Below, piece after piece: positions 1-49,281 of a DNA stretch of 49,281 bases. The notes beneath the pieces are model-generated. The model saw nothing but the letters and a program-made list of their open reading frames with translations, had not been told where the DNA came from and did not search any database. Origin of the DNA: a virus. Positions within the stretch are counted from its first letter, which is position 1. Each line of letters starts with the position of its first letter. Position numbers and translations under genes: made by a program. The stretch lies in IMG/VR virus record IMGVR_UViG_3300043419_000444, positions 1 to 49,281 of that record; one strand, 5' to 3'.

Positions 1-2
1 CT

Positions 3-143
3 TTCGGCCCATATACGGCAGCGCAGCCGACAGATGTGCGGTTTTCTGCCCGTCAAGTCAAGGTGCGCTACACAGGTGCAATTTTGGGTGATTGGCGAGT
101 TGGCGTGAACCGTTTGGATGCGTTAGCGTCTGGTCAGCGGTGA
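3..143 (+). CDS. C-terminal fragment of a virion tail protein (gp10/nozzle-like), cut by the window edge
   Basis: An open frame enters from the left edge and gives 46 residues before a TGA stop. The last residues (ARQVKVRYTG, then GDWRVGVNRLDA) have the form seen at the end of P22 gp10-like DNA-stabilisation and tail proteins: a run of the type 'R.v.vRf.g...gdWr.G..rld'. The complete gp10-like protein at 33280-35298 ends similarly (MRLKFRSNT, then GDYFMGRVLLSLD). Its place just ahead of a small protein and a series of large ejection proteins fits this reading. The 5' part lies outside the window, so the call rests on a short tail. Confidence 0.55.
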   Translation, partial: FGPYTAAQPTDVRFSARQVKVRYTGAILGDWRVGVNRLDALASGQR

Positions 144-175
144 TGCGCTATTGACTTGCCAAAGGCTTAGAATTA

Positions 176-475
176 GTGCAAGAAAAAAGCAAAGTCCCAG
201 TTATCCTGAAGGATGACTACACGGTCTACTTAGAGCTGTTTGACAATCGTTTATGGTTTCATACGGACATCAAGAGATGGACCGCAAACACCAAAAAACG
301 CTACCAGACAGACCTATCTTGCTTAGAAGGATTGGTCGGTTGTCCTATGTTTGCTCTCATTCGTGAGGAAAACAAGAAACTCGCAAAGTTCGCTGAGACT
401 TTCGGGTGGCATAGGAAAGCAGAGATTATGTGTTTGGATGGCTCAAGAGCCTACATCTACTCTAACAAAGAGTAA
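176..475 (+). CDS. Small virion-associated protein, possibly GNAT-like (T7 gp13 position)
   Basis: Encodes 99 residues from a GTG start; no ATG is available near the 5' end, and AAAGG precedes the GTG by about 10 bases. The middle and end (FALIREENKKLAKFAETFGWHRKAEI) resemble the last helix and strand of GNAT acyltransferase folds, where 'n.ka.kf.e.lGF' is typical. In T7-like phages a small GNAT-like protein (gp13) lies between the tail-nozzle gene and the first core protein, and this gene sits in exactly that place. No catalytic assignment can be made. The minus-strand gene at 32685-33047 occupies the same relative place in block B. Confidence 0.5.
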   Translation: MQEKSKVPVILKDDYTVYLELFDNRLWFHTDIKRWTANTKKRYQTDLSCLEGLVGCPMFALIREENKKLAKFAETFGWHRKAEIMCLDGSRAYIYSNKE

Positions 476-486
476 AAGGAGTCTAT

Positions 487-1722
487 ATGGGTGGCGTTGT
501 AAGCGATGTTGTTGGTGGTGTTGGCGATCTAGTTGGCGGTGCAGTTGATACTGTTAGCGATGTCGCTAGTTCTGATCTAGGCAAGGCTGCATTGATTGGT
601 GGCGCTCTTTACGCTACTGGCGGCTTGAGTGGTCTTGGCGGTGCAGGTTCTGCTGGACTGACAGGCGTTGACGCTGCAATGGCTGACTTGGCTGCTGGCT
701 CTTCAGGCTTCGGTGCTGCTGGTGGTGCTGGACTTCTTGGTGGCTTAGGTAGCACATTAGGTGGTTTATCAACTGCCCAAAAGCTAGGTTTAGGCGCTGG
801 TGCTTTAGCTCTTGGCGGTGGACTTGGTGGCAATAAGCCAACATCAAGCACAACCACAACTTCAATTGACCCTGAGATGAAGGCTGCTTACTTACGCAAT
901 CTTGAAGAAGCACGCACAACTGCTGCTGGTTTGGGTGAGAAAAAGTTTGAGGACTTCACGGCTCAATATGGAACAGCAGAGCAGCAATTGCAAAGCCTTG
1001 GGCTTGGTGGTGTTGGTCAGCAAACTACAAATGAGGCAGTACGCAGATCAATGCTTGAGGCTGGTTATACGCCACAACAGACATCTGAATTTATGTCTGC
1101 TTACCGCAACCCGTTTGAAGAGCAAGTCGTGCAGGGTGCTTTGGGTGACATCGAGCGTCAACGCAGAATGGCACAGCAAGCGGGTCAAACCAGAGCAACT
1201 GCTGCAAGAGCATTTGGCGGTTCGCGTCAAGCTGTTGCAGAGGCTTTGGCTAACGAGGACTTCACACGACAGGCAGCTAACACGGCTGCTCAGTTGCGCT
1301 CACAAGGCTTTATGAATGCTGCACAGTTGGGTCAAGCAGATGCTGCTCGTATGTTGCAAGGAGCTCAATTGCGTCAGTCTGCTATCGGTCAGCTTGGTGC
1401 TTTAGGAGCACAACAGCAAAACCTTGGCATGACAGGCGCACAAGCTGTGATGAATGCACAGCAGCAGCGTCAAGCCTTGGCGCAAGCCCGTTTGGATGCT
1501 GCTCGTAACCTTGAGCTTGAGCGTCTTGGCATTCGCCAATCTGCTTTAGGTTTGCAGCCAGCTAACCTTGGTGGCACTACAACTTCACCGATCTACCGCA
1601 ACACAGGTGCATCTGCTCTTGGCGGTGCATTGTCTGGCGGTATGTTGGGCAACTTGATTGGCGGTCCAACTGGTGCGCTTTACGGTGCATTAGGTGGCGG
1701 TACTTTGGGCTTGTTGGGTTAA
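487..1722 (+). CDS. Ejection/internal virion protein, Ala-Gln-Gly-rich
   Basis: Encodes 411 residues behind a strong AAGGAG site. The first ~110 residues are Gly/Ala/Val-rich with repeated GG motifs, suggesting a flexible or membrane-active amphipathic segment. From ~140 onward it is a long helical region rich in Gln, Ala and Arg, including a 'YRNPFEEQVVQGALGDIERQ' stretch and many QQ pairs. The same pattern (S/N-P-[YF]-x-x-x-V then a Q-rich helix) occurs in the block B protein at 29261-30688, so the two look like distant counterparts. Proteins of this kind are ejected with DNA in podovirus-like phages. There is no cysteine, unlike its block B counterpart. Function is inferred from position and composition. 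Confidence 0.6.
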   Translation: MGGVVSDVVGGVGDLVGGAVDTVSDVASSDLGKAALIGGALYATGGLSGLGGAGSAGLTGVDAAMADLAAGSSGFGAAGGAGLLGGLGSTLGGLSTAQKLGLGAGALALGGGLGGNKPTSSTTTTSIDPEMKAAYLRNLEEARTTAAGLGEKKFEDFTAQYGTAEQQLQSLGLGGVGQQTTNEAVRRSMLEAGYTPQQTSEFMSAYRNPFEEQVVQGALGDIERQRRMAQQAGQTRATAARAFGGSRQAVAEALANEDFTRQAANTAAQLRSQGFMNAAQLGQADAARMLQGAQLRQSAIGQLGALGAQQQNLGMTGAQAVMNAQQQRQALAQARLDAARNLELERLGIRQSALGLQPANLGGTTTSPIYRNTGASALGGALSGGMLGNLIGGPTGALYGALGGGTLGLLG

Positions 1723-1732
1723 GGATTAAAAG

Positions 1733-3079
1733 ATGGCTACAACTCAAGACTTTGGTGGTTTGCTGTTTGGCATGGGTGGCTCTGGACTTGAAGAGTACCT
1801 GACACCACAACAAACTCAAGGCATTCAGAACCAAGCAATGCTGCAAGCAGCGGCTGCTTTGCTGTCTGCTGGTGGTCCTAGCGCACGACCTGTTTCTTTA
1901 GGTCAGGCTCTTGGTGGTGCTTTGCAAGCAGGTCAGCAGGGTTATCAGACAGCACAGCAGGGTGCAATTCAAAATCTCTTGGCTGGTCAGAAGTTGCGTG
2001 AGGCAAAGATTGCAACAGACTTACAAAAGCGTGTTGCAGAAACCTTGATGGGTGGCGGTGAAGTGCCAGAAGGCACAAAACCTGAAGACCTCAAATTCAA
2101 CCAATACATGAAGCTGGCTGATATGTACGCAGCAGTCGGTAAGGGTGAGGAAGCAAAACGCTTTCAAGACATGGCTTATCAGATCAAGCCACGCGCTGAA
2201 GTCACGGGTTCACCATTTGAGGTTACTGGCGTTGACGGTAAACCATTGCTTGTGCAGCAAATGAAAGACGGTTCAATCAAGACTGTTGAGGGCTTTGGTC
2301 CAAAGCGTGATGTTGTGCTGCAAAACCTTGGTGGTCGTACAGTTGCAATTGATCGTTCTAAGCTAACTGGCGGTGAGTCTTATGCTCAAACGCTTGCACC
2401 TCAAATTGTTGGCGGTGCAGAAACTGGTTATTACGCAATCGGTGGTGGTGGCGGCGGTATGCCTTCGGCTGGTGGCGTACCACGCACACCTACTGCTGCA
2501 CCTGCTGGCGCTGCAATGCCAACTGGTCAAGTTGTGCCACCTGCTGCACCAACTGGTGCTGTACCTACTGCTGGCGGTCCAGTACCAATCATTGCTGGCA
2601 CAGGCACTAAGCCACAAGAAGCCTTTATGAAGGGCGCGAAGCAGTTGAATGATCTTCGCGGTGCTTTGGCTGATTACAAGACAGAACTTGAGTCTGGTAA
2701 ATGGGTTGTGCCTAAGAACATTCCTCTGCCTTTCTCTGAGACAGGCATTCCGCTGCCAGTTGGTGAGGACACAGCAACAGTTGCTGGTAAGTACAACTCA
2801 TTGCTCATGGGCGTGAAGAACCTCTATGAGTTGGGTGCTTTGACTGGTCCTGATATGTCAATCATTGAGCGTCAATTAACAAACCCTGCATCGTGGTCAG
2901 GCTTGCTGACAAGCAAGAACGCTATGAATGCTCAGGTCAAGGTGCTTGAAGATATGCTTACAAGAGCAGAGGAGAACTTGGCATCCGCTTATCGTCAGAC
3001 AATGCCAGCGGCATCAATGCCATCTGGTAAACCTAAAGAGTTTGTGTGGGTTAACGGTCAACTCGTTGAGAAAAAATAA
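1733..3079 (+). CDS. Ejection/internal virion protein
   Basis: Encodes 448 residues, ten bases after the previous stop, with AAGG upstream. The N-terminal ~90 residues are Gln/Ala-rich with a 'LGQALGGALQAGQQGYQTAQQ' pattern often seen in tail-proximal ejection proteins. Residues ~225-285 form a low-complexity Gly/Ala/Pro/Thr linker. The last ~150 residues are helical (PQEAFMKGAKQLNDLRGALADY; ALTGPDMSIIERQLTNPAS), and the 'GALTGPD..iie..l.np' segment recurs in several phage internal proteins. It lies in a plus-strand run of ejection genes. No enzymatic motif is visible. Confidence 0.6.
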   Translation: MATTQDFGGLLFGMGGSGLEEYLTPQQTQGIQNQAMLQAAAALLSAGGPSARPVSLGQALGGALQAGQQGYQTAQQGAIQNLLAGQKLREAKIATDLQKRVAETLMGGGEVPEGTKPEDLKFNQYMKLADMYAAVGKGEEAKRFQDMAYQIKPRAEVTGSPFEVTGVDGKPLLVQQMKDGSIKTVEGFGPKRDVVLQNLGGRTVAIDRSKLTGGESYAQTLAPQIVGGAETGYYAIGGGGGGMPSAGGVPRTPTAAPAGAAMPTGQVVPPAAPTGAVPTAGGPVPIIAGTGTKPQEAFMKGAKQLNDLRGALADYKTELESGKWVVPKNIPLPFSETGIPLPVGEDTATVAGKYNSLLMGVKNLYELGALTGPDMSIIERQLTNPASWSGLLTSKNAMNAQVKVLEDMLTRAEENLASAYRQTMPAASMPSGKPKEFVWVNGQLVEKK

Positions 3080-3088
3080 GGGTTCATC

Positions 3089-4891
3089 ATGGTTCAAAAA
3101 GTCACAATTCCTGATGTTGGAGTCGTAGAGTTCTCTGACATGATGAAACCAGAGGACATTGCTGCCGCAATCAAACTCATCACATCTGGCGCAGCACCAA
3201 AGCAACCTCAGACAGTCACAGAGAAAGTCTTAGCGTCACCTGTTGGTGGCGTTATTCGTGGTTTGCGTGACATTCCTGATGCTGGCGCTCAGATGCTGAC
3301 GCGAGGCTTGGAAGCCATTGCACCTGCTGGCTCAAGCATGGAAAAGTTCATGCAGGAAGAACGCAAGCGCGTTGAAGACATTAACCGTCAGGCTGAACAG
3401 GCTTACCAGCAGCAATGGCGGCAAGGTCAGATGAAGGCTGGCGAGGTTGATGTTGGTCGCGCCATTGGTGGCGCTTTAGGCACTGCTATTCCAGCAACTC
3501 GCGCAGTTCAAGCAGCAAACCTCTTAACTGCACCAGTTCGTGCTGGCGCTGTGTCTGGTGCTGTTGGCGGTGCATTGCAGCCAGTTGAAAAGCCTGAAGA
3601 TTCATTCCTTGAGCAAAAAGCAACTCAGATCGGTCTTGGTGGCGCTTTAGGCGCAGGTGGTGGCTACTTGGGCGATAAGCTGACACAGATTCTGTTTGGT
3701 CGTGGCGCACCTAGCGCAGCAACTCAAGCTGCAACTGGTGGCACAACTGGTGGCGGTGCTGGTTCAGCACAGGCAACTATCTCTGCAACTCCTACTGCTC
3801 AAGTCACAGGTGGTGGCGCTAATTTAGCACCTGTCACGCCTGAAGCTGGTGCAGCATTGACTGCTGCTCAAAGAGCAATCCTTGAGCGTGGCAAGGCATT
3901 GGGCTTTAAGACAACACCTGCACAGGAAACTGGCTCACGCTCTCTTTTGCAGATGGAAGCCAGACTCGAATCTAGCCCGTTCACATCAGGACCATTCAAC
4001 ACCATCAAGGCTGAGAACCAGCAGGTTTTGAATCGTGCGACTGCCAAAGCCATTGGCGTTGAGTCTGACGAGTTGAGCAATCCAGTTCTCGCACAAGCAC
4101 AGCGTCAGATCAGCGATGTGTATAAGCGCGTTGCTACACCAGACCAACGCAAGTTAGATCAGATGACGATCTTTAATGGCATTGACTTGATCGACAACGC
4201 CTTTGAAGGTCTGACAACTCAGCCATTAAAGTCAAATATCTTTATCAAGCAGTTGCAAGACCTTGCAGCCAAAGGTCAGGCTAGTGGCGAACAGTTGCAA
4301 GCCTTGTCATCTAAGATTGGTCGCAGAGCTAAGAACGAGATGACAACAGCCAGCGGTGACCGTGAGCTTGGTAACGCTCTTTTCCAGATCAAGGAAATGG
4401 TAGACGATGCTTTGGCTTCAGGTTTGAGCAAGGCAGAGCAAGAAGCCTTCGCACAGGCTCGTAACAACTACCGCAACCTGATGACAATTCGCACAGCTTC
4501 TGGCGTTGTCAATCCATCGTCAGGCAATGTGTCTGGTTTGAACCTAGCGTCAGCACTCACACGCAAAGACCCACAAGGTTTCGTGTTTGGTCAGAATCAG
4601 ACACCGATGTATGAAGCAGCACGCTTCGCACAAGCCTTCAGACCGATTGTCGGTGACTCAGGTACAGCCACACGCTCAATGGAATACTCTCCTTTGAATG
4701 TCTTGCTGTCAATGCCTACAAACTTGGCTGCACGCGCTTACACATCAGCACCAGTTACATCAATGGCTACTCGAGTCTCTAGCGGTCAAGGCATGATGCC
4801 TAACGCATTGCAGCAGCAACAGGTTCAGGCATTGCGTCAAGCCTTGCCTATTACTGGCGGTATTGGTTTAGGTGGACTGTTAGGACCATAA
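3089..4891 (+). CDS. Large internal virion/DNA ejection protein
   Basis: Encodes 600 residues. The N-terminus (KVTIPDVGVVEFSDMMKPEDIAAAIK) matches a short domain common at the start of phage internal proteins. Residues ~60-200 mix charged helix with Gly/Ala segments (GALGTAIPATRAVQAANLL; GGALGAGGGYLG) that could insert in or cross membranes. A Thr/Gly/Ala linker spans ~210-255, followed by a long charged helical domain (~260-500). It ends GGIGLGGLLGP, similar in style to the RGLLAP end of the ART gene two genes downstream. It is the likely large channel or core protein of block A; the exact role is inferred. Confidence 0.6.
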   Translation: MVQKVTIPDVGVVEFSDMMKPEDIAAAIKLITSGAAPKQPQTVTEKVLASPVGGVIRGLRDIPDAGAQMLTRGLEAIAPAGSSMEKFMQEERKRVEDINRQAEQAYQQQWRQGQMKAGEVDVGRAIGGALGTAIPATRAVQAANLLTAPVRAGAVSGAVGGALQPVEKPEDSFLEQKATQIGLGGALGAGGGYLGDKLTQILFGRGAPSAATQAATGGTTGGGAGSAQATISATPTAQVTGGGANLAPVTPEAGAALTAAQRAILERGKALGFKTTPAQETGSRSLLQMEARLESSPFTSGPFNTIKAENQQVLNRATAKAIGVESDELSNPVLAQAQRQISDVYKRVATPDQRKLDQMTIFNGIDLIDNAFEGLTTQPLKSNIFIKQLQDLAAKGQASGEQLQALSSKIGRRAKNEMTTASGDRELGNALFQIKEMVDDALASGLSKAEQEAFAQARNNYRNLMTIRTASGVVNPSSGNVSGLNLASALTRKDPQGFVFGQNQTPMYEAARFAQAFRPIVGDSGTATRSMEYSPLNVLLSMPTNLAARAYTSAPVTSMATRVSSGQGMMPNALQQQQVQALRQALPITGGIGLGGLLGP

Positions 4892-4893
4892 GA

Positions 4894-5196
4894 ATGAAAA
4901 CCCCAACATGGCAAACTAAGGCTGGACAGAACCCAAAGGGCGGCTTGAATGCGAAGGGTCGTGCTTCGTACAACGCTGCAACTGGTGGCAACTTGAAGCC
5001 ACCAGTAAAAGCGGGGGACAATCCAAGACGCGCTAGCTTTTTGGCTCGTATGGGCAACATGGCTGGTCCAGAGTACAAGGACGGTGAACCTACAAGGTTG
5101 CTGCTGTCCTTGAAGGCGTGGGGCGCTAACTCAAAGGCTGATGCAAAGGCAAAGGCAAAAGCAATATCTGCAAGGAATAAGGCGAAGGGTAAATAA
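4894..5196 (+). CDS. Basic DUF6321-like virion-associated protein
   Basis: Encodes 100 residues, very rich in Lys, Ala and Gly, starting two bases after the preceding stop. The core GLNAKGRASYNAATGGNLK followed by P...G...RRASFLARM is a conserved phage motif, and it aligns closely with GLTAKGRAKYNRETGSNLK...RRDSFCARM in the protein at 48377-48766. The C-terminal ~30 residues are almost only Lys and Ala, suggesting nucleic-acid contact. In many podovirus-like phages this small protein is encoded among head/tail genes. Finding one copy in each late block argues that the two blocks come from related but separate phage modules. Confidence 0.65.
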   Translation: MKTPTWQTKAGQNPKGGLNAKGRASYNAATGGNLKPPVKAGDNPRRASFLARMGNMAGPEYKDGEPTRLLLSLKAWGANSKADAKAKAKAISARNKAKGK

Positions 5197-5197
5197 G

Positions 5198-6331
5198 ATG
5201 GCTGACAACATTCAGGCTACGCCACGCAACTACATTGGCGGTTTGCTGACTGACGCATACAAGTGGATGCAGTCACCTGAACGCACTCAGCAGTTACAGG
5301 GTTTTGCTGGTTTGCTTGGTACTACTGGCATTCCTCAGACTATTGAGCGCATGGCTTATGGTGAGCCATTAACAAACATTGGTCGCGCTAATGTGCCATT
5401 GCTGAAGCCTGAAACTGCTGATGCTTTGATGACTGTCGCAGGTATTGCACCAGAGCTTAAAGCTGCTGCAAAGATGCTTCCTAAAAATATTCCAGTTGGG
5501 ATGGGAATTAAACCAATTGTCTACCCACAAGAAGAAGCATTGAAACTTGCACAGCAACGCGCTGCATTGCCAGTTGAGAAAGGTGGATTAGGACTTCCAG
5601 CTAACAATACTGCTGCTGATCGTGCAAAAGCAATGGGCTTTGACACACAAACATTTCATGGCTCACCAAATCCTTACATTGAAGAATTTGACCCCAATAT
5701 GGCTGGTGTAAATACTGGCAACACTTTTGACAACAACATTTTTTCAACAAGCAGCCCTGAATCTGCTGCTGGTTATGCACTTAACTGGAAATATTACAGA
5801 AACACTATTAAAAATAGTCCTGAATTTAAGTCAATAACTCGTGAAGAAAATTCTTTGATAAATAAGATTGGCGATTTACGAGAAGCTGGAAATGATAAAG
5901 GTGTTGCAGATATAAAAGCAAGACTTGATGAACTGACTCAACAAAAAACAAATATTTACAATGATTTTATGGCTGGAAGACTTGGTTCAGAAGGCTCTTC
6001 TATTTACCCACTAATGGTTAGAAATGAAGACTTTTTGCCTTATGAGGCAGCAGGTGCAAACTGGATGAGAGCAAACCGTCCAGCAATTGATGCCGCTGAA
6101 CAAGCTGGTTATTCTGGCGCTGTGATTAAAAATGTGAAAGACAATGCAGGTGCGAATTTAGGAACTATTGCAGATGTTCACGCAACAACTGACCCTAGTT
6201 TATTTCGCTCACGCTTTGCAGCGTTTGACCCATTTAGACGCAATGCAGCCATAGCAGCAGCAATGGGCGTAGCAGCACCAAACTTGCTTGCTGAAGAAGT
6301 GCCACCTCAAAGAGGCTTACTAGCCCCATAA
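5198..6331 (+). CDS. Virion protein with ADP-ribosyltransferase (ART-PolyVal-like) domain
   Basis: Encodes 377 residues. The ATG at 5198 is chosen because GGGTAAATAAG lies just ahead; the longer frame only reads into the previous gene. Residues ~150-350 carry marks of the ADP-ribosyltransferase domain of phage polyvalent proteins: FHGSPN (154 His-Gly) followed by IEEFDP, then a FSTSSPESAAGYA segment (~182-194), a GYSGAVIKN strand, and a terminal SLFRSRFAAFDP. In this family the His and the S-T-S strand contribute to NAD binding. The ART core is AT-richer than its surroundings (~5640-6200), which fits horizontal exchange. As the last gene of the ejection run its product may travel with the DNA and modify host proteins; that role is inferred. 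It overlaps the convergent gene at 6307 by 25 bases. Confidence 0.7.
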   Translation: MADNIQATPRNYIGGLLTDAYKWMQSPERTQQLQGFAGLLGTTGIPQTIERMAYGEPLTNIGRANVPLLKPETADALMTVAGIAPELKAAAKMLPKNIPVGMGIKPIVYPQEEALKLAQQRAALPVEKGGLGLPANNTAADRAKAMGFDTQTFHGSPNPYIEEFDPNMAGVNTGNTFDNNIFSTSSPESAAGYALNWKYYRNTIKNSPEFKSITREENSLINKIGDLREAGNDKGVADIKARLDELTQQKTNIYNDFMAGRLGSEGSSIYPLMVRNEDFLPYEAAGANWMRANRPAIDAAEQAGYSGAVIKNVKDNAGANLGTIADVHATTDPSLFRSRFAAFDPFRRNAAIAAAMGVAAPNLLAEEVPPQRGLLAP

Positions 6332-6690
6332 AAAGCAGCCACCAACGGGTCGCGCTTGATCTTCTTACGAAGCTGGCGCTGCCTTGCCAGCCTGAACTCT
6401 CGATGCTCGACTGACTCTTTTGAGCGCCACTTCTTCATTCTTTCGTTCATGGTCATAGGCTTTGGTCTTGCTGCATCAACGCCAATCCCGTAGCGATACA
6501 CAGCAGCAGGAATGGAGTTGTACTCCACTCGATGCCACGACTGAATGTGAATCAGCCCTTGCTTGTGCAGCTTGGAAACAATGAGCCTTGATGACCTAAC
6601 GGTGCAATGAATCAACTCAGCCAACTGAACTGCCGTATAGCCCTTATCTGTCAACGCCTTGATAACGCGCTTTTGCTGTTCTGATCTCAT
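6307..6690 (-). CDS. Winged-helix DNA-binding protein
   Basis: Encodes 127 residues. The first ~55 (RVIKALTDKGYTAVQLAELIHCTVRSSRLIVSKLHKQGLIHIQSW) read as a winged helix: helix, turn, recognition helix with SR and S-K-L-H, then a wing. The rest is Arg/Lys-rich, ending DPLVAAFYGASKPL. Its start overlaps the stop of the upstream gene (ATGA). It is the last gene of the minus-strand operon behind the operator at 9290 and its 3' end overlaps the ART gene. A transcriptional role is plausible; its target is unknown. Confidence 0.65.
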   Translation of the reverse strand: MRSEQQKRVIKALTDKGYTAVQLAELIHCTVRSSRLIVSKLHKQGLIHIQSWHRVEYNSIPAAVYRYGIGVDAARPKPMTMNERMKKWRSKESVEHREFRLARQRQLRKKIKRDPLVAAFYGASKPL

Positions 6691-6890
6691 TTTTTGCGTC
6701 TTGCTATTTCGCGGTCTAAGTACCAGCGTGCCTTCTCCAAGTCCTCAATGGCATCGTGCTTGAGGTCAGCACGCCAGATGTACTTCATGGCGTTACCCAG
6801 ACAGAAGTTCATGTGTTCAGTCACCTCTATCGCCTCGATGCCAGACGGGTGCGCTGTGTAGTGCTTTGGGTTGTTTACATTGTCAGTCAT
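6687..6890 (-). CDS. DUF3310 family protein
   Basis: Encodes 67 residues and is nearly all one DUF3310 domain: NPKHYTAHPSGIEAIEV near the start, GNAMKYIWRADLKHDAIEDLEKARWYLDREI at the end. This domain is very common in phages, alone or fused to other domains (it is present in T7 gp1.7-type proteins), and has been linked to nucleotide metabolism, though the biochemical activity of the isolated domain is not settled. It sits in the early operon with four-base overlaps to its neighbours. Confidence 0.85.
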   Translation of the reverse strand: MTDNVNNPKHYTAHPSGIEAIEVTEHMNFCLGNAMKYIWRADLKHDAIEDLEKARWYLDREIARRKK

Positions 6891-7078
6891 GTGTTATCTC
6901 TTAATGCTTTTTTTCCCATTTCAGTCAATATGCTGCCAGAGTTCACCAAACCTCTACGCCTGAGTGACCAATATGTGTTCCATGAACCAGCCTTTTTGTT
7001 GACCAGCTTGAACTTCCAGCCCAAAGCAAAATGCTTGAGCATGAAGGCTTGATGTGGGCTAAGGTGTATTTTGGCCAT
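6887..7078 (-). CDS. Small winged-helix-like protein
   Basis: Encodes about 63 residues from the ATG at 7078, preferred because GAGG lies seven bases upstream; a longer reading from GTG at 7099 would overlap the previous gene. The sequence (HQAFMLKHFALGW, then TYWSLRRRGLV, then LTEMGKKALRD) has the look of a minimal winged helix with a final 'lT..G..al' wing. No family is assigned with certainty. Its stop overlaps the start of the DUF3310 gene. Confidence 0.55.
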   Translation of the reverse strand: MAKIHLSPHQAFMLKHFALGWKFKLVNKKAGSWNTYWSLRRRGLVNSGSILTEMGKKALRDNT

Positions 7079-7085
7079 AACAGCC

Positions 7086-7421
7086 TCATTCATAGTCACA
7101 CTCGCAATGAGCCATGAAGTTGTAGCAAGTCACGCAGTAACCTGCCTCTATCATCTGCATACGCACCTCATGGCGCAATGAGCAATAGGCTTCCCGCTTT
7201 TTGTCCTCCCATTTGTGTTCGTCAAAGTCCATCCTGAAGTCAATTAGACGGGCAACAGCCTCGAACAATTCATCATTCTTTTTGAACACATTGGCAGCAC
7301 GCTCAATCAGCTTCTTATTTGCTTCTGTCAAGTCATCTATCTTTTTTTGCTGTTCAGCAATAACTCTATCTAAACTCATTTGTTGATTCTCCTGTATTTG
7401 CTTTTTACGCCAGCCTGTCAT
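7086..7421 (-). CDS. Coiled-coil protein with C-terminal Cys cluster
   Basis: Encodes 111 residues. Residues ~15-65 form a predicted coiled coil (SLDRVIAEQQKKIDDLTEANKK with heptad spacing), and the end has a Cys/His-rich group (YCVTCYNFMAHCECDYE) that could bind metal. It starts within the stop of the 59-residue gene upstream (ATGA). The family is not recognised. Confidence 0.6.
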   Translation of the reverse strand: MTGWRKKQIQENQQMSLDRVIAEQQKKIDDLTEANKKLIERAANVFKKNDELFEAVARLIDFRMDFDEHKWEDKKREAYCSLRHEVRMQMIEAGYCVTCYNFMAHCECDYE

Positions 7422-7597
7422 TCTTTAATCTCACGCCTAGTTAAAGTAACATCAAAAACTAGAAACTCGTTTTGCCTTCCTTTTTCTTTAAGCCATAACT
7501 CAAAGTCACTAATGAGTTGCTGCTCTCCAAGTTCAGTATTTTCATAAAAGGATGCTACTCTTGCAGTAAAAGTAATGCACTCTGTTTTTGCTTTCAT
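7418..7597 (-). CDS. Small hypothetical protein
   Basis: A 59-residue frame that fills the gap between its neighbours with four-base overlaps on both sides. It starts MKAKTECITFTARVAS and ends LTRREIKE, mixed acidic and basic with no Cys pair or membrane segment. The overlaps and absence of any other reading make it a real gene. Function unknown. Confidence 0.6.
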   Translation of the reverse strand: MKAKTECITFTARVASFYENTELGEQQLISDFELWLKEKGRQNEFLVFDVTLTRREIKE

Positions 7598-7821
7598 AAT
7601 TCATCGTCTCCATAATCTTTAGTCTTTGGGTAGCCACCAGTACCTTTGCACTTGTGGCAGACAGCACCATCGTGCATCCCTTCACCCGACCCGCTGCAAG
7701 ACGGGCAGATGTAGTCTTCATCCTCTTCGACTTCTTCCTTCTTACCGAATATTCTGTCCCAGTTGGATGCCAGCGTCTCGTCATCAATCTGAGACGGTCT
7801 TTGTGTTGAACCTTTACCCAT
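7594..7821 (-). CDS. Small zinc-finger protein with two CxxCxGxG motifs
   Basis: Encodes 75 residues. Two copies of the DnaJ-type motif, CPSCSGSG and CHKCKGTG, are about 10 residues apart and would form one zinc centre, preceded by an acidic stretch (KKEEVEEDEDY). Such single DnaJ-like zinc units recur in small phage early proteins of unknown role. There is no J domain. Confidence 0.65.
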   Translation of the reverse strand: MGKGSTQRPSQIDDETLASNWDRIFGKKEEVEEDEDYICPSCSGSGEGMHDGAVCHKCKGTGGYPKTKDYGDDEL

Positions 7822-8080
7822 GCTTTTTCACCTTAGTGTTGGATGTACCTGCTCTGCTGTAAACGATGAACTCTTTTGGTTCAAGCGACACGACATTCTT
7901 GCTGATGCCTAAAATCGTGCCGTGACGCTTATTCGTCTTTCTGGCTTCGTCTACCGACTTGGACATTGTCATGCTGTTCTTTGCGCTGATGTTCATGGTC
8001 TTGAACATATTGCCGTGGATTGCTTCCCATTGCCGCATGAACTCACGATAATCGAATGCGTAAACTGTTATCCCGTCCAT
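7814..8080 (-). CDS. Hypothetical early protein
   Basis: Encodes 88 residues starting MDGITVYAFDYREFMRQWEAIHGN, with an internal Ser/Met/Lys-rich stretch and a basic end. It overlaps the zinc-finger gene by eight bases and follows a small membrane peptide gene by three. No recognisable domain. Confidence 0.55.
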   Translation of the reverse strand: MDGITVYAFDYREFMRQWEAIHGNMFKTMNISAKNSMTMSKSVDEARKTNKRHGTILGISKNVVSLEPKEFIVYSRAGTSNTKVKKHG

Positions 8081-8083
8081 CTA

Positions 8084-8164
8084 CTACCCCCAAAAAGCTA
8101 AGTCTAAAACTACTGCCGCAAACACAATCATCAGCAGCACTTCAAAGTCGTTGAATTCTGTCAT
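8084..8164 (-). CDS. 26-residue single-pass membrane peptide
   Basis: Reads MTEFNDFEVLLMIVFAAVVL plus DLAFWG and stop. An AAGGAT site lies six bases before the ATG, and the start overlaps the 3' end of the gene upstream. A hydrophobic core of ~17 residues would span a membrane once. Below the usual gene-calling cutoff, but RBS, overlap and composition support it. Function unknown. Confidence 0.5.
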   Translation of the reverse strand: MTEFNDFEVLLMIVFAAVVLDLAFWG

Positions 8165-8309
8165 TTACATATCCTTGTTTAATCAGCCATTTTCTAAAGT
8201 TCTCGTCAATCTGAGGCGGTCTAGTTCTCTTCTTCTTGACCTCTGCCTTTTTAGGCTTGACAGTCTCGTACCACGGCACTCCTTTAGCGAGAACGGTCTT
8301 AAAAGCCAT
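8142..8309 (-). CDS. Small basic hypothetical protein
   Basis: Encodes 55 residues from ATG 8309, chosen because AAGGAT lies four bases ahead. Basic (PKKAEVKKKRTRPP), ending in a short helix (ENFRKWLIKQGY). It overlaps genes on both sides. A nucleic-acid-binding role would fit the charge, but nothing specific is visible. Confidence 0.55.
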   Translation of the reverse strand: MAFKTVLAKGVPWYETVKPKKAEVKKKRTRPPQIDENFRKWLIKQGYVNDRIQRL

Positions 8310-8502
8310 TCTTATCCTTGAGTTTGGCTTCGATGGCGTCATTAACTTGACCTGCGCCCAATTGAGCAGACCAGATGCTAATTGCCTTCCTTCGCTTTAT
8401 CGCGCCACATTTTTCACATTCGCACACTTGATGCAGTGAACCGTTGAAGTCCTCAATAGAACGACTCCACTTTCCCCACTTGTGCCAGCAAAACTTAAAC
8501 AT
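8299..8502 (-). CDS. Small zinc-ribbon-like protein
   Basis: Encodes 67 residues behind AAGGAGAAG. The first half (CWHKWGKWSR...HQVCECEKCGAIKRRK) is a Cys/His-rich motif often seen in short phage proteins: C-x2-HKW-GKW near the start and C-x-C-x2-CG later. It probably binds one zinc. The second half is mildly acidic. Role unknown. Confidence 0.6.
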   Translation of the reverse strand: MFKFCWHKWGKWSRSIEDFNGSLHQVCECEKCGAIKRRKAISIWSAQLGAGQVNDAIEAKLKDKNGF

Positions 8503-8857
8503 GGTTCTTCTCCTTAAGAAGCAATTCAGTAGCGACCACAGCAGCGGCAATCTCGGACATTTCGCAAAGCCTGTTGATTTGGTTTTGGGTCAGCCCAACC
8601 CATTCACGCTTTGGTTGTGGTGTGGCAGTCTTGATGAAGTGCTCTGCAAATTCTCTTGCTCGATGCTTGTTGATGCCTTCACGAACAAGGTTCACAACAA
8701 TCACATCCATCTGCATCGCCACAGGCTCTTGCTTCTCTGCCTCTGCGATGGCTTGGTCGATGGATGTGATGGCGGCGTGGCATTCTTCAGTCGTTAGGCT
8801 TTTTCGCCGCGCTTTCCGAAGCGCCTCACGCCATTGTTTCATTGCTTCAATGCTCAT
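8495..8857 (-). CDS. Hypothetical phage protein
   Basis: Encodes 120 residues from ATG 8857 (MSIEAMKQWREALRKAR), which overlaps the stop of the 34-residue gene upstream. The N-terminal 'MS.EAMKqaREAL' opening followed by a conserved Ala/Glu helix is widespread among short phage proteins and often begins a modular gene. Base composition changes along this gene: upstream sequence is GC-rich, downstream sequence AT-richer. Function unknown. Confidence 0.6.
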   Translation of the reverse strand: MSIEAMKQWREALRKARRKSLTTEECHAAITSIDQAIAEAEKQEPVAMQMDVIVVNLVREGINKHRAREFAEHFIKTATPQPKREWVGLTQNQINRLCEMSEIAAAVVATELLLKEKNHV

Positions 8858-8958
8858 AGCGGTGCCTCTGGCAGTTGGTTGCGTTGTTGCGCTTGGTATT
8901 CGCGCTCTTGTTGGGCAGTCCACGGGACTGGGCCCGTGGGTGGTGGGAAGGGCCACAT
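8854..8958 (-). CDS. 34-residue Pro/Gln-rich peptide
   Basis: Reads MWPFPPPTGPVPWTAQQERE and continues with Gln-rich residues to APL. It is joined to both neighbours by overlaps: its ATG shares a base with the TGA of the gene upstream, and its TGA overlaps the ATG of the gene downstream. Tryptophan- and proline-rich short proteins of this form occur in other phages of the same style. Function unknown. Confidence 0.5.
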   Translation of the reverse strand: MWPFPPPTGPVPWTAQQEREYQAQQRNQLPEAPL

Positions 8959-9245
8959 CAGGCTGTCTCGCCCAGCATGTAGAGGGTCTTGGGTGTTGGC
9001 TTGTAGTGCAACATGGTCTCAGGCGCCAGCTTGGCGATACGCACCTCGTTGCCCTTGCGCATGTGATGGGTCACACCATCGCTCTGCACAGCAGTTACCA
9101 ACCAACCGTCGGATGTCCACACATCCGATGTGTCGTAGGCGTAGAACGCCTTGTCGTGGTCTTCCACGGTCACCATGCGCAACACGCCCTGAGGCATGGT
9201 TTTGTTGAGGTTGTGTTTGGTGGTGATGGTTTGGATGATTTCCAT
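8958..9245 (-). CDS. First gene of operon 1, hypothetical
   Basis: Encodes 95 residues behind AGGAG. The sequence looks like a compact beta-rich protein (GVLRMVTVEDHDKAFYAYDT; WLVTAVQSDGVTHHM). It directly follows the promoter/operator at 9288-9318, so it is the first product of that transcript. No family recognised. Confidence 0.6.
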   Translation of the reverse strand: MEIIQTITTKHNLNKTMPQGVLRMVTVEDHDKAFYAYDTSDVWTSDGWLVTAVQSDGVTHHMRKGNEVRIAKLAPETMLHYKPTPKTLYMLGETA

Positions 9246-9287
9246 TTTGTAACTCCTGATTAAACCTGCGACTGTGCAGTGATGAGA

Positions 9288-9318
9288 ATTCTAACACGAA
9301 GTTAGAGTGTGCTTGCAA
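9288..9318 (-). promoter_or_regulatory. Promoter with 17-bp inverted repeat operator, site 1
   Basis: On the minus strand: TTGCAA (9313-9318), 19 bases, then TAGAAT (-10, 9288-9293) preceded by TG. The perfect inverted repeat TCTAAC-TTCGT-GTTAGA (9290-9306) covers the -10. The leader contains CTGC-ACAGTC-GCAG and then GTTTAATCAGGAG before the ATG at 9245. Same arrangement as at 11918, 15150, 16048 and 22023-22051. Confidence 0.75.
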
Positions 9319-9331
9319 TTAGGTGATTTCC

Positions 9332-9619
9332 CTAGTCTTTCCCCATGGCCTTTCCGATAGCCATCAGTGACTCCACCGCCGCATGGCCCTCTGCCACCTT
9401 GGCGTCCACGATCTTCAGGCAGACATGCTCCACATGCCCACGGGTCTCAGGGTGGCACAGGATCAGGGCCTTCGCCAACATGCTGGTGGCGGCGTTGATC
9501 ATGACATTCATGGCGATGGTGTTGTCGTGCTCCTCCAGCACCCCGCGCATGAATTCGTTGTTCATCACCTCAACCTCTTCGCTCAGTTGGGCGATGATCT
9601 TGAGTTCTTCCCGCTCCAT
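9332..9619 (-). CDS. Hypothetical helical protein
   Basis: Encodes 95 residues starting MEREELKIIAQLSEEVEVMN. The ATG at 9619 is used because AAAGG sits at normal distance; the in-frame GTG at 9625 is too close to it. Helical, with AMNVMINAATSMLAKALIL near the centre. It is the last gene of operon 2, ending just downstream of promoter site 1. No family recognised. Confidence 0.55.
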   Translation of the reverse strand: MEREELKIIAQLSEEVEVMNNEFMRGVLEEHDNTIAMNVMINAATSMLAKALILCHPETRGHVEHVCLKIVDAKVAEGHAAVESLMAIGKAMGKD

Positions 9620-9621
9620 GG

Positions 9622-9909
9622 TCACTGCCTTTGGCTGGGGATGCGGTTCAGAATGGCCTCAGAGGCGTTTTTGAGGGCTGTGGCTACCTCACCCTCATCT
9701 TCCTCGTCTGCGAGGCTCCTGACCACATCTGCGCACGCTTGGCGCTCGATCATGATGGCCTGTTTGCTGGTTTGGATCGCCACGGTCATGATCTCGGCCT
9801 TTGCGACCGTCAGGGCGGCGTCAAACTCCTGCTGGGTGTAGAAGTCCACGGCGCCAGAGGTGCCAAGGATTTGTCGGGCCAAGCCGCTCAGTTCTTTTTT
9901 CTCAGTCAT
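9622..9909 (-). CDS. Hypothetical helical protein
   Basis: Encodes 95 residues, mostly amphipathic helix (QQEFDAALTVAKAEIMTVAI; ADVVRSLADEEDEGEVATAL). The 'IERqaCadvvrslad' section is a motif common in small phage proteins of unknown function. It overlaps the large gene upstream by eight bases. Confidence 0.6.
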   Translation of the reverse strand: MTEKKELSGLARQILGTSGAVDFYTQQEFDAALTVAKAEIMTVAIQTSKQAIMIERQACADVVRSLADEEDEGEVATALKNASEAILNRIPSQRQ

Positions 9910-10570
9910 TGTTTTCTTTCAGTTTGTAGTCTTTGAACACGACGCCTTTGCTTGCGTCACCTTTCCAGCACTCACTCACCCAACCACGCTTGCCGGACTT
10001 GTATGTGCGCCAGTGCCCACGCACTTGGTGCCTGCGCGGGGTTGCGTGCGTGCCACCCTGCGGATCGTTCTTTTGCTTCGGCGGCTCCACCACCACGGTG
10101 TGCCAGTCAAATGTAAGTGCGGGTTTACCCTTGGCCAATCTTTTTTGGTTAATGAAAGTGCGTTTAGGTGTTGGTCTATAGCCTTCGGATCGCGAGGCCA
10201 GCTTGGTCAGCACAGCAAGCACCATGCGATGTGCTGGCTTGATGTCTTCCATGGTTATCTCTTCGCCCTTGCGGTAAATCTTGAACTGATCACCATCCAG
10301 TATGTATGCGTATGGGGTGAAGTATGTCCCACCATGCCACATTGAGCACCCACCAACAGTGACCGACCCATCGCCCTGCAAAAGCCACATGGCAAAGTCT
10401 TTACCGCCAGTGTCGAGGCCAGCAATGCCCGTGCGTTTAGATGGCAAGTGCATCAAAAACTCCGCAGGCACCTTTGTGGCTTGCGTGGGCTCCATTTGAC
10501 CAACATCAAACCACAAAGCGGTCTCTGGCTCAGGTGCGAACTTCACGGCTTTTTGGATGAGCGGCGTCAT
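9902..10570 (-). CDS. Conserved phage hypothetical with basic C-terminal motif
   Basis: Encodes 222 residues. The C-terminal third has a conserved-looking motif: HATPRRHQVRGHWRTYKSGK, then WVSECWKGDASKGVVFKDYK. Rings of R-H-x-V-R-G-H-W-R are seen in other phage proteins with no established role. The first two-thirds is mixed alpha/beta with no known catalytic signature. It overlaps the 68-residue gene upstream by four bases. Confidence 0.6.
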   Translation of the reverse strand: MTPLIQKAVKFAPEPETALWFDVGQMEPTQATKVPAEFLMHLPSKRTGIAGLDTGGKDFAMWLLQGDGSVTVGGCSMWHGGTYFTPYAYILDGDQFKIYRKGEEITMEDIKPAHRMVLAVLTKLASRSEGYRPTPKRTFINQKRLAKGKPALTFDWHTVVVEPPKQKNDPQGGTHATPRRHQVRGHWRTYKSGKRGWVSECWKGDASKGVVFKDYKLKENND

Positions 10571-10773
10571 TCCTGCTCCTTCAGTCTTGCGATCTTGACT
10601 CTGATGTGCCCTTCACCCATGTGCCACATGAGTCGGTGCAGGAACTCGGACGACATCTTGGTGGTGTCGATCTCGATGTGGGCTTCGTGGCACAGCCTGA
10701 GACCGTCCACGATGACCTTTGGATTTTCGTGCGTCACTGTGCTTTCATGCACTGTGAATGTTGGCAAGTCCAT
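10567..10773 (-). CDS. Hypothetical small protein
   Basis: Encodes 68 residues, mixed alpha/beta (FTVHESTVTHENPKVIVDGLR; FLHRLMWHMGEGHIRVKIAR). Its start lies just after the stop of a 25-residue membrane peptide. Function not recognised. Confidence 0.55.
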   Translation of the reverse strand: MDLPTFTVHESTVTHENPKVIVDGLRLCHEAHIEIDTTKMSSEFLHRLMWHMGEGHIRVKIARLKEQE

Positions 10774-10774
10774 G

Positions 10775-10852
10775 TCAGTTCTTTGCGAGGTAGTAGGCGA
10801 GGAGGATCAGGGCGATCACACCCCACAGCTTGATTGTGGGGTGAACTCTCAC
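10775..10852 (-). CDS. 25-residue single-pass membrane peptide
   Basis: A GTG-initiated frame (VRVHPTIKLWGVIALILLAY then YLAKN) whose GTG overlaps the stop of the gene upstream (GTGA). The centre is one hydrophobic helix of ~15 residues with a basic flank, as in the other tiny membrane peptides of this genome (8084, 25934). The overlap and filled gap support it. Confidence 0.45.
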   Translation of the reverse strand: MRVHPTIKLWGVIALILLAYYLAKN

Positions 10853-11154
10853 TGTGCGTCTCCCGATGGGCTGTTCTCGATTGCCAGCAGGCTGTTGATC
10901 TTGTCGTCGATCTGCTTCACACGCTTGGCAAACTCTGCGGCGGCTTGGTCACGCTCCTTGCGCAACTTGTCGATCTGGTAGGGGCGAATGTCGAAGTTGT
11001 CGGGAATGTCCACCTCGAACATATGGGCCTGCACCTTCACAGCACTGGCGTCGAATGTTGCAGTGCTTGGGTCATAGTGCAAGAACTCAAAGTGAGGGGC
11101 CTTCTCCCAATCGTATTGACGGGCGACGATGTATCCGTTGATGGTGACTTTCAT
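10849..11154 (-). CDS. Conserved phage hypothetical protein with coiled-coil end
   Basis: Encodes 101 residues from ATG 11154 behind TAGGAGCACCAAC. The N-terminal part (KVTINGYIVARQYDWEKAPHFEF) is beta-rich and resembles a family of short phage proteins starting MKVTINGYIV. From ~60 on it is a coiled coil (QIDKLRKERDQAAAEFAKRV). Function is not known. Confidence 0.65.
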   Translation of the reverse strand: MKVTINGYIVARQYDWEKAPHFEFLHYDPSTATFDASAVKVQAHMFEVDIPDNFDIRPYQIDKLRKERDQAAAEFAKRVKQIDDKINSLLAIENSPSGDAQ

Positions 11155-11167
11155 GTTGGTGCTCCTA

Positions 11168-11521
11168 TTAACCGATGTGAATGATTTGAAAGTGTGAACG
11201 CATGAATGACTGCACATCAAGGGCGACTAAGCCGCCAAGGATCATGTTGTAGCAGTCACGCTTTGAGTGGTAGTAGTCGGCGTCACGCTCACCAGCGCGG
11301 AAGTTGTTCCACTGGTTTGCTTTGGCGTTGCGCTCAATGTCGGCCTCGAGCGAGTGCTCAGAGTAGTACGCCTTGAAACCTTCGAGGTTGTAGTGGGCGA
11401 TAAAGCCAGAGGCCAAGTACAAGAAGTTGTAGCCAGTCTTGTTGAGCTTGGTGATGTCTTTGCAGGCGGCGATCACATTCTTGCTGATCAGTTGTTTTTG
11501 GCGCTGTGTCAATGGTGTCAT
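11168..11521 (-). CDS. Conserved phage hypothetical protein
   Basis: Encodes 117 residues behind CAGGAGAACACC. Helical, with aromatic-rich segments (NKTGYNFLYLASGFIAHYNL; DADYYHSKRDCYNMILGGL). The 'tGYNFLylasGFIAHYn' portion recurs in small phage early proteins. No enzymatic motif. Second gene of operon 2. Confidence 0.6.
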   Translation of the reverse strand: MTPLTQRQKQLISKNVIAACKDITKLNKTGYNFLYLASGFIAHYNLEGFKAYYSEHSLEADIERNAKANQWNNFRAGERDADYYHSKRDCYNMILGGLVALDVQSFMRSHFQIIHIG

Positions 11522-11556
11522 GGTGTTCTCCTGATGGGGCCGAAGCCCCGTTTGGT

Positions 11557-11877
11557 TTACTTGTTGGGAGTGACGCGAATGTCAGCGCGGCCTTCTTTGC
11601 GGAATGTGTTCAGCACATCGTCTTGGATGCCGTAGGACACACACAACTTCTTGTAGTCAACGGTGCCTTTGACAGCAACCATTTGCACGGTCACAGAGTG
11701 CAACTCACCCTTGTGTTCGCCTTCGCCGTACTTGTTGGCGATGTCAGCCTTGAGGGCTTTGATTTGTGCCTCAAGGGCTTTGTACTGCTGGTCGAGCACA
11801 TAGAGTGCGTCGATGTCAGATGTGAGGGTCTCGACAGTTGCGAGGGCTTGGATGGTGGCTTGTGTTTCTGTGATCAT
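11557..11877 (-). CDS. First gene of operon 2, hypothetical coiled-coil protein
   Basis: Encodes 106 residues behind CAGGAGTATCAA. Residues ~20-60 are a coiled coil (YVLDQQYKALEAQIKALKAD), then a compact domain (VKGTVDYKKLCVSYGIQDDVLNTFRKEGRADIRVTP). This two-part layout is common in short phage proteins of unknown function. It follows promoter/operator site 2. Confidence 0.65.
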   Translation of the reverse strand: MITETQATIQALATVETLTSDIDALYVLDQQYKALEAQIKALKADIANKYGEGEHKGELHSVTVQMVAVKGTVDYKKLCVSYGIQDDVLNTFRKEGRADIRVTPNK

Positions 11878-11917
11878 TTGATACTCCTGTTAAACCGATC
11901 TCGTTGACCGTGAAAGA

Positions 11918-11948
11918 ATTCTAACACGAAGTTAGATTCTGGTTGCAA
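11918..11948 (-). promoter_or_regulatory. Promoter with 17-bp inverted repeat operator, site 2
   Basis: On the minus strand: TTGCAA (11943-11948), 19 bases, then TAGAAT (11918-11923) preceded by TG. The inverted repeat TCTAAC-TTCGT-GTTAGA (11920-11936) is identical in all 17 bases to site 1. The leader then holds CACGGTC and GGTTTAACAGGAG before the ATG at 11877, closely matching the leader of the SSB-like gene at 22114. Confidence 0.75.
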
Positions 11949-11992
11949 GCACTTTCTGCAAATAAATCTAAAAAAAGTGAAAAAAGTTTGTG

Positions 11993-12022
11993 CGGGGTGT
12001 TGTTTTTACGCAAATCACCCCG
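11993..12022 (-). terminator. Hairpin after the Ref-like HNH gene
   Basis: CGGGGTG (11993-11999) pairs with CACCCCG (12016-12022) around a 16-base loop. On the minus strand the hairpin is followed by CACAAAC and a run of six T, so it may end the operon read from site 3; on the plus strand TTTTT follows. The loop is long, which lowers confidence. Confidence 0.45.
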
Positions 12023-12036
12023 TTTTTGAAAACAAA

Positions 12037-12309
12037 CTATTTACTAGTTAAACTAGTAAACACATTGCTGATGGTCACATTCAGGGCGTCTTGCTCATCC
12101 ATCTTGGCGATTGCCCATGCTCTTTTCTCGCCATGCCAGCCCATCTTGCTACCTTGGTGGCATGACTTGCACAGGGCCACCACGGTGTAGTGGTTGCCCT
12201 GCTTGATGTGGTGTGCGTCACTGGGGCCTGCTTGCGCACACACGGAGCACGGTTGCTCTTTGACGAGGCCCACCCATGCACGCTCACTCTTGTTGTAACT
12301 GCCGTTCAT
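12037..12309 (-). CDS. Ref-like HNH nuclease
   Basis: Encodes 90 residues from ATG 12309, preceded by GGAGGCG. The signature CSVCAQAGPSDAHHIKQGN, then LCKSCHQGSKMGWHG, is that of the small HNH family related to P1 Ref (recombination enhancement): two Cys pairs hold zinc and the HH pair plus the later His form the nuclease site. Ref-type proteins cut DNA in a RecA-linked manner. Unlike the other HNH genes here it is compact and shows no sign of insertion into a neighbour. Its last codons contain one copy of ACTAGT-NNN-ACTAGT (12041-12059). It is the final gene of operon 3. Confidence 0.7.
   Translation of the reverse strand: MNGSYNKSERAWVGLVKEQPCSVCAQAGPSDAHHIKQGNHYTVVALCKSCHQGSKMGWHGEKRAWAIAKMDEQDALNVTISNVFTSLTSK
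12041..12059. repeat. Palindrome TTACTAGTT-A-AACTAGTAA, copy 1
   Basis: A perfect 9+1+9 palindrome inside the 3' end of the Ref-like gene. On the minus strand it contains ACTAGT-TTA-ACTAGT, encoding T-S-L-T-S. Related copies lie at 21241-21257 and 46423-46439. Confidence 0.7.
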
Positions 12310-12448
12310 GGAACGCCTCCTGCATGGCCTTTGGCAGGCTGTTGAAACAGGCCACAGAGCGACGAATGAAGCTGTCGAACCACCAGTCCCAACCACGGTT
12401 GTACATGAGGCGCTCGTGCGCCCGTTTGCGTATGCGCCTGACCTTCAT
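12284..12448 (-). CDS. 54-residue Trp/Arg-rich hypothetical protein
   Basis: Reads MKVRRIRKRAHERLMYNRGW, then DWWFDSFIRR, ending ERQLQQE. The start overlaps the stop of the gene upstream (ATGA) and the end overlaps the Ref-like gene start by 26 bases. A strongly basic first helix suggests nucleic-acid or membrane contact. Function unknown. Confidence 0.55.
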   Translation of the reverse strand: MKVRRIRKRAHERLMYNRGWDWWFDSFIRRSVACFNSLPKAMQEAFHERQLQQE

Positions 12449-12786
12449 GTCACCACCTTGTCGAATGCCCGGTTGCTGGCCTCCTGAGACCGCCAGACAT
12501 CGATTCTGGCCTGCGCTGATACCAACCCCCAGCGAAGTGTTTCTTCGGCCTCTACGGCGGCTTGCAGGCCCTTGAGCATTTCAAGGTACACGGGGTCTGC
12601 ATACGCCGCCGTCTCTGCCGCCGCCTCGGACTTTGCTTTGCCCTCGGCCTTGGCCTTGATCATCAGCATGGACTTCTGGCTTTTGCGGAACTCTTCAAGG
12701 TAAACGCGCTGGGCTTTGGCCTCTGCGTACTTGGCGCCATGGGTGTACAGGTAGTCCACTGCGGCGTTGATGTCCTTCTGGTTCAT
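12445..12786 (-). CDS. Conserved phage hypothetical helical protein
   Basis: Encodes 113 residues from ATG 12786, which shares bases with the stop upstream (TAATG). Almost entirely helical and Ala/Lys/Glu-rich (AEAKAQRVYLEEFRKSQKSM; ETLRWGLVSAQARIDVWRSQEAS). This protein type is frequent in phage recombination regions, but its role is not established. It lies four genes after the RuvC-like resolvase. Confidence 0.6.
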   Translation of the reverse strand: MNQKDINAAVDYLYTHGAKYAEAKAQRVYLEEFRKSQKSMLMIKAKAEGKAKSEAAAETAAYADPVYLEMLKGLQAAVEAEETLRWGLVSAQARIDVWRSQEASNRAFDKVVT

Positions 12787-13010
12787 TACTCTCTCCCGAT
12801 GCGGCACGCATATCCTGTGTAGTCAATGCGGAATGTGTTGGTGAATTTGCAGTCGTTGTGAATGCGGTTGGCCTCGATGGTCTTGCCCCACTCGACGCCT
12901 GCCCACATCACCAGTGCGAATGGCAACAAGCGAAGTGCTAATCGACGCAAGCGAAAGCCCCACACGACGAACAGGCGCTTTGCTCTCATGGTGAACACGG
13001 TGTCCTTCAT
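12786..13010 (-). CDS. Small membrane protein
   Basis: Encodes 74 residues from ATG 13010, with AGGAG eight bases ahead. A basic N-terminus precedes one membrane-spanning segment (RLLPFALVMWAGVEWG), followed by a soluble tail with two Cys. Topology is probably N-in. Function unknown. Confidence 0.55.
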   Translation of the reverse strand: MKDTVFTMRAKRLFVVWGFRLRRLALRLLPFALVMWAGVEWGKTIEANRIHNDCKFTNTFRIDYTGYACRIGRE

Positions 13011-13252
13011 TTGTTCATCTCCTCGATCAATGCTCCACACAGTTGTCTTGCGGCGTCGTTTCCATAGTGGACTGAGATAACGACTGTGTCTCCCTCTACG
13101 CGCACACCACGCATCAAGCCAGCCCAGTCACGCTTTAAAAGATATTCAATCGCTTGTGCGGCGTGTTCAGCGGTGTTGGCTCTTGTTTTATCTCTTAACT
13201 GCTCGGCGTAGGCTTTGCATTTTTCTATGTTCCAGTCTAATGATTCACTCAT
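13007..13252 (-). CDS. Hypothetical protein
   Basis: Encodes 81 residues from ATG 13252, overlapping the stop of the RuvC-like gene (ATGA). The N-terminal half is helical with Cys (NIEKCKAYAEQLRDKTRANT); the second half is beta-rich (VRVEGDTVVISVHYGNDAAR). No known family. Confidence 0.55.
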   Translation of the reverse strand: MSESLDWNIEKCKAYAEQLRDKTRANTAEHAAQAIEYLLKRDWAGLMRGVRVEGDTVVISVHYGNDAARQLCGALIEEMNK

Positions 13253-13704
13253 GATCCGTCTCCATGCTTTGCGATGAGTGCGGCATCTGCCAGTGCTTGG
13301 CCTTTGCCCTTCTTGTGCAAGTCTTTCCATGTGGGCCACAGTTGAATTGCTCGTGCTCGTGCGGCGTCCTTGTCGGTGCCGATCAAGCCCTGCGACTTCT
13401 TCCATGCCTGCGGTGTCACCAGCGTGCAGGGGATACCCATGGCGCCCAACACGCCCATGATGGTGCCCACGCTGTGACCGAAGTTAAACATCGACGACAC
13501 GCCTTGGCCCGGCATCGCGCCCACCTGCTCGACATACACATGGTCACACAGTGACGAGCCCATGAAGTCAGCGACAGCCGCCGCATTCACGCGAGTAGCA
13601 GAACCGATCTTCATGGTGGGCATCTCCATCCATTCGATGGGTGTGCCGTTTACCAGCAAAACCAACGCACCTGTTGCGCCGGGGTCAATACCAATCGTTC
13701 TCAT
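13249..13704 (-). CDS. RuvC-like Holliday junction resolvase
   Basis: Encodes 151 residues with the RuvC/RNase H fold signatures: IGIDPGATGAL (Asp7), a VYVEQV strand (Glu59), PQAWKK, and a final ADAALIAKHG helix (Asp140). Cellular RuvC is ~170 residues; this compact form is typical of phage resolvases. These acidic residues bind the metal used to cut four-way junctions, so it should resolve recombination or packaging intermediates. It lies in operon 3, read from promoter site 3. Confidence 0.85.
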   Translation of the reverse strand: MRTIGIDPGATGALVLLVNGTPIEWMEMPTMKIGSATRVNAAAVADFMGSSLCDHVYVEQVGAMPGQGVSSMFNFGHSVGTIMGVLGAMGIPCTLVTPQAWKKSQGLIGTDKDAARARAIQLWPTWKDLHKKGKGQALADAALIAKHGDGS

Positions 13705-13949
13705 GCGTGCTCTCCTTGGTTCATTTCGCTGACTTGGCGCCTCAGGCTGTCGACCACAAACTCCAACATTTCCAAGCGTGTGTCATCTTTGTTTTTGCAG
13801 TGAGCCGCCACCAGCAACAGGTCTTCCACGGTGGCGTCACGCCATGTCTCTAGCGATGTGCCACCCCAGTTTGGATTGCCCTTCACTGATAGCACTTGAA
13901 GGATGACTAAGTTGTCCTGCGCTCTAAATCTGATTGCTTCGATGGTCAT
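13701..13949 (-). CDS. Hypothetical protein
   Basis: Encodes 82 residues from ATG 13949 behind CAAGGAG. The first half is beta-rich (AIRFRAQDNLVILQVLSVKG) and the second helical (ATVEDLLLVAAHCKNKDDTR). It overlaps the RuvC-like gene by four bases. No recognised domain. Confidence 0.55.
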   Translation of the reverse strand: MTIEAIRFRAQDNLVILQVLSVKGNPNWGGTSLETWRDATVEDLLLVAAHCKNKDDTRLEMLEFVVDSLRRQVSEMNQGEHA

Positions 13950-14071
13950 GTCGTCTCCTTGAGTTCTGAAAAAATTGTGTTGCCACAGCGAATGCAACTC
14001 CACCAGTAGCTGTTCTTCGGTCTGTACTTGATGCCGAAGTTTGTTGGCTCGTATCGATGCTTGCAGTTCAT
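13946..14071 (-). CDS. 41-residue zinc-ribbon peptide
   Basis: Reads MNCKHRYEPTNFGIKYRPKN, then SYWWSCIRCGNTIFSE and on to the stop. One C-x-x-H near the start and one C-x-x-C form a minimal zinc site. It is joined to its neighbours by four-base overlaps on both sides. Likely a small nucleic-acid- or protein-binding unit. Confidence 0.55.
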   Translation of the reverse strand: MNCKHRYEPTNFGIKYRPKNSYWWSCIRCGNTIFSELKETT

Positions 14072-14346
14072 CTCTTACCTTTCAATTCAAAAAAATCACA
14101 CCGTTGCAAAATGAATCGCAAGGGCATGGATGGTTTGCCATATCTGTCTCTGATCGCCATGCATCGCTTGCCGATGTAGTGACTACATTCAAAGCACACT
14201 CTGCGGTCGTCGTGAGGGTCTTTGTCGCGCTCGAACATTTGCTCTGCGAGGTCGAATGCTTTGTCTTCGCACAAGCCCTCTTCCATGAACACCTGCCGTC
14301 TGCGTGCGTGACGCTCAATTGCTTTTTCTAATTCTTCTTCGGTCAT
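14068..14346 (-). CDS. Hypothetical protein with Cys-rich C-terminal half
   Basis: Encodes 92 residues from ATG 14346, overlapping the gene upstream (ATGA). A charged helix (EEELEKAIERHARRRQVFME) leads to a Cys motif: CFECSHYIGKRC, then RCDFFE. This 'C..C.hy....C...RC..F' layout is common in small phage zinc proteins. Role unknown. Confidence 0.6.
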   Translation of the reverse strand: MTEEELEKAIERHARRRQVFMEEGLCEDKAFDLAEQMFERDKDPHDDRRVCFECSHYIGKRCMAIRDRYGKPSMPLRFILQRCDFFELKGKR

Positions 14347-14816
14347 ATCGCCAACGCCATGTTGTCTGGTTTGCACTTGCCTGTGAGGATGTCATTCACG
14401 CGCTTCTCTGTCTTGCGATGTGCTGTGATCATTGTGCGTGCCGACAGGCTCTCACCCACCGTTGCATAGTCCTCGATCACACCGCGAATGGTGGTCAAGT
14501 CCTTGCCGTCGAATCGGATGGGAACATTCTGGGTGATGTGTCGGTTGCCAGCCTTTGCGAGGGCCGCTACAGCGTCACCGATGAGGTCGTCAGGGTCTTG
14601 CACCTCACCCATCTCCAACAGCGTCTCCATGAAGTTGACGATGTCCGAAATGATCTCCCACTGCTGAAGTGTTGGGTTGGGGTTTTGCTCGATGCTTCGC
14701 ATGCATGCGTTAATCAATTCCAACTGCGCTTTGCGCTTGTGCTCTGCCAATGGTTTGATTGGGTCAGCCAGCAACACATCCATGTGGCTGTAGGTGTATT
14801 TGAATTTGCTTTTCAC
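14343..14816 (-). CDS. Conserved phage hypothetical, helical
   Basis: Encodes 157 residues starting MKSKFKYTYSHMDVLLADPI. Mostly helical, with an acidic centre (MGEVQDPDDLIGDAVAAL) and a basic end. The 'Y.h.DvLladp.kPL' opening followed by helices is seen in phage accessory proteins of unknown role encoded with recombination genes. It overlaps its neighbours by four bases each. Confidence 0.6.
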   Translation of the reverse strand: MKSKFKYTYSHMDVLLADPIKPLAEHKRKAQLELINACMRSIEQNPNPTLQQWEIISDIVNFMETLLEMGEVQDPDDLIGDAVAALAKAGNRHITQNVPIRFDGKDLTTIRGVIEDYATVGESLSARTMITAHRKTEKRVNDILTGKCKPDNMALAI

Positions 14817-15109
14817 AAAACCTCCGCTGACTTGAGTTTGCCCGTCTCGCCATCAAAGGTTAGGTTCATGGTTCCAAGTAAAGCGAAGTTGTCAATCATC
14901 AGACGGCGCTCTGTGAATCCACTTGGATAGTGTTGGTACATCTTGTTCATGTACACATCCATGGTTTGATTGAAGTCTGGTTTGGGCTCTCGCTCCAAAC
15001 GGATGACCAATGCGCTCACTTGCAACTCTTGGCCCGAAGAGATGCGATTCAAATCTTCTTGAGTCAATTCGAGAAGATCACTTTTGTGTGGATGCGTTTT
15101 AAATTTCAT
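14813..15109 (-). CDS. First gene of operon 3, hypothetical
   Basis: Encodes 98 residues behind AACAGGAGAGTCGT. It begins basic and becomes mixed alpha/beta (LQVSALVIRLEREPK; MTFDGETGK-like end). It directly follows promoter/operator site 3. No family recognised. Confidence 0.55.
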   Translation of the reverse strand: MKFKTHPHKSDLLELTQEDLNRISSGQELQVSALVIRLEREPKPDFNQTMDVYMNKMYQHYPSGFTERRLMIDNFALLGTMNLTFDGETGKLKSAEVL

Positions 15110-15147
15110 ACGACTCTCCTGTTAACCCACAACATCGTGGTGCTGAG

Positions 15148-15178
15148 AGTCTAACATGAAATTAGATTGCTAAGGCAA
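15148..15178 (-). promoter_or_regulatory. Promoter with 17-bp inverted repeat operator, site 3
   Basis: On the minus strand: TTGCCT (15173-15178), 19 bases, then TAGACT (15148-15153) preceded by TG. The repeat TCTAAT-TTCAT-GTTAGA (15150-15166) has one arm mismatch. The leader holds a CCAC/GTGG hairpin, then GGTTAACAGGAG before ATG 15109. The -35 lies in the 3' end of the preceding gene, so this can reinforce transcription coming from site 4. Confidence 0.7.
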
Positions 15179-15400
15179 GAATTTAATGGTGGAGGTCTCG
15201 CGGTCGATGTGCATCTCGCCCTCGCAGACAATGTTCCAGTCGTCGCTGTTGACCTCTTTCTCACTGCGTGAGGGGACGATCAATTTCACATGCTTGCACA
15301 GCCACTCCTTGCCCGTCTCGTCGAACACCCTCCACACATGCTCAGGGGTGCCTCTGCCGGGCTGTCCACGGCTCTTGTTAAACCTGATGCGGTACTTCAT
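15170..15400 (-). CDS. Hypothetical beta-rich protein
   Basis: Encodes 76 residues, basic at the start (YRIRFNKSRGQPGRGTPEHVWRVF) and beta-rich throughout. It overlaps the oxygenase gene by four bases and its 3' end overlaps the -35 of promoter site 3. No family recognised. Confidence 0.6.
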   Translation of the reverse strand: MKYRIRFNKSRGQPGRGTPEHVWRVFDETGKEWLCKHVKLIVPSRSEKEVNSDDWNIVCEGEMHIDRETSTIKFLP

Positions 15401-16020
15401 ACCACCTCCACCTCAGGCAATGCTGTCTCCTGCGCCAGCGTGACAGAAAGGTTCATGTGAACGAATCGCGTGGGCTTGTCCGACAGGTTGCGAGTGAACG
15501 CATGGGGCAACCATGAGTTGGTGAGGATCAATGTGCCAGCCTCAGGTGTGAACACGATCTGGTTTGACCCGGGTGTGATCTTGCCCTCGTCTGCCTGCGG
15601 CAGGTTGATGATCACCTTCGCAGGGCGTGGATCGTGGATCACCAGCTTGCATCCGTCGGCAGGCACATCCAAGAAAAAGAATGCGCTGACCTGAGCACCC
15701 ATGCCATGGATGTGGGTCTCCATCGATGACATGCGATTGTGTTCTTGCGTCCACATCTCAGTGAAGTAAGTCACCAAGTTGTCCATCGCATAACCCTGCG
15801 CCGCCAAGATATTCCATGCGGTCTGCGAAACATACTGCGTGAAGTCTTTGATCTCTTCCTCGTGCGAGTAGTTGCCCGTCATGGTCACCACATCATTGCC
15901 AGAAGAATGCTGTTGCAGGTATCGATCCGAAACCGCACTCACCCTCTCGATGAACTCTGGTTTTTTGACCATGTAAACAGGGCACGCAAAGTAGTGGCTC
16001 TCACTCAGTTTGTCCGACAT
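15397..16020 (-). CDS. 2OG-Fe(II) oxygenase
   Basis: Encodes 207 residues fitting the short 2-oxoglutarate/iron oxygenase family found in many aquatic phages. The iron site is read as H-x-H at 103/105 (METHIHGMG), strand AQVSAFFFLDVP, and the distal His173 in SWLPHAFTRN, with an Arg nearby (177 or 185) for 2OG. The N-terminal half is a helical cap. The substrate is unknown; phage members may hydroxylate nucleic acid or protein. It is the first gene after promoter site 4 and shares the operator, so expression is likely early and co-regulated. Confidence 0.75.
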   Translation of the reverse strand: MSDKLSESHYFACPVYMVKKPEFIERVSAVSDRYLQQHSSGNDVVTMTGNYSHEEEIKDFTQYVSQTAWNILAAQGYAMDNLVTYFTEMWTQEHNRMSSMETHIHGMGAQVSAFFFLDVPADGCKLVIHDPRPAKVIINLPQADEGKITPGSNQIVFTPEAGTLILTNSWLPHAFTRNLSDKPTRFVHMNLSVTLAQETALPEVEVV

Positions 16021-16047
16021 TTCATTCTCCGTTTGATGACCCGTCAG

Positions 16048-16078
16048 TCTAACATGGGGTTAGATTTACGAGCGAAAA
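16048..16078 (-). promoter_or_regulatory. Promoter with 17-bp inverted repeat operator, site 4
   Basis: On the minus strand: TTCGCT (~16071-16076), about 19 bases, then TAGACT preceded by TG. The repeat TCTAAC-CCCAT-GTTAGA (16048-16064) has perfect arms and a different 5-base spacer from sites 1 and 2. The oxygenase gene starts at 16020, with GGAG in the short leader. Confidence 0.7.
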
Positions 16079-16281
16079 TTTTGGGCGCACCTGTCGCCCT
16101 TATTCATGCCTTATCGATCCTTTCACCCAAAGACCCCCCTACCCCAGTCAAGGAGTAGAGAGGGAAGGTGCTTCACCCCTGCTACGCAGGATCATCATGC
16201 GACGGATTGGATACCGTCTGCCCCTCGGCTTGATGATTCGACCAGCCGCACGGATTGTTCGGGAACTGCCCCCTAGCCCAT

Positions 16282-16388
16282 GTGATTGATGATGATGGCT
16301 GGTACTGATCTCCAGCTTGGCGACGCCTAGGTCTTCGCCCGTCACAGGTCTTTTGCGCATCAGTCTGCGGGTCACCATCATCAATCAC
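16282..16388. repeat. Inverted repeat, 14-15 bp arms
   Basis: GTGATTGATGATGATGG (16282-16298) faces CCATCATCAATCAC (16375-16388); the arms pair over 14-15 bases if three bases bulge in the left arm. About 76 bases separate them. Confidence 0.65.
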
Positions 16389-16482
16389 ACGGTTGCATAC
16401 CGTGTACGCTTTCCTTCCGCGCCACCACGACTGGGGTGCTTACTTTCGTGCGGAGTACGGGAAGTGAAAAGGGCAAAAAAAA

Positions 16483-16564
16483 TCGCTAAGACAGACCCCG
16501 TTTGGAAAGGCCACCACGGTGAAGCGGTGACAACCCCTTACAGGGCCGGAGTCTGACTTAGCGA
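16483..16564. repeat. Inverted repeat, 18 bp arms
   Basis: The arm 16483-16500 (TCGCTAAGACAGACCCCG) pairs with 16547-16564 (CGGAGTCTGACTTAGCGA) at 16 of 18 positions. The 46-base interior holds CCACCACGGTG and further short complementary pieces, suggesting a branched fold. Confidence 0.65.
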
Positions 16565-16638
16565 CTTTCATCTGCTGGCTTTCCAATTCCAACATTTGAG
16601 CGGATTGTATCAACACGAATCAAACCGTGTCAACACAT

Positions 16639-16703
16639 ACCAACAACCATGAATCTTCACTGTAACTGTGGGCAGGATTGCCCGAAGACTCATGGTTGTT
16701 GGT
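16639..16703. repeat. Long hairpin with nested stem
   Basis: ACCAACAACCATGA (16639-16652) pairs perfectly with TCATGGTTGTTGGT (16690-16703); after one mismatch the stem continues with TCTTC/GAAGA. Inside is a second hairpin, GGGCA-GGAT-TGCCC. About 19 base pairs in the outer stem make this the strongest structure in the region. Confidence 0.75.
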
Positions 16704-16971
16704 GCTCGTCTTTCCGAGCCGCCAGACAGTTCATATCATCACCCATTAGAACTGACAACCATTGGGTGGGAACCCGGTAAGAAACCCACCATTTGCTCTG
16801 GTTGCGGATCGTGGTAACGCTCCACGCTCAATACGGCTTATGAGACCGTTTGGGTCGCTTGACCTATCCGCTGTGTTTGGCTCCGGGTCACCCACCCCCG
16901 GACGCTTTGTCCCGAATCACACGGGCTTGGCCTACTTCACCAGTTCAAGACCGATTACAGACCTCCGAAGG

Positions 16972-17844
16972 TCAGCAGTATACCTGCGCCTTCGTTCTGC
17001 ACTCCATGATCTTGCCCACCACAGCGAACAAACTGTCGCGTAAATGCAAATCGTTGGCGTCTTGACCCACCTCATCAGCCATCGTCCATGGGAGCCCTGT
17101 GGCCATCGCTGACTTCTCACCAGTTTTGCTCTCGTCGTTGTCAGCGAACACAAAGCGGTTGCCTTTGATCTGGTCAGCCACCTGAATCATGTTCGACGCG
17201 CTGAAGCAAATCACCACCGCCGCAGGCAGGCCAACACTGCGCAGTGCGTGACGCACCGACAACCCGGTTGCAAAGCCCTCCACCAGCCACGCCTCAGGCG
17301 CACTGCGGTCACCGAGGTACAGCACAGCATTTTTGGCACGCATGCCCGTCAGCATCTTCTTCTCGTACTTCATCTCGCCGGGCACCCAACGGATCGATTG
17401 GTAGCCCTGCAATTTGTTGGTCGACACATTGCGCATGGGGATCAGCAACTTGTCCTCCAGCACGAGCCCACGGGTCTCTTTAAAACCCTTCAACTCGAGG
17501 TAGGGGTGGTTGTCGTACTTGGCAGAGCGCAGGGTCACATCGGCTTGGAAGGCGGCGTTCTGGTACCGCTTCTCCTGTTCCGTCGCCGCTGAGGCCCTTT
17601 TTGCGGCCCACAAGCGCTTTTCTTCGTCAGTCCATGGTTTGGCATTCTTGTCCTCGTACCAGATCACTCTGGCCTCTCCTGACCAGTTGAACACCCAACC
17701 CCTTTCGCCATCCCACAGATATGAGCCATTCAATGAACGAGGCTTGTCAACCGTCCCACAACGGCGAATTTTGTCGGACGCATAGAACCTTGACGGGTCA
17801 ATCTCTAAACCATGCGCCCTTGCAAAATCAATAAAGTTACTCAC
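16972..17844 (-). CDS. Toprim-type DNA primase, 5' end replaced by a recoded copy
   Basis: Encodes 290 residues from a GTG that overlaps the HNH stop (GTGA). The N-terminal part (RCGTVDKPRSLNGSYLWDG, then GWVFNWSGE) is the start of phage primases lacking the full CHC2 zinc set. The Toprim core has WLVEGFATG (Glu189) and FVFADNDES (Asp235, Asp237), which bind metal for RNA primer synthesis. The first residues MSNFIDFARAHG repeat the dead stub at 18487-18528 (MSFIDFARAHG) with mostly different codons. So the HNH gene lies between the original 5' end and the working gene. Helicase and ParB-like genes are upstream in the same operon. Confidence 0.8.
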   Translation of the reverse strand: MSNFIDFARAHGLEIDPSRFYASDKIRRCGTVDKPRSLNGSYLWDGERGWVFNWSGEARVIWYEDKNAKPWTDEEKRLWAAKRASAATEQEKRYQNAAFQADVTLRSAKYDNHPYLELKGFKETRGLVLEDKLLIPMRNVSTNKLQGYQSIRWVPGEMKYEKKMLTGMRAKNAVLYLGDRSAPEAWLVEGFATGLSVRHALRSVGLPAAVVICFSASNMIQVADQIKGNRFVFADNDESKTGEKSAMATGLPWTMADEVGQDANDLHLRDSLFAVVGKIMECRTKAQVYC

Positions 17845-18401
17845 AGCAATCTCCCGTTTTCGTTAGCCCATGCAATTGGGTCTTTGTTGTACTTTCTCAA
17901 ATTGCAGGTCGGACACAGCAATTCAAGGTTTTCATCTGCGTGCTCACCACCAAGACTGATAGGAATTTTGTGATCCATGTGATGACCAGTTGTTTTTAGG
18001 TTTGAGCCACAGTTTGCACACAAACCTTTTTGCAGGCCCATCAGCTTTTTGACAATGCCATAACTGATCAAGCCCGTTTGTTTTCTGCGAACCGATTTTC
18101 TGTTTTGGTTGTATATCCTCACAAGATCAGGATTTTCTTTTTTCCATTGCTTGCGCTTCTCAGCCTGAACTTCTTTGTGAAGGTCGTTATATTGCCTGCA
18201 TTTTTCCTTGTTGGACTTGCTGTTCAAAAGGTTGTATGTCTTACGGTACTCGGCAATTTTTTCTTTGTTTTGCTCGGCGTATTTTTTTGCCTTTGTCGTG
18301 TGACATTTTTTGCATGCAGAGCGCAATCCGTTCTTTGCGCCTTTTTGTTTTCCAAAGTCAGAAAGCGACTTTTCCTGTTTACAAACAGTACAAGTTTTCA
18401 T
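17841..18401 (-). CDS. HNH homing-type endonuclease inserted at the primase start
   Basis: Encodes 186 residues from ATG 18401, behind GAGAG; a longer frame to 18479 has no RBS and would be Pro/Glu-rich. Near the start is a zinc unit (CTVCKQEKSLSDF, then CKKCHTTK), followed by a repetitive basic helical region and a C-terminal HNH: GLCANCGSNLKTTGHHMDHKI, later LLCPTCNLRK. Its sequence is more AT-rich than the primase. The gene at 18865-19428 is a paralogue (GIVK-LM--QKGLC plus HNH). It splits a 13-codon primase stub from the intact primase gene, as expected for a mobile endonuclease gene. Confidence 0.8.
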   Translation of the reverse strand: MKTCTVCKQEKSLSDFGKQKGAKNGLRSACKKCHTTKAKKYAEQNKEKIAEYRKTYNLLNSKSNKEKCRQYNDLHKEVQAEKRKQWKKENPDLVRIYNQNRKSVRRKQTGLISYGIVKKLMGLQKGLCANCGSNLKTTGHHMDHKIPISLGGEHADENLELLCPTCNLRKYNKDPIAWANENGRLL

Positions 18402-18486
18402 GATGAATCTCTCATGTGAATCAAAGGAAGGTGGGGCAGGCGGTGATTCAATCCGCTCTTCGGGAGCTACCCTAGCCACGCCTTAA

Positions 18487-18528
18487 TCATACTACGCCGT
18501 GTGCCCGTGCAAAGTCGATGAAGCTCAT
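18487..18528 (-). pseudogene. Stub of the original primase 5' end
   Basis: Reads MSFIDFARAHGVV then TGA. The ATG overlaps the stop of the 67-residue gene upstream (ATGA), so it holds the native translation-coupled position. Ten of its residues repeat the start of the working primase (SFIDFARAHG against SNFIDFARAHG), and eight of these ten codons differ only at synonymous positions. It is what remains of the original primase start after the HNH insertion. Confidence 0.8.
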
Positions 18529-18728
18529 TCCTGCCACCCTTGCTCAATTGAGTCCCAATACACGCAAGCGGAATCGATAATGATGTGGCCCTGCATGATG
18601 TCTTCAACCTGCCCACCAAGGCGATAAAAACGGTCTTCACGAAAGCACATCAGGTAGTCTTTGTCTTCGAGCACCACAGTGACTTCGCGCTTGCCCTGCT
18701 TATTGATTTTTTCGCGGATTGTTTTCAT
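18525..18728 (-). CDS. Hypothetical small protein
   Basis: Encodes 67 residues from ATG 18728, overlapping the stop of the 47-residue gene upstream. Beta-rich (REVTVVLEDKDYLMCFREDRFYRLGGQVEDI), ending IEQGWQE. The longer reading to 18788 has no RBS. It sits between helicase and primase. No known family. Confidence 0.6.
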   Translation of the reverse strand: MKTIREKINKQGKREVTVVLEDKDYLMCFREDRFYRLGGQVEDIMQGHIIIDSACVYWDSIEQGWQE

Positions 18729-18868
18729 TCCTGCCACCAGCCTTCCACATACATCTCGTAAAAGCCCCAGCAAATCAGGTATTCCCAACTGCGCTGAGGT
18801 TGCTTTTCTTCCCAGTAGAACTCAGCCATGCGTAGGCACAGTTCTTTGCTTGGTGGTTGTCGGCTCAT
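18725..18868 (-). CDS. 47-residue hypothetical protein
   Basis: Reads MSRQPPSKELCLRMAEFYWE, then continues with aromatic-rich residues ending VEGWWQE. It starts at the stop of the HNH gene upstream (ATGA), whose last codons supply AAAAAAGGAG as its ribosome site, and its own stop overlaps the next start. Trp and Tyr are very frequent. Function unknown. Confidence 0.6.
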   Translation of the reverse strand: MSRQPPSKELCLRMAEFYWEEKQPQRSWEYLICWGFYEMYVEGWWQE

Positions 18869-19428
18869 CGTCCTGCTCCTTTTTTCCATGCGTCAAAATC
18901 TTTTGCACCCTTGGATGTGTTGCAACTCACGCAAAGCAACTGCACATTGGAATCAATGTTCTTACCGCCCTTTGATACCGCCACGATGTGGTCAACATGG
19001 TATCGAGTCACCATTAAATCAACTTGGCATCCGTTGCACAAACCCTTTTGTTTTTCCATCAAAGTTTTGACGATGCCTTTTGACAAAACACCAACAATTT
19101 TTAATCGTCTGTTGTTTTCAAGAAGCCTCTTCAATTCTCTGTTGGCAATCCTCCATGCCTTGCGCTTTTCTTTGTTTTTTGCCTCGTATTCGGCGTGGTA
19201 CGCCTTCAACTTTTCAGCGTTTGCTTGGTTATAGATTTTTTGCTTGGCAACAATTTCTTCTTTGCACCGCTGGTACCGTGCGGCGTTGGTTTTAGAAACC
19301 CTCTCACGGTTTCTTTCCTTCCATGCGGCTTTGATTTCGCGCACGCGATCTGGGTTTGCAAGCCGCCAAGCCTTGGCTCTGTCTCGTGCGGCCTGCTTCT
19401 GTTCCTCCGATAAAACTCGCTTGGTCAT
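18865..19428 (-). CDS. HNH homing-type endonuclease after the helicase gene
   Basis: Encodes 187 residues from ATG 19428, overlapping the helicase stop (ATGA). Residues 1-115 are long basic helices (QKQAARDRAKAWRLANPDR; KLKAYHAEYEAKNKEKRKAW), followed by GLCNGCQVDLMVTRYHVDHIV and LLCVSCNTSKG, the HNH and its Cys pairs. It is paralogous to the HNH gene at 17841-18401. No leftover stub is present here: helicase, HNH and the 47-residue gene abut perfectly. The last codons encode WKKGAGR, close to the WKKGGGK end of the helicase. Confidence 0.75.
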   Translation of the reverse strand: MTKRVLSEEQKQAARDRAKAWRLANPDRVREIKAAWKERNRERVSKTNAARYQRCKEEIVAKQKIYNQANAEKLKAYHAEYEAKNKEKRKAWRIANRELKRLLENNRRLKIVGVLSKGIVKTLMEKQKGLCNGCQVDLMVTRYHVDHIVAVSKGGKNIDSNVQLLCVSCNTSKGAKDFDAWKKGAGR

Positions 19429-20954
19429 TTGCCACCGCCCTTCTTCCACTTCATGTTCAACTGTGTGATTTTATTGTACACATTTTTGGAGATTTCGACA
19501 GTTGGTGCTGTGGAGAAGGCCCATTGAGTTTCTTGGCCTGTTATGTTTTTGAATAAATGCCAAGCCCTTGCGCTTTGCTTTTCTGGCTTTGAATAAGCAC
19601 GAGCATAGGAGGCAACCTGATGCCACAGGTGCTCTGCGTTGTTTGCCAACTTCTTTTTGTTCTTGCCTTCACCGATGAAGATTTCCTTCATGTGGCCCGG
19701 CAATGCCTCGCTGATCTGCGACGACACCTTCTCAAACCCGCAGGCCATGCAACGCTTGTGAAATGGTGTGTAGCCACAGCGTGGGCAACCCTTGTGCTCG
19801 AATTCTTCTTTCGTGCGTGCTGTCTTGTCCAGCTTCTCTCCATCGTCCAACGCATCGAGGCCATTGAAGTAGATGTCGTTGAAGTCTTCGAAGAAGCGCA
19901 CAATGTTGCCACTGAAGTCCAGCAAGTGGCAGTCCTTCTTGTCGGTCTCAGGTGACGAGCGCAGGCCACGGCCCCACATCTGGATTGCAGTGCTCAGTGA
20001 CTTGCGCAGAGGGCGTGCATCGCAGATACAGCCCACATCAGGCACATCAAAGCCCTTTGCCAAGGCTTCCACGCTGATCAACACCTTGAGGTGGCTGTTG
20101 GGCTTGCGGTACTCCTTCAAGAGGTTCTCGCGCTCTTTCGCAGTGGTGTCAGAGGTGAACACCGCCGCCATGATGCCTGCATTGATGAATTGCTTTGCCA
20201 ACTCTTCGCAGTGCTTGATGGTGGCGCCGAACACAATCGTCTTGCGGTTGTCGCCGTACTTCTGCCAGTCCATCACGACATCGCCAATGATCTGCATGCC
20301 GCGCTCTTCAGCCGCACGATCAGTCCACTCGCCACCCTTCATCTCAGCACCGCTCATGTCTGGGCGATGGCAAGAGAAGATGCGCATGGGAACGAGCACG
20401 CCGTTTTGCGTGAGGTCGTACATCGTGGTGGCATTCACGAGGTTCGTGAATATCTTGCCCAAGCCCACAGTGAAGGGCGTAGCAGACAGGCCAATGACAG
20501 CGGCGCCAGTGTTCTTTGCGAACTCAGTCCACGCCTTGTATGTCGTGTGTGCTTCGTCCACCACCAGCACATCCATCTTGGGCCAGAACTCGCGCTTGGC
20601 AATCGTCTGCACTGATGCGATCTGCAACAGGTCATCAGGGCGACGGCGCCAATGGTTGGCTTGGATGATGCCGTGCTCGTTGAGGCCGTAGCGATCAGCC
20701 ACCGCAGAGGTTTGGTCGATCAGTGTGGTGCGGTCGCACAGGAACACTGCACGCTTGCCCTTTTGCATGGCCTCGTTGCAAATGCGCAGGCCAAGGTAGG
20801 TCTTGCCAGCCCCTGTTGGGGCCATGATCAATTGGTTCTTGTGACCGTCCTTGAAACCCTGACGCAGTTCGTTGTGAGCATCGATCTGAAATTGTCGGGG
20901 TGTTGGGAATTTTGATCCATCATCGCGCTCACTTGACGCTAGGACTTGTGTCAT
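19425..20954 (-). CDS. SF2 (DEAH-type) DNA helicase
   Basis: Encodes 509 residues with the superfamily 2 motifs in order: Walker A APTGAGKT (45-52), DEAH (133-136), SATP (157-160), then VEALAKGFDVP and QMWGRGLRSS in the second RecA domain. A zinc unit CPRCGYTPFHKRCMACG (~390-406) lies in the C-terminal extension, as in many phage helicases encoded beside a primase. It should unwind DNA with ATP in replication or recombination. Starts inside the ParB-like gene stop (ATGA). Confidence 0.9.
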   Translation of the reverse strand: MTQVLASSERDDGSKFPTPRQFQIDAHNELRQGFKDGHKNQLIMAPTGAGKTYLGLRICNEAMQKGKRAVFLCDRTTLIDQTSAVADRYGLNEHGIIQANHWRRRPDDLLQIASVQTIAKREFWPKMDVLVVDEAHTTYKAWTEFAKNTGAAVIGLSATPFTVGLGKIFTNLVNATTMYDLTQNGVLVPMRIFSCHRPDMSGAEMKGGEWTDRAAEERGMQIIGDVVMDWQKYGDNRKTIVFGATIKHCEELAKQFINAGIMAAVFTSDTTAKERENLLKEYRKPNSHLKVLISVEALAKGFDVPDVGCICDARPLRKSLSTAIQMWGRGLRSSPETDKKDCHLLDFSGNIVRFFEDFNDIYFNGLDALDDGEKLDKTARTKEEFEHKGCPRCGYTPFHKRCMACGFEKVSSQISEALPGHMKEIFIGEGKNKKKLANNAEHLWHQVASYARAYSKPEKQSARAWHLFKNITGQETQWAFSTAPTVEISKNVYNKITQLNMKWKKGGGK

Positions 20955-21769
20955 TTTTTGCCTTTCAGCTTGTCGAGTTCTTTTTGCAACTTCTTGACCA
21001 TCTTCACGGCCTCGTTGCGCTCATTCATGAGGCCATGCAAACGCACCTCCAGTTGACCGTTGAGCAGGTTCAGGCGCTTGATTTCCTCGTGCGCAGTAGC
21101 CAATGCATCGTCGGACTCCAACAGCTTGTACATGGCCTCCATGTCGGCCTGCACAGCCAATTCGTTGGCCTTCAACTCGTCGTCATCAGGTGCCTCACCT
21201 GCGGTTGGATCAGCCGGAGCAACAGGTGTTGTTTTTTCGCTACTAGTTGAACTAGTAACTACTTCGTTTTCAACTTTCTCTGCCTCCTCCTTGACCTTCT
21301 TCTCCATGTGGCGCTTGAGGTTTTCCTTCTGCTTTTTCTTTTTCTCAGGGTCTTTCACGCCAGCCACAAACGACTGAGACACCACGCAAATCTTTGCGAT
21401 TTCGTAGTTGGACTTCTCAGCCAGCAGTGGGTTTGCCAACGCATCTTCGACGACCTTTTTCTTGTCCTCGAATGAGCGTGGCAGACCGTGCTTGGCGTTC
21501 ACACCGTATGAGCGGATGACGGCCTCTGCTTGTGTGCCGGGCACATACTTCAGCGTCACCTCTTTGATGCCCATCAACTTGTAGGCGTGGTAGCGGTGGA
21601 ACCCGTCAACCAACCAGTAAGTCGAGCCGTCGAAGTTGGTGTCGATGGGATCGAATTCGTACCCCTCCTTCATCATCTCGACCATTTGGTAGACATGCTG
21701 TTGATCGATGACGACACGCCCTTGTGTGCCGCCGTCGATACGGATGTCATTCAGTTTCACAGTTCTCAT
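20951..21769 (-). CDS. ParB/sulfiredoxin-fold protein
   Basis: Encodes 272 residues from ATG 21769, behind GGAGATTGAT. The N-terminal ParB fold shows YWLVDGFHRYHAYKLMG (DGFHRYHA 55-62), matching the G-x-x-R-x-x-A loop that binds nucleotide in ParB-type proteins. A helical middle (NYEIAKICVVSQSFVAGV) could be the DNA-binding part. A Thr/Ser/Pro-rich linker holding TSSTSS, encoded by a copy of ACTAGT-NNN-ACTAGT, is followed by an acidic stretch and a C-terminal coiled coil (~225-272). Phage ParB-like proteins may act in segregation, replication or nuclease roles; which applies cannot be told. Second gene of its operon. Confidence 0.75.
   Translation of the reverse strand: MRTVKLNDIRIDGGTQGRVVIDQQHVYQMVEMMKEGYEFDPIDTNFDGSTYWLVDGFHRYHAYKLMGIKEVTLKYVPGTQAEAVIRSYGVNAKHGLPRSFEDKKKVVEDALANPLLAEKSNYEIAKICVVSQSFVAGVKDPEKKKKQKENLKRHMEKKVKEEAEKVENEVVTSSTSSEKTTPVAPADPTAGEAPDDDELKANELAVQADMEAMYKLLESDDALATAHEEIKRLNLLNGQLEVRLHGLMNERNEAVKMVKKLQKELDKLKGKK
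21241..21257. repeat. Palindrome TACTAGTT-G-AACTAGTA, copy 2
   Basis: A perfect 8+1+8 palindrome inside the ParB-like gene, in its Ser/Thr linker (T-S-S-T-S on the minus strand). Related to 12041-12059 and 46423-46439. Confidence 0.7.
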
Positions 21770-21798
21770 ATCAATCTCCTTAAAAACCCAACATCGGG

Positions 21799-21999
21799 TC
21801 AATCAAACAAGTCCGGGCGCAGTTCTTTTTTTGTCACGAGACCTTGTGTGGCCTTCTCAATTTTTTTTGCTAACTCTGGTGACGGTCGTCGCGCCTTGCG
21901 GATCAACAGCCCCAACCAAGTTTGGGTGATGCCAAGGTACTCTGCCATCTCTTTTTTCGCACCGTATGGCTCGTCCTTGAAATACTGCTTCAGGTTCAT
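21799..21999 (-). CDS. Small HTH regulator (Cro/YdaS-like)
   Basis: Encodes 66 residues behind AAAGGAGGTTGC. The whole protein is a helix-turn-helix of the Cro/YdaS type: GAKKEMAEYLGITQTWLGLLIRKARRPSPELAKKIEKATQG, with AEYLGITQTWLGLLI as the HTH. It is the first gene of the replication operon and lies beside the divergent promoter region with two overlapping copies of the shared operator. A self-regulating DNA-binding protein here is the natural candidate to read all six operator copies; that link is inferred. Confidence 0.8.
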   Translation of the reverse strand: MNLKQYFKDEPYGAKKEMAEYLGITQTWLGLLIRKARRPSPELAKKIEKATQGLVTKKELRPDLFD

Positions 22000-22020
22000 G
22001 CAACCTCCTTTCTTTGCAAG

Positions 22021-22039
22021 AGTCTAACACAGAATCAAA
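22021..22039 (-). promoter_or_regulatory. Promoter/operator site 5, leftward half of the divergent pair
   Basis: On the minus strand TG-T-TAGACT gives an extended -10. The repeat (22023-22039) reads TTTGAT-TCTGT-GTTAGA: the -10-side arm is perfect, the other arm is degenerate. It drives the HTH, ParB-like, helicase and primase operon starting at 21999. It shares five bases with site 6. Confidence 0.6.
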
Positions 22040-22052
22040 TTTCGTGTTATAG
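22035..22052 (+). promoter_or_regulatory. Promoter/operator site 6, rightward half of the divergent pair
   Basis: On the plus strand TCAAAT-TTCGT-GTTATA (22035-22051) has the same spacer as sites 1 and 2, and TG-T-TATAGT forms the -10. The leader contains CGGTC-GCGTT-GACCG (22061-22075) and GTCC-TACG-GGAC, then GGTTTACACAGGAG before the SSB-like ATG at 22114. Confidence 0.65.
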
Positions 22053-22113
22053 TCTTTCCACGGTCGCGTTGACCGGGTTAGTGTCCTACGGGACGGTTTA
22101 CACAGGAGTAATC

Positions 22114-22770
22114 ATGAGTTTTTATGTTGAAGACAAGGGCGGCAATTTCGAGCGTTGCCCCTCTGGAATGCACCTCGCTCGTTGCTATCGAATCATCGAT
22201 CTCGGCACACAAAAATCAGAGTACATGGGGCAGACAAAGTACCTGCACAAAGTGATGTTGGGATGGGAAATCCACGGCATGCACGATGACGGCACGCCAA
22301 TCAAGATGCAGGACGGTCGTCCCTTCGCCATCTTCAAAAACTACACACTCTCTTGGTCAGAAAAAGCAAACCTCCGTCTGGACTTGCAGTCATGGCGTGG
22401 TCGTCCGTTCTCGCAGGAAGAGATGCGCAAGTTCGACTTGAAGAATGTGCTCAATGCATGGTGCATGCTGAACATCATCGAGCGCCCCGGCAAGAACGAC
22501 AACAAGATTTACACCAATGTCGATGGTGTCACTCCTGTGCCGTCGATCTACAAGCAAAACGGTTTGCCTCAAGCTGTGAACAAAGATGAGTTGTTCAACA
22601 TCAGTGAGCCCAACATGGAAATGTTCAACGGTTTCAGCGACAACCTGAAGGCCAAGATTTCCAACTCACCAGAGTGGCAGAAGTTGCACGGCAAGATCAA
22701 ACAAGAGGATCGACCAGATGTTGGCTCTGCACCGCCTGCATTTGATGACGACGATTCGATTCCGTTCTAA
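22114..22770 (+). CDS. Single-stranded DNA-binding protein-like phage protein
   Basis: Encodes 218 residues from ATG 22114 behind ACAGGAG. The C-terminus DDDDSIPF (211-218) is the acidic tip typical of SSB proteins, which binds partner enzymes. The body begins with a beta-rich region (GNFERCPSGMHLARCYRIIDLG) as in a phage protein group encoded next to RecB-type exonucleases. The role is therefore probably ssDNA coating in replication and recombination. First gene of the plus-strand operon behind site 6; the exonuclease follows three genes later. Confidence 0.7.
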   Translation: MSFYVEDKGGNFERCPSGMHLARCYRIIDLGTQKSEYMGQTKYLHKVMLGWEIHGMHDDGTPIKMQDGRPFAIFKNYTLSWSEKANLRLDLQSWRGRPFSQEEMRKFDLKNVLNAWCMLNIIERPGKNDNKIYTNVDGVTPVPSIYKQNGLPQAVNKDELFNISEPNMEMFNGFSDNLKAKISNSPEWQKLHGKIKQEDRPDVGSAPPAFDDDDSIPF

Positions 22771-22780
22771 GGAGACCGAT

Positions 22781-22954
22781 ATGTCAGATTTTTTCAAGTG
22801 GTTGGGCGACTTTTGCCCACTCGTCTTGTGGGGGGTAATCTGGATTTCGGTCTTGCCAATGCGCTTGTTCTTGTTGGTGTTGCTACCCAAGAACGCCAGC
22901 GATTGGCACCACCCTGCTCACCCTTTGTATCAATATCTTGCGTTTGAGAGGTAA
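22781..22954 (+). CDS. Small membrane protein
   Basis: Encodes 57 residues behind AAGGAGACCGAT. One long hydrophobic stretch (CPLVLWGVIWISVLPMRLFLLVLL) would span the membrane once or twice, followed by a short His/Pro-rich tail. Function unknown. Confidence 0.6.
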   Translation: MSDFFKWLGDFCPLVLWGVIWISVLPMRLFLLVLLPKNASDWHHPAHPLYQYLAFER

Positions 22955-22957
22955 ACC

Positions 22958-23107
22958 ATGTGGCAATTTTTAGGCTTCGCCTGCGGGGCCGCATGGCTCA
23001 CGCACATCTTCACCTGCTTTGCACAGGGTCTATGGGGCTTCTTGGTGGCTGGCGCCATCTTCTTCCCCATCGGCATCTTGCACGGGTTTTATCTCTGGCT
23101 TCATTAA
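22958..23107 (+). CDS. 49-residue membrane protein
   Basis: Reads MWQFLGFACGAAWLTHIFTC, then continues with a second hydrophobic helix and ends LWLH. Starts three bases after the previous stop. Two short membrane helices with Trp/Gly/Phe. Function unknown. Confidence 0.6.
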   Translation: MWQFLGFACGAAWLTHIFTCFAQGLWGFLVAGAIFFPIGILHGFYLWLH

Positions 23108-23116
23108 GGACAACAC

Positions 23117-23158
23117 ATGAGCACAATCATCGCCCGGTCGGCTGAATACCATTGGTAG
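23117..23158 (+). pseudogene. Stub of the original exonuclease 5' end
   Basis: Reads MSTIIARSAEYHW then TAG, ten bases after the previous gene and behind AAGGACAAC. It repeats the start of the working exonuclease 550 bases downstream (MTTIIARSSENTHW). Five of the six codons for TIIARS differ only synonymously (ATC/ATT, ATC/ATT, GCC/GCT, CGG/AGG, TCG/TCT). It is the severed original start left by insertion of the HNH gene. Confidence 0.8.
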
Positions 23159-23194
23159 GTATACAATGAAGTCCTGTTCATCAAAAGGAAAGCC

Positions 23195-23671
23195 ATGACG
23201 CAACAAGACTTCATTGACAGGTTTGAGTACCGAGACGGCAAATTGTTTTACAAAAAATCAGAAGGATGCATGAAGCAAAACTCTGAAGTAGGGACGGTGT
23301 GCAAAGGTGGATATTTGAAAACTTTGATTAACCGCAAACCATATCGTTTGCACAGAATCATTTTCATGATGCACCACGGTTACCTTCCTCAATTTCTTGA
23401 TCACATTGATGGCAACCCAGCCAACAATCGAATTGAAAACCTGAGGCCAGCCACATCATCTCAAAACAATTTGAATCGTGGGAAACACAAACGAAACATC
23501 TCTGGATACAAAGGTGTCACATGGGTAGCTTCCTCAGGTCGCTATTCAGCACGAATTGCAGTAGGCAACAAAAGAATTTTTCTTGGGTACTTTGATGATC
23601 CAAAAAAAGCGCATGAGGCCTACTGTGAATTTGCTCAAAAAAATCAACCTCAATATGTGAGAACACAATGA
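23195..23671 (+). CDS. HNH homing-type endonuclease with AP2 DNA-binding domain
   Basis: Encodes 158 residues behind AAAAGGAAAGCC. Residues ~50-95 are the HNH of the intron/free-standing phage kind (RLHRIIFMMHHG, then FLDHIDGNPANNRIENLR), and 104-148 an AP2-type DNA-binding domain (GYKGVTW...YSARI...GYFDDPKKAHEAY). It is clearly AT-richer than its surroundings. Its stop overlaps the exonuclease start (ATGA). It differs in architecture from the HNH genes at 17841 and 18865, yet shows the same insertion pattern: dead original stub upstream, recoded target gene directly downstream. A TATACAAT just ahead might serve as its own promoter. Confidence 0.85.
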   Translation: MTQQDFIDRFEYRDGKLFYKKSEGCMKQNSEVGTVCKGGYLKTLINRKPYRLHRIIFMMHHGYLPQFLDHIDGNPANNRIENLRPATSSQNNLNRGKHKRNISGYKGVTWVASSGRYSARIAVGNKRIFLGYFDDPKKAHEAYCEFAQKNQPQYVRTQ

Positions 23672-24456
23672 CAACAATTATTGCTAGGTCTTCGGAAAAT
23701 ACCCATTGGTACCGTCAAGACGGTGGCCCACAGTACACCGTGAAGGCAAAGGACGGCTCAGACCGCCCCACGACCCTCAGGGACGCACGAAAGATGGACT
23801 TGGTACCTTCGGTCACCACCGTCATGAAAATCGCCGCCAAGCCCGGTTTAGAGCAGTGGAAGCTGGAGCAAATGCTCTTGTCTGCCCTGACCTTGCCGAA
23901 GTTTGACCACGAGGACGAAAAAGCCTACATCGCACGCATCGTTGCCGACTCCAAAGAGACTGGTAAGCAGGCCGCAGAGAAGGGTACGCGCATCCACGAG
24001 TCCATCGAGTCATGGTTCGACGGCAAGAAGGATGTTGTCCACAAAGACATCGCCTTGGCCTTTGAAGAGCACATCTTCAACCACTTCAAAACCCACCCAG
24101 ATCAACCATGGCTCACTGAGCGTGCGTTTGCATCACCCTTGGGCTTTGGTGGCAAGGTGGACTTGTTCTGCGAGGCTGACCAGCATGCGCCTGTGGGCAT
24201 CGTGTTGGACGCCAAGTCGAAGGACTTCGGCCCCGACGACAAAGTGGACGCATACGACGAGCACCTGATGCAGTTGGCGGCGTACCGCAATGGCCTCAAC
24301 CTGCCACACGCTCGTTGCGCGAATGTGTTCGTCTCTCGCACTCACCCCGGCCTTGTGAAGGTGGTCGAGTGGCCTGAGGAAGAACTGGTCAAGGGTTGGG
24401 AGATGTTCCAGTGCCTGCTTCGTTTTTGGAAACTCAAAAACAACTTCGGGGTATGA
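23668..24456 (+). CDS. PD-(D/E)XK exonuclease (RecB/Cas4-like), recoded 5' end
   Basis: Encodes 262 residues. Motifs of the RecB-type nuclease are in order: GTRIHESIE (His110), Glu151 region (LTERAF), GGKVDLF (Asp165), VLDAKSK (Asp181, Lys183), and HLMQLAAY (Gln202, Tyr206). It should degrade dsDNA ends for recombination, probably with the SSB-like protein upstream. Its first ~14 codons, MTTIIARSSENTHW, duplicate in recoded form the stub at 23117, so the present start came in with the HNH gene. Confidence 0.85.
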   Translation: MTTIIARSSENTHWYRQDGGPQYTVKAKDGSDRPTTLRDARKMDLVPSVTTVMKIAAKPGLEQWKLEQMLLSALTLPKFDHEDEKAYIARIVADSKETGKQAAEKGTRIHESIESWFDGKKDVVHKDIALAFEEHIFNHFKTHPDQPWLTERAFASPLGFGGKVDLFCEADQHAPVGIVLDAKSKDFGPDDKVDAYDEHLMQLAAYRNGLNLPHARCANVFVSRTHPGLVKVVEWPEEELVKGWEMFQCLLRFWKLKNNFGV

Positions 24457-24457
24457 C

Positions 24458-24811
24458 ATGGAACCACTACAACAACGCGCATTCGAGTCTGCGATCAAGA
24501 CGCTCCAGAACATGGGTTGCAAGTATGTGGTGATCGACCCAGACGGCAACAAGCACGGCACTCTTGAGGATGAAAAGAAGAAGAAGGTCTACCGCTACAA
24601 ACACGGCGAGGTGACTGAGTTCATCAAAAACCAACTTGGTGGCAAAACACCAGAGGTCGGCGTGTCTGGTGAAGTTGACTGCGGCGCATTTGACCCTGAG
24701 ACGGTGCGTAGTAGTTTGATCAACCTCACGCACAAAGAGTCCGGCAACGGAGCAATGACCACGCAGGTCAACCGCGACACAAACAGAGTAATTTTTTACA
24801 GAGCCTTTTAA
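24458..24811 (+). CDS. Hypothetical phage protein
   Basis: Encodes 117 residues starting one base after the exonuclease stop. The first half (AFESAIKTLQNMGCKYVVIDPDGN) is a small alpha/beta unit; then Lys-rich (KKKKVYRYKHGEV) and a final beta portion. This gene type often follows phage recombination genes. No known function. Confidence 0.6.
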   Translation: MEPLQQRAFESAIKTLQNMGCKYVVIDPDGNKHGTLEDEKKKKVYRYKHGEVTEFIKNQLGGKTPEVGVSGEVDCGAFDPETVRSSLINLTHKESGNGAMTTQVNRDTNRVIFYRAF

Positions 24812-24821
24812 GGAGAAAACC

Positions 24822-25034
24822 ATGGCTGAACAACGCATCTACAAAGTCACCAACGGTGACAACACCTACCTCGTGCAGGCCGCAAGCCAAGCACAAGCCC
24901 TTCGTCATGTGGCAGGCAAAACCTTCACTGTCGAAGTTGCAAAGGCCATCGATGTCGCCACCCACATGATGCGTGGCGCCACAGTGGAAGTCGCTGTCAT
25001 GTCGGCAGAGCAAACATCAATCGAAGGAGTCTGA
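24822..25034 (+). CDS. Hypothetical small protein
   Basis: Encodes 70 residues behind AAGGAG. Compact alpha/beta: RIYKVTNGDNTYLVQAASQA, a helix (QALRHVAG), then KTFTVEVAKA. The 'yrv......rLVrAasqaqAlrhva' pattern is common among short phage proteins and resembles a small modular domain. Function unknown. Confidence 0.6.
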   Translation: MAEQRIYKVTNGDNTYLVQAASQAQALRHVAGKTFTVEVAKAIDVATHMMRGATVEVAVMSAEQTSIEGV

Positions 25035-25036
25035 AA

Positions 25037-25480
25037 ATGAAAGTCACCCTTGAAGGCATCAAAGCCAAGATCAAGGGTGAGACCTATTTGGTCTTGCCCG
25101 ACGGTCGAACCACACTGTGCATTCTCGACTTGGAGAATGGTTTCACCATCAAAGGTTTGTCTGCATGCGTAGACCCAGCAGAGTTCAACCGTGACCTTGG
25201 CCGCAAGTATGCGTTTGAAGACGCCCTGCGCCAGATTTGGCCTCTTGAGGGCTATCTGTTGGCCGAGCGCATGCTCGAAGACAAACAGATCGGTGAGATT
25301 GTTGACTTGGCTTTTGACAAGCGTGAAGGCGGCATCATCACCCCAAAGAAAAAACCTCACTGGACTCAAACCCCAGAGGGTAAGAAAAAGATGGCGGCAC
25401 GCAAGAGCCGTTTCACTTTGAGCGCAATGGAAGTGAAAGCCATCAAGTCCATCAAAAATCGCAAAGGGCCACGCAAATGA
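25037..25480 (+). CDS. N4 gp49/Sf6 gene 66 family protein
   Basis: Encodes 147 residues. The central part (TTLCILDLENGFTIKGLSAC, then VDPAEFNRDLGRKYAFEDALRQIWPLEGYLL) matches the family named after phage N4 gp49 and Sf6 gene 66, which occurs in many early regions with no known activity. The last ~45 residues form a basic extension (KKMAARKSRFTLS; KNRKGPRK) beyond the core, possibly for nucleic-acid contact. Confidence 0.75.
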   Translation: MKVTLEGIKAKIKGETYLVLPDGRTTLCILDLENGFTIKGLSACVDPAEFNRDLGRKYAFEDALRQIWPLEGYLLAERMLEDKQIGEIVDLAFDKREGGIITPKKKPHWTQTPEGKKKMAARKSRFTLSAMEVKAIKSIKNRKGPRK

Positions 25481-25698
25481 TTGAAAACAAACCAGTGCAC
25501 GCCCCACTTGATCCATGGATGCATCGATCAAAAGGCATGACATGCTCCACCTGCATGTGGGCCAATCCAAAAGTTGGGCCAGACGGCAATGTGACGCTTG
25601 GTCGTTGCCGCCGTCACGCTCCAACAATGAACGGCTATCCAGTCATTTACATGACGGACTGGTGCGGCGATCACAAACTCGACGAGGCAAAGTTATGA
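25477..25698 (+). CDS. Small zinc-ribbon protein
   Basis: Encodes 73 residues. CSTCMWANPK, then GRCRRHAPTMNGYP and DWCGDHKL supply two Cys pairs plus His, typical of a small phage zinc protein group with a 'GRCRRhaPtm.GyP......wCGdhk' signature. It overlaps its neighbours by four bases on both sides. Function unknown. Confidence 0.7.
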   Translation: MIENKPVHAPLDPWMHRSKGMTCSTCMWANPKVGPDGNVTLGRCRRHAPTMNGYPVIYMTDWCGDHKLDEAKL

Positions 25699-25937
25699 CA
25701 TTCAAAAAAGAAGATGTGATGCAAGCCTTCTTCGCGGCTGGCTTAGAGGAGGAGTACAACTTCCTCGAAGACGACTTGATGAAGTTGGCGACTGCATTTG
25801 CCAAACTGCGTGATGAAGAGGTCAAAGAAAAAGTCTTCCGCGCAGTGAAGGCAGAGAACGAGCGATGCGTGATGTTCGTGCATAGCTTGAACCCAGAGGT
25901 TGCAAAGGCCCTCGAGGCCAAGAAGGGGCCGCTGTGA
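25695..25937 (+). CDS. Hypothetical acidic helical protein
   Basis: Encodes 80 residues from ATG 25695, overlapping the preceding stop. Almost entirely helical and acidic (MQAFFAAGLEEEYNFLEDDL). No domain recognised. Confidence 0.55.
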   Translation: MTFKKEDVMQAFFAAGLEEEYNFLEDDLMKLATAFAKLRDEEVKEKVFRAVKAENERCVMFVHSLNPEVAKALEAKKGPL

Positions 25938-25996
25938 TTCAAGCGATCATTTTCATCATCGTGGTCATCGCAATCTACGACGAGATAGTCAACTGA
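25934..25996 (+). CDS. 20-residue membrane peptide
   Basis: GTG start overlapping the previous stop (GTGA). Reads V(M)IQAIIFIIVVIAIYDEIVN: one hydrophobic helix with an acidic end. The third tiny membrane peptide in this window (others at 8084 and 10775). Very short, so uncertain. Confidence 0.4.
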   Translation: MIQAIIFIIVVIAIYDEIVN

Positions 25997-26001
25997 AAAA
26001 A

Positions 26002-26019
26002 GCCCCCTCATCGGGGGGC
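26002..26019. terminator. Bidirectional terminator between convergent operons
   Basis: GCCCCC pairs with GGGGGC around a short loop. On the minus strand it is followed by TTTTTT, a good rho-independent terminator for the late operon ending at 26082; on the plus strand the T run is weak. AAAAAA before the stem on the plus strand mirrors this. Confidence 0.75.
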
Positions 26020-26038
26020 TTCTGAGGGGGCTACAAAA

Positions 26039-26080
26039 GGGCAACTGCAATGCCCTCATGCCGAGGAGACGGTCGGCATG
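26039..26080. repeat. Two further hairpins after the late operon
   Basis: GGGCA-N7-TGCCC (26039-26055) and CATGCCG-N10-CGGCATG (26057-26080) follow directly at the 3' end of the ejection-protein gene. They may protect the late transcript's 3' end or help termination. Confidence 0.55.
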
Positions 26081-26081
26081 A

Positions 26082-27770
26082 TCAATCGAGACCAAACCCG
26101 CGATGCCTAAATGCTTTTTTAGGTGCTGGGGTTGGGTCTCCACCCGCTTGGATGTAATCCTTCAATTCGTTTGCAAGCGGCGCTCCAACGGCTGTCGCAA
26201 CACCCACTGGAATGCCTACCTGTGGGCCAAACATGAATGGCGCCGCATAAGGTGCAATGGCACCCACACCAGATGTGAGCATGCCGATGTAGTCCCGCTC
26301 TCTGCGACGGCGATCAGCATCCGCTAGAGCCGCCACAGAGCCAGCGTATGGTGCCGCCTTTGGAACGACGGAAGCCGCACTTGCCGCGCTACCAAGGCCC
26401 GATGTAACAGCCGCAGGGATGTTGCCCTGTTGGTAGTTTGAGTAGGCGTCTTGAGCGTTGTACAGCGTGCCGTAGCCTGCCAAGCCACCCATCACTGGGC
26501 TTGACCCAGCCACGGTGCCAACGGCGTTTCCTAAGCCTGTTGCGGCGCGTTGCATGAGGCTTGGTTGCTTCGCTGGAGGTGGCGTGAAGCTGACTGGCTG
26601 ACCCTTGGGCAACTGCTGAAGGCCACCAGCTTGAACCACCTGACCGTTTTCGACCTCAGGTTGCTTGAATGCATACGAAACACGAGGGCCACTACCAACG
26701 CTTGGGGTCTGCGTCAACAGGCCACCATACAGGGGGTTTTCTGCAAATTGATTGGGAGCAATTTGCTGGACTCGTTGCATGCCTTGTGTACGCTTTGCGC
26801 CGAGGTCGTGAGCACCACCAACATTCTTGGTCATGTCAAGGGCCTGCGCGGCCTCAATATCGGTCAATCCAAGGGCTTTTGCATAGTTGTATGGCATAAC
26901 CCCTGTCTGGCCTGCCTGCATGCGTCCTGCGTCGGTTGTGCCCATTGGCACATTGACTCTGCCTGTTGGCTGTCTGCCTTGAGCACCTGCTTGGCCTGCG
27001 GCGTTGGCTTGATTGACTCTATTGCCTGCCTCAACAATTGCATTCACATCTTGCACTTGCGGGGCACGATTCAGGTAGTCGTATGCCTTCTTGTAAATTT
27101 TGATCGCGGGAACTTTTGCGGCTCCAAGAAACGCTCCAACACCAGCGCCAGCGGCGCCAGCAAGGCGTCGATCCGATGCGTTGTCTTCTTGCGGAGAAAT
27201 TGTTGCAAGGGGCTGTGAGCCCATGTCAATTCCATCCCCTTCTACTGGTAGCGGCTCTGTAGAGTCCAAAGGCACAGAACCCATGTCCACCCCTTCGCCA
27301 GCAGGCTTCTCGCTGGGCTTGGTGTAGATGGTTTGAGGCAGTGCCTGCTCAGGGAAATGATCCATGGCGTCAGCCAAGTAAGTCGCCAGAGTCTTGTCGA
27401 TGAACTTGGGATCGCCAGTCTTCGCATACTCAGAGTTCTCGCCGTAGCGATGCGCGGCGGCGATACGCAACGGATCACCCTCGAACTTTGGGTTGTTGGC
27501 GTGACGCACAAGGTTTTTGATGCCAGCCTCCACCGCCATCTGTGGGCTTTTCTTCATCATTTCATAGTCGTAGCCGTTTGCTTCCGCAGTGGCTTTGTTG
27601 ACTTGGAATGGCCCGAACGCAGTGGACTTTTTGTCGGTGGCAGGGATGTGCTGGAAATTACTCTCAAGATTTGCAAGAGCAATCGCAAAGTCTGGGTCAA
27701 TCCCAAACCTCTTGGCGTCCCTCTCAATCAATCGAATGATTCGTCTTTGGTCTTCTGACAACTCAGCCAT
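26082..27770 (-). CDS. Ejection protein with N-terminal lytic transglycosylase domain
   Basis: Encodes 562 residues. The first ~130 are a lytic transglycosylase: AIALANLESNFQHI places catalytic Glu36, followed by AFGPFQVNKATA and later AAAHRYGENSEY. It would cut peptidoglycan during DNA entry. After a Pro/acidic linker (~150-200), Gly/Ala-rich segments (LAGAAGAGVGAFLGA; AVGTVAGSSPVMGGLAGYG; PFMFGPQVGIPVGVATAVGAP) could span or cross membranes. Domain order and its place as the last gene of the late block fit a T7 gp16-like or P22-type ejection protein. No cysteine is seen. Confidence 0.8.
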   Translation of the reverse strand: MAELSEDQRRIIRLIERDAKRFGIDPDFAIALANLESNFQHIPATDKKSTAFGPFQVNKATAEANGYDYEMMKKSPQMAVEAGIKNLVRHANNPKFEGDPLRIAAAHRYGENSEYAKTGDPKFIDKTLATYLADAMDHFPEQALPQTIYTKPSEKPAGEGVDMGSVPLDSTEPLPVEGDGIDMGSQPLATISPQEDNASDRRLAGAAGAGVGAFLGAAKVPAIKIYKKAYDYLNRAPQVQDVNAIVEAGNRVNQANAAGQAGAQGRQPTGRVNVPMGTTDAGRMQAGQTGVMPYNYAKALGLTDIEAAQALDMTKNVGGAHDLGAKRTQGMQRVQQIAPNQFAENPLYGGLLTQTPSVGSGPRVSYAFKQPEVENGQVVQAGGLQQLPKGQPVSFTPPPAKQPSLMQRAATGLGNAVGTVAGSSPVMGGLAGYGTLYNAQDAYSNYQQGNIPAAVTSGLGSAASAASVVPKAAPYAGSVAALADADRRRRERDYIGMLTSGVGAIAPYAAPFMFGPQVGIPVGVATAVGAPLANELKDYIQAGGDPTPAPKKAFRHRGFGLD

Positions 27771-27778
27771 GAATCACC

Positions 27779-29257
27779 TCAATCTGGTTTGTTTGCTCGT
27801 TCACGCAACTCTTTTGCGGTGGGCTTGTTTGACTTCTTGCCTTCGTCCTTGCCGCCCTTAAATGCGGCGTCGTCAATTGATCCACGCATGAATGCTGGAC
27901 GATCACGAGTTGCAGGTGTGCGCACGATTGCGTCACGACGCTTGGTGGCTTCGTGCACGGCATCCTTGTACGCTGGAGTGATAGTCCAGTAGTTGGGATC
28001 GAACTGAGGCGTCTTGCTGGCTCTCTCCAACGCGAATTGGTTCTCGTACTTGTTGAGACCTTCGTTGGCGATGTAGCGAATACTGCGCAAGAACGCATCC
28101 TGCGAACCCTTCAGGTTTGGCAGTGACGCAAACTCAGATGCAGTGCGTTCGTTGGTTGGGTTGATCACAGCGTTTTGCATTTCAGTCTGCAAGTTGCCCA
28201 TCAATTTCTCCAGCATGTTCAGCTTGGTCAATGCATCGCCACCACCCAAGCGTGCGCTTGTGGCGTACTTACGCATCTCAGCCAATGTGGATGAGAGGTT
28301 TTGGCTCTCAAGCATTTGACCGATGATGCCAGCGGGGTTGCCCTTCTCGAACTGCGCAAAGATTTGAGCCAATACAGGGTCGCTTGCGACATCGTGAATC
28401 TGTTGCGCGGTGTCGTACACCTTGCGACCGCTCTGTGCTTGTTGGTTAACCTCTTTGGTCAAGCCTGAATATTTTTCTTGCTTCAGTGTGTTGTAGTCGT
28501 TCACCTCTTTGCGATATTGCTCTTCAGTGAGTGAGTCCACATCGAGGCCGGGGATTGGCGTGCGACCTGAAGCGGTCTTTGCTGGTTGTGCCGTGGGCTC
28601 TGCCGGAGTGCCTGCGGGTGCACCGGGCTTTCTCAACAGCCACTCTGGGGTGCCTGCGGGTGGAATTACGCCGGGGTTGTTGCGCAAGAACTCACCAAAC
28701 TGATCCATTGTGAATTGAGGGCCCAGCTTGTTCACTGCATCAGCAAAACTTGTTGCAGATGTGATCGCCGCACGGATTTGCTCGGCTTGTGAACGCTGTG
28801 CAGACGCACCCACTTCGGCGCCTTTGGTGGGGCCTTCCGTAAGTGCGGTGATTTCCATTTGCTCTGTGGGTGTTGGCGTGCGCTTCTCGCCAGTAATCCG
28901 TTCTGCAATACCTGCGGCTTTGCCCTTTTGCTTCATGCCAGCTTCGTATGCGGCAAGTTCAGAGCGTGCACGGTACAGCGGCAACTGAATGTCGCGTTGC
29001 TTTTCGGCTTGTTCGCCAAGGGCTTGTGCCGCATTGCCAAAAGACGCCATAAATCCACCCAGTGTGGGCTTGGCAAATCCTGCGGCAACACTCCAAAGAT
29101 TGGGTTGTTGGTAACGCTCTTCGAGTGATTTCACAAAACCACGCTGGGCTTCCAACAACTTGTCGGCATCTGCTTTTTCCATGCCGTACAAGTTCTCTGG
29201 CTTCTTGCCAGTGATCTCTTGCTGAGACAGCAAGCTGAGTGGGCTAATGTCAGCCAT
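27779..29257 (-). CDS. Ejection/internal virion protein
   Basis: Encodes 492 residues, eight bases before the transglycosylase gene. Residues ~40-110 (LEERYQQPNLWSVAAGFAKPTLGGFMASFGNAAQALGE) contain the 'ls.aaGf..ptlGgf..slg.aa.alge' pattern frequent in tail-proximal ejection proteins. A Pro/Ala/Thr linker (~210-240) precedes a long helical C-terminal domain. Similar in layout to 1733-3079 of block A but not clearly alignable with it. Confidence 0.6.
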   Translation of the reverse strand: MADISPLSLLSQQEITGKKPENLYGMEKADADKLLEAQRGFVKSLEERYQQPNLWSVAAGFAKPTLGGFMASFGNAAQALGEQAEKQRDIQLPLYRARSELAAYEAGMKQKGKAAGIAERITGEKRTPTPTEQMEITALTEGPTKGAEVGASAQRSQAEQIRAAITSATSFADAVNKLGPQFTMDQFGEFLRNNPGVIPPAGTPEWLLRKPGAPAGTPAEPTAQPAKTASGRTPIPGLDVDSLTEEQYRKEVNDYNTLKQEKYSGLTKEVNQQAQSGRKVYDTAQQIHDVASDPVLAQIFAQFEKGNPAGIIGQMLESQNLSSTLAEMRKYATSARLGGGDALTKLNMLEKLMGNLQTEMQNAVINPTNERTASEFASLPNLKGSQDAFLRSIRYIANEGLNKYENQFALERASKTPQFDPNYWTITPAYKDAVHEATKRRDAIVRTPATRDRPAFMRGSIDDAAFKGGKDEGKKSNKPTAKELRERANKPD

Positions 29258-29260
29258 GGC

Positions 29261-30688
29261 TTAACCTTTCTTTGACGGCAAACCGCCGCGATTCTTAGTT
29301 GACATGCAACCGATTTGGCCTGAAGCAATCATCTTCATCAAACCGCCACGAGCCATTGAGTATGGTGAGCAAATACCACCTGCGTTGCACACCATGCCTG
29401 CGCAAATGTCCGACGATGGCATGCCACCTGCGGCCTGCTCAGTGATGCAACCGATTGAACCACCTGCGGCTCTGGCTTGAATCAAGCCGCCATGAGCGGC
29501 TTTTAGACCCAACTCTCTGTCCAAGTCTTCGCATCCCGTAGAGCCAGTGCCAGTAGATGTTGACTCAGGTATCACATCAGAATTGGTTGTCCAGCTTGGG
29601 GACTTGCCTGTGAACATTGATTCCAAACCGCCCAAAGTTTTTGTGGCAAGCGTGCCAAGACTGTTTGAGCCAGTGATGTTCTCCAGCATGTTTTTGTTTG
29701 TTTTGGGGTCGTTTTGCAACAAGGCGCCCAAGCCAGTACCGACGGCGGCAACACCAGACAGCGGTGACATGCACAGCGTGGTCTTGGTCGATGTTGGGAT
29801 GCTGTAGCCCTGCAACAAGGTGGACAGGTTTGCCAAGTTGGTCAGAGGGAAGTTCTGCTTGTTTTGCTCGATGGTTTGCTGTTGACCACCAAGGGTTGCC
29901 AAGGCGTTGATACAGGCCAAATTCTGAGTGCCTGCTTGTGTGCCCAAGGCGCCCATGGTTTGGCCTGCTGTATTCAGCAATTGGCCTTCGTTTGCCGCCG
30001 CGCTTGCCGCAGTTTGACCCGCAGTGAGGTTGGCTTGGTTTTGCGCCTGCTGTGCGCTTGCGGTCGTCTGAGCGGCTTGACCCAATGCGCCCTGCTTAGA
30101 CTTCGCCGCGCACAGTGCAGTGGTGTAGCCCTGATTCAGCATTTGAGCGATCTGGGTGTTGAGGTCTTGCTGTGCCTGCTCTTGGATTTGACCCAGCACT
30201 TGAGCGCCACGGCGTGATCCAAATTGACCAGAGCCCACCGCCGCCGCAGTCGCCGCAGGTGACAAGTTCTGACGAATGTTGCGCTGGGCAATATCTGACA
30301 TATTCTGCACGGCTGTCTGGATGTAGGGGCTCATGTACTGAGACGCCAAGCATGCCAAGTTGAGGTTTGCGCCTTGGCAGATCAGTGGCTTGGCGGCGCA
30401 CAGTGGGCTTGCTGTGGTGCCTGCTTGCAGGTATGGCAATGCGGCGCCTGTGACATCCTGCCCGGCGGCTTGGCCCACATAGCCCTGACCAGTTTGGAAT
30501 GCAGGCTGTTGGGTGCCAAAGTTGGTGGCTACCTTGCAAAAGGCTTGCGTCTGTAGCGGTTGTTCACCAGCAAACTTTGCTTGTCCTGCCGCCTCTTGGC
30601 CTTTGGTCGCAAGGCCACTCAGGTAGTCGGTGTAAAAACCCGGCGCTTGCGTCGCCTGAGTTTGTGAGGATTGGAGCATGTTTGCCAT
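29261..30688 (-). CDS. Ejection/internal virion protein, unusually Cys-rich
   Basis: Encodes 475 residues, Gln/Ala/Gly-rich: YMSPYIQTAVQNMSDIAQRNI, then long Q-rich helices (AQQDLNTQIAQMLNQGY; AQTTASAQQAQNQANLTAGQ). This matches the layout of the block A protein at 487-1722. Thirteen cysteines are scattered through it, many where small residues would be expected (TASPLCAAKPLICQG; GSIGCITEQ; MVCNAGGICSPYS), while the block A counterpart has none. The last ~75 residues are Gly/Met-rich. Confidence 0.6.
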   Translation of the reverse strand: MANMLQSSQTQATQAPGFYTDYLSGLATKGQEAAGQAKFAGEQPLQTQAFCKVATNFGTQQPAFQTGQGYVGQAAGQDVTGAALPYLQAGTTASPLCAAKPLICQGANLNLACLASQYMSPYIQTAVQNMSDIAQRNIRQNLSPAATAAAVGSGQFGSRRGAQVLGQIQEQAQQDLNTQIAQMLNQGYTTALCAAKSKQGALGQAAQTTASAQQAQNQANLTAGQTAASAAANEGQLLNTAGQTMGALGTQAGTQNLACINALATLGGQQQTIEQNKQNFPLTNLANLSTLLQGYSIPTSTKTTLCMSPLSGVAAVGTGLGALLQNDPKTNKNMLENITGSNSLGTLATKTLGGLESMFTGKSPSWTTNSDVIPESTSTGTGSTGCEDLDRELGLKAAHGGLIQARAAGGSIGCITEQAAGGMPSSDICAGMVCNAGGICSPYSMARGGLMKMIASGQIGCMSTKNRGGLPSKKG

Positions 30689-30690
30689 GA

Positions 30691-32688
30691 TTAACCTTTC
30701 ATACCCTTGATGTAGTCAAGCGGTGATTTAGCCTTGGGTGGAATTTTACTTGTGGGTGCTGATCTTTTGTGCGCGCGCAGTTTCTCACGCATGCCGTCCA
30801 AAATCTTGGCGCCTGCCTTGTTGTCGCCACCACCCAGTGCAGTGACGAACCCGGCAGGGAACACATACTCGCCGTCAGCGATCTTTGCAGGCACTGGTTT
30901 GCCCCCGGCGGTGTCCTTGTGTGGCACCTGATGCAAAAAGCCCTCCAAGACCTGTTTTCCGGCCTTGCTGGAGCCGTCTCCGAGCGCCGCAACCACATCA
31001 GCATCCATCACATAGTCGCCGTCGTGCAACATGGCTGGAATGTCGTCTGATTGGCCTGTGCCACCACCGCAAGCATAGTAGCCTGTCAGGCCAGTCACGA
31101 ACTCAGGGTTGTGCCCCTCAGGTGCGGCCTCTTGGTACTTCGCTGGGAGGCCACCACGGGCCATGCCACCAATGTTGCCCGAGGAGGCGATGTGGCTTTG
31201 CATCTGCTTGAGCGGGTTCAGCGTGGGGCCTTGTCTCTTAGAGCCAGCCTGCAACATGCCGCCACTGGTTGGGTAGAACTTGGGCACAAACTTGCCCATG
31301 GCGCCCCATGTTGAGCAAAACGCCGAGTCTGATCCAGTTGACTCCACCGAACTGCCTGCGGCGTAGCCATTGATGTTGCCTAAACCACTGATCACGGGAG
31401 TCTCCTGACGAAAGATGTTGGCGCCGATACCACGATCAGCTAATGCACTGCCCAACTCGGGCGTGATGCTCTTGTAGATGTGGTCAAGGTCGGATGGTGA
31501 CGCCTTGATGCCTTCACCGCTCTCGCAAGGCAATTTGTTGCGAAGCATTTGCTCCTTGGTGCTCAACCATGGCACATTCATGTCGTAGCCACCCATGGCG
31601 GCACAAACTTGACCTGCTCGTGCTTTGATGCCTGCCAAGCGTTTTGTCTGCTGATCGTTAGCCAGCACAGCGTTCTTGACGAAGTTCAAGCCCTGCTCGA
31701 TTTCTTTCTTCGTCAGCGGTGGGTCGTAGCTTCCGGGTGTGCCTTCGCTTGGCGGCTCCAAGATGTCGGAACCGGACACGGTCTCACCTGAACTTTGCAG
31801 GTAGTCCATGTTGTAGGTCTCACCGTCTGGTGTCGTCCATGTCCTAGTCTCTGGGTTGTAATCGTACCCATCCAATGTGATCGTGCCAGAGGTGTTGTCC
31901 AGAGGCGCCTGCAAGCCACCAATGTCGGACTCGATGTATTCGCCAGTGATCTCGTCGTAGTAGCCGGGCCCCGTGGCAGTCGTTGGCGTTGTCAACGGGA
32001 AATCCATCGGGATGGTTGGGTCAGCCGCCAACACATCCTGCTCTGTTGGGCTTGGTGCGTTTTCGTAGGCTTTTTCTGCCTGTGAGCGTGACCAGTCCTC
32101 AAAGTTTTGATCGGAGATGCTCTTTGCGGTGTTACTGATGGCGGTATTCAAGCCGCCAGAGATGGCACCCTGCTCAATGTCGCCACCACGAAGAGCGGCA
32201 CCCGATGCGCCTGCCGCACTGCCACCTGCAATGTTGCTACCAGTCTCTGCGGAGACGCCTTGACCAACTTGTGATGCGGCGTATGAGATTGCGGCCTGCT
32301 TTATCGCCTCCTCTGGGCTTGCGCCATTGGCTATTGCAGAGGCGCCTTGGATGTAGGGGATCAAGTAGTATTGCTGTGTCGCCATCGCCATCGCAATAGC
32401 CGATGTTTTGATCGGGTCATCAAGTGCGGCGGTGATTGTGTTGTCAACCGCAGTGACGGCCTTGTCCAACACATCGCCAACAACATTTCCAACTCCGGAT
32501 GCGACATTGCCAACCGCAGTCGCTCCACCGTCAACGATGTCAACAGCAGTGTCTTTCAGGTCTTCTGCGGCATCCAATACATCGTCCACGATAGGTATGC
32601 CGCCACCACCATGCAGTCGAATGCGTCGGTCGCCGCAATGCTTAAATGCCCCGAGGGGCAACATTCCAAAATGTGGGTCTAATCTCAT
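30691..32688 (-). CDS. Large virion protein with C-terminal tandem repeat
   Basis: Encodes 665 residues from ATG 32688 overlapping the gene upstream (ATGA). Residues ~30-110 are alternately hydrophobic (IPIVDDVLDAAEDLKDTAVDIVDGG; VGNVASGVGNVVGDVL), like the start of 487-1722. Near the C-terminus two ~45-residue units follow each other: IPAMLHDGDYVMDADVVAALGDGSSKAG and VPAKIADGEYVFPAGFVTALGGGDNKAG. Such 'ipa.l.dGEyvf.a.vv.alG.G....Ga' units are widespread in phage structural proteins. Probably part of the ejection/tail set. Five Cys are present. Confidence 0.6.
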   Translation of the reverse strand: MRLDPHFGMLPLGAFKHCGDRRIRLHGGGGIPIVDDVLDAAEDLKDTAVDIVDGGATAVGNVASGVGNVVGDVLDKAVTAVDNTITAALDDPIKTSAIAMAMATQQYYLIPYIQGASAIANGASPEEAIKQAAISYAASQVGQGVSAETGSNIAGGSAAGASGAALRGGDIEQGAISGGLNTAISNTAKSISDQNFEDWSRSQAEKAYENAPSPTEQDVLAADPTIPMDFPLTTPTTATGPGYYDEITGEYIESDIGGLQAPLDNTSGTITLDGYDYNPETRTWTTPDGETYNMDYLQSSGETVSGSDILEPPSEGTPGSYDPPLTKKEIEQGLNFVKNAVLANDQQTKRLAGIKARAGQVCAAMGGYDMNVPWLSTKEQMLRNKLPCESGEGIKASPSDLDHIYKSITPELGSALADRGIGANIFRQETPVISGLGNINGYAAGSSVESTGSDSAFCSTWGAMGKFVPKFYPTSGGMLQAGSKRQGPTLNPLKQMQSHIASSGNIGGMARGGLPAKYQEAAPEGHNPEFVTGLTGYYACGGGTGQSDDIPAMLHDGDYVMDADVVAALGDGSSKAGKQVLEGFLHQVPHKDTAGGKPVPAKIADGEYVFPAGFVTALGGGDNKAGAKILDGMREKLRAHKRSAPTSKIPPKAKSPLDYIKGMKG

Positions 32689-33047
32689 ACCTTAGCCATC
32701 CAGTTGTATTGAGGTAAGTCCGATTCTTCGACATTAACTTTTGCTCGACGCAAAATTGACAAGATCGCCTCGTTGTCTGCCTTGCCATACACGGCACGCA
32801 GGTTTGTTTTGCGAACTGTTTCGATGAAGTTGCGCAGTGAAGCCACCAGCGAAAGAGGCGCATCTTTGGTGAAGAGATGTAACTCAGCCGCCTCTGGAGA
32901 AAAGCGAGTTAACAGCAATACCGTATTGCCAGATTGCAACAGTGTGGCGTTTCCTTTTTTGACCATCAACGCAATGGTTCTTAGCATTTTTTCTGGGTCA
33001 ATATTGCGACTCAATGCGTCTTCACGAATAATTTCCGATGGTGTCAT
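32685..33047 (-). CDS. Small virion-associated protein, possibly GNAT-like
   Basis: Encodes 120 residues from ATG 33047, overlapping the stop upstream (ATGA). Beta-rich centre (NATLLQSGNTVLLLTRFSP; AELHLFTKDAP) and final YGKADNEAILSILRRAKV resemble a GNAT-type fold in layout. Its place (after the gp10-like gene and one small gene, before the ejection proteins) equals that of 176-475 in block A and of T7 gene 13. Enzymatic activity is not implied. Confidence 0.5.
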   Translation of the reverse strand: MTPSEIIREDALSRNIDPEKMLRTIALMVKKGNATLLQSGNTVLLLTRFSPEAAELHLFTKDAPLSLVASLRNFIETVRKTNLRAVYGKADNEAILSILRRAKVNVEESDLPQYNWMAKV

Positions 33048-33280
33048 GTATTCCCCACATTCAAAATTCCGACCGCCTGCTCTGCCCACGGTCTCCAGTC
33101 ATCAAATGCTCTTGAGTCTGGCAAGCCTGATTGCTCAAGGCCACCAAACACAGAAAAGCCATCGACCCACTCCCTCCAGTGCTCTTCGTCTACAACGGAG
33201 AGTTGACGGGTTGCAAACAACTCGCACATCAGCTTGCAGTACTGAGGCCATTCCATTCCGCGAGGGTCGTAGGAAACCAT
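33044..33280 (-). CDS. Small Trp-rich hypothetical virion-module protein
   Basis: Encodes 78 residues: MVSYDPRGMEWPQYCKLMCE, then EEHWREWVDGFS and LPDSRAFDDWRPWAEQA. Acidic and Trp-rich. It starts exactly at the stop of the gp10-like gene. This type of protein is regularly found right after gp10-like genes; role unknown. Confidence 0.6.
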   Translation of the reverse strand: MVSYDPRGMEWPQYCKLMCELFATRQLSVVDEEHWREWVDGFSVFGGLEQSGLPDSRAFDDWRPWAEQAVGILNVGNT

Positions 33281-35298
33281 TATGGGTTACCTGTTCCACG
33301 GACATCGCCTGTGTCGAGGCTTAACAGCACACGACCCATGAAATAGTCACCGTTTTGGGTGTTGCTTCTAAATTTCAAACGCATCTCACGACGCTGTTCG
33401 CGCATGTCCACCTTCAAGGTGGTTGGGTCGAATGGGTAAGGGTCGGACGGTTGATCAGTGTCTTCAGCATAGCCCTTACCAGTGACCACCACGGTCATCT
33501 CATTGACTTGCACAAAGTCGGGTTCGATTCGCTCACAGCGAGTCCAAATGTTGTCGCCGGGCTGTTCGACAGCACCCACCAAACCAGCACGAGCACCGAT
33601 CACATTCGTCTCGAAGAATGAGTCAATCGCGTTGACTTGATTGGTGTAGACCTCGTTGGTGCCTGTCTCGTGTTGCCACAGCGTGTAATCGCCAGTGGTG
33701 TTGACCTCGTTGCCGGCCCAAATTGGCTTGCGGAACACCTCAGAGAACACGCCAGCAGAGCGACGAGCGCCTAATGCTTTGCCTGCGTCGTACCAACATT
33801 TTTCGCGCACATTGTAAATAATGGCGTCGTTGCACTCAGTGCTAGACCCGCTTGGGAAGAACCACCAAATCTCACCCCAACGAGGCACCTTGCTCACCCA
33901 CACTTTTTGGCGTTGGACATAGTTCAAGTTGTCGAAGAAGTAGTTGAAGTTTTGCTTGTTGTCCACCTCTTGCACGACACCGTTGTACATGAGGAAACGA
34001 TCAGAGCCCACCCAGTAGAAGATGCCGTCGTACTCGATGACGCACTGGCTCGACAGAATAGACGACTGCTGAGTGATCAGGTCGTACTTCCAGTAGAAGG
34101 TTTGACTGCCCACGGTGGTGGGCGCGTAGGTGACCCGCACCACGGAATCTAAAGTCCAGAACAGGCCAGCAGGTGATGTTGTGCCGCCACGCACGGGCAG
34201 GCCCTTCACCACCTTGGTGGAGGCCACATTGTTCTCGTTGGAGTCAGCGGATGTCCAGTTGTTGAAGTCGCCTGCCGCGCAGTTCTTGATGAGGCCGTTG
34301 TTGCCATACGCAAACAGGTATGGGAACAGCATCACGATGCCGCCAGACACCGACACATTGTTGTCAAAGGTCAGCGTGACAGTGCCGGATGCAGTGGCGT
34401 TCTTGTCCAGAGTCACAGTCCATATACCGCCAACTTCAAGCGCCGAGACGATTGTGGTGTTGCTTGGGATGCCGGTACCAGTCACGGTCACCCCTGCGCC
34501 CATTGCCGCATAGGTTTGAGCAAATGTCACGGTGGGTGATCCGCTTGTGGTTGTGCCCGATGCAGTGAAGATGCCAATGGGTGCCAGCGTCTCACCGGTG
34601 AACAAGCCAAACATTGGACGAGTGTTCACGGTTGATGTGAGGTCTGCAAGATTTTGGCCGGGGTGAGCGATCAGGTTGTTTTGACCATCGCCTAATGCGT
34701 CATAGCCGATGTCGAATTGCCACAGTGTGTTGGTGTTTGGAGCATAGGTTGTGAGGTTGTCCACATACCCGGCAAAACCAGTGCCAGTGCCACCAATGTC
34801 GGCGGCGTTGATGGTGATGGCTTCGTTGTGGATGTAGTCAATGCCAGCGGCGGTGACCGTCACGCTGAAGACCAAGTTGCTCGACACCACCACGGTAGCC
34901 AACGCGCCCGTGCCTGCCACTGCATTCAGCGGCACATTGGTGTATGTTCCATTGGTGTAGGCCGACCCTTGGTTGGTGATGGTGACGGTTGATAGTGGGC
35001 CGACAGGCTCAATCGGAACAGGGCCAAAGCCCACAGCATCGTCGTTGTCAGTTATCCATCTCTCGATACCGTTGTTGTAGCCAGAGATCACATAGTTGAG
35101 CCCGTCGCTGGCACTCATGATCATTCCACGGCTTATCCCCGTAGCGTCCAAAAATGACCCGTTGTACCCACCGATTTTTCTTGGGCGGCTGTACTGGAAC
35201 CTCACCCACTTGCCGTCCACATAACTCACCGATGCGAACTGGGTGCTGTCCCTCTGAATCCCCGGCCCGACCTGTAGGGTGACGACCTTCGCTGTCAT
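33280..35298 (-). CDS. P22 gp10-like DNA stabilisation/tail protein
   Basis: Encodes 672 residues. The start (LQVGPGIQRDSTQFASVSYVDGKWVRFQ, then RPRKIGGYNGSF) is the signature of P22 gp10-type proteins that close the head-tail channel after packaging; these are usually ~470-500 residues. The excess lies in two beta-rich inserts: ~95-180 (STVTITNQGSAYTNGTYT) and ~255-315 (GTTTSGSPTVTF, then GNWTVTLD-like). The conserved body resumes with LFPYLFAYGNNGLIKN and DRFLMYNGVVQEVDNK, ending with RLKFRSN and GRVLLSLD. It belongs to block B; a fragment of a related gene starts the window. Confidence 0.75.
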   Translation of the reverse strand: MTAKVVTLQVGPGIQRDSTQFASVSYVDGKWVRFQYSRPRKIGGYNGSFLDATGISRGMIMSASDGLNYVISGYNNGIERWITDNDDAVGFGPVPIEPVGPLSTVTITNQGSAYTNGTYTNVPLNAVAGTGALATVVVSSNLVFSVTVTAAGIDYIHNEAITINAADIGGTGTGFAGYVDNLTTYAPNTNTLWQFDIGYDALGDGQNNLIAHPGQNLADLTSTVNTRPMFGLFTGETLAPIGIFTASGTTTSGSPTVTFAQTYAAMGAGVTVTGTGIPSNTTIVSALEVGGIWTVTLDKNATASGTVTLTFDNNVSVSGGIVMLFPYLFAYGNNGLIKNCAAGDFNNWTSADSNENNVASTKVVKGLPVRGGTTSPAGLFWTLDSVVRVTYAPTTVGSQTFYWKYDLITQQSSILSSQCVIEYDGIFYWVGSDRFLMYNGVVQEVDNKQNFNYFFDNLNYVQRQKVWVSKVPRWGEIWWFFPSGSSTECNDAIIYNVREKCWYDAGKALGARRSAGVFSEVFRKPIWAGNEVNTTGDYTLWQHETGTNEVYTNQVNAIDSFFETNVIGARAGLVGAVEQPGDNIWTRCERIEPDFVQVNEMTVVVTGKGYAEDTDQPSDPYPFDPTTLKVDMREQRREMRLKFRSNTQNGDYFMGRVLLSLDTGDVRGTGNP

Positions 35299-36518
35299 CA
35301 GAATGCTCCACCGTTGATACCCACTGGCAAAAGCAAACCTGTCGATGTCAACTTACCTGCTTCGGCTCCGTTGATCGCAAGGCCAAGCTGGTTGGTCGCG
35401 GCAAGGAACAAGCCTGTAGTTGCGCTACCAGAGAATGACAACGAGGGTGCGGCGGCAGAGCCGTTACCCAAGGTCAATGCACTGATGAAGCTGGTTGTCG
35501 CGGTTTGCGCGTTGTAGATGTTTGTGCCGTCGCAGATCGCAAGAATGGTTTGACCCTGAGGCAGAACCAAAGTCAATGCACCACCACCAGCGCCAGTGCT
35601 GAATGTCAGCGTAAAGGAGCCGGTTGTGGTGTTGCGAAACGAATACAACTGCACTGTCGGTGGCACGATGACCGTGCAGTTCGATGTGAGCGTGCCTGTG
35701 TATTCTTGGATGATGTTTGAAGCCTCGGCAGAGGTCAAAGTCACTGTGCCACCGGTCACATTCTTTACCAACTGGGTAAAGAAAAACTCGGCAGACTGAC
35801 CGTATGCGTATGAATACCAGTTCAAGCCATTTGACACAACAACGAACGACTCGTTGATTTGCAGTTGCGCACTCACTTGACCATCGATGGTGTCCGTGCC
35901 AGACAGAGCGATGTTGCAGATGCCTGTGCCGTCGTTCTTGATGACAGCAAACCACTGTGAGCCCACACCAACCGCTGAAGGCAGTGTGATCGTGCCCGCG
36001 CCACCTTCCCAAACCAACAAGGACGAGCGGTCATTGATGCCGACCAAGTAGTCCGAACTGATGAGGGTCACAGGGGTCGCTGTGTTCAGCGTGGTGCTGA
36101 TTGCCTTGAGTCCGTACCCGGCCAGTGTGGCGGCGTTGGCTGACGATGTGCCAGCGCCGAAGGTCACGGTCTCCCACGAGCCATTGATCGTGGTGTTGTC
36201 GGTCACATAGATGTACTCTGCGATGCCAGATGCAATCGCCACGATGGTGTTACCACTCGTGTCCACCACGGTGAACGAGTTCGATCCGATGTTGCGCACC
36301 AGCGTACTCTGACCCACAGACACTTGCGTGGCTGGAGGCATGAACACATCAAGACCTGTGGTGGTGGCGGTGATCTCGATGATGTTGGCGACAACGCTGT
36401 CAGTGTTGCCGTTGATGGGCCACTGCAAAACGGTATCGGTGGAGATGGACAGTTGCTCGTAGCCCACCTGTGATGGGCTGACCGTCTGGCCTGTGTAGGG
36501 CGAGGTATATGTTGTCAT
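35298..36518 (-). CDS. Virion appendage/tail protein, beta-rich
   Basis: Encodes 406 residues starting MTTYTSPYTGQTVSPSQVGYEQLSIS. Almost entirely Thr/Ser/Gly/Val, as in tail spike and fibre proteins, with repeated strands of ~20 residues. It ends LLLPVGINGGAF, much like the GISGGAF end of the fibre protein at 44612-46930, so both may share a C-terminal unit. It follows the GIY-YIG gene with an ATGA overlap. Probably part of the tail or head decoration. Confidence 0.6.
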   Translation of the reverse strand: MTTYTSPYTGQTVSPSQVGYEQLSISTDTVLQWPINGNTDSVVANIIEITATTTGLDVFMPPATQVSVGQSTLVRNIGSNSFTVVDTSGNTIVAIASGIAEYIYVTDNTTINGSWETVTFGAGTSSANAATLAGYGLKAISTTLNTATPVTLISSDYLVGINDRSSLLVWEGGAGTITLPSAVGVGSQWFAVIKNDGTGICNIALSGTDTIDGQVSAQLQINESFVVVSNGLNWYSYAYGQSAEFFFTQLVKNVTGGTVTLTSAEASNIIQEYTGTLTSNCTVIVPPTVQLYSFRNTTTGSFTLTFSTGAGGGALTLVLPQGQTILAICDGTNIYNAQTATTSFISALTLGNGSAAAPSLSFSGSATTGLFLAATNQLGLAINGAEAGKLTSTGLLLPVGINGGAF

Positions 36519-37045
36519 GCTATTTCCCTTTGTGCTTTTTTAATCGCCATGGTTGCCGCAAAAGCCGCCTTCCTTTTGGCTACATGCTCAGGGGATTGCG
36601 CCACCCCTTTGCGTCCATTTGGCTTGCCTTTTCTACCGTTGGGCTTACCTTTTCTAGCCGCACTTATTTTTTCACCAAGTTGTTTCCTCAACTCTGAATC
36701 GGCCCAAGTTTTTTTATTGGACTCTCTGATTTTTTCTTTGTGCTCTTCGGTCTTTGCCATGCCCATAGTCCCGTCGCCACCATCAGTCATGTTGTAGCCA
36801 TGGGGCATCTTGGTGTTGTGCTCGGCAATAAGCATGCGCTCAATCATCTTTGCTGACTCGGCATCAAAGGCGTCTGCAATGTGGGTAAAAACAAAAGCGT
36901 CGATGCCATACTTTTTGATGGCCTTGTGGATCAACTGCCCTTCATTGGCGTTGCGGTGCCGTCTCCAACGAGTTTGCAAGTCTGCCGCGATGCCAACATA
37001 CTGTTTGGCATTTGCAGTGCAGGTGATGATGTAGACCGAATACAT
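36515..37045 (-). CDS. GIY-YIG homing-type endonuclease
   Basis: Encodes 176 residues. Residues 1-90 are a GIY-YIG nuclease: SVYIITC (Y-I-I), KQYVGIA, a conserved Arg region, and Glu in AKMIERMLIAEHN. The C-terminal part has NUMOD3-like repeats (MAKTEEHKEKIRESNKKTW; KGKPNGRKGKPNGRKG). Such proteins are free-standing homing endonucleases of phages. It lies between two structural genes; no dead stub of either neighbour is visible, unlike the HNH cases. Two bases from the gene upstream, overlapping the gene downstream (ATGA). Confidence 0.85.
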   Translation of the reverse strand: MYSVYIITCTANAKQYVGIAADLQTRWRRHRNANEGQLIHKAIKKYGIDAFVFTHIADAFDAESAKMIERMLIAEHNTKMPHGYNMTDGGDGTMGMAKTEEHKEKIRESNKKTWADSELRKQLGEKISAARKGKPNGRKGKPNGRKGVAQSPEHVAKRKAAFAATMAIKKAQREIA

Positions 37046-37047
37046 GA

Positions 37048-37686
37048 TTAAGAATCCACTGCGACGGCTTGACGATCACCAACACGCGCCACATCCTCTG
37101 CTTTGAGGGCTTGGAGCGATTCAGTATATTTTTGCTGGAAGATTTGACGCTGGTCGTTCTTCAAGAACTGCATGGCCTGCAACAGCGTGCCAAACAGCAT
37201 GGCGTTGGGCGCGTTTTGAGTCAGCCAGTTGGTTTGGTTGGTCGAACTCAAGGGAGAGATGCGCTCGTAGTAGAGCACCTCAAATGCATAGTCATCGTCT
37301 GGTGTTGGCGCAAGGTACCAGTGCTCCCAGTCGGTGTCGGCGTAATACAAGGGCACATCAGTCTGGTCGGCGTCAGGCCAGTAACTCTTGAGGTATTCGT
37401 ACCTGCGCAGGTAGACGGGTTGCTTCTTCCCAGCGACGGTCACGCTCATCGACACCGTTTTGCGCCAGCGTGCAGGCTTTTGCAGGATGGCGTTATCGGC
37501 GGTCATGTTGGCCTCAACGACCTGCAATTGACCCAGCGTCTTGATTTCCTGAGCGATTTCAAACTCAGCCAGTGAGATGAATGTGGGGATGGCGTTGACG
37601 ACAGCGGTGTCTTGCCGCTCCAAGTACTGAAGCACCATGGAGGTCAAACTATCGTAGGTCATCACCCATGATGGGGTAGTCGTCAT
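37048..37686 (-). CDS. Head-tail connector/adaptor-like protein
   Basis: Encodes 212 residues: LTSMVLQYLERQDTAVVNAIPTFISLAEFEIAQ near the start, then YEYLKSYWPD and EHWYLAPTP, ending MQFLKNDQRQIFQQKYTESL. This pattern is that of a conserved podovirus adaptor (DUF6682-type) that lies under the portal. Its position ahead of the gp10-like protein, with lysis genes just upstream, fits that role. Confidence 0.65.
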   Translation of the reverse strand: MTTTPSWVMTYDSLTSMVLQYLERQDTAVVNAIPTFISLAEFEIAQEIKTLGQLQVVEANMTADNAILQKPARWRKTVSMSVTVAGKKQPVYLRRYEYLKSYWPDADQTDVPLYYADTDWEHWYLAPTPDDDYAFEVLYYERISPLSSTNQTNWLTQNAPNAMLFGTLLQAMQFLKNDQRQIFQQKYTESLQALKAEDVARVGDRQAVAVDS

Positions 37687-37733
37687 TTCAGTCCTTCACT
37701 TTCGGGTTATTTTCTCACCAGATAGCCTCAGCA

Positions 37734-38201
37734 TCAAGCATACGGGCGAGTGCCTGCCTTGTCGATGATCAGCTTGGACTTTCTTGGTGCGTCGCCCTCG
37801 TTGGTGGTGATCGAAACATGCGTCCAGCGGTCGAATTCGCGGATGACCTGCTGGTAGGGCAGGTTGCTGTTGATGATGGCCTTGGTGACCTCGTCAGGGG
37901 TCATGCCGGGCACACGGATGTCAGCGGCACAGCCACGGCGGTGGTCGCTAGTGTTCTTGGAGCCCACGGCGGTGTTGACAGCCTCGGAACGAAACGCGCT
38001 GTTGACCATGATGGGCTTACCACCCAAGACGGTCTTCAAATCCTCCAAGAAGGCCGCAAGACGACTCAGGTTAGCCACGGCATTCACCGTCACTTCTTTG
38101 CCGTCTATGACGCACTTTTCGGCCTCTGTGGGGGTGTTGTCGTGCTCACGGTGGTCGGTGTGTGTCAGTTCTTCAAATGTGAAGTGTTCGCTCAAATTCA
38201 T
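37734..38201 (-). CDS. Endolysin, peptidase M15 (D-Ala-D-Ala-type)
   Basis: Encodes 155 residues. Zinc ligands of the M15 family are visible: His87 and Asp94 in SDHRRGCAADIRV, and His128 in WTHVSI, with Arg71 (SAFRSEAVN) before them. These enzymes cut peptide cross-links in the cell wall, giving host lysis. Directly follows the 3-TM holin gene. No signal peptide, so release depends on the holin. Confidence 0.85.
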   Translation of the reverse strand: MNLSEHFTFEELTHTDHREHDNTPTEAEKCVIDGKEVTVNAVANLSRLAAFLEDLKTVLGGKPIMVNSAFRSEAVNTAVGSKNTSDHRRGCAADIRVPGMTPDEVTKAIINSNLPYQQVIREFDRWTHVSITTNEGDAPRKSKLIIDKAGTRPYA

Positions 38202-38204
38202 GAT

Positions 38205-38654
38205 TTACCCCTTTTTGCCCATAACTTTTTCGAGTGTGCGACCGCCAAAGTAGGCCAACATCACGATTTGACCCCACTGTCCGAGCAGAGTGACATAGGT
38301 TTCGTTGACGCTCAGGCCAAAAGCCGACATCAAAGCAAACAGCAAGTACGCGCTCAGGATGTAGATCAGCGTCATGGGTCGAATGTTTTTTGACAGCCAC
38401 GAGTCGGACGCCATGTCGGCCTTCCAGCGGTCGGTCACATTCTGTTGCTCGACCTCAAACGCCTTGGTGTCGATCTCTCTGAGTTTCAGTGCCAACTCTG
38501 GGTTGGCCTCAAGCGCGGCGGTCACATCAGTGATCGATGCAGGCACGCCCAGCTTGTCAGCGATGGCTTTGACGGCCATGCCACCCATGGGGCCAGCCAC
38601 TGCGGTAGCCAGCGCGGGTGCGGCGCTCTTCAAAATGTCGAGTAATTTGTCCAT
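38205..38654 (-). CDS. Holin, 3-TM GTA/phage type
   Basis: Encodes 149 residues from ATG 38654 behind GGAGTCTGAA. The layout matches the three-TM holin family of phages and gene transfer agents: an amphipathic start (LLDILKSAAPALATAVAGPMGGMA), a charged helical middle, KNIRPMTLIYILSAYLLFALM, and a final segment with YFGGRTLEKVMG. It should permeabilise the inner membrane so the M15 endolysin reaches the wall. Confidence 0.8.
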   Translation of the reverse strand: MDKLLDILKSAAPALATAVAGPMGGMAVKAIADKLGVPASITDVTAALEANPELALKLREIDTKAFEVEQQNVTDRWKADMASDSWLSKNIRPMTLIYILSAYLLFALMSAFGLSVNETYVTLLGQWGQIVMLAYFGGRTLEKVMGKKG

Positions 38655-38655
38655 T

Positions 38656-39126
38656 TCAGACTCCAAACAGGGCGATGCCGAACAGGATCACACCGAGTGA
38701 TCCAACTGCGACACCAGAGTAAAACAAGGGCATAGACACCGCAAGAATCGCGGCAGTGGACAGCACCAAGCCCAATTGCATGAGCATGGCTGAGTAGGTG
38801 TAGTAGGGCGCCTTGGCGCTCAGGGCCTTTTGCTCGGCCTCCAGAGCCTCTGCCTTGGCCTTGATGGCCTCCATGTCCTCTTTCATGCGCTGTGCGTCTT
38901 GTGGACGGCCTGCGGTCTCATAGATCACCGAGCGCACATTCTTAGCCTGATACCAAGCCCATTGGTTGTTGGCGGCAATGATGTCCTTCATGATGCGGCC
39001 AGAGTTGCTGTCCTTGAAGAAGCTGTTGATGGCGACCAATGCCGCGAGGACGATCAATAGAACAGCGGCACGGCGCTTGATGATGATTTCCAACTCACTG
39101 CGAGTCAATTGCTTTTTCTCTGTCAT
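38656..39126 (-). CDS. DUF4337-like membrane protein in the lysis cassette
   Basis: Encodes 156 residues. One N-terminal TM (AAVLLIVLAALVAINSF), then NNQWAWYQAKNVRS, a hallmark of DUF4337 proteins, a coiled coil (DMEAIKAKAEALEAEQKAL), and one or two C-terminal TMs. DUF4337 is mainly bacterial and of unknown function. Placement beside holin and spanin-like genes suggests an accessory lysis or membrane role. Confidence 0.6.
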   Translation of the reverse strand: MTEKKQLTRSELEIIIKRRAAVLLIVLAALVAINSFFKDSNSGRIMKDIIAANNQWAWYQAKNVRSVIYETAGRPQDAQRMKEDMEAIKAKAEALEAEQKALSAKAPYYTYSAMLMQLGLVLSTAAILAVSMPLFYSGVAVGSLGVILFGIALFGV

Positions 39127-39341
39127 TCTTCCTCCACTTTGCTCATTGCTTTCAATAATTTTTCCAACTTTTCACGCTCATCTCTGAGCACCAGTGCTGT
39201 CTTTGCTGATTCGCGTTGGTGGTGCTCGAGTTGCTTGTCTACTGTCATCAATCGCAACAAGAAGTACGCAAGGATGATTGACAAAACCAGCACCACAAAA
39301 ATCAGCAAAGCGATCACTGCATTGTCTTCGTGTTTAGCCAT
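39123..39341 (-). CDS. Putative inner-membrane spanin-like protein
   Basis: Encodes 72 residues from ATG 39341. One N-terminal TM (NAVIALLIFVVLVLSIILAYFLL) and then a coiled coil (LEHHQRESAKTALVLRDERE) is the plan of i-spanins (Rz-like), which help break the outer membrane. No clear outer-membrane partner with a lipobox was found nearby. It overlaps its neighbours at both ends. Confidence 0.5.
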   Translation of the reverse strand: MAKHEDNAVIALLIFVVLVLSIILAYFLLRLMTVDKQLEHHQRESAKTALVLRDEREKLEKLLKAMSKVEEE

Positions 39342-40069
39342 ACAGCGCCCATCATCATCCAAAAGAACCAGACCAATACCAACGACCAAAAAATTGTCAT
39401 GTTGCGGTCTATGCGGTCACTACGAATTTGCGCCTCTTGCGCTTCTCTTTTTGCTTTCTCGCGTCGTTGCTTCAACTGCCTCGCCGCTTGCCCTGCCTTG
39501 ACCTTGTCCTGCATGTCTTTGAACTGAGTCCATATGGGCCCAAGTTGCCATGGCGCCCCGCTCATCAGCGTGCTGAGGGTTGGGTATGCGCTGTCCAATT
39601 CGGCCTGCAATTGCGTCAGTTCAAGCACTTCTTTTGAGTTGATTTCGTCCTTTTCAAAAACTTCTTTGTATCGGTGTTCGGCGTACTCTTTCAGCTTGCC
39701 GTAATTCTCAAACCATATCCCAAGGTGTTCAATGAATTGTTGAACGACTTCGTCTTGAGTTGGGATGTGGTCGGTGTATTCTTCTTTGGCACGGGCCTTC
39801 TTTTTCGCCACAGGCTCGGCAACTGCGACCTTGGTACCTTGGGCTGGCTCGGCGGGTTTTGGGGCTCGGAAGAGGCCCTGTAGCCATCCCCAGAGGCCAG
39901 TGACCTCACGATAGATGGTCTTGGCATCATTGACCGCTTGCTCTGCGGTTTTCTTGACGCGCTGTATCTCGACTGTGCCTTCTCGAAGGCTGTCGCAACA
40001 GTACTGAATGCCGCTGTAGGCGGCACGCATTGCCCCAAGAGCAAGTTGGATGCTGATGGGGTCAAGCAC
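39314..40069 (-). CDS. Membrane-anchored coiled-coil protein
   Basis: Encodes 251 residues: an N-terminal helical unit (MLDPISIQLALGAMRAAYSG), a basic Ala/Pro/Lys linker (~85-105), long charged helices, and one C-terminal TM (FWSLVLVWFFWMMMGAVWL). It overlaps the spanin-like gene by 28 bases. In the lysis region; role unknown. Confidence 0.55.
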   Translation of the reverse strand: MLDPISIQLALGAMRAAYSGIQYCCDSLREGTVEIQRVKKTAEQAVNDAKTIYREVTGLWGWLQGLFRAPKPAEPAQGTKVAVAEPVAKKKARAKEEYTDHIPTQDEVVQQFIEHLGIWFENYGKLKEYAEHRYKEVFEKDEINSKEVLELTQLQAELDSAYPTLSTLMSGAPWQLGPIWTQFKDMQDKVKAGQAARQLKQRREKAKREAQEAQIRSDRIDRNMTIFWSLVLVWFFWMMMGAVWLNTKTMQ

Positions 40070-40072
40070 ATC

Positions 40073-40273
40073 TTAGAGGCCGAGTAGTTTTTTGAGGAAT
40101 TCGGCGGCAACGCCGGGGCCAAACAGCACTGCAACGATCACGCCGTACAACAGCATTTCGATCTTGCTCATGCGCTTGTCGCCCTCACGCAAAGAACCAT
40201 CTATGCGGTTGTATCGTTCCGCACAGATGGCCTCGTGAACAGCCAACTTGGTTTCTACTGACTGTTCGCTCAT
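40073..40273 (-). CDS. Small C-terminal-anchored membrane protein
   Basis: Encodes 66 residues from ATG 40273, chosen for the GGAG five bases ahead; GTG and ATG codons just upstream are possible. A charged helix (AICAERYNRIDGSLREGDKR) precedes one TM (LLYGVIVAVLFGPGVAAEFL). Proteins of this type are common next to phage lysis genes. Confidence 0.6.
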   Translation of the reverse strand: MSEQSVETKLAVHEAICAERYNRIDGSLREGDKRMSKIEMLLYGVIVAVLFGPGVAAEFLKKLLGL

Positions 40274-40275
40274 CA

Positions 40276-40422
40276 TCACTCCGCAGGGGCGTCAGATTTC
40301 GGCTGGTTTGCTACTTCGTTTTGCAACGCTTGAACCAACTGGAACACTTCCTGATATGGACGAGTTCCAAGGTAGCCAATGATGCCATTGAGCAATTGGG
40401 CAGAAATTTGCAGTGTTTCCAT
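40276..40422 (-). CDS. 48-residue hypothetical protein
   Basis: Reads METLQISAQLLNGIIGYLGT, then continues to a Pro/Ser/Asp-rich end. GGAG lies eight bases before the ATG; the stop abuts the next start. Mostly helical. Function unknown. Confidence 0.55.
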   Translation of the reverse strand: METLQISAQLLNGIIGYLGTRPYQEVFQLVQALQNEVANQPKSDAPAE

Positions 40423-40468
40423 TTTTTTATCTCCAAACACGCCGCCAGAGTGGGGTGGCGGCTTCCCC

Positions 40469-40630
40469 TTATTCGTCAGCAGGCTCTGGTTGATTGCCCT
40501 CTTCCAGCCATTTCAAATAGGCTTGGTAGTCTGAATTGGCGGGGTCGCACGGGATGAATGCGCTGTCTGCAAGACGCTTAACATACTGCGACTCAGAACC
40601 TGTCAGTGGGTCATTGAATTTTTTGTACAT
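40469..40630 (-). CDS. 53-residue tail-module protein
   Basis: Reads [20 protein letters not shown], then [20 protein letters not shown], ending QPEPADE. AGGAG precedes. The 'aFIP.[11 protein letters not shown].Wl.eGN.p' segment is common in small proteins encoded after tail fibres, sometimes as part of the fibre or its assembly factors. The hairpin GCCGCCA-N8-TGGCGGC (40441-40462) follows its stop. Confidence 0.65.
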
Positions 40631-40643
40631 AACTTACTCCTGT

Positions 40644-41783
40644 TTACAGCTCGGCAGATGCCGTGAAATGCCAAGCAAGGCCGTTTGCGGCAGTCATGCC
40701 AGTATCACGAACAACTACCAAGTTGTAATCGCCAGACTCCGCGCTGAGTAATGCGGTTTGATTATTTGCGTTTGTTGAGCCAATAACCAGTGAAGTAATC
40801 TTTCCAGAGTTTCCACCTTGGTCATAGAACACAACAGTAGGGTCAGCCCTTTTCTGAACTTTATAGCCACAAGAATCAACAATATAAGATGTTGTAGTTG
40901 GCGAGCTTAATAAACCAAAAGCAACTCTATTATTTTTTGAAGTTGCTGTGCCGGGTACTGTTCCGATTGCGTATGTCTTCTCGTAATATCGCTGGCACAA
41001 AGCCAACTCAGTGCCAATCGAACGGAAGTCAAACGATGTGGCTACAGTGCCTACTTCGAGTTGAACGCCTGTGATGTAGAAGGTGGCCCCGTTTGTTCCG
41101 ACTACAGAGGTTGCACCCGTAGTTGAGTAGTAGTTTGCCGCAACCCAAGCGTTTGCTGTGCCACTAAATGTAGACCCAACCCCAATACCAAAATTAACAA
41201 GCACCCCAACGGAGTTGTTGGTAAGCCAAGTGCCAGAAGTGTCACCAACAATCGTGATTGTTTTTTGCTCCCATGTGTTGGCAGAACTGATTGAATAGCT
41301 AAACGGAAAACTTCTGTCTTGTGCGTTGTTTTGTATTGAACCGCCAAAAGTTCCAGTCAAAGAACTGCGAACCCAAAATGACAATGTGACTGTTTTTGCG
41401 TTGGCTGTTCCCCACCCCAAATCGGAAACATTAAACCCCTCAATTCTTTGAGCAATGCCATAAATGTTTGTCGAAGCGTCAGCGGTGGCGGTAGAAGATG
41501 TTACGCCCAGATATTTTGTGAATCCAGTAGGAGGTGTTACAGAGCCTGCATTTTGTTGCACTGTGTACTTGCCAGTAACAGCACTGCCTGCGTAAGAATA
41601 CCCAAGCCACCTGTCTAAGCTATAACCAGCATTTATCTGCGCATAACTAGCCCCCGCATTGCGCTGGTCGATGTCCATCTCTCCATTGATGATGCGATTC
41701 TTAAAAGATGTCGAATTACCAGCGCCCAGCGAGTAGCCGGACTCTGTGGTCATCTTTTCTGCTTGTACTGTTCCGAAACTCAT
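40644..41783 (-). CDS. Tail fibre/receptor-binding-type protein
   Basis: Encodes 379 residues. NSTSFKNRIINGEMDIDQRNAG begins a module very common in phage fibre C-terminal parts ('NG.m.idQr..g'), and the body is a beta-sandwich-like region (TVTLSFWVRSSLTGTFGGSI) resembling carbohydrate-binding modules. ITGVQLEVGTVATSFDFRSIGTELALCQRYYEK is a further conserved piece. Likely contacts the host surface. Confidence 0.75.
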   Translation of the reverse strand: MSFGTVQAEKMTTESGYSLGAGNSTSFKNRIINGEMDIDQRNAGASYAQINAGYSLDRWLGYSYAGSAVTGKYTVQQNAGSVTPPTGFTKYLGVTSSTATADASTNIYGIAQRIEGFNVSDLGWGTANAKTVTLSFWVRSSLTGTFGGSIQNNAQDRSFPFSYSISSANTWEQKTITIVGDTSGTWLTNNSVGVLVNFGIGVGSTFSGTANAWVAANYYSTTGATSVVGTNGATFYITGVQLEVGTVATSFDFRSIGTELALCQRYYEKTYAIGTVPGTATSKNNRVAFGLLSSPTTTSYIVDSCGYKVQKRADPTVVFYDQGGNSGKITSLVIGSTNANNQTALLSAESGDYNLVVVRDTGMTAANGLAWHFTASAEL

Positions 41784-42064
41784 GCTTGGCCTCCTGCGGC
41801 TTGAGCGACTACATTTGCATCGTATTCAGCCCTGCGTTCTGCCGCGCTTTTTGCATTTGACGCAAGGACAATCTCTTCTTTTGTTCCAGAGATTGACCCA
41901 CCAGTTAATGTGGCTCGTTCCAGTTCAATTTGAACTATCTCGTCAATTGCAATTCGGCAACGCTCATGAACCACATTCTCGATCCACTCTTGAGCGGAAA
42001 CGGAAACAAACTGAAGAGCCTTCTCTTCTGCGTCGCTGATAGTGATTGTGTAAATTTTTGACAT
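41780..42064 (-). CDS. Tail-fibre-associated small protein
   Basis: Encodes 94 residues: MSKIYTITISDAEEKALQFVSVSAQEWIENVVHERCRIAIDEIV, then a short tail. This sort of helical protein is repeatedly found between phage fibre genes, possibly as a chaperone. Overlaps the fibre gene downstream (ATGA). Confidence 0.6.
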   Translation of the reverse strand: MSKIYTITISDAEEKALQFVSVSAQEWIENVVHERCRIAIDEIVQIELERATLTGGSISGTKEEIVLASNAKSAAERRAEYDANVVAQAAGGQA

Positions 42065-42074
42065 TTTTATACCC

Positions 42075-42755
42075 TTATCCTAAAAGGAACCCAGAAAACC
42101 AACTGATGATTTCAGTCGAGCCTTGAATAGACACATCTTGAGCGCCGCCTTGAACAAAGCCTCGCATCGAAACGGCATCTCCAGCGGACAACTGAACTGT
42201 TGTGGAGCCATTTACCACGCAAAAAGCAGTACCAGTTCCAGCAAGATACATTCGTCTGTCAAAGAATATACGACGAGAATCAGAGTTGATGCCCAACCAA
42301 AATTCAGTACCTCTTCCAACAGCAGAGGCCGAATACAAAATTTGAGATTGGAAGCAGTATCTGCCGTTTATCGGGGCAGTAAACAACCCAGTTGAAGTGT
42401 TGTAGTTGTTCCCAATGTTTGACTCAAAAGCGCCAGTGGTTGAGTCTGGAACAAACGTATAGTAAATGGTGTTACCAGTGACGTTTGTCTGGTCAGTAGT
42501 TCGTCTAGCCAAAAACATTGGCCTAAACGGAGTTGTTATTCTTCCCGTCGAATCCATCACAAAAGAACTGGATGGGGCGGATGCGTTAACACTGAACTGA
42601 GAGCCGAGTTGACTCGGAGAAAGAGTCGAAGCAGAAGACAGCAACGTGCCAGTATTGTCTGGCAGTGTCAGTGTGCGGTCGGTGTTGCTGTTTGGGCTGG
42701 CAATCTGGAAGATGCCTGTGCCGGAAGCGTTTCCGGCGAGTTGAACTTTAGACAT
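42075..42755 (-). CDS. Tail fibre protein with C1q-like jelly-roll domain
   Basis: Encodes 226 residues from ATG 42755, which overlaps the stop upstream. N-terminal ~45 residues are a fibre attachment type (FQIASPNSNTDRTLTLPDNTG). Residues ~80-226 read as C1q/TNF-like: FRPMFLARRT, then SNIGNNYNTSTGLFTAPINGRYCFQSQILYS, ending SWFSGFLLG. Such trimeric jelly rolls often cap phage fibres and bind ligands. Confidence 0.75.
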   Translation of the reverse strand: MSKVQLAGNASGTGIFQIASPNSNTDRTLTLPDNTGTLLSSASTLSPSQLGSQFSVNASAPSSSFVMDSTGRITTPFRPMFLARRTTDQTNVTGNTIYYTFVPDSTTGAFESNIGNNYNTSTGLFTAPINGRYCFQSQILYSASAVGRGTEFWLGINSDSRRIFFDRRMYLAGTGTAFCVVNGSTTVQLSAGDAVSMRGFVQGGAQDVSIQGSTEIISWFSGFLLG

Positions 42756-43008
42756 TGCGTGCTCCTTCTTGTGCCGCCAACTGTGCTTGATACGCCGCGA
42801 TGCACTCAGGTGTCCATGCCACAGTTGCGATTGCAACCACTTGTGCTGGTTGACCTGCGAGGTCTTGACCCGGTGTCAACGATGTGCGGTGAAATGTTCT
42901 TGCGATTTGATTGCCGTCTTCAACAACAGTCGTTGCTTCACGATAAAGCACGATGCCGTTTTCAGTCACGGTGATCTGATCGACTTTTGTTTCTTTGGTA
43001 ATTGCCAT
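42748..43008 (-). CDS. Tail-module small protein
   Basis: Encodes 86 residues: KETKVDQITVTENGIVLYREATTVVEDGN, then ARTFHRTSLTPGQDLAG and a Gln/Ala end. This protein type is common in phage fibre operons with no settled function; the strand-rich first half suggests a structural part. Confidence 0.6.
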   Translation of the reverse strand: MAITKETKVDQITVTENGIVLYREATTVVEDGNQIARTFHRTSLTPGQDLAGQPAQVVAIATVAWTPECIAAYQAQLAAQEGARNV

Positions 43009-43053
43009 TTTCTTTCCTTGTGTCTGGTCAAACTATTCTGGTCTGACTATGGG

Positions 43054-43611
43054 TTAAACGGTGTATGTGGCGCAACCATACAAATAGGTTGTGTTTGTAA
43101 ATGCGCTATCGGTAATAGTGCTGACAGATGTTGCTGGGGCCGTGTTGATGAGAATGAAATAATTTTGGCCTGCCTGCACATAGCCGCCCGGAGTTACAGA
43201 AGTTGCCATTGCCCAGTAGTTTGGGATAAAGCTGGCTCCTTCAGCATCTCCTCCAGTTGAGTTGGTAAACGGTAAACCCGCAACCCTTGCCGCTCCAGTT
43301 GCAGAGCCTTTATTCGTCAAAAGAAAATAAACCCAAATGGTGACCTGCCTACCTACCTTTACATATCTTCCAAGTTGTGTTGCATAGGTAATGCCTGTTG
43401 ACGCGAGGTTGAATGTGATCGTTGGAGTCCAAGTCCCCTCTTCATAATCATCCAGCGTGTTTGCGTCTGTTGATGCTGATTGAGTTGCAGGGAAAGTGAT
43501 GCCAGCACCAGAAGCCGAAGGAGTTGCGCCACCAACGCCGATGGTTGATGCCGAAATAACTGTACCTGAGTTGGTTGTAATTCCGTTTGTGCCGTTGATG
43601 ACGACTGCCAT
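43054..43611 (-). CDS. Tail fibre/receptor-binding-type protein
   Basis: Encodes 185 residues. NANTLDDYEEGTWTPTITF is a widely shared fibre motif ('LddYEEGtWtp'), followed by a small beta domain (YATQLGRYVKVGRQVTIWVYF) and a conserved end (TTYLYGCATYTV). Likely trimeric and host-binding. Confidence 0.75.
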   Translation of the reverse strand: MAVVINGTNGITTNSGTVISASTIGVGGATPSASGAGITFPATQSASTDANTLDDYEEGTWTPTITFNLASTGITYATQLGRYVKVGRQVTIWVYFLLTNKGSATGAARVAGLPFTNSTGGDAEGASFIPNYWAMATSVTPGGYVQAGQNYFILINTAPATSVSTITDSAFTNTTYLYGCATYTV

Positions 43612-43621
43612 ATTCTTCTCC

Positions 43622-44611
43622 TTAAATCACTGTCCAGACAGAACCGCTCGATACCGTCACGGTGATGCCTGAGTTAACTGTTACTGGGCCAGCCGACATT
43701 GCGTTGGAACCTGATGGGACTGTGTAGTCAGCCGACACGGTCTGGCTGTTCACGAAGATGCCGTTGCCTGCAACCATCTCGCTCGACTGGAGTTCGCCAG
43801 TGCTTGGCTTGTACAGCAACTTGGCATTGCCAGTGTACAAATTCTCTGCGGTGCCGCTTGTTGCCGCCGCAAACACTGGGTACAGGTTGCTTGATGTTGT
43901 TGTGTCGTTGCTCAGTGCAGAGCCACCAATCGATTTCCATGCAGGTGATGAGCCACTGTAGCCCTCGAACTGATTGGTCGTGGTGTTGTAGCGCATCATG
44001 CCCACCACGGGTGAGCCGGGCTGTTGCGCAGTCGTGCCCTTGCTGATCGTCAATGCGCCTGTTGAACTGAATGTCGAGTCGGTTGTCGCGGTCAACGCGC
44101 CAGTGATCGCCAGTGTTGTGCCGTTCCATGTCAGGTTTGACGAGTCGGACAGCAAGCCACTTGCGCCAGCGAAAGTCACGCGACCTGAGGTCAATGCGCT
44201 GTTCTTGATGCTGTTGGCAGTCAGGTAGGTGCCGTCCCATGTCAGGCCAGCGGCGTCACTCAAGAGGCCAGCAGTGCCTGCAAAGGTGATGCGACCGCTC
44301 GTCAGTGCGCTGTCCTTCAGTGAGGTCACCGTGAGGTTCGTGCCGTCCCAAGTCATGCCTGAGGACGCGCCAAACACACCGTTGTTGTTGAACTGGAGTT
44401 GGGTATTCGAGCCTGCGACGACGCCTGTGCCGCCCTTACCAGCCAACACCTGCACAGTGCCAGCGCTGTCTTTGTAGAACAGCTTGCCGTCGTAGTAGTT
44501 CAACGCCAACTCGGCGCCAGATGAACTGCTTGTCAAGTTTGAGGCCGAAGGAGTGTTGCCAGTGGTGCCACTGGCGTAAATCAGAATCGGTGTGTAACCA
44601 GTTTGTGCCAT
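43622..44611 (-). CDS. Tail fibre protein with internal repeats
   Basis: Encodes 329 residues. Three to four ~35-residue units recur (ALTSGRITFAGTAGLLSDAAGLTWDGT; ALTSGRVTFAGASGLLSDSSNLTWNGT), as in fibre shafts. QPGSPVVGMMRYNTTTNQFEGYS is a common mid-fibre motif, and the end (VTVNSGITVTVSSGSVWTVI) is a frequent fibre terminus. Confidence 0.75.
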   Translation of the reverse strand: MAQTGYTPILIYASGTTGNTPSASNLTSSSSGAELALNYYDGKLFYKDSAGTVQVLAGKGGTGVVAGSNTQLQFNNNGVFGASSGMTWDGTNLTVTSLKDSALTSGRITFAGTAGLLSDAAGLTWDGTYLTANSIKNSALTSGRVTFAGASGLLSDSSNLTWNGTTLAITGALTATTDSTFSSTGALTISKGTTAQQPGSPVVGMMRYNTTTNQFEGYSGSSPAWKSIGGSALSNDTTTSSNLYPVFAAATSGTAENLYTGNAKLLYKPSTGELQSSEMVAGNGIFVNSQTVSADYTVPSGSNAMSAGPVTVNSGITVTVSSGSVWTVI

Positions 44612-46930
44612 TTAGAACGCTCCTCCAGAGATGCCAGCCGTTATTTTGCCAGTAGATGGGTTGATTGTGGGGCCTGATGAGACCTGCAATGGGTAGTTTG
44701 CCGATGTTGAACCAGTCACCAATGGGATGTACAGGTCAGCATTCGATGTGTTGGCTGTCACGCCAGCATTCACCGAGTTGGTTGCTGTGCCGACGGTGAT
44801 GCCAGTTGGGTCGCTCCACTGCGGCGCGGTGCCGCTTGAAGTCATGATGTGAGTGCTTGTGCCAATCGCCAGCTTTGACAGCGTGGTGGTGCCTGAGGCA
44901 TACAGCATGTCGCCAGTGGTGTACGACGCAAGGTTGGTACCGCCACGGGCCACCGCGAGGGTGCCAGAGGTGATCTGAGACGCCGCAATTGCGATGTCCT
45001 GCTCGGACGCGCTGGTGATCTGGCCTTGTGCGTTGATCGCCAAAGTCACGGTCTTGCTTGCCGAGCCGTATGTCGCGGCAGTCACAGCGGTGTTGCTGAT
45101 GCTGAAGGTCGTGCCTGTCAGTGTGAGGCCAGTGCCAGCAGAGTAAATCTGAGTGGCGCCAATCTGCGAGAAGGTGATCGCGGTCGTGCCGAATGTGATC
45201 GTGCCGACGGTGGTGCAGGTATAGAGTTCGCCTGCGCCAGTTGCGCCAGCTTGCACATAGAAGGTCGAGCCTTGATCGAGCGCGTCCGGGCCAGAGCCAT
45301 ACGAGTCTGCGTCAGTTGCACGAGTCAACACCCAGTTGGTCGATCCGTTACCAACCGTGGTGACGGTGTACACGCCGTTTTCAAACTGGTTGGTTTGGTT
45401 GTAGATCAGCACGCGCTTGCCAACGGTCATGAGCACGCCATCGATGGTCAATGCCACCTGTGTGCCTGCGTTGGTCAGCGTGGCGCCCACACCTGCTGTG
45501 CCGTTGTTGTAGGTGGCATTGAGGTTGCCTGCGCTGTCTGGTGACTCGACATACACGGGGTCGTGGTGAGTCGTGCCAGTGGCAACGAGGTTGTCCACAT
45601 ACTGCTTGGTCGCCAGTTGGTAGTCGGAGGTTGGGTTTTGCGTCACCGTCACCGATGTGAGGCCAACAGGTGCCAACGATGTGGCGCCCAAGGCAATCGT
45701 GGTCGTGCCCAGCGTGATCGAACTGTTGGTCAGCGAACTGTTTGCGATGTTCGACAGCGTGTTTGTCGAGCCGCTGATCGACACGCCAGCAAGGGTCGAG
45801 AGCGTGCCACCTAACGACACCGATGTGGAGCCGATGGTGATCGCGCTGTTGGTCAGCGATGCATTGCCGATGTCGGTGAATGTGTTGCTTGCACCAGACA
45901 TGGTCTTGTTGGTCAGCGTCTCGCTACCAGACAAGGTCACCAATGTGCCTGAGTTTGGCAGGGTCACATTGGTGTTGGCGGTGGTGGTCAGAGTCAACGA
46001 GAACGCGCCAGCGGTGGTGAGGTTGCCTGCGGTGCTGATGGTGCCTGCGGTTGTGATCGAGCCGCCAGTCAGGATGTCGCCAGTCAAGGTGATGGTGGCA
46101 GAGCCATTGTCCACGCCAGTGCCGCCATGGGCAGGGTTCAAGACGCCATCAAGGGTCACCGCACCAGTGGTGTCAGTGTTGGGGCTGAAGCCTGTTGTGC
46201 CTGCGCTGAACGATGTCACGCCACCAGTCAGCGAGAACTGGTTCCAGCCTGTGTTGGTGTAGCCCTCGAATTGCGAAAGGCTGGTGTTGTAGCGAACCGC
46301 GCCCAAGTTGTTGACGCGCTGGCCCGTGGTGCCTTGCGGCAGGGTGACGCTACCTTGGCCCGGCAGGATCGCGTTTTCAGCCAGCGCAACAGTCACATCG
46401 CCTGCGCCGTCACCATTCGTAATACTAGTTTGACTAGTAACACCTAAGATGTCAATTTTGGCTGGAGACCCAGATTGGATCGCCAAAATGCCCGTACCAG
46501 TCTGCGAGACCAAGTTTTGCAAGAAGGTTCCAAGGGCCACAGTGGGGTTTCCAGCCACTCCATCACCGTCGGTGATACCCAAGCCTGCCCCAACCTCAAT
46601 TTCGCGTGCTGTGACCGTATTTGTGCCCGTCTTGACCTGAATGCCAACGGGGCTGGAGTTGAGCGACATCGCCGCGCCGATCAAGTTGATCTGCAAAGTG
46701 CCTTGGGCGCCGCCATCGGTCAACGACAAGCCGCCATTGGTGGTCAGGTAGCGTGAGTCAGGCAGGCCAGAAGTCTGGCTCACCGTCAGGAATGGGTAGT
46801 TGAGGGCGCCAGCACCGGAGATCGCACTCGTGGTGGTCTGAACCGTCACGCCGTTTTGGACGATGGGAACTGATTCGTTGCCTGTTAAGGCACCCGCTTG
46901 TGGGAGTTGTGTGATCGTTACTTGTGCCAT
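44612..46930 (-). CDS. Large tail fibre protein
   Basis: Encodes 772 residues from ATG 46930 (MAQVTITQLPQAG), one base after the stop upstream. The N-terminal part (TGNESVPIVQNGVTVQTT) is an attachment-like module. Repeats of the SETLTNKTMSGASNTFTDIGNASLTNSAI type run ~340-430. KYVDNLVATG, then a Pro/Glu region, and YPLQVSSGPTINPSTGKITAGISGGAF follow. One copy of the ACTAGT repeat lies inside (V-T-S-Q-T-S-I). Its end resembles that of 35298-36518. Confidence 0.75.
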   Translation of the reverse strand: MAQVTITQLPQAGALTGNESVPIVQNGVTVQTTTSAISGAGALNYPFLTVSQTSGLPDSRYLTTNGGLSLTDGGAQGTLQINLIGAAMSLNSSPVGIQVKTGTNTVTAREIEVGAGLGITDGDGVAGNPTVALGTFLQNLVSQTGTGILAIQSGSPAKIDILGVTSQTSITNGDGAGDVTVALAENAILPGQGSVTLPQGTTGQRVNNLGAVRYNTSLSQFEGYTNTGWNQFSLTGGVTSFSAGTTGFSPNTDTTGAVTLDGVLNPAHGGTGVDNGSATITLTGDILTGGSITTAGTISTAGNLTTAGAFSLTLTTTANTNVTLPNSGTLVTLSGSETLTNKTMSGASNTFTDIGNASLTNSAITIGSTSVSLGGTLSTLAGVSISGSTNTLSNIANSSLTNSSITLGTTTIALGATSLAPVGLTSVTVTQNPTSDYQLATKQYVDNLVATGTTHHDPVYVESPDSAGNLNATYNNGTAGVGATLTNAGTQVALTIDGVLMTVGKRVLIYNQTNQFENGVYTVTTVGNGSTNWVLTRATDADSYGSGPDALDQGSTFYVQAGATGAGELYTCTTVGTITFGTTAITFSQIGATQIYSAGTGLTLTGTTFSISNTAVTAATYGSASKTVTLAINAQGQITSASEQDIAIAASQITSGTLAVARGGTNLASYTTGDMLYASGTTTLSKLAIGTSTHIMTSSGTAPQWSDPTGITVGTATNSVNAGVTANTSNADLYIPLVTGSTSANYPLQVSSGPTINPSTGKITAGISGGAF
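46423..46439. repeat. Near-palindrome TACTAGTT-T-GACTAGTA, copy 3
   Basis: Inside the large fibre gene. One arm mismatch relative to copies 1 and 2; on the minus strand ACTAGT-CAA-ACTAGT encodes T-S-Q-T-S. Confidence 0.65.
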
Positions 46931-46931
46931 A

Positions 46932-47300
46932 TCAGTTGTTCGGTGTGATGGTGTCAGTGTTGCCGTTTTGCTGTGGTGTCGTGTCACCATTTTCGGTGCT
47001 GATGTACCACTGGCTCGGATTGCCGCCGGGGATATTTTCGCCTGTTGGCGTCAACACCAAACCGTCGTCATTGGTCGCAACGCTAACATCTGGACGAGGA
47101 AATTGCAAAGCGATGCGCTCGGTCTTACGGGCAGGCAAACGATATGGGTCTTTCTCGTCAGCGCACCCTTGTTGGCAGACCTTCAAGCCCGGAAAGTTGC
47201 TATCTGGCATAGCCTCAATGATGGGCCTTTTCATCCTGCACCTGTCGCAGATGAAGATGGCTATTACGGCGTTGCCACGGGTATCAAGAAATCTTGGCAT
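46932..47300 (-). CDS. Cys-containing structural-module protein
   Basis: Encodes 122 residues. CDRCRMKRPIIEAMPDSNFPGLKVCQQGC has two Cys pairs for a zinc site, followed by a PYRLPARKTERIALQFPRPDVSV segment conserved in podovirus-like head/tail operons, and a flexible Asn/Gly/Thr tail. Role unknown. Confidence 0.65.
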   Translation of the reverse strand: MPRFLDTRGNAVIAIFICDRCRMKRPIIEAMPDSNFPGLKVCQQGCADEKDPYRLPARKTERIALQFPRPDVSVATNDDGLVLTPTGENIPGGNPSQWYISTENGDTTPQQNGNTDTITPNN

Positions 47301-47308
47301 GATTCTTC

Positions 47309-48367
47309 TTACCTTGTGTATACGCTGATATTCGGGCTGTAGTAGATCGGTGACTTGTCGCGGTTTTCGTTCTCAGCCATGGTGAAGTACTTGTCGGCTT
47401 GGCCCTCGAGGTACTGCACACGCGCCAAATCAACGCCCGGCAAGATCAGGCTCATCTGGTGAGCCAGCATGCACTGGATTGCTTGGTAGAAGTACTGCGG
47501 GATTTCCAACTCACCGTACAACTCGCCCACATCCATCACTTGGCGCGAGTACCAAATCGTCATCTGCACGAATGGGTCGCTTGGTGTGGGCCACAGAGTG
47601 ATCTTTGACTGTGGCAGTGTGCGGTTGAACCAGTATTGGTATGGCTGGTTCGCAGTGAAATTCTTGTTGGGAAGGTTGGTGTAGTCGTCGCGGTTCAAAC
47701 GAGCCATGGTGACTTCGGTTGAGTTGTTGCCGACATAGAACTCACGCACTGCGAGTGTGTTGCCGCCTGTCTCGCGCATGCGGTAGTACTGCTTGCTGGC
47801 GCCGGGATCGATGTCGTACCACAGCCACTCGTTGTCCACCCATGTGGTCACGCCAGTGTCTTCGAGTGTTGTCCATGTGGTGCCGTCGCTCGATGTCTCC
47901 AGCAGGATGTGGAACGAGCCGCTGGTGCCCGGCAAGATGCCAATCGATCCTGCGTAGATCGGATTGTTGGTGCCGTAGTTGATGGAGATGTTGCCGTTGA
48001 TCGCAGACTGCTGATCAATCGTGGTGATGTCACCGTCGGTTGCATAGGCCGCAGTGCCAGACGATGCTGAAACAGACCCTGTGGGGCGGTTCATCGTGCG
48101 ATACAGCGCGTTCAACACATCGTTGCCACCCAAGGGTAGCAAGTACTCGTATTGGTCGGGCTTGAGGCCGTAGACCTTCTTGTCAATGCACCAGTAGTTG
48201 ATGCCTTGGTTGATGAGGTTGCTCAGGATGAAGAACAGGGCCTGCTTAGAACCTTGAACCTGCTCAACAGTCAACTCCTCAGCCAATTTGCCCGACATAC
48301 GAGCACCTTGGTCGATAAATTTCTGCACTGAGACAACTGTTTGTCCTACGGTTCCGCTATATGCCAT
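47309..48367 (-). CDS. Virion structural protein with discoidin-like insertion
   Basis: Encodes 352 residues. The frame (ELTVEQVQGSKQALFFILSNLINQGINYWCID at the start; MTIWYSRQVMDVGELYGELEIPQYFYQAIQ near the end) is a conserved podovirus-like structural protein. Residues ~90-215 look like an inserted beta-sandwich of the F5/8 (discoidin) kind (AYATDGD, then HILLETSSDGTTWTTLEDT and YYRMRETGGNTLAVREFYVG). Such inserts often bind sugars. Confidence 0.65.
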   Translation of the reverse strand: MAYSGTVGQTVVSVQKFIDQGARMSGKLAEELTVEQVQGSKQALFFILSNLINQGINYWCIDKKVYGLKPDQYEYLLPLGGNDVLNALYRTMNRPTGSVSASSGTAAYATDGDITTIDQQSAINGNISINYGTNNPIYAGSIGILPGTSGSFHILLETSSDGTTWTTLEDTGVTTWVDNEWLWYDIDPGASKQYYRMRETGGNTLAVREFYVGNNSTEVTMARLNRDDYTNLPNKNFTANQPYQYWFNRTLPQSKITLWPTPSDPFVQMTIWYSRQVMDVGELYGELEIPQYFYQAIQCMLAHQMSLILPGVDLARVQYLEGQADKYFTMAENENRDKSPIYYSPNISVYTR

Positions 48368-48376
48368 ATCAGTCCT

Positions 48377-48766
48377 TTACCAGCCGGGGCAGTTCCAGCG
48401 TTGCATGGAAGCGCGTGCTCGGCTTCCCTTCTCGCTTTTCTCTGCGACAGGCTCCATTCTCGCGCAAAAAGAGTCGCGACGAGCACCACCTTGAGGTTGT
48501 GGCGCCTTCAAATTTGACCCAGTCTCACGGTTGTATTTGGCACGGCCCTTGGCGGTCAATCCAGCACCTTTATCGGCTGGCAATTTCTCGCCACGACCAA
48601 CAGCAAGGCTCACACCACCGTCCTTCATTTTTGCGGTCTTTGCAGACTCACGAAATGCTTCAGCGGTGGGTGCGCCCTTGGCGCCGACCTTGCGCATCTT
48701 CTCGCCAGAGCCCTTCGCAATGCGCTCACGCTTGGCGTTGATGTTGGCATAGAGGCCGGGCTTCAT
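48377..48766 (-). CDS. Basic DUF6321-like virion-associated protein
   Basis: Encodes 129 residues from ATG 48766, overlapping the stop upstream (TAATG). The N-terminal part is basic (YANINAKRERIAKGSGEKM). The C-terminal GLTAKGRAKYNRETGSNLK, then RRDSFCARM, pairs with the block A protein at 4894-5196. It ends QRWNCPGW. Small proteins of this family occur in head-tail operons. Confidence 0.65.
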   Translation of the reverse strand: MKPGLYANINAKRERIAKGSGEKMRKVGAKGAPTAEAFRESAKTAKMKDGGVSLAVGRGEKLPADKGAGLTAKGRAKYNRETGSNLKAPQPQGGARRDSFCARMEPVAEKSEKGSRARASMQRWNCPGW

Positions 48767-49170
48767 TACCAGCACCCTTTGACTTTGCCGCCAGACGCTT
48801 TCTTGGTGATGCCCATTTTTTTGCGGAAGTTTTCCAGAGTGTTGGTGGCTTCTTTAGCCATATTCTTACCCTTTTGGTTCTTCATGTTTTGACGAGCCAC
48901 GGCCTCACGAACTGCACGCGCATCTTCAGAATCAAAGTCGTTGCTGTAGCGTGAACTTGGAAACTTGTTTTGACGCTGTGCGTTGTAAAAATCTTCATCG
49001 CTGTCGTAGTCGTATGGGCTTGAACTCATGCGACCACCACCAGCTTTCTTGGCGGTGCGCTTGGTGCTGTAGGCGATCGCCACCGCCTGCTTGACAGGCT
49101 TGCCTGCCTTCACTTCGGTGGAGATGTTCTTTTTGAACGCCTGTTTAGATTTTGACTTGATGAGCGGCAT
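48766..49170 (-). CDS. Basic DUF6496-like phage protein
   Basis: Encodes 134 residues. The N-terminus ([37 protein letters not shown]) is the widespread 'MPL.kskSkkAf.kNi..e..aGKp.kQAvAIAyS.kr' domain. An acidic Tyr/Ser segment ([12 protein letters not shown]) and a basic C-terminal helix follow. Common in phage structural regions, function unknown. Confidence 0.7.
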
Positions 49171-49172
49171 GT

Positions 49173-49280
49173 TTAAGGCCCTTCTTTGACCAAAACAATG
49201 ATGAACATTGAGGAGACAGCATTGTTGTTTGCACTACCAATTGCAGTTGCCTCAACCGTGGTCTTCTCAGGGATTGCAAG
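49173..49280 (-). CDS. C-terminal fragment of an unidentified virion-module protein
   Basis: An open frame entering from the right edge gives 36 residues ([20 protein letters not shown], ending [10 protein letters not shown]) before TAA. It lies two bases ahead of the next gene. Hydrophobic last strand; too short for a family call. The rest, and presumably terminase, portal and capsid genes, lie beyond the edge. Confidence 0.45.
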
Positions 49281-49281
49281 C

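Follow-up and report, generated by a model that had tools for sequence, protein, structure and literature searches.

A probable end-replacing HNH homing element at the primase start of a metagenomic phage

Main finding

The start of a phage primase gene appears to have been exchanged by a mobile endonuclease gene. In the window, i.e. the whole stretch of 49,281 nt analysed here, which is a single metagenomic virus record (IMG/VR IMGVR_UViG_3300043419_000444), comparison with related loci places an HNH endonuclease gene just inside the start of the primase. Upstream of this gene, the start that the recipient once used persists as a short stub, and the primase now begins with a foreign tract related to that of another carrier of the same element. 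We interpret this feature as an end-replacing phage HNH homing element, which cuts the conserved end of a gene and brings along a cleavage-resistant replacement, and put the probability of this reading at about 85 %. There are three end-replacing elements in the window, two at 5′ ends and one at a 3′ end.

Layout at the primase start

On the minus strand, the order at the primase locus is an upstream gene ending in ATGA, stub 1, a leader, the endonuclease gene HNH1 and the primase, with the following features:

18487–18528, minus strand: stub 1, the native 5′ end of the primase, MSFIDFARAHGVV followed by a stop (ATG at 18528, TGA at 18487); from the sequence and comparison with relatives
18402–18486, minus strand: leader of element 1, 85 bases; from an Rfam match and homologous leaders in other loci
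17841–18401, minus strand: HNH1 endonuclease gene, 186 aa; Pfam HNH (PF01844), 5e-14
17844 to 16972, minus strand: primase, GTG start, 290 aa, MSNFIDFARAHGLEIDPSRF; similar to phage primases, PHROG 2249
17688–17844, minus strand: foreign 5′ tract of the primase, a replacement start of some 52 codons that is coupled to the stop of HNH1; from the mosaic test and GC content (0.49 vs 0.57)
16972–17687, minus strand: remaining primase, native backbone; from identity to the loci L039, L004 and L005

The ATG of stub 1 overlaps the stop of the upstream gene, native sequence reaches to about 18493 with the element (GTATGATT) running on from there, and the primase GTG overlaps the HNH1 stop by 4 nt. The HNH1 protein has a MKTCTVCK motif at its N-terminus and the HNH at its C-terminus, with the DH and N residues of the motif preserved in the alignment. 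Over the codons S F I D F A R A H G, stub 1 and the primase start show eight synonymous differences in ten codons, the other two (TTT and GCA) being identical. The original prediction had described this layout exactly, i.e. the stub, the HNH gene, the primase from GTG 17844 and the eight synonymous codons, with coordinates and codons reproduced here.

Past the primase, at 16140–16970, lies a long stretch holding no convincing gene and a strong inverted repeat (ACCAACAACCATGA...TCATGGTTGTTGGT).

Primase relatives and origin of the new start

For comparison of the primase, close relatives were gathered from 38 IMG/VR loci and two phage records. Intact primase starts are nearly all MSFIDFARAHGV or differ little from it, lacking the window's extra N, and stub 1 is therefore in line with the empty alleles, as it had to be on the original prediction. 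Most primase loci have no HNH gene of the HNH1 kind at the start; three do, i.e. the window, L040 and L015. Locus L040 shows the full layout, with the stub MTFIDFARAHGVV followed by a stop, an HNH protein 65 % identical to that of the window and the primase MNGFINFARMHGLEI, and L015 is a stubless variant of the element. The left junction CAYGGCGTR/GTATGATT is common to the window and L040, with stubs of different lineages. The differences between these two stubs are almost all synonymous, so that both seem to be recent derivatives of working primases, each from its own lineage. At the primase junction the natives have HGV or HGI (in one case NV) and the window and L040 have HGL; such changed residues in carriers may come along with the element by inheritance and not by selection.

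Up to about codon 45 of the window's primase, L040 is the closest relative or about equal to the others, after which L039, L004 and L005 are closest; over codons ~50–140, identity is mostly 77–88 % to these three and 57–72 % to L040. A permutation test with L040 as donor placed the border of this mosaic at nt ~156 (p=5e-5 with the recipients L039, L004, L005 and L002), and gave p=3e-4 with recipient L038 and a non-significant p of 0.15 with recipient L001. Stub 1 is nearest to L039 and L005 (4/30 differences), i.e. to the clade of the primase backbone, and shows 12 differences from the L040 start. By these comparisons the window's primase is a hybrid, in which ~52 codons resemble another carrier and the rest resembles insertion-free relatives. 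The original prediction had kept insert and new start within ~13 codons, which proved too short for the foreign part. Of the comparison loci, L001 (at 6001) has a primase start like the carrier starts and no HNH gene seen adjoining it, and is perhaps a former carrier.

It had also been proposed that the new start was recoded. Over nine core codons, stub 1 and the new primase start differ at 7 of 27 nt, equal to the median difference between two insertion-free primases; the longest stretch over which they agree exactly, 6 nt, is short but not exceptional, being found in 13 % of native pairs. An ordinary diverged donor allele is therefore sufficient to explain the new start, and the proposal was not borne out; deliberate synonymous recoding, as a candidate explanation, was rejected as unneeded given the divergence among native starts.

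That the nuclease gene is flanked by two copies of a gene start might also point to target-site duplication or slippage, i.e. a start doubled at insertion, one copy of which diverged afterwards. However, the dead copy matches natives and the live copy matches another carrier, and the hybrid breakpoints lie inside the gene, so that the mosaic tests contradict this origin and we regard it as highly improbable.

Leader RNA of element 1

An int-alpA-type structured RNA leader travels with the primase element. Its 5′ edge carries a −10-like TATGAT, followed by the int-alpA-type structured RNA (18482–18413, minus strand) and the ribosome-binding region. Against the Rfam family int-alpA (RF02996), the window's leader scores 30.4 bits (E 0.0036), below the gathering score of 35.8, and homologous leaders lie above that score in L040 (39.0), L015 (39.6), L086, L109, L111 and L152. 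The second hairpin shows compensatory variation (GCGG/CCGC, GCAG/CTGC, GGCG/CGCC), and a TGATTC further downstream has the complementary sequence to its loop, TGAATCA; thermodynamic folding of the leader alone was no better than that of shuffles (z −0.2). In the leader of L086 (2896–3003), the loop and its downstream complement are both altered (CGTTAC/GTAACG), and a second complementary copy (ATAACG) lies beside the ribosome-binding site. This joint change of the loop and both complements makes an RNA switch possible, and it is tempting to conjecture that the leader acts as a translation switch.

The int-alpA RNA or close homologues of it, with a −10-like box at the 5′ end, stand directly before HNH genes of several subtypes and architectures (in the window, L040, L015, L086, L109, L111, L114, L118, L128, L144, L152, L153 and L162), and int-alpA-type RNA is possibly a general leader of phage HNH homing genes. 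A leader variant (GGCTAGGGTAGCTCCCGAAAAGC) was seen before large primase/RepA-like genes, not HNH genes, in L096, L108, L140, L142 and L165.

A structured RNA between stub and HNH gene would also be expected of a self-splicing intron, the leader being part of the intron and the stub its 5′ exon. The primase ORF, however, is complete without splicing, and no Rfam intron family was found in 16000–25000, even at E values up to 5, which makes this explanation extremely unlikely; group I and group II introns were rejected, as no intron core RNA match was obtained around the ORF in Rfam (E up to 5).

Two further elements in the window

The second element lies on the other strand, at the start of an exonuclease gene:

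23117–23158, plus strand: stub 2, the native 5′ end of the exonuclease, MSTIIARSAEYHW followed by a stop; from identity to insertion-free alleles
23195–23671, plus strand: HNH2 endonuclease gene, HNH_3 plus AP2; from Pfam, with an architecture different from that of HNH1
23668–23725, plus strand: foreign 5′ tract of the exonuclease (replacement start), to about the HWY motif; from similarity to the carrier L189 and the mosaic test
23726–24456, plus strand: remaining exonuclease, native backbone, PHROG 298; from similarity to natives

As the original prediction stated, the HNH gene at this site is of a different subtype (HNH_3 plus AP2 vs PF01844 for HNH1 in Pfam). The first 29 nt of stub 2 (23117–23145) match two empty exonucleases, L183 and L192, at every position (29/29). 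In L063 the stub shows an equally complete match (29/29) to other empty alleles, L177 and L180, and the left junction GCWGA/ATACCAWT is common to the window and L063, their stubs again being of different lineages. The first 60 nt of the window's exonuclease share 90 % identity with the carrier L189, and none of the natives compared exceeds 73 %; over nt 60–120 most natives reach 88–97 % and L189 68 %, and the permutation test for this mosaic gave p values of 1e-4 to 5e-4 with the border at nt 34–59. The residue two before HWY is S in 60 of 63 unique native starts and N, Q or G in most carriers, which read ENT, EGT, EQN, EGG or ESG at that motif.

Most exonuclease loci are free of an HNH insertion. 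Carriers of the HNH2 type with a stub are L061, L063, L065 and probably L067, and the same HNH occurs without a stub in L062, L064, L066 and L068; such relatives show that the stub is not obligatory. The left end of element 2 (window 23146–23170; L061–L068) forms an imperfect palindrome ATACCAWT..GGTATACAAT, possibly a promoter and operator.

Part of this variation suits a variant of the homing model, in which an ordinary intergenic HNH homing gene cuts its neighbour, one end is repaired by donor homology and the other is joined illegitimately, leaving the stub as a scar with no selected rescue function. The four stubless carriers, the variable junctions in L061, L065 and L067, the presence of ATACCATT both at the end of the preceding gene and at the left end of the element in L062, and the ordinary divergence of the new start all fit such a one-sided accident, but the left junctions are identical between the window and L040 and between the window and L063, next to stubs of different lineages. 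We consider this variant a serious possibility, if not the one that we favour.

The third element is a mirror image of the other two, at the 3′ end of a helicase gene, which HNH3 follows:

18865–19428, minus strand: HNH3 endonuclease gene; Pfam HNH, 2e-10, on the longer ORF 18865–19449
19425–19700, minus strand: foreign 3′ tract of the helicase (inner border approximate); from identity and GC drop
18865–18891, minus strand: stub 3, the native helicase 3′ end (AWKKGAGR followed by a stop), now the end of HNH3; from comparison with MW202545

For the helicase, the evidence comes from a direct comparison with MW202545. The last 27 nt of HNH3 are identical (27/27) to the helicase end of MW202545, to which the end of the window's helicase has 11 mismatches in 27 bases, and identity of the helicase to MW202545 (also given as to L039) falls from 83–97 % to 59–66 % over the last ~250 bases, with the GC content of the 3′ tract down to ~0.38–0.43. 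No relatives of HNH3 were found in IMG/VR, and an unbiased 3′ mirror screen gave nothing above noise for HNH genes (40 HNH pairs). The original prediction, which had been restricted to gene starts and had not noted HNH3, was in this respect too narrow. At three genes of this one phage, and also in its relatives, the comparisons show an HNH gene lying between a stub of recipient origin and a foreign gene end.

Recurrence across phage genomes

The HNH_3/PF01844 matches in the window are three genes (HNH1, HNH2 and HNH3), all three with the stub layout, and the layout recurs on independent IMG/VR contigs, both at the primase (L040, and stubless L015) and at four other genes. Further stub cases were found at an MRKK gene (L109, L128), at an MNQL gene with a 24-codon stub (L318) and at an MEKSMALFLA gene (L072, L267), whose stub forms an in-frame fusion with the HNH gene; in L072 (2961–3480), translation of the HNH gene thus seems to begin at the start that belonged to its target.

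Loci that had been fetched for kinship to the window's genes, not for stubs, were screened for a downstream N-terminus repeated upstream of the first gene (at least 7 of 12 residues). Such repeats were found in 7 of 53 HNH gene pairs vs 8 of 3193 others (p=1e-9) and, at a threshold of at least 8, in four HNH pairs vs one other (p=3e-7), i.e. they are more frequent beside HNH genes, as the original prediction had implied. Its view that chance is unlikely gains from this excess together with the same arrangement on independent contigs, and its doubts about assembly error were likewise upheld. The window being one metagenomic virus record, an assembly chimera of two strains might be suspected, but the same layout and junctions occur on separate contigs of other samples (L040, L061, L063, L109, L128) with the reading frames coupled, and the probability of such an artefact is minimal.

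In a wider HNH-AP2 sample, repeats of at least 7/12 were rarer (3/179 HNH pairs vs 1/1516), and no stubs were found in the T5-like phage Shivani, which has many HNH genes, or in Enterobacter phage ENT1. Because of the wider sample and Shivani, the stub form is best described as a recurrent minority of phage HNH insertions. Of the general strategy originally suggested, recurrence, the tie to HNH genes and the spread over several genes hold, but universality does not, given the stubless exonuclease carriers and Shivani.

Proposed mechanism

In a co-infected cell, the HNH enzyme would cut an empty primase allele near codon 12, at the stub junction, and the break would be repaired from the carrier genome, the nuclease gene being copied in with the diverged primase start. 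This start would restore the gene and no longer be cut, leaving the hybrid resistant. The overlap between the HNH stop and the primase start probably ties translation of the primase to the HNH gene, so that loss of the latter would probably be discouraged. The stub may serve as a homology arm, similar to the FBA1 fragment in the WHO model (see below), or be a scar of one-sided repair; the former role is favoured by shared junctions, the latter by variable junctions or the lack of a stub. One point against the homing model is L015, which carries the element with a primase that is native-like from codon ~6 onward; its nuclease would then recognise a different site, unless the element is dead.

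The homing model accounts for a puzzle, namely the short repeats of gene starts next to HNH genes of phages, makes the stub junction the predicted cut site, offers a route by which essential phage genes acquire foreign ends and renders a natural cut-and-rescue drive simply testable in the laboratory. Rather doubtful, in our opinion, is a broad class of natural phage home-and-rescue elements. Each would have a promoter end, an int-alpA leader possibly switching HNH translation and an HNH nuclease belonging to one of several subtypes; an essential gene would receive, in place of its cut end, a version with an altered target, in which the amino acids at the cut position have changed so as to escape the nuclease.

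Comparison with known systems

In T4-like phages, free-standing homing endonuclease genes lie at important genes, with co-conversion of flanking sequence, and some are inserted in genes, according to parts of one account (PMC2988022). The gene described here resembles them as a phage nuclease gene at an important gene and has the traits of a free-standing phage HNH gene, i.e. its own ORF outside an intron and a sporadic distribution with empty alleles in relatives. In contrast, the mobA and mobE insertions split a gene into two coding parts, and the parts of that account drawn on here do not describe a replacement start with a dead stub for T4-like homing genes (PMC2988022).

HomeR, an engineered CRISPR-based home-and-rescue drive, cuts an essential gene and carries a resistant rescue copy, as outlined in its abstract (PMC7968924). 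The likeness is one of logic; the phage elements are natural, and recoding beyond ordinary divergence was not seen in them.

Mobile ORFs in the mitochondria of Allomyces and Glomus follow the logic of the phage elements, as do the WHO elements treated below: a nuclease ORF has been inserted with a foreign gene end and the native end is kept as a duplicate, the native copy clustering with its species and the inserted copy elsewhere (PMC3630166). Nuclease ORF, foreign gene end and retained native end are found together as in the phage elements; the differences are that these ORFs are mitochondrial, concern C-terminal ends and encode LAGLIDADG or GIY-YIG nucleases (PMC3630166).

The WHO elements of Torulaspora and Lachancea yeasts consist of an endonuclease gene beside a conserved gene, FBA1; on homing, one end of that gene is swapped for a diverged resistant version and the recipient's old end is left as a fragment on the other side, with resistance due to allelic differences and allele-specific cleavage demonstrated (PMC7282813). 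Similarly, the primase, exonuclease and helicase of the window are chimeras of a recipient body and a donor end, and the old gene end is kept beyond the nuclease gene (29/29 and 27/27 matches for stubs 2 and 3; stub 1 in the backbone clade). The WHO nuclease is HO-like (LAGLIDADG) and nuclear and swaps the FBA1 3′ end, whereas the phage elements have HNH nucleases of two architectures, act mostly at 5′ ends, possess coupled frames and, in element 1, a structured RNA leader, and their cleavage is predicted from the sequences. Since their nuclease is HNH by Pfam and not of the LAGLIDADG WHO/HO lineage, the phage elements are not members of the WHO family. We found no description of a phage version of end-replacing homing in the open-access papers searched. 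The elements described here would thus extend end-replacement homing, a mode described in yeast nuclei and in the mitochondria of fungi, to bacteriophages and HNH nucleases, and to several genes of phage DNA metabolism.
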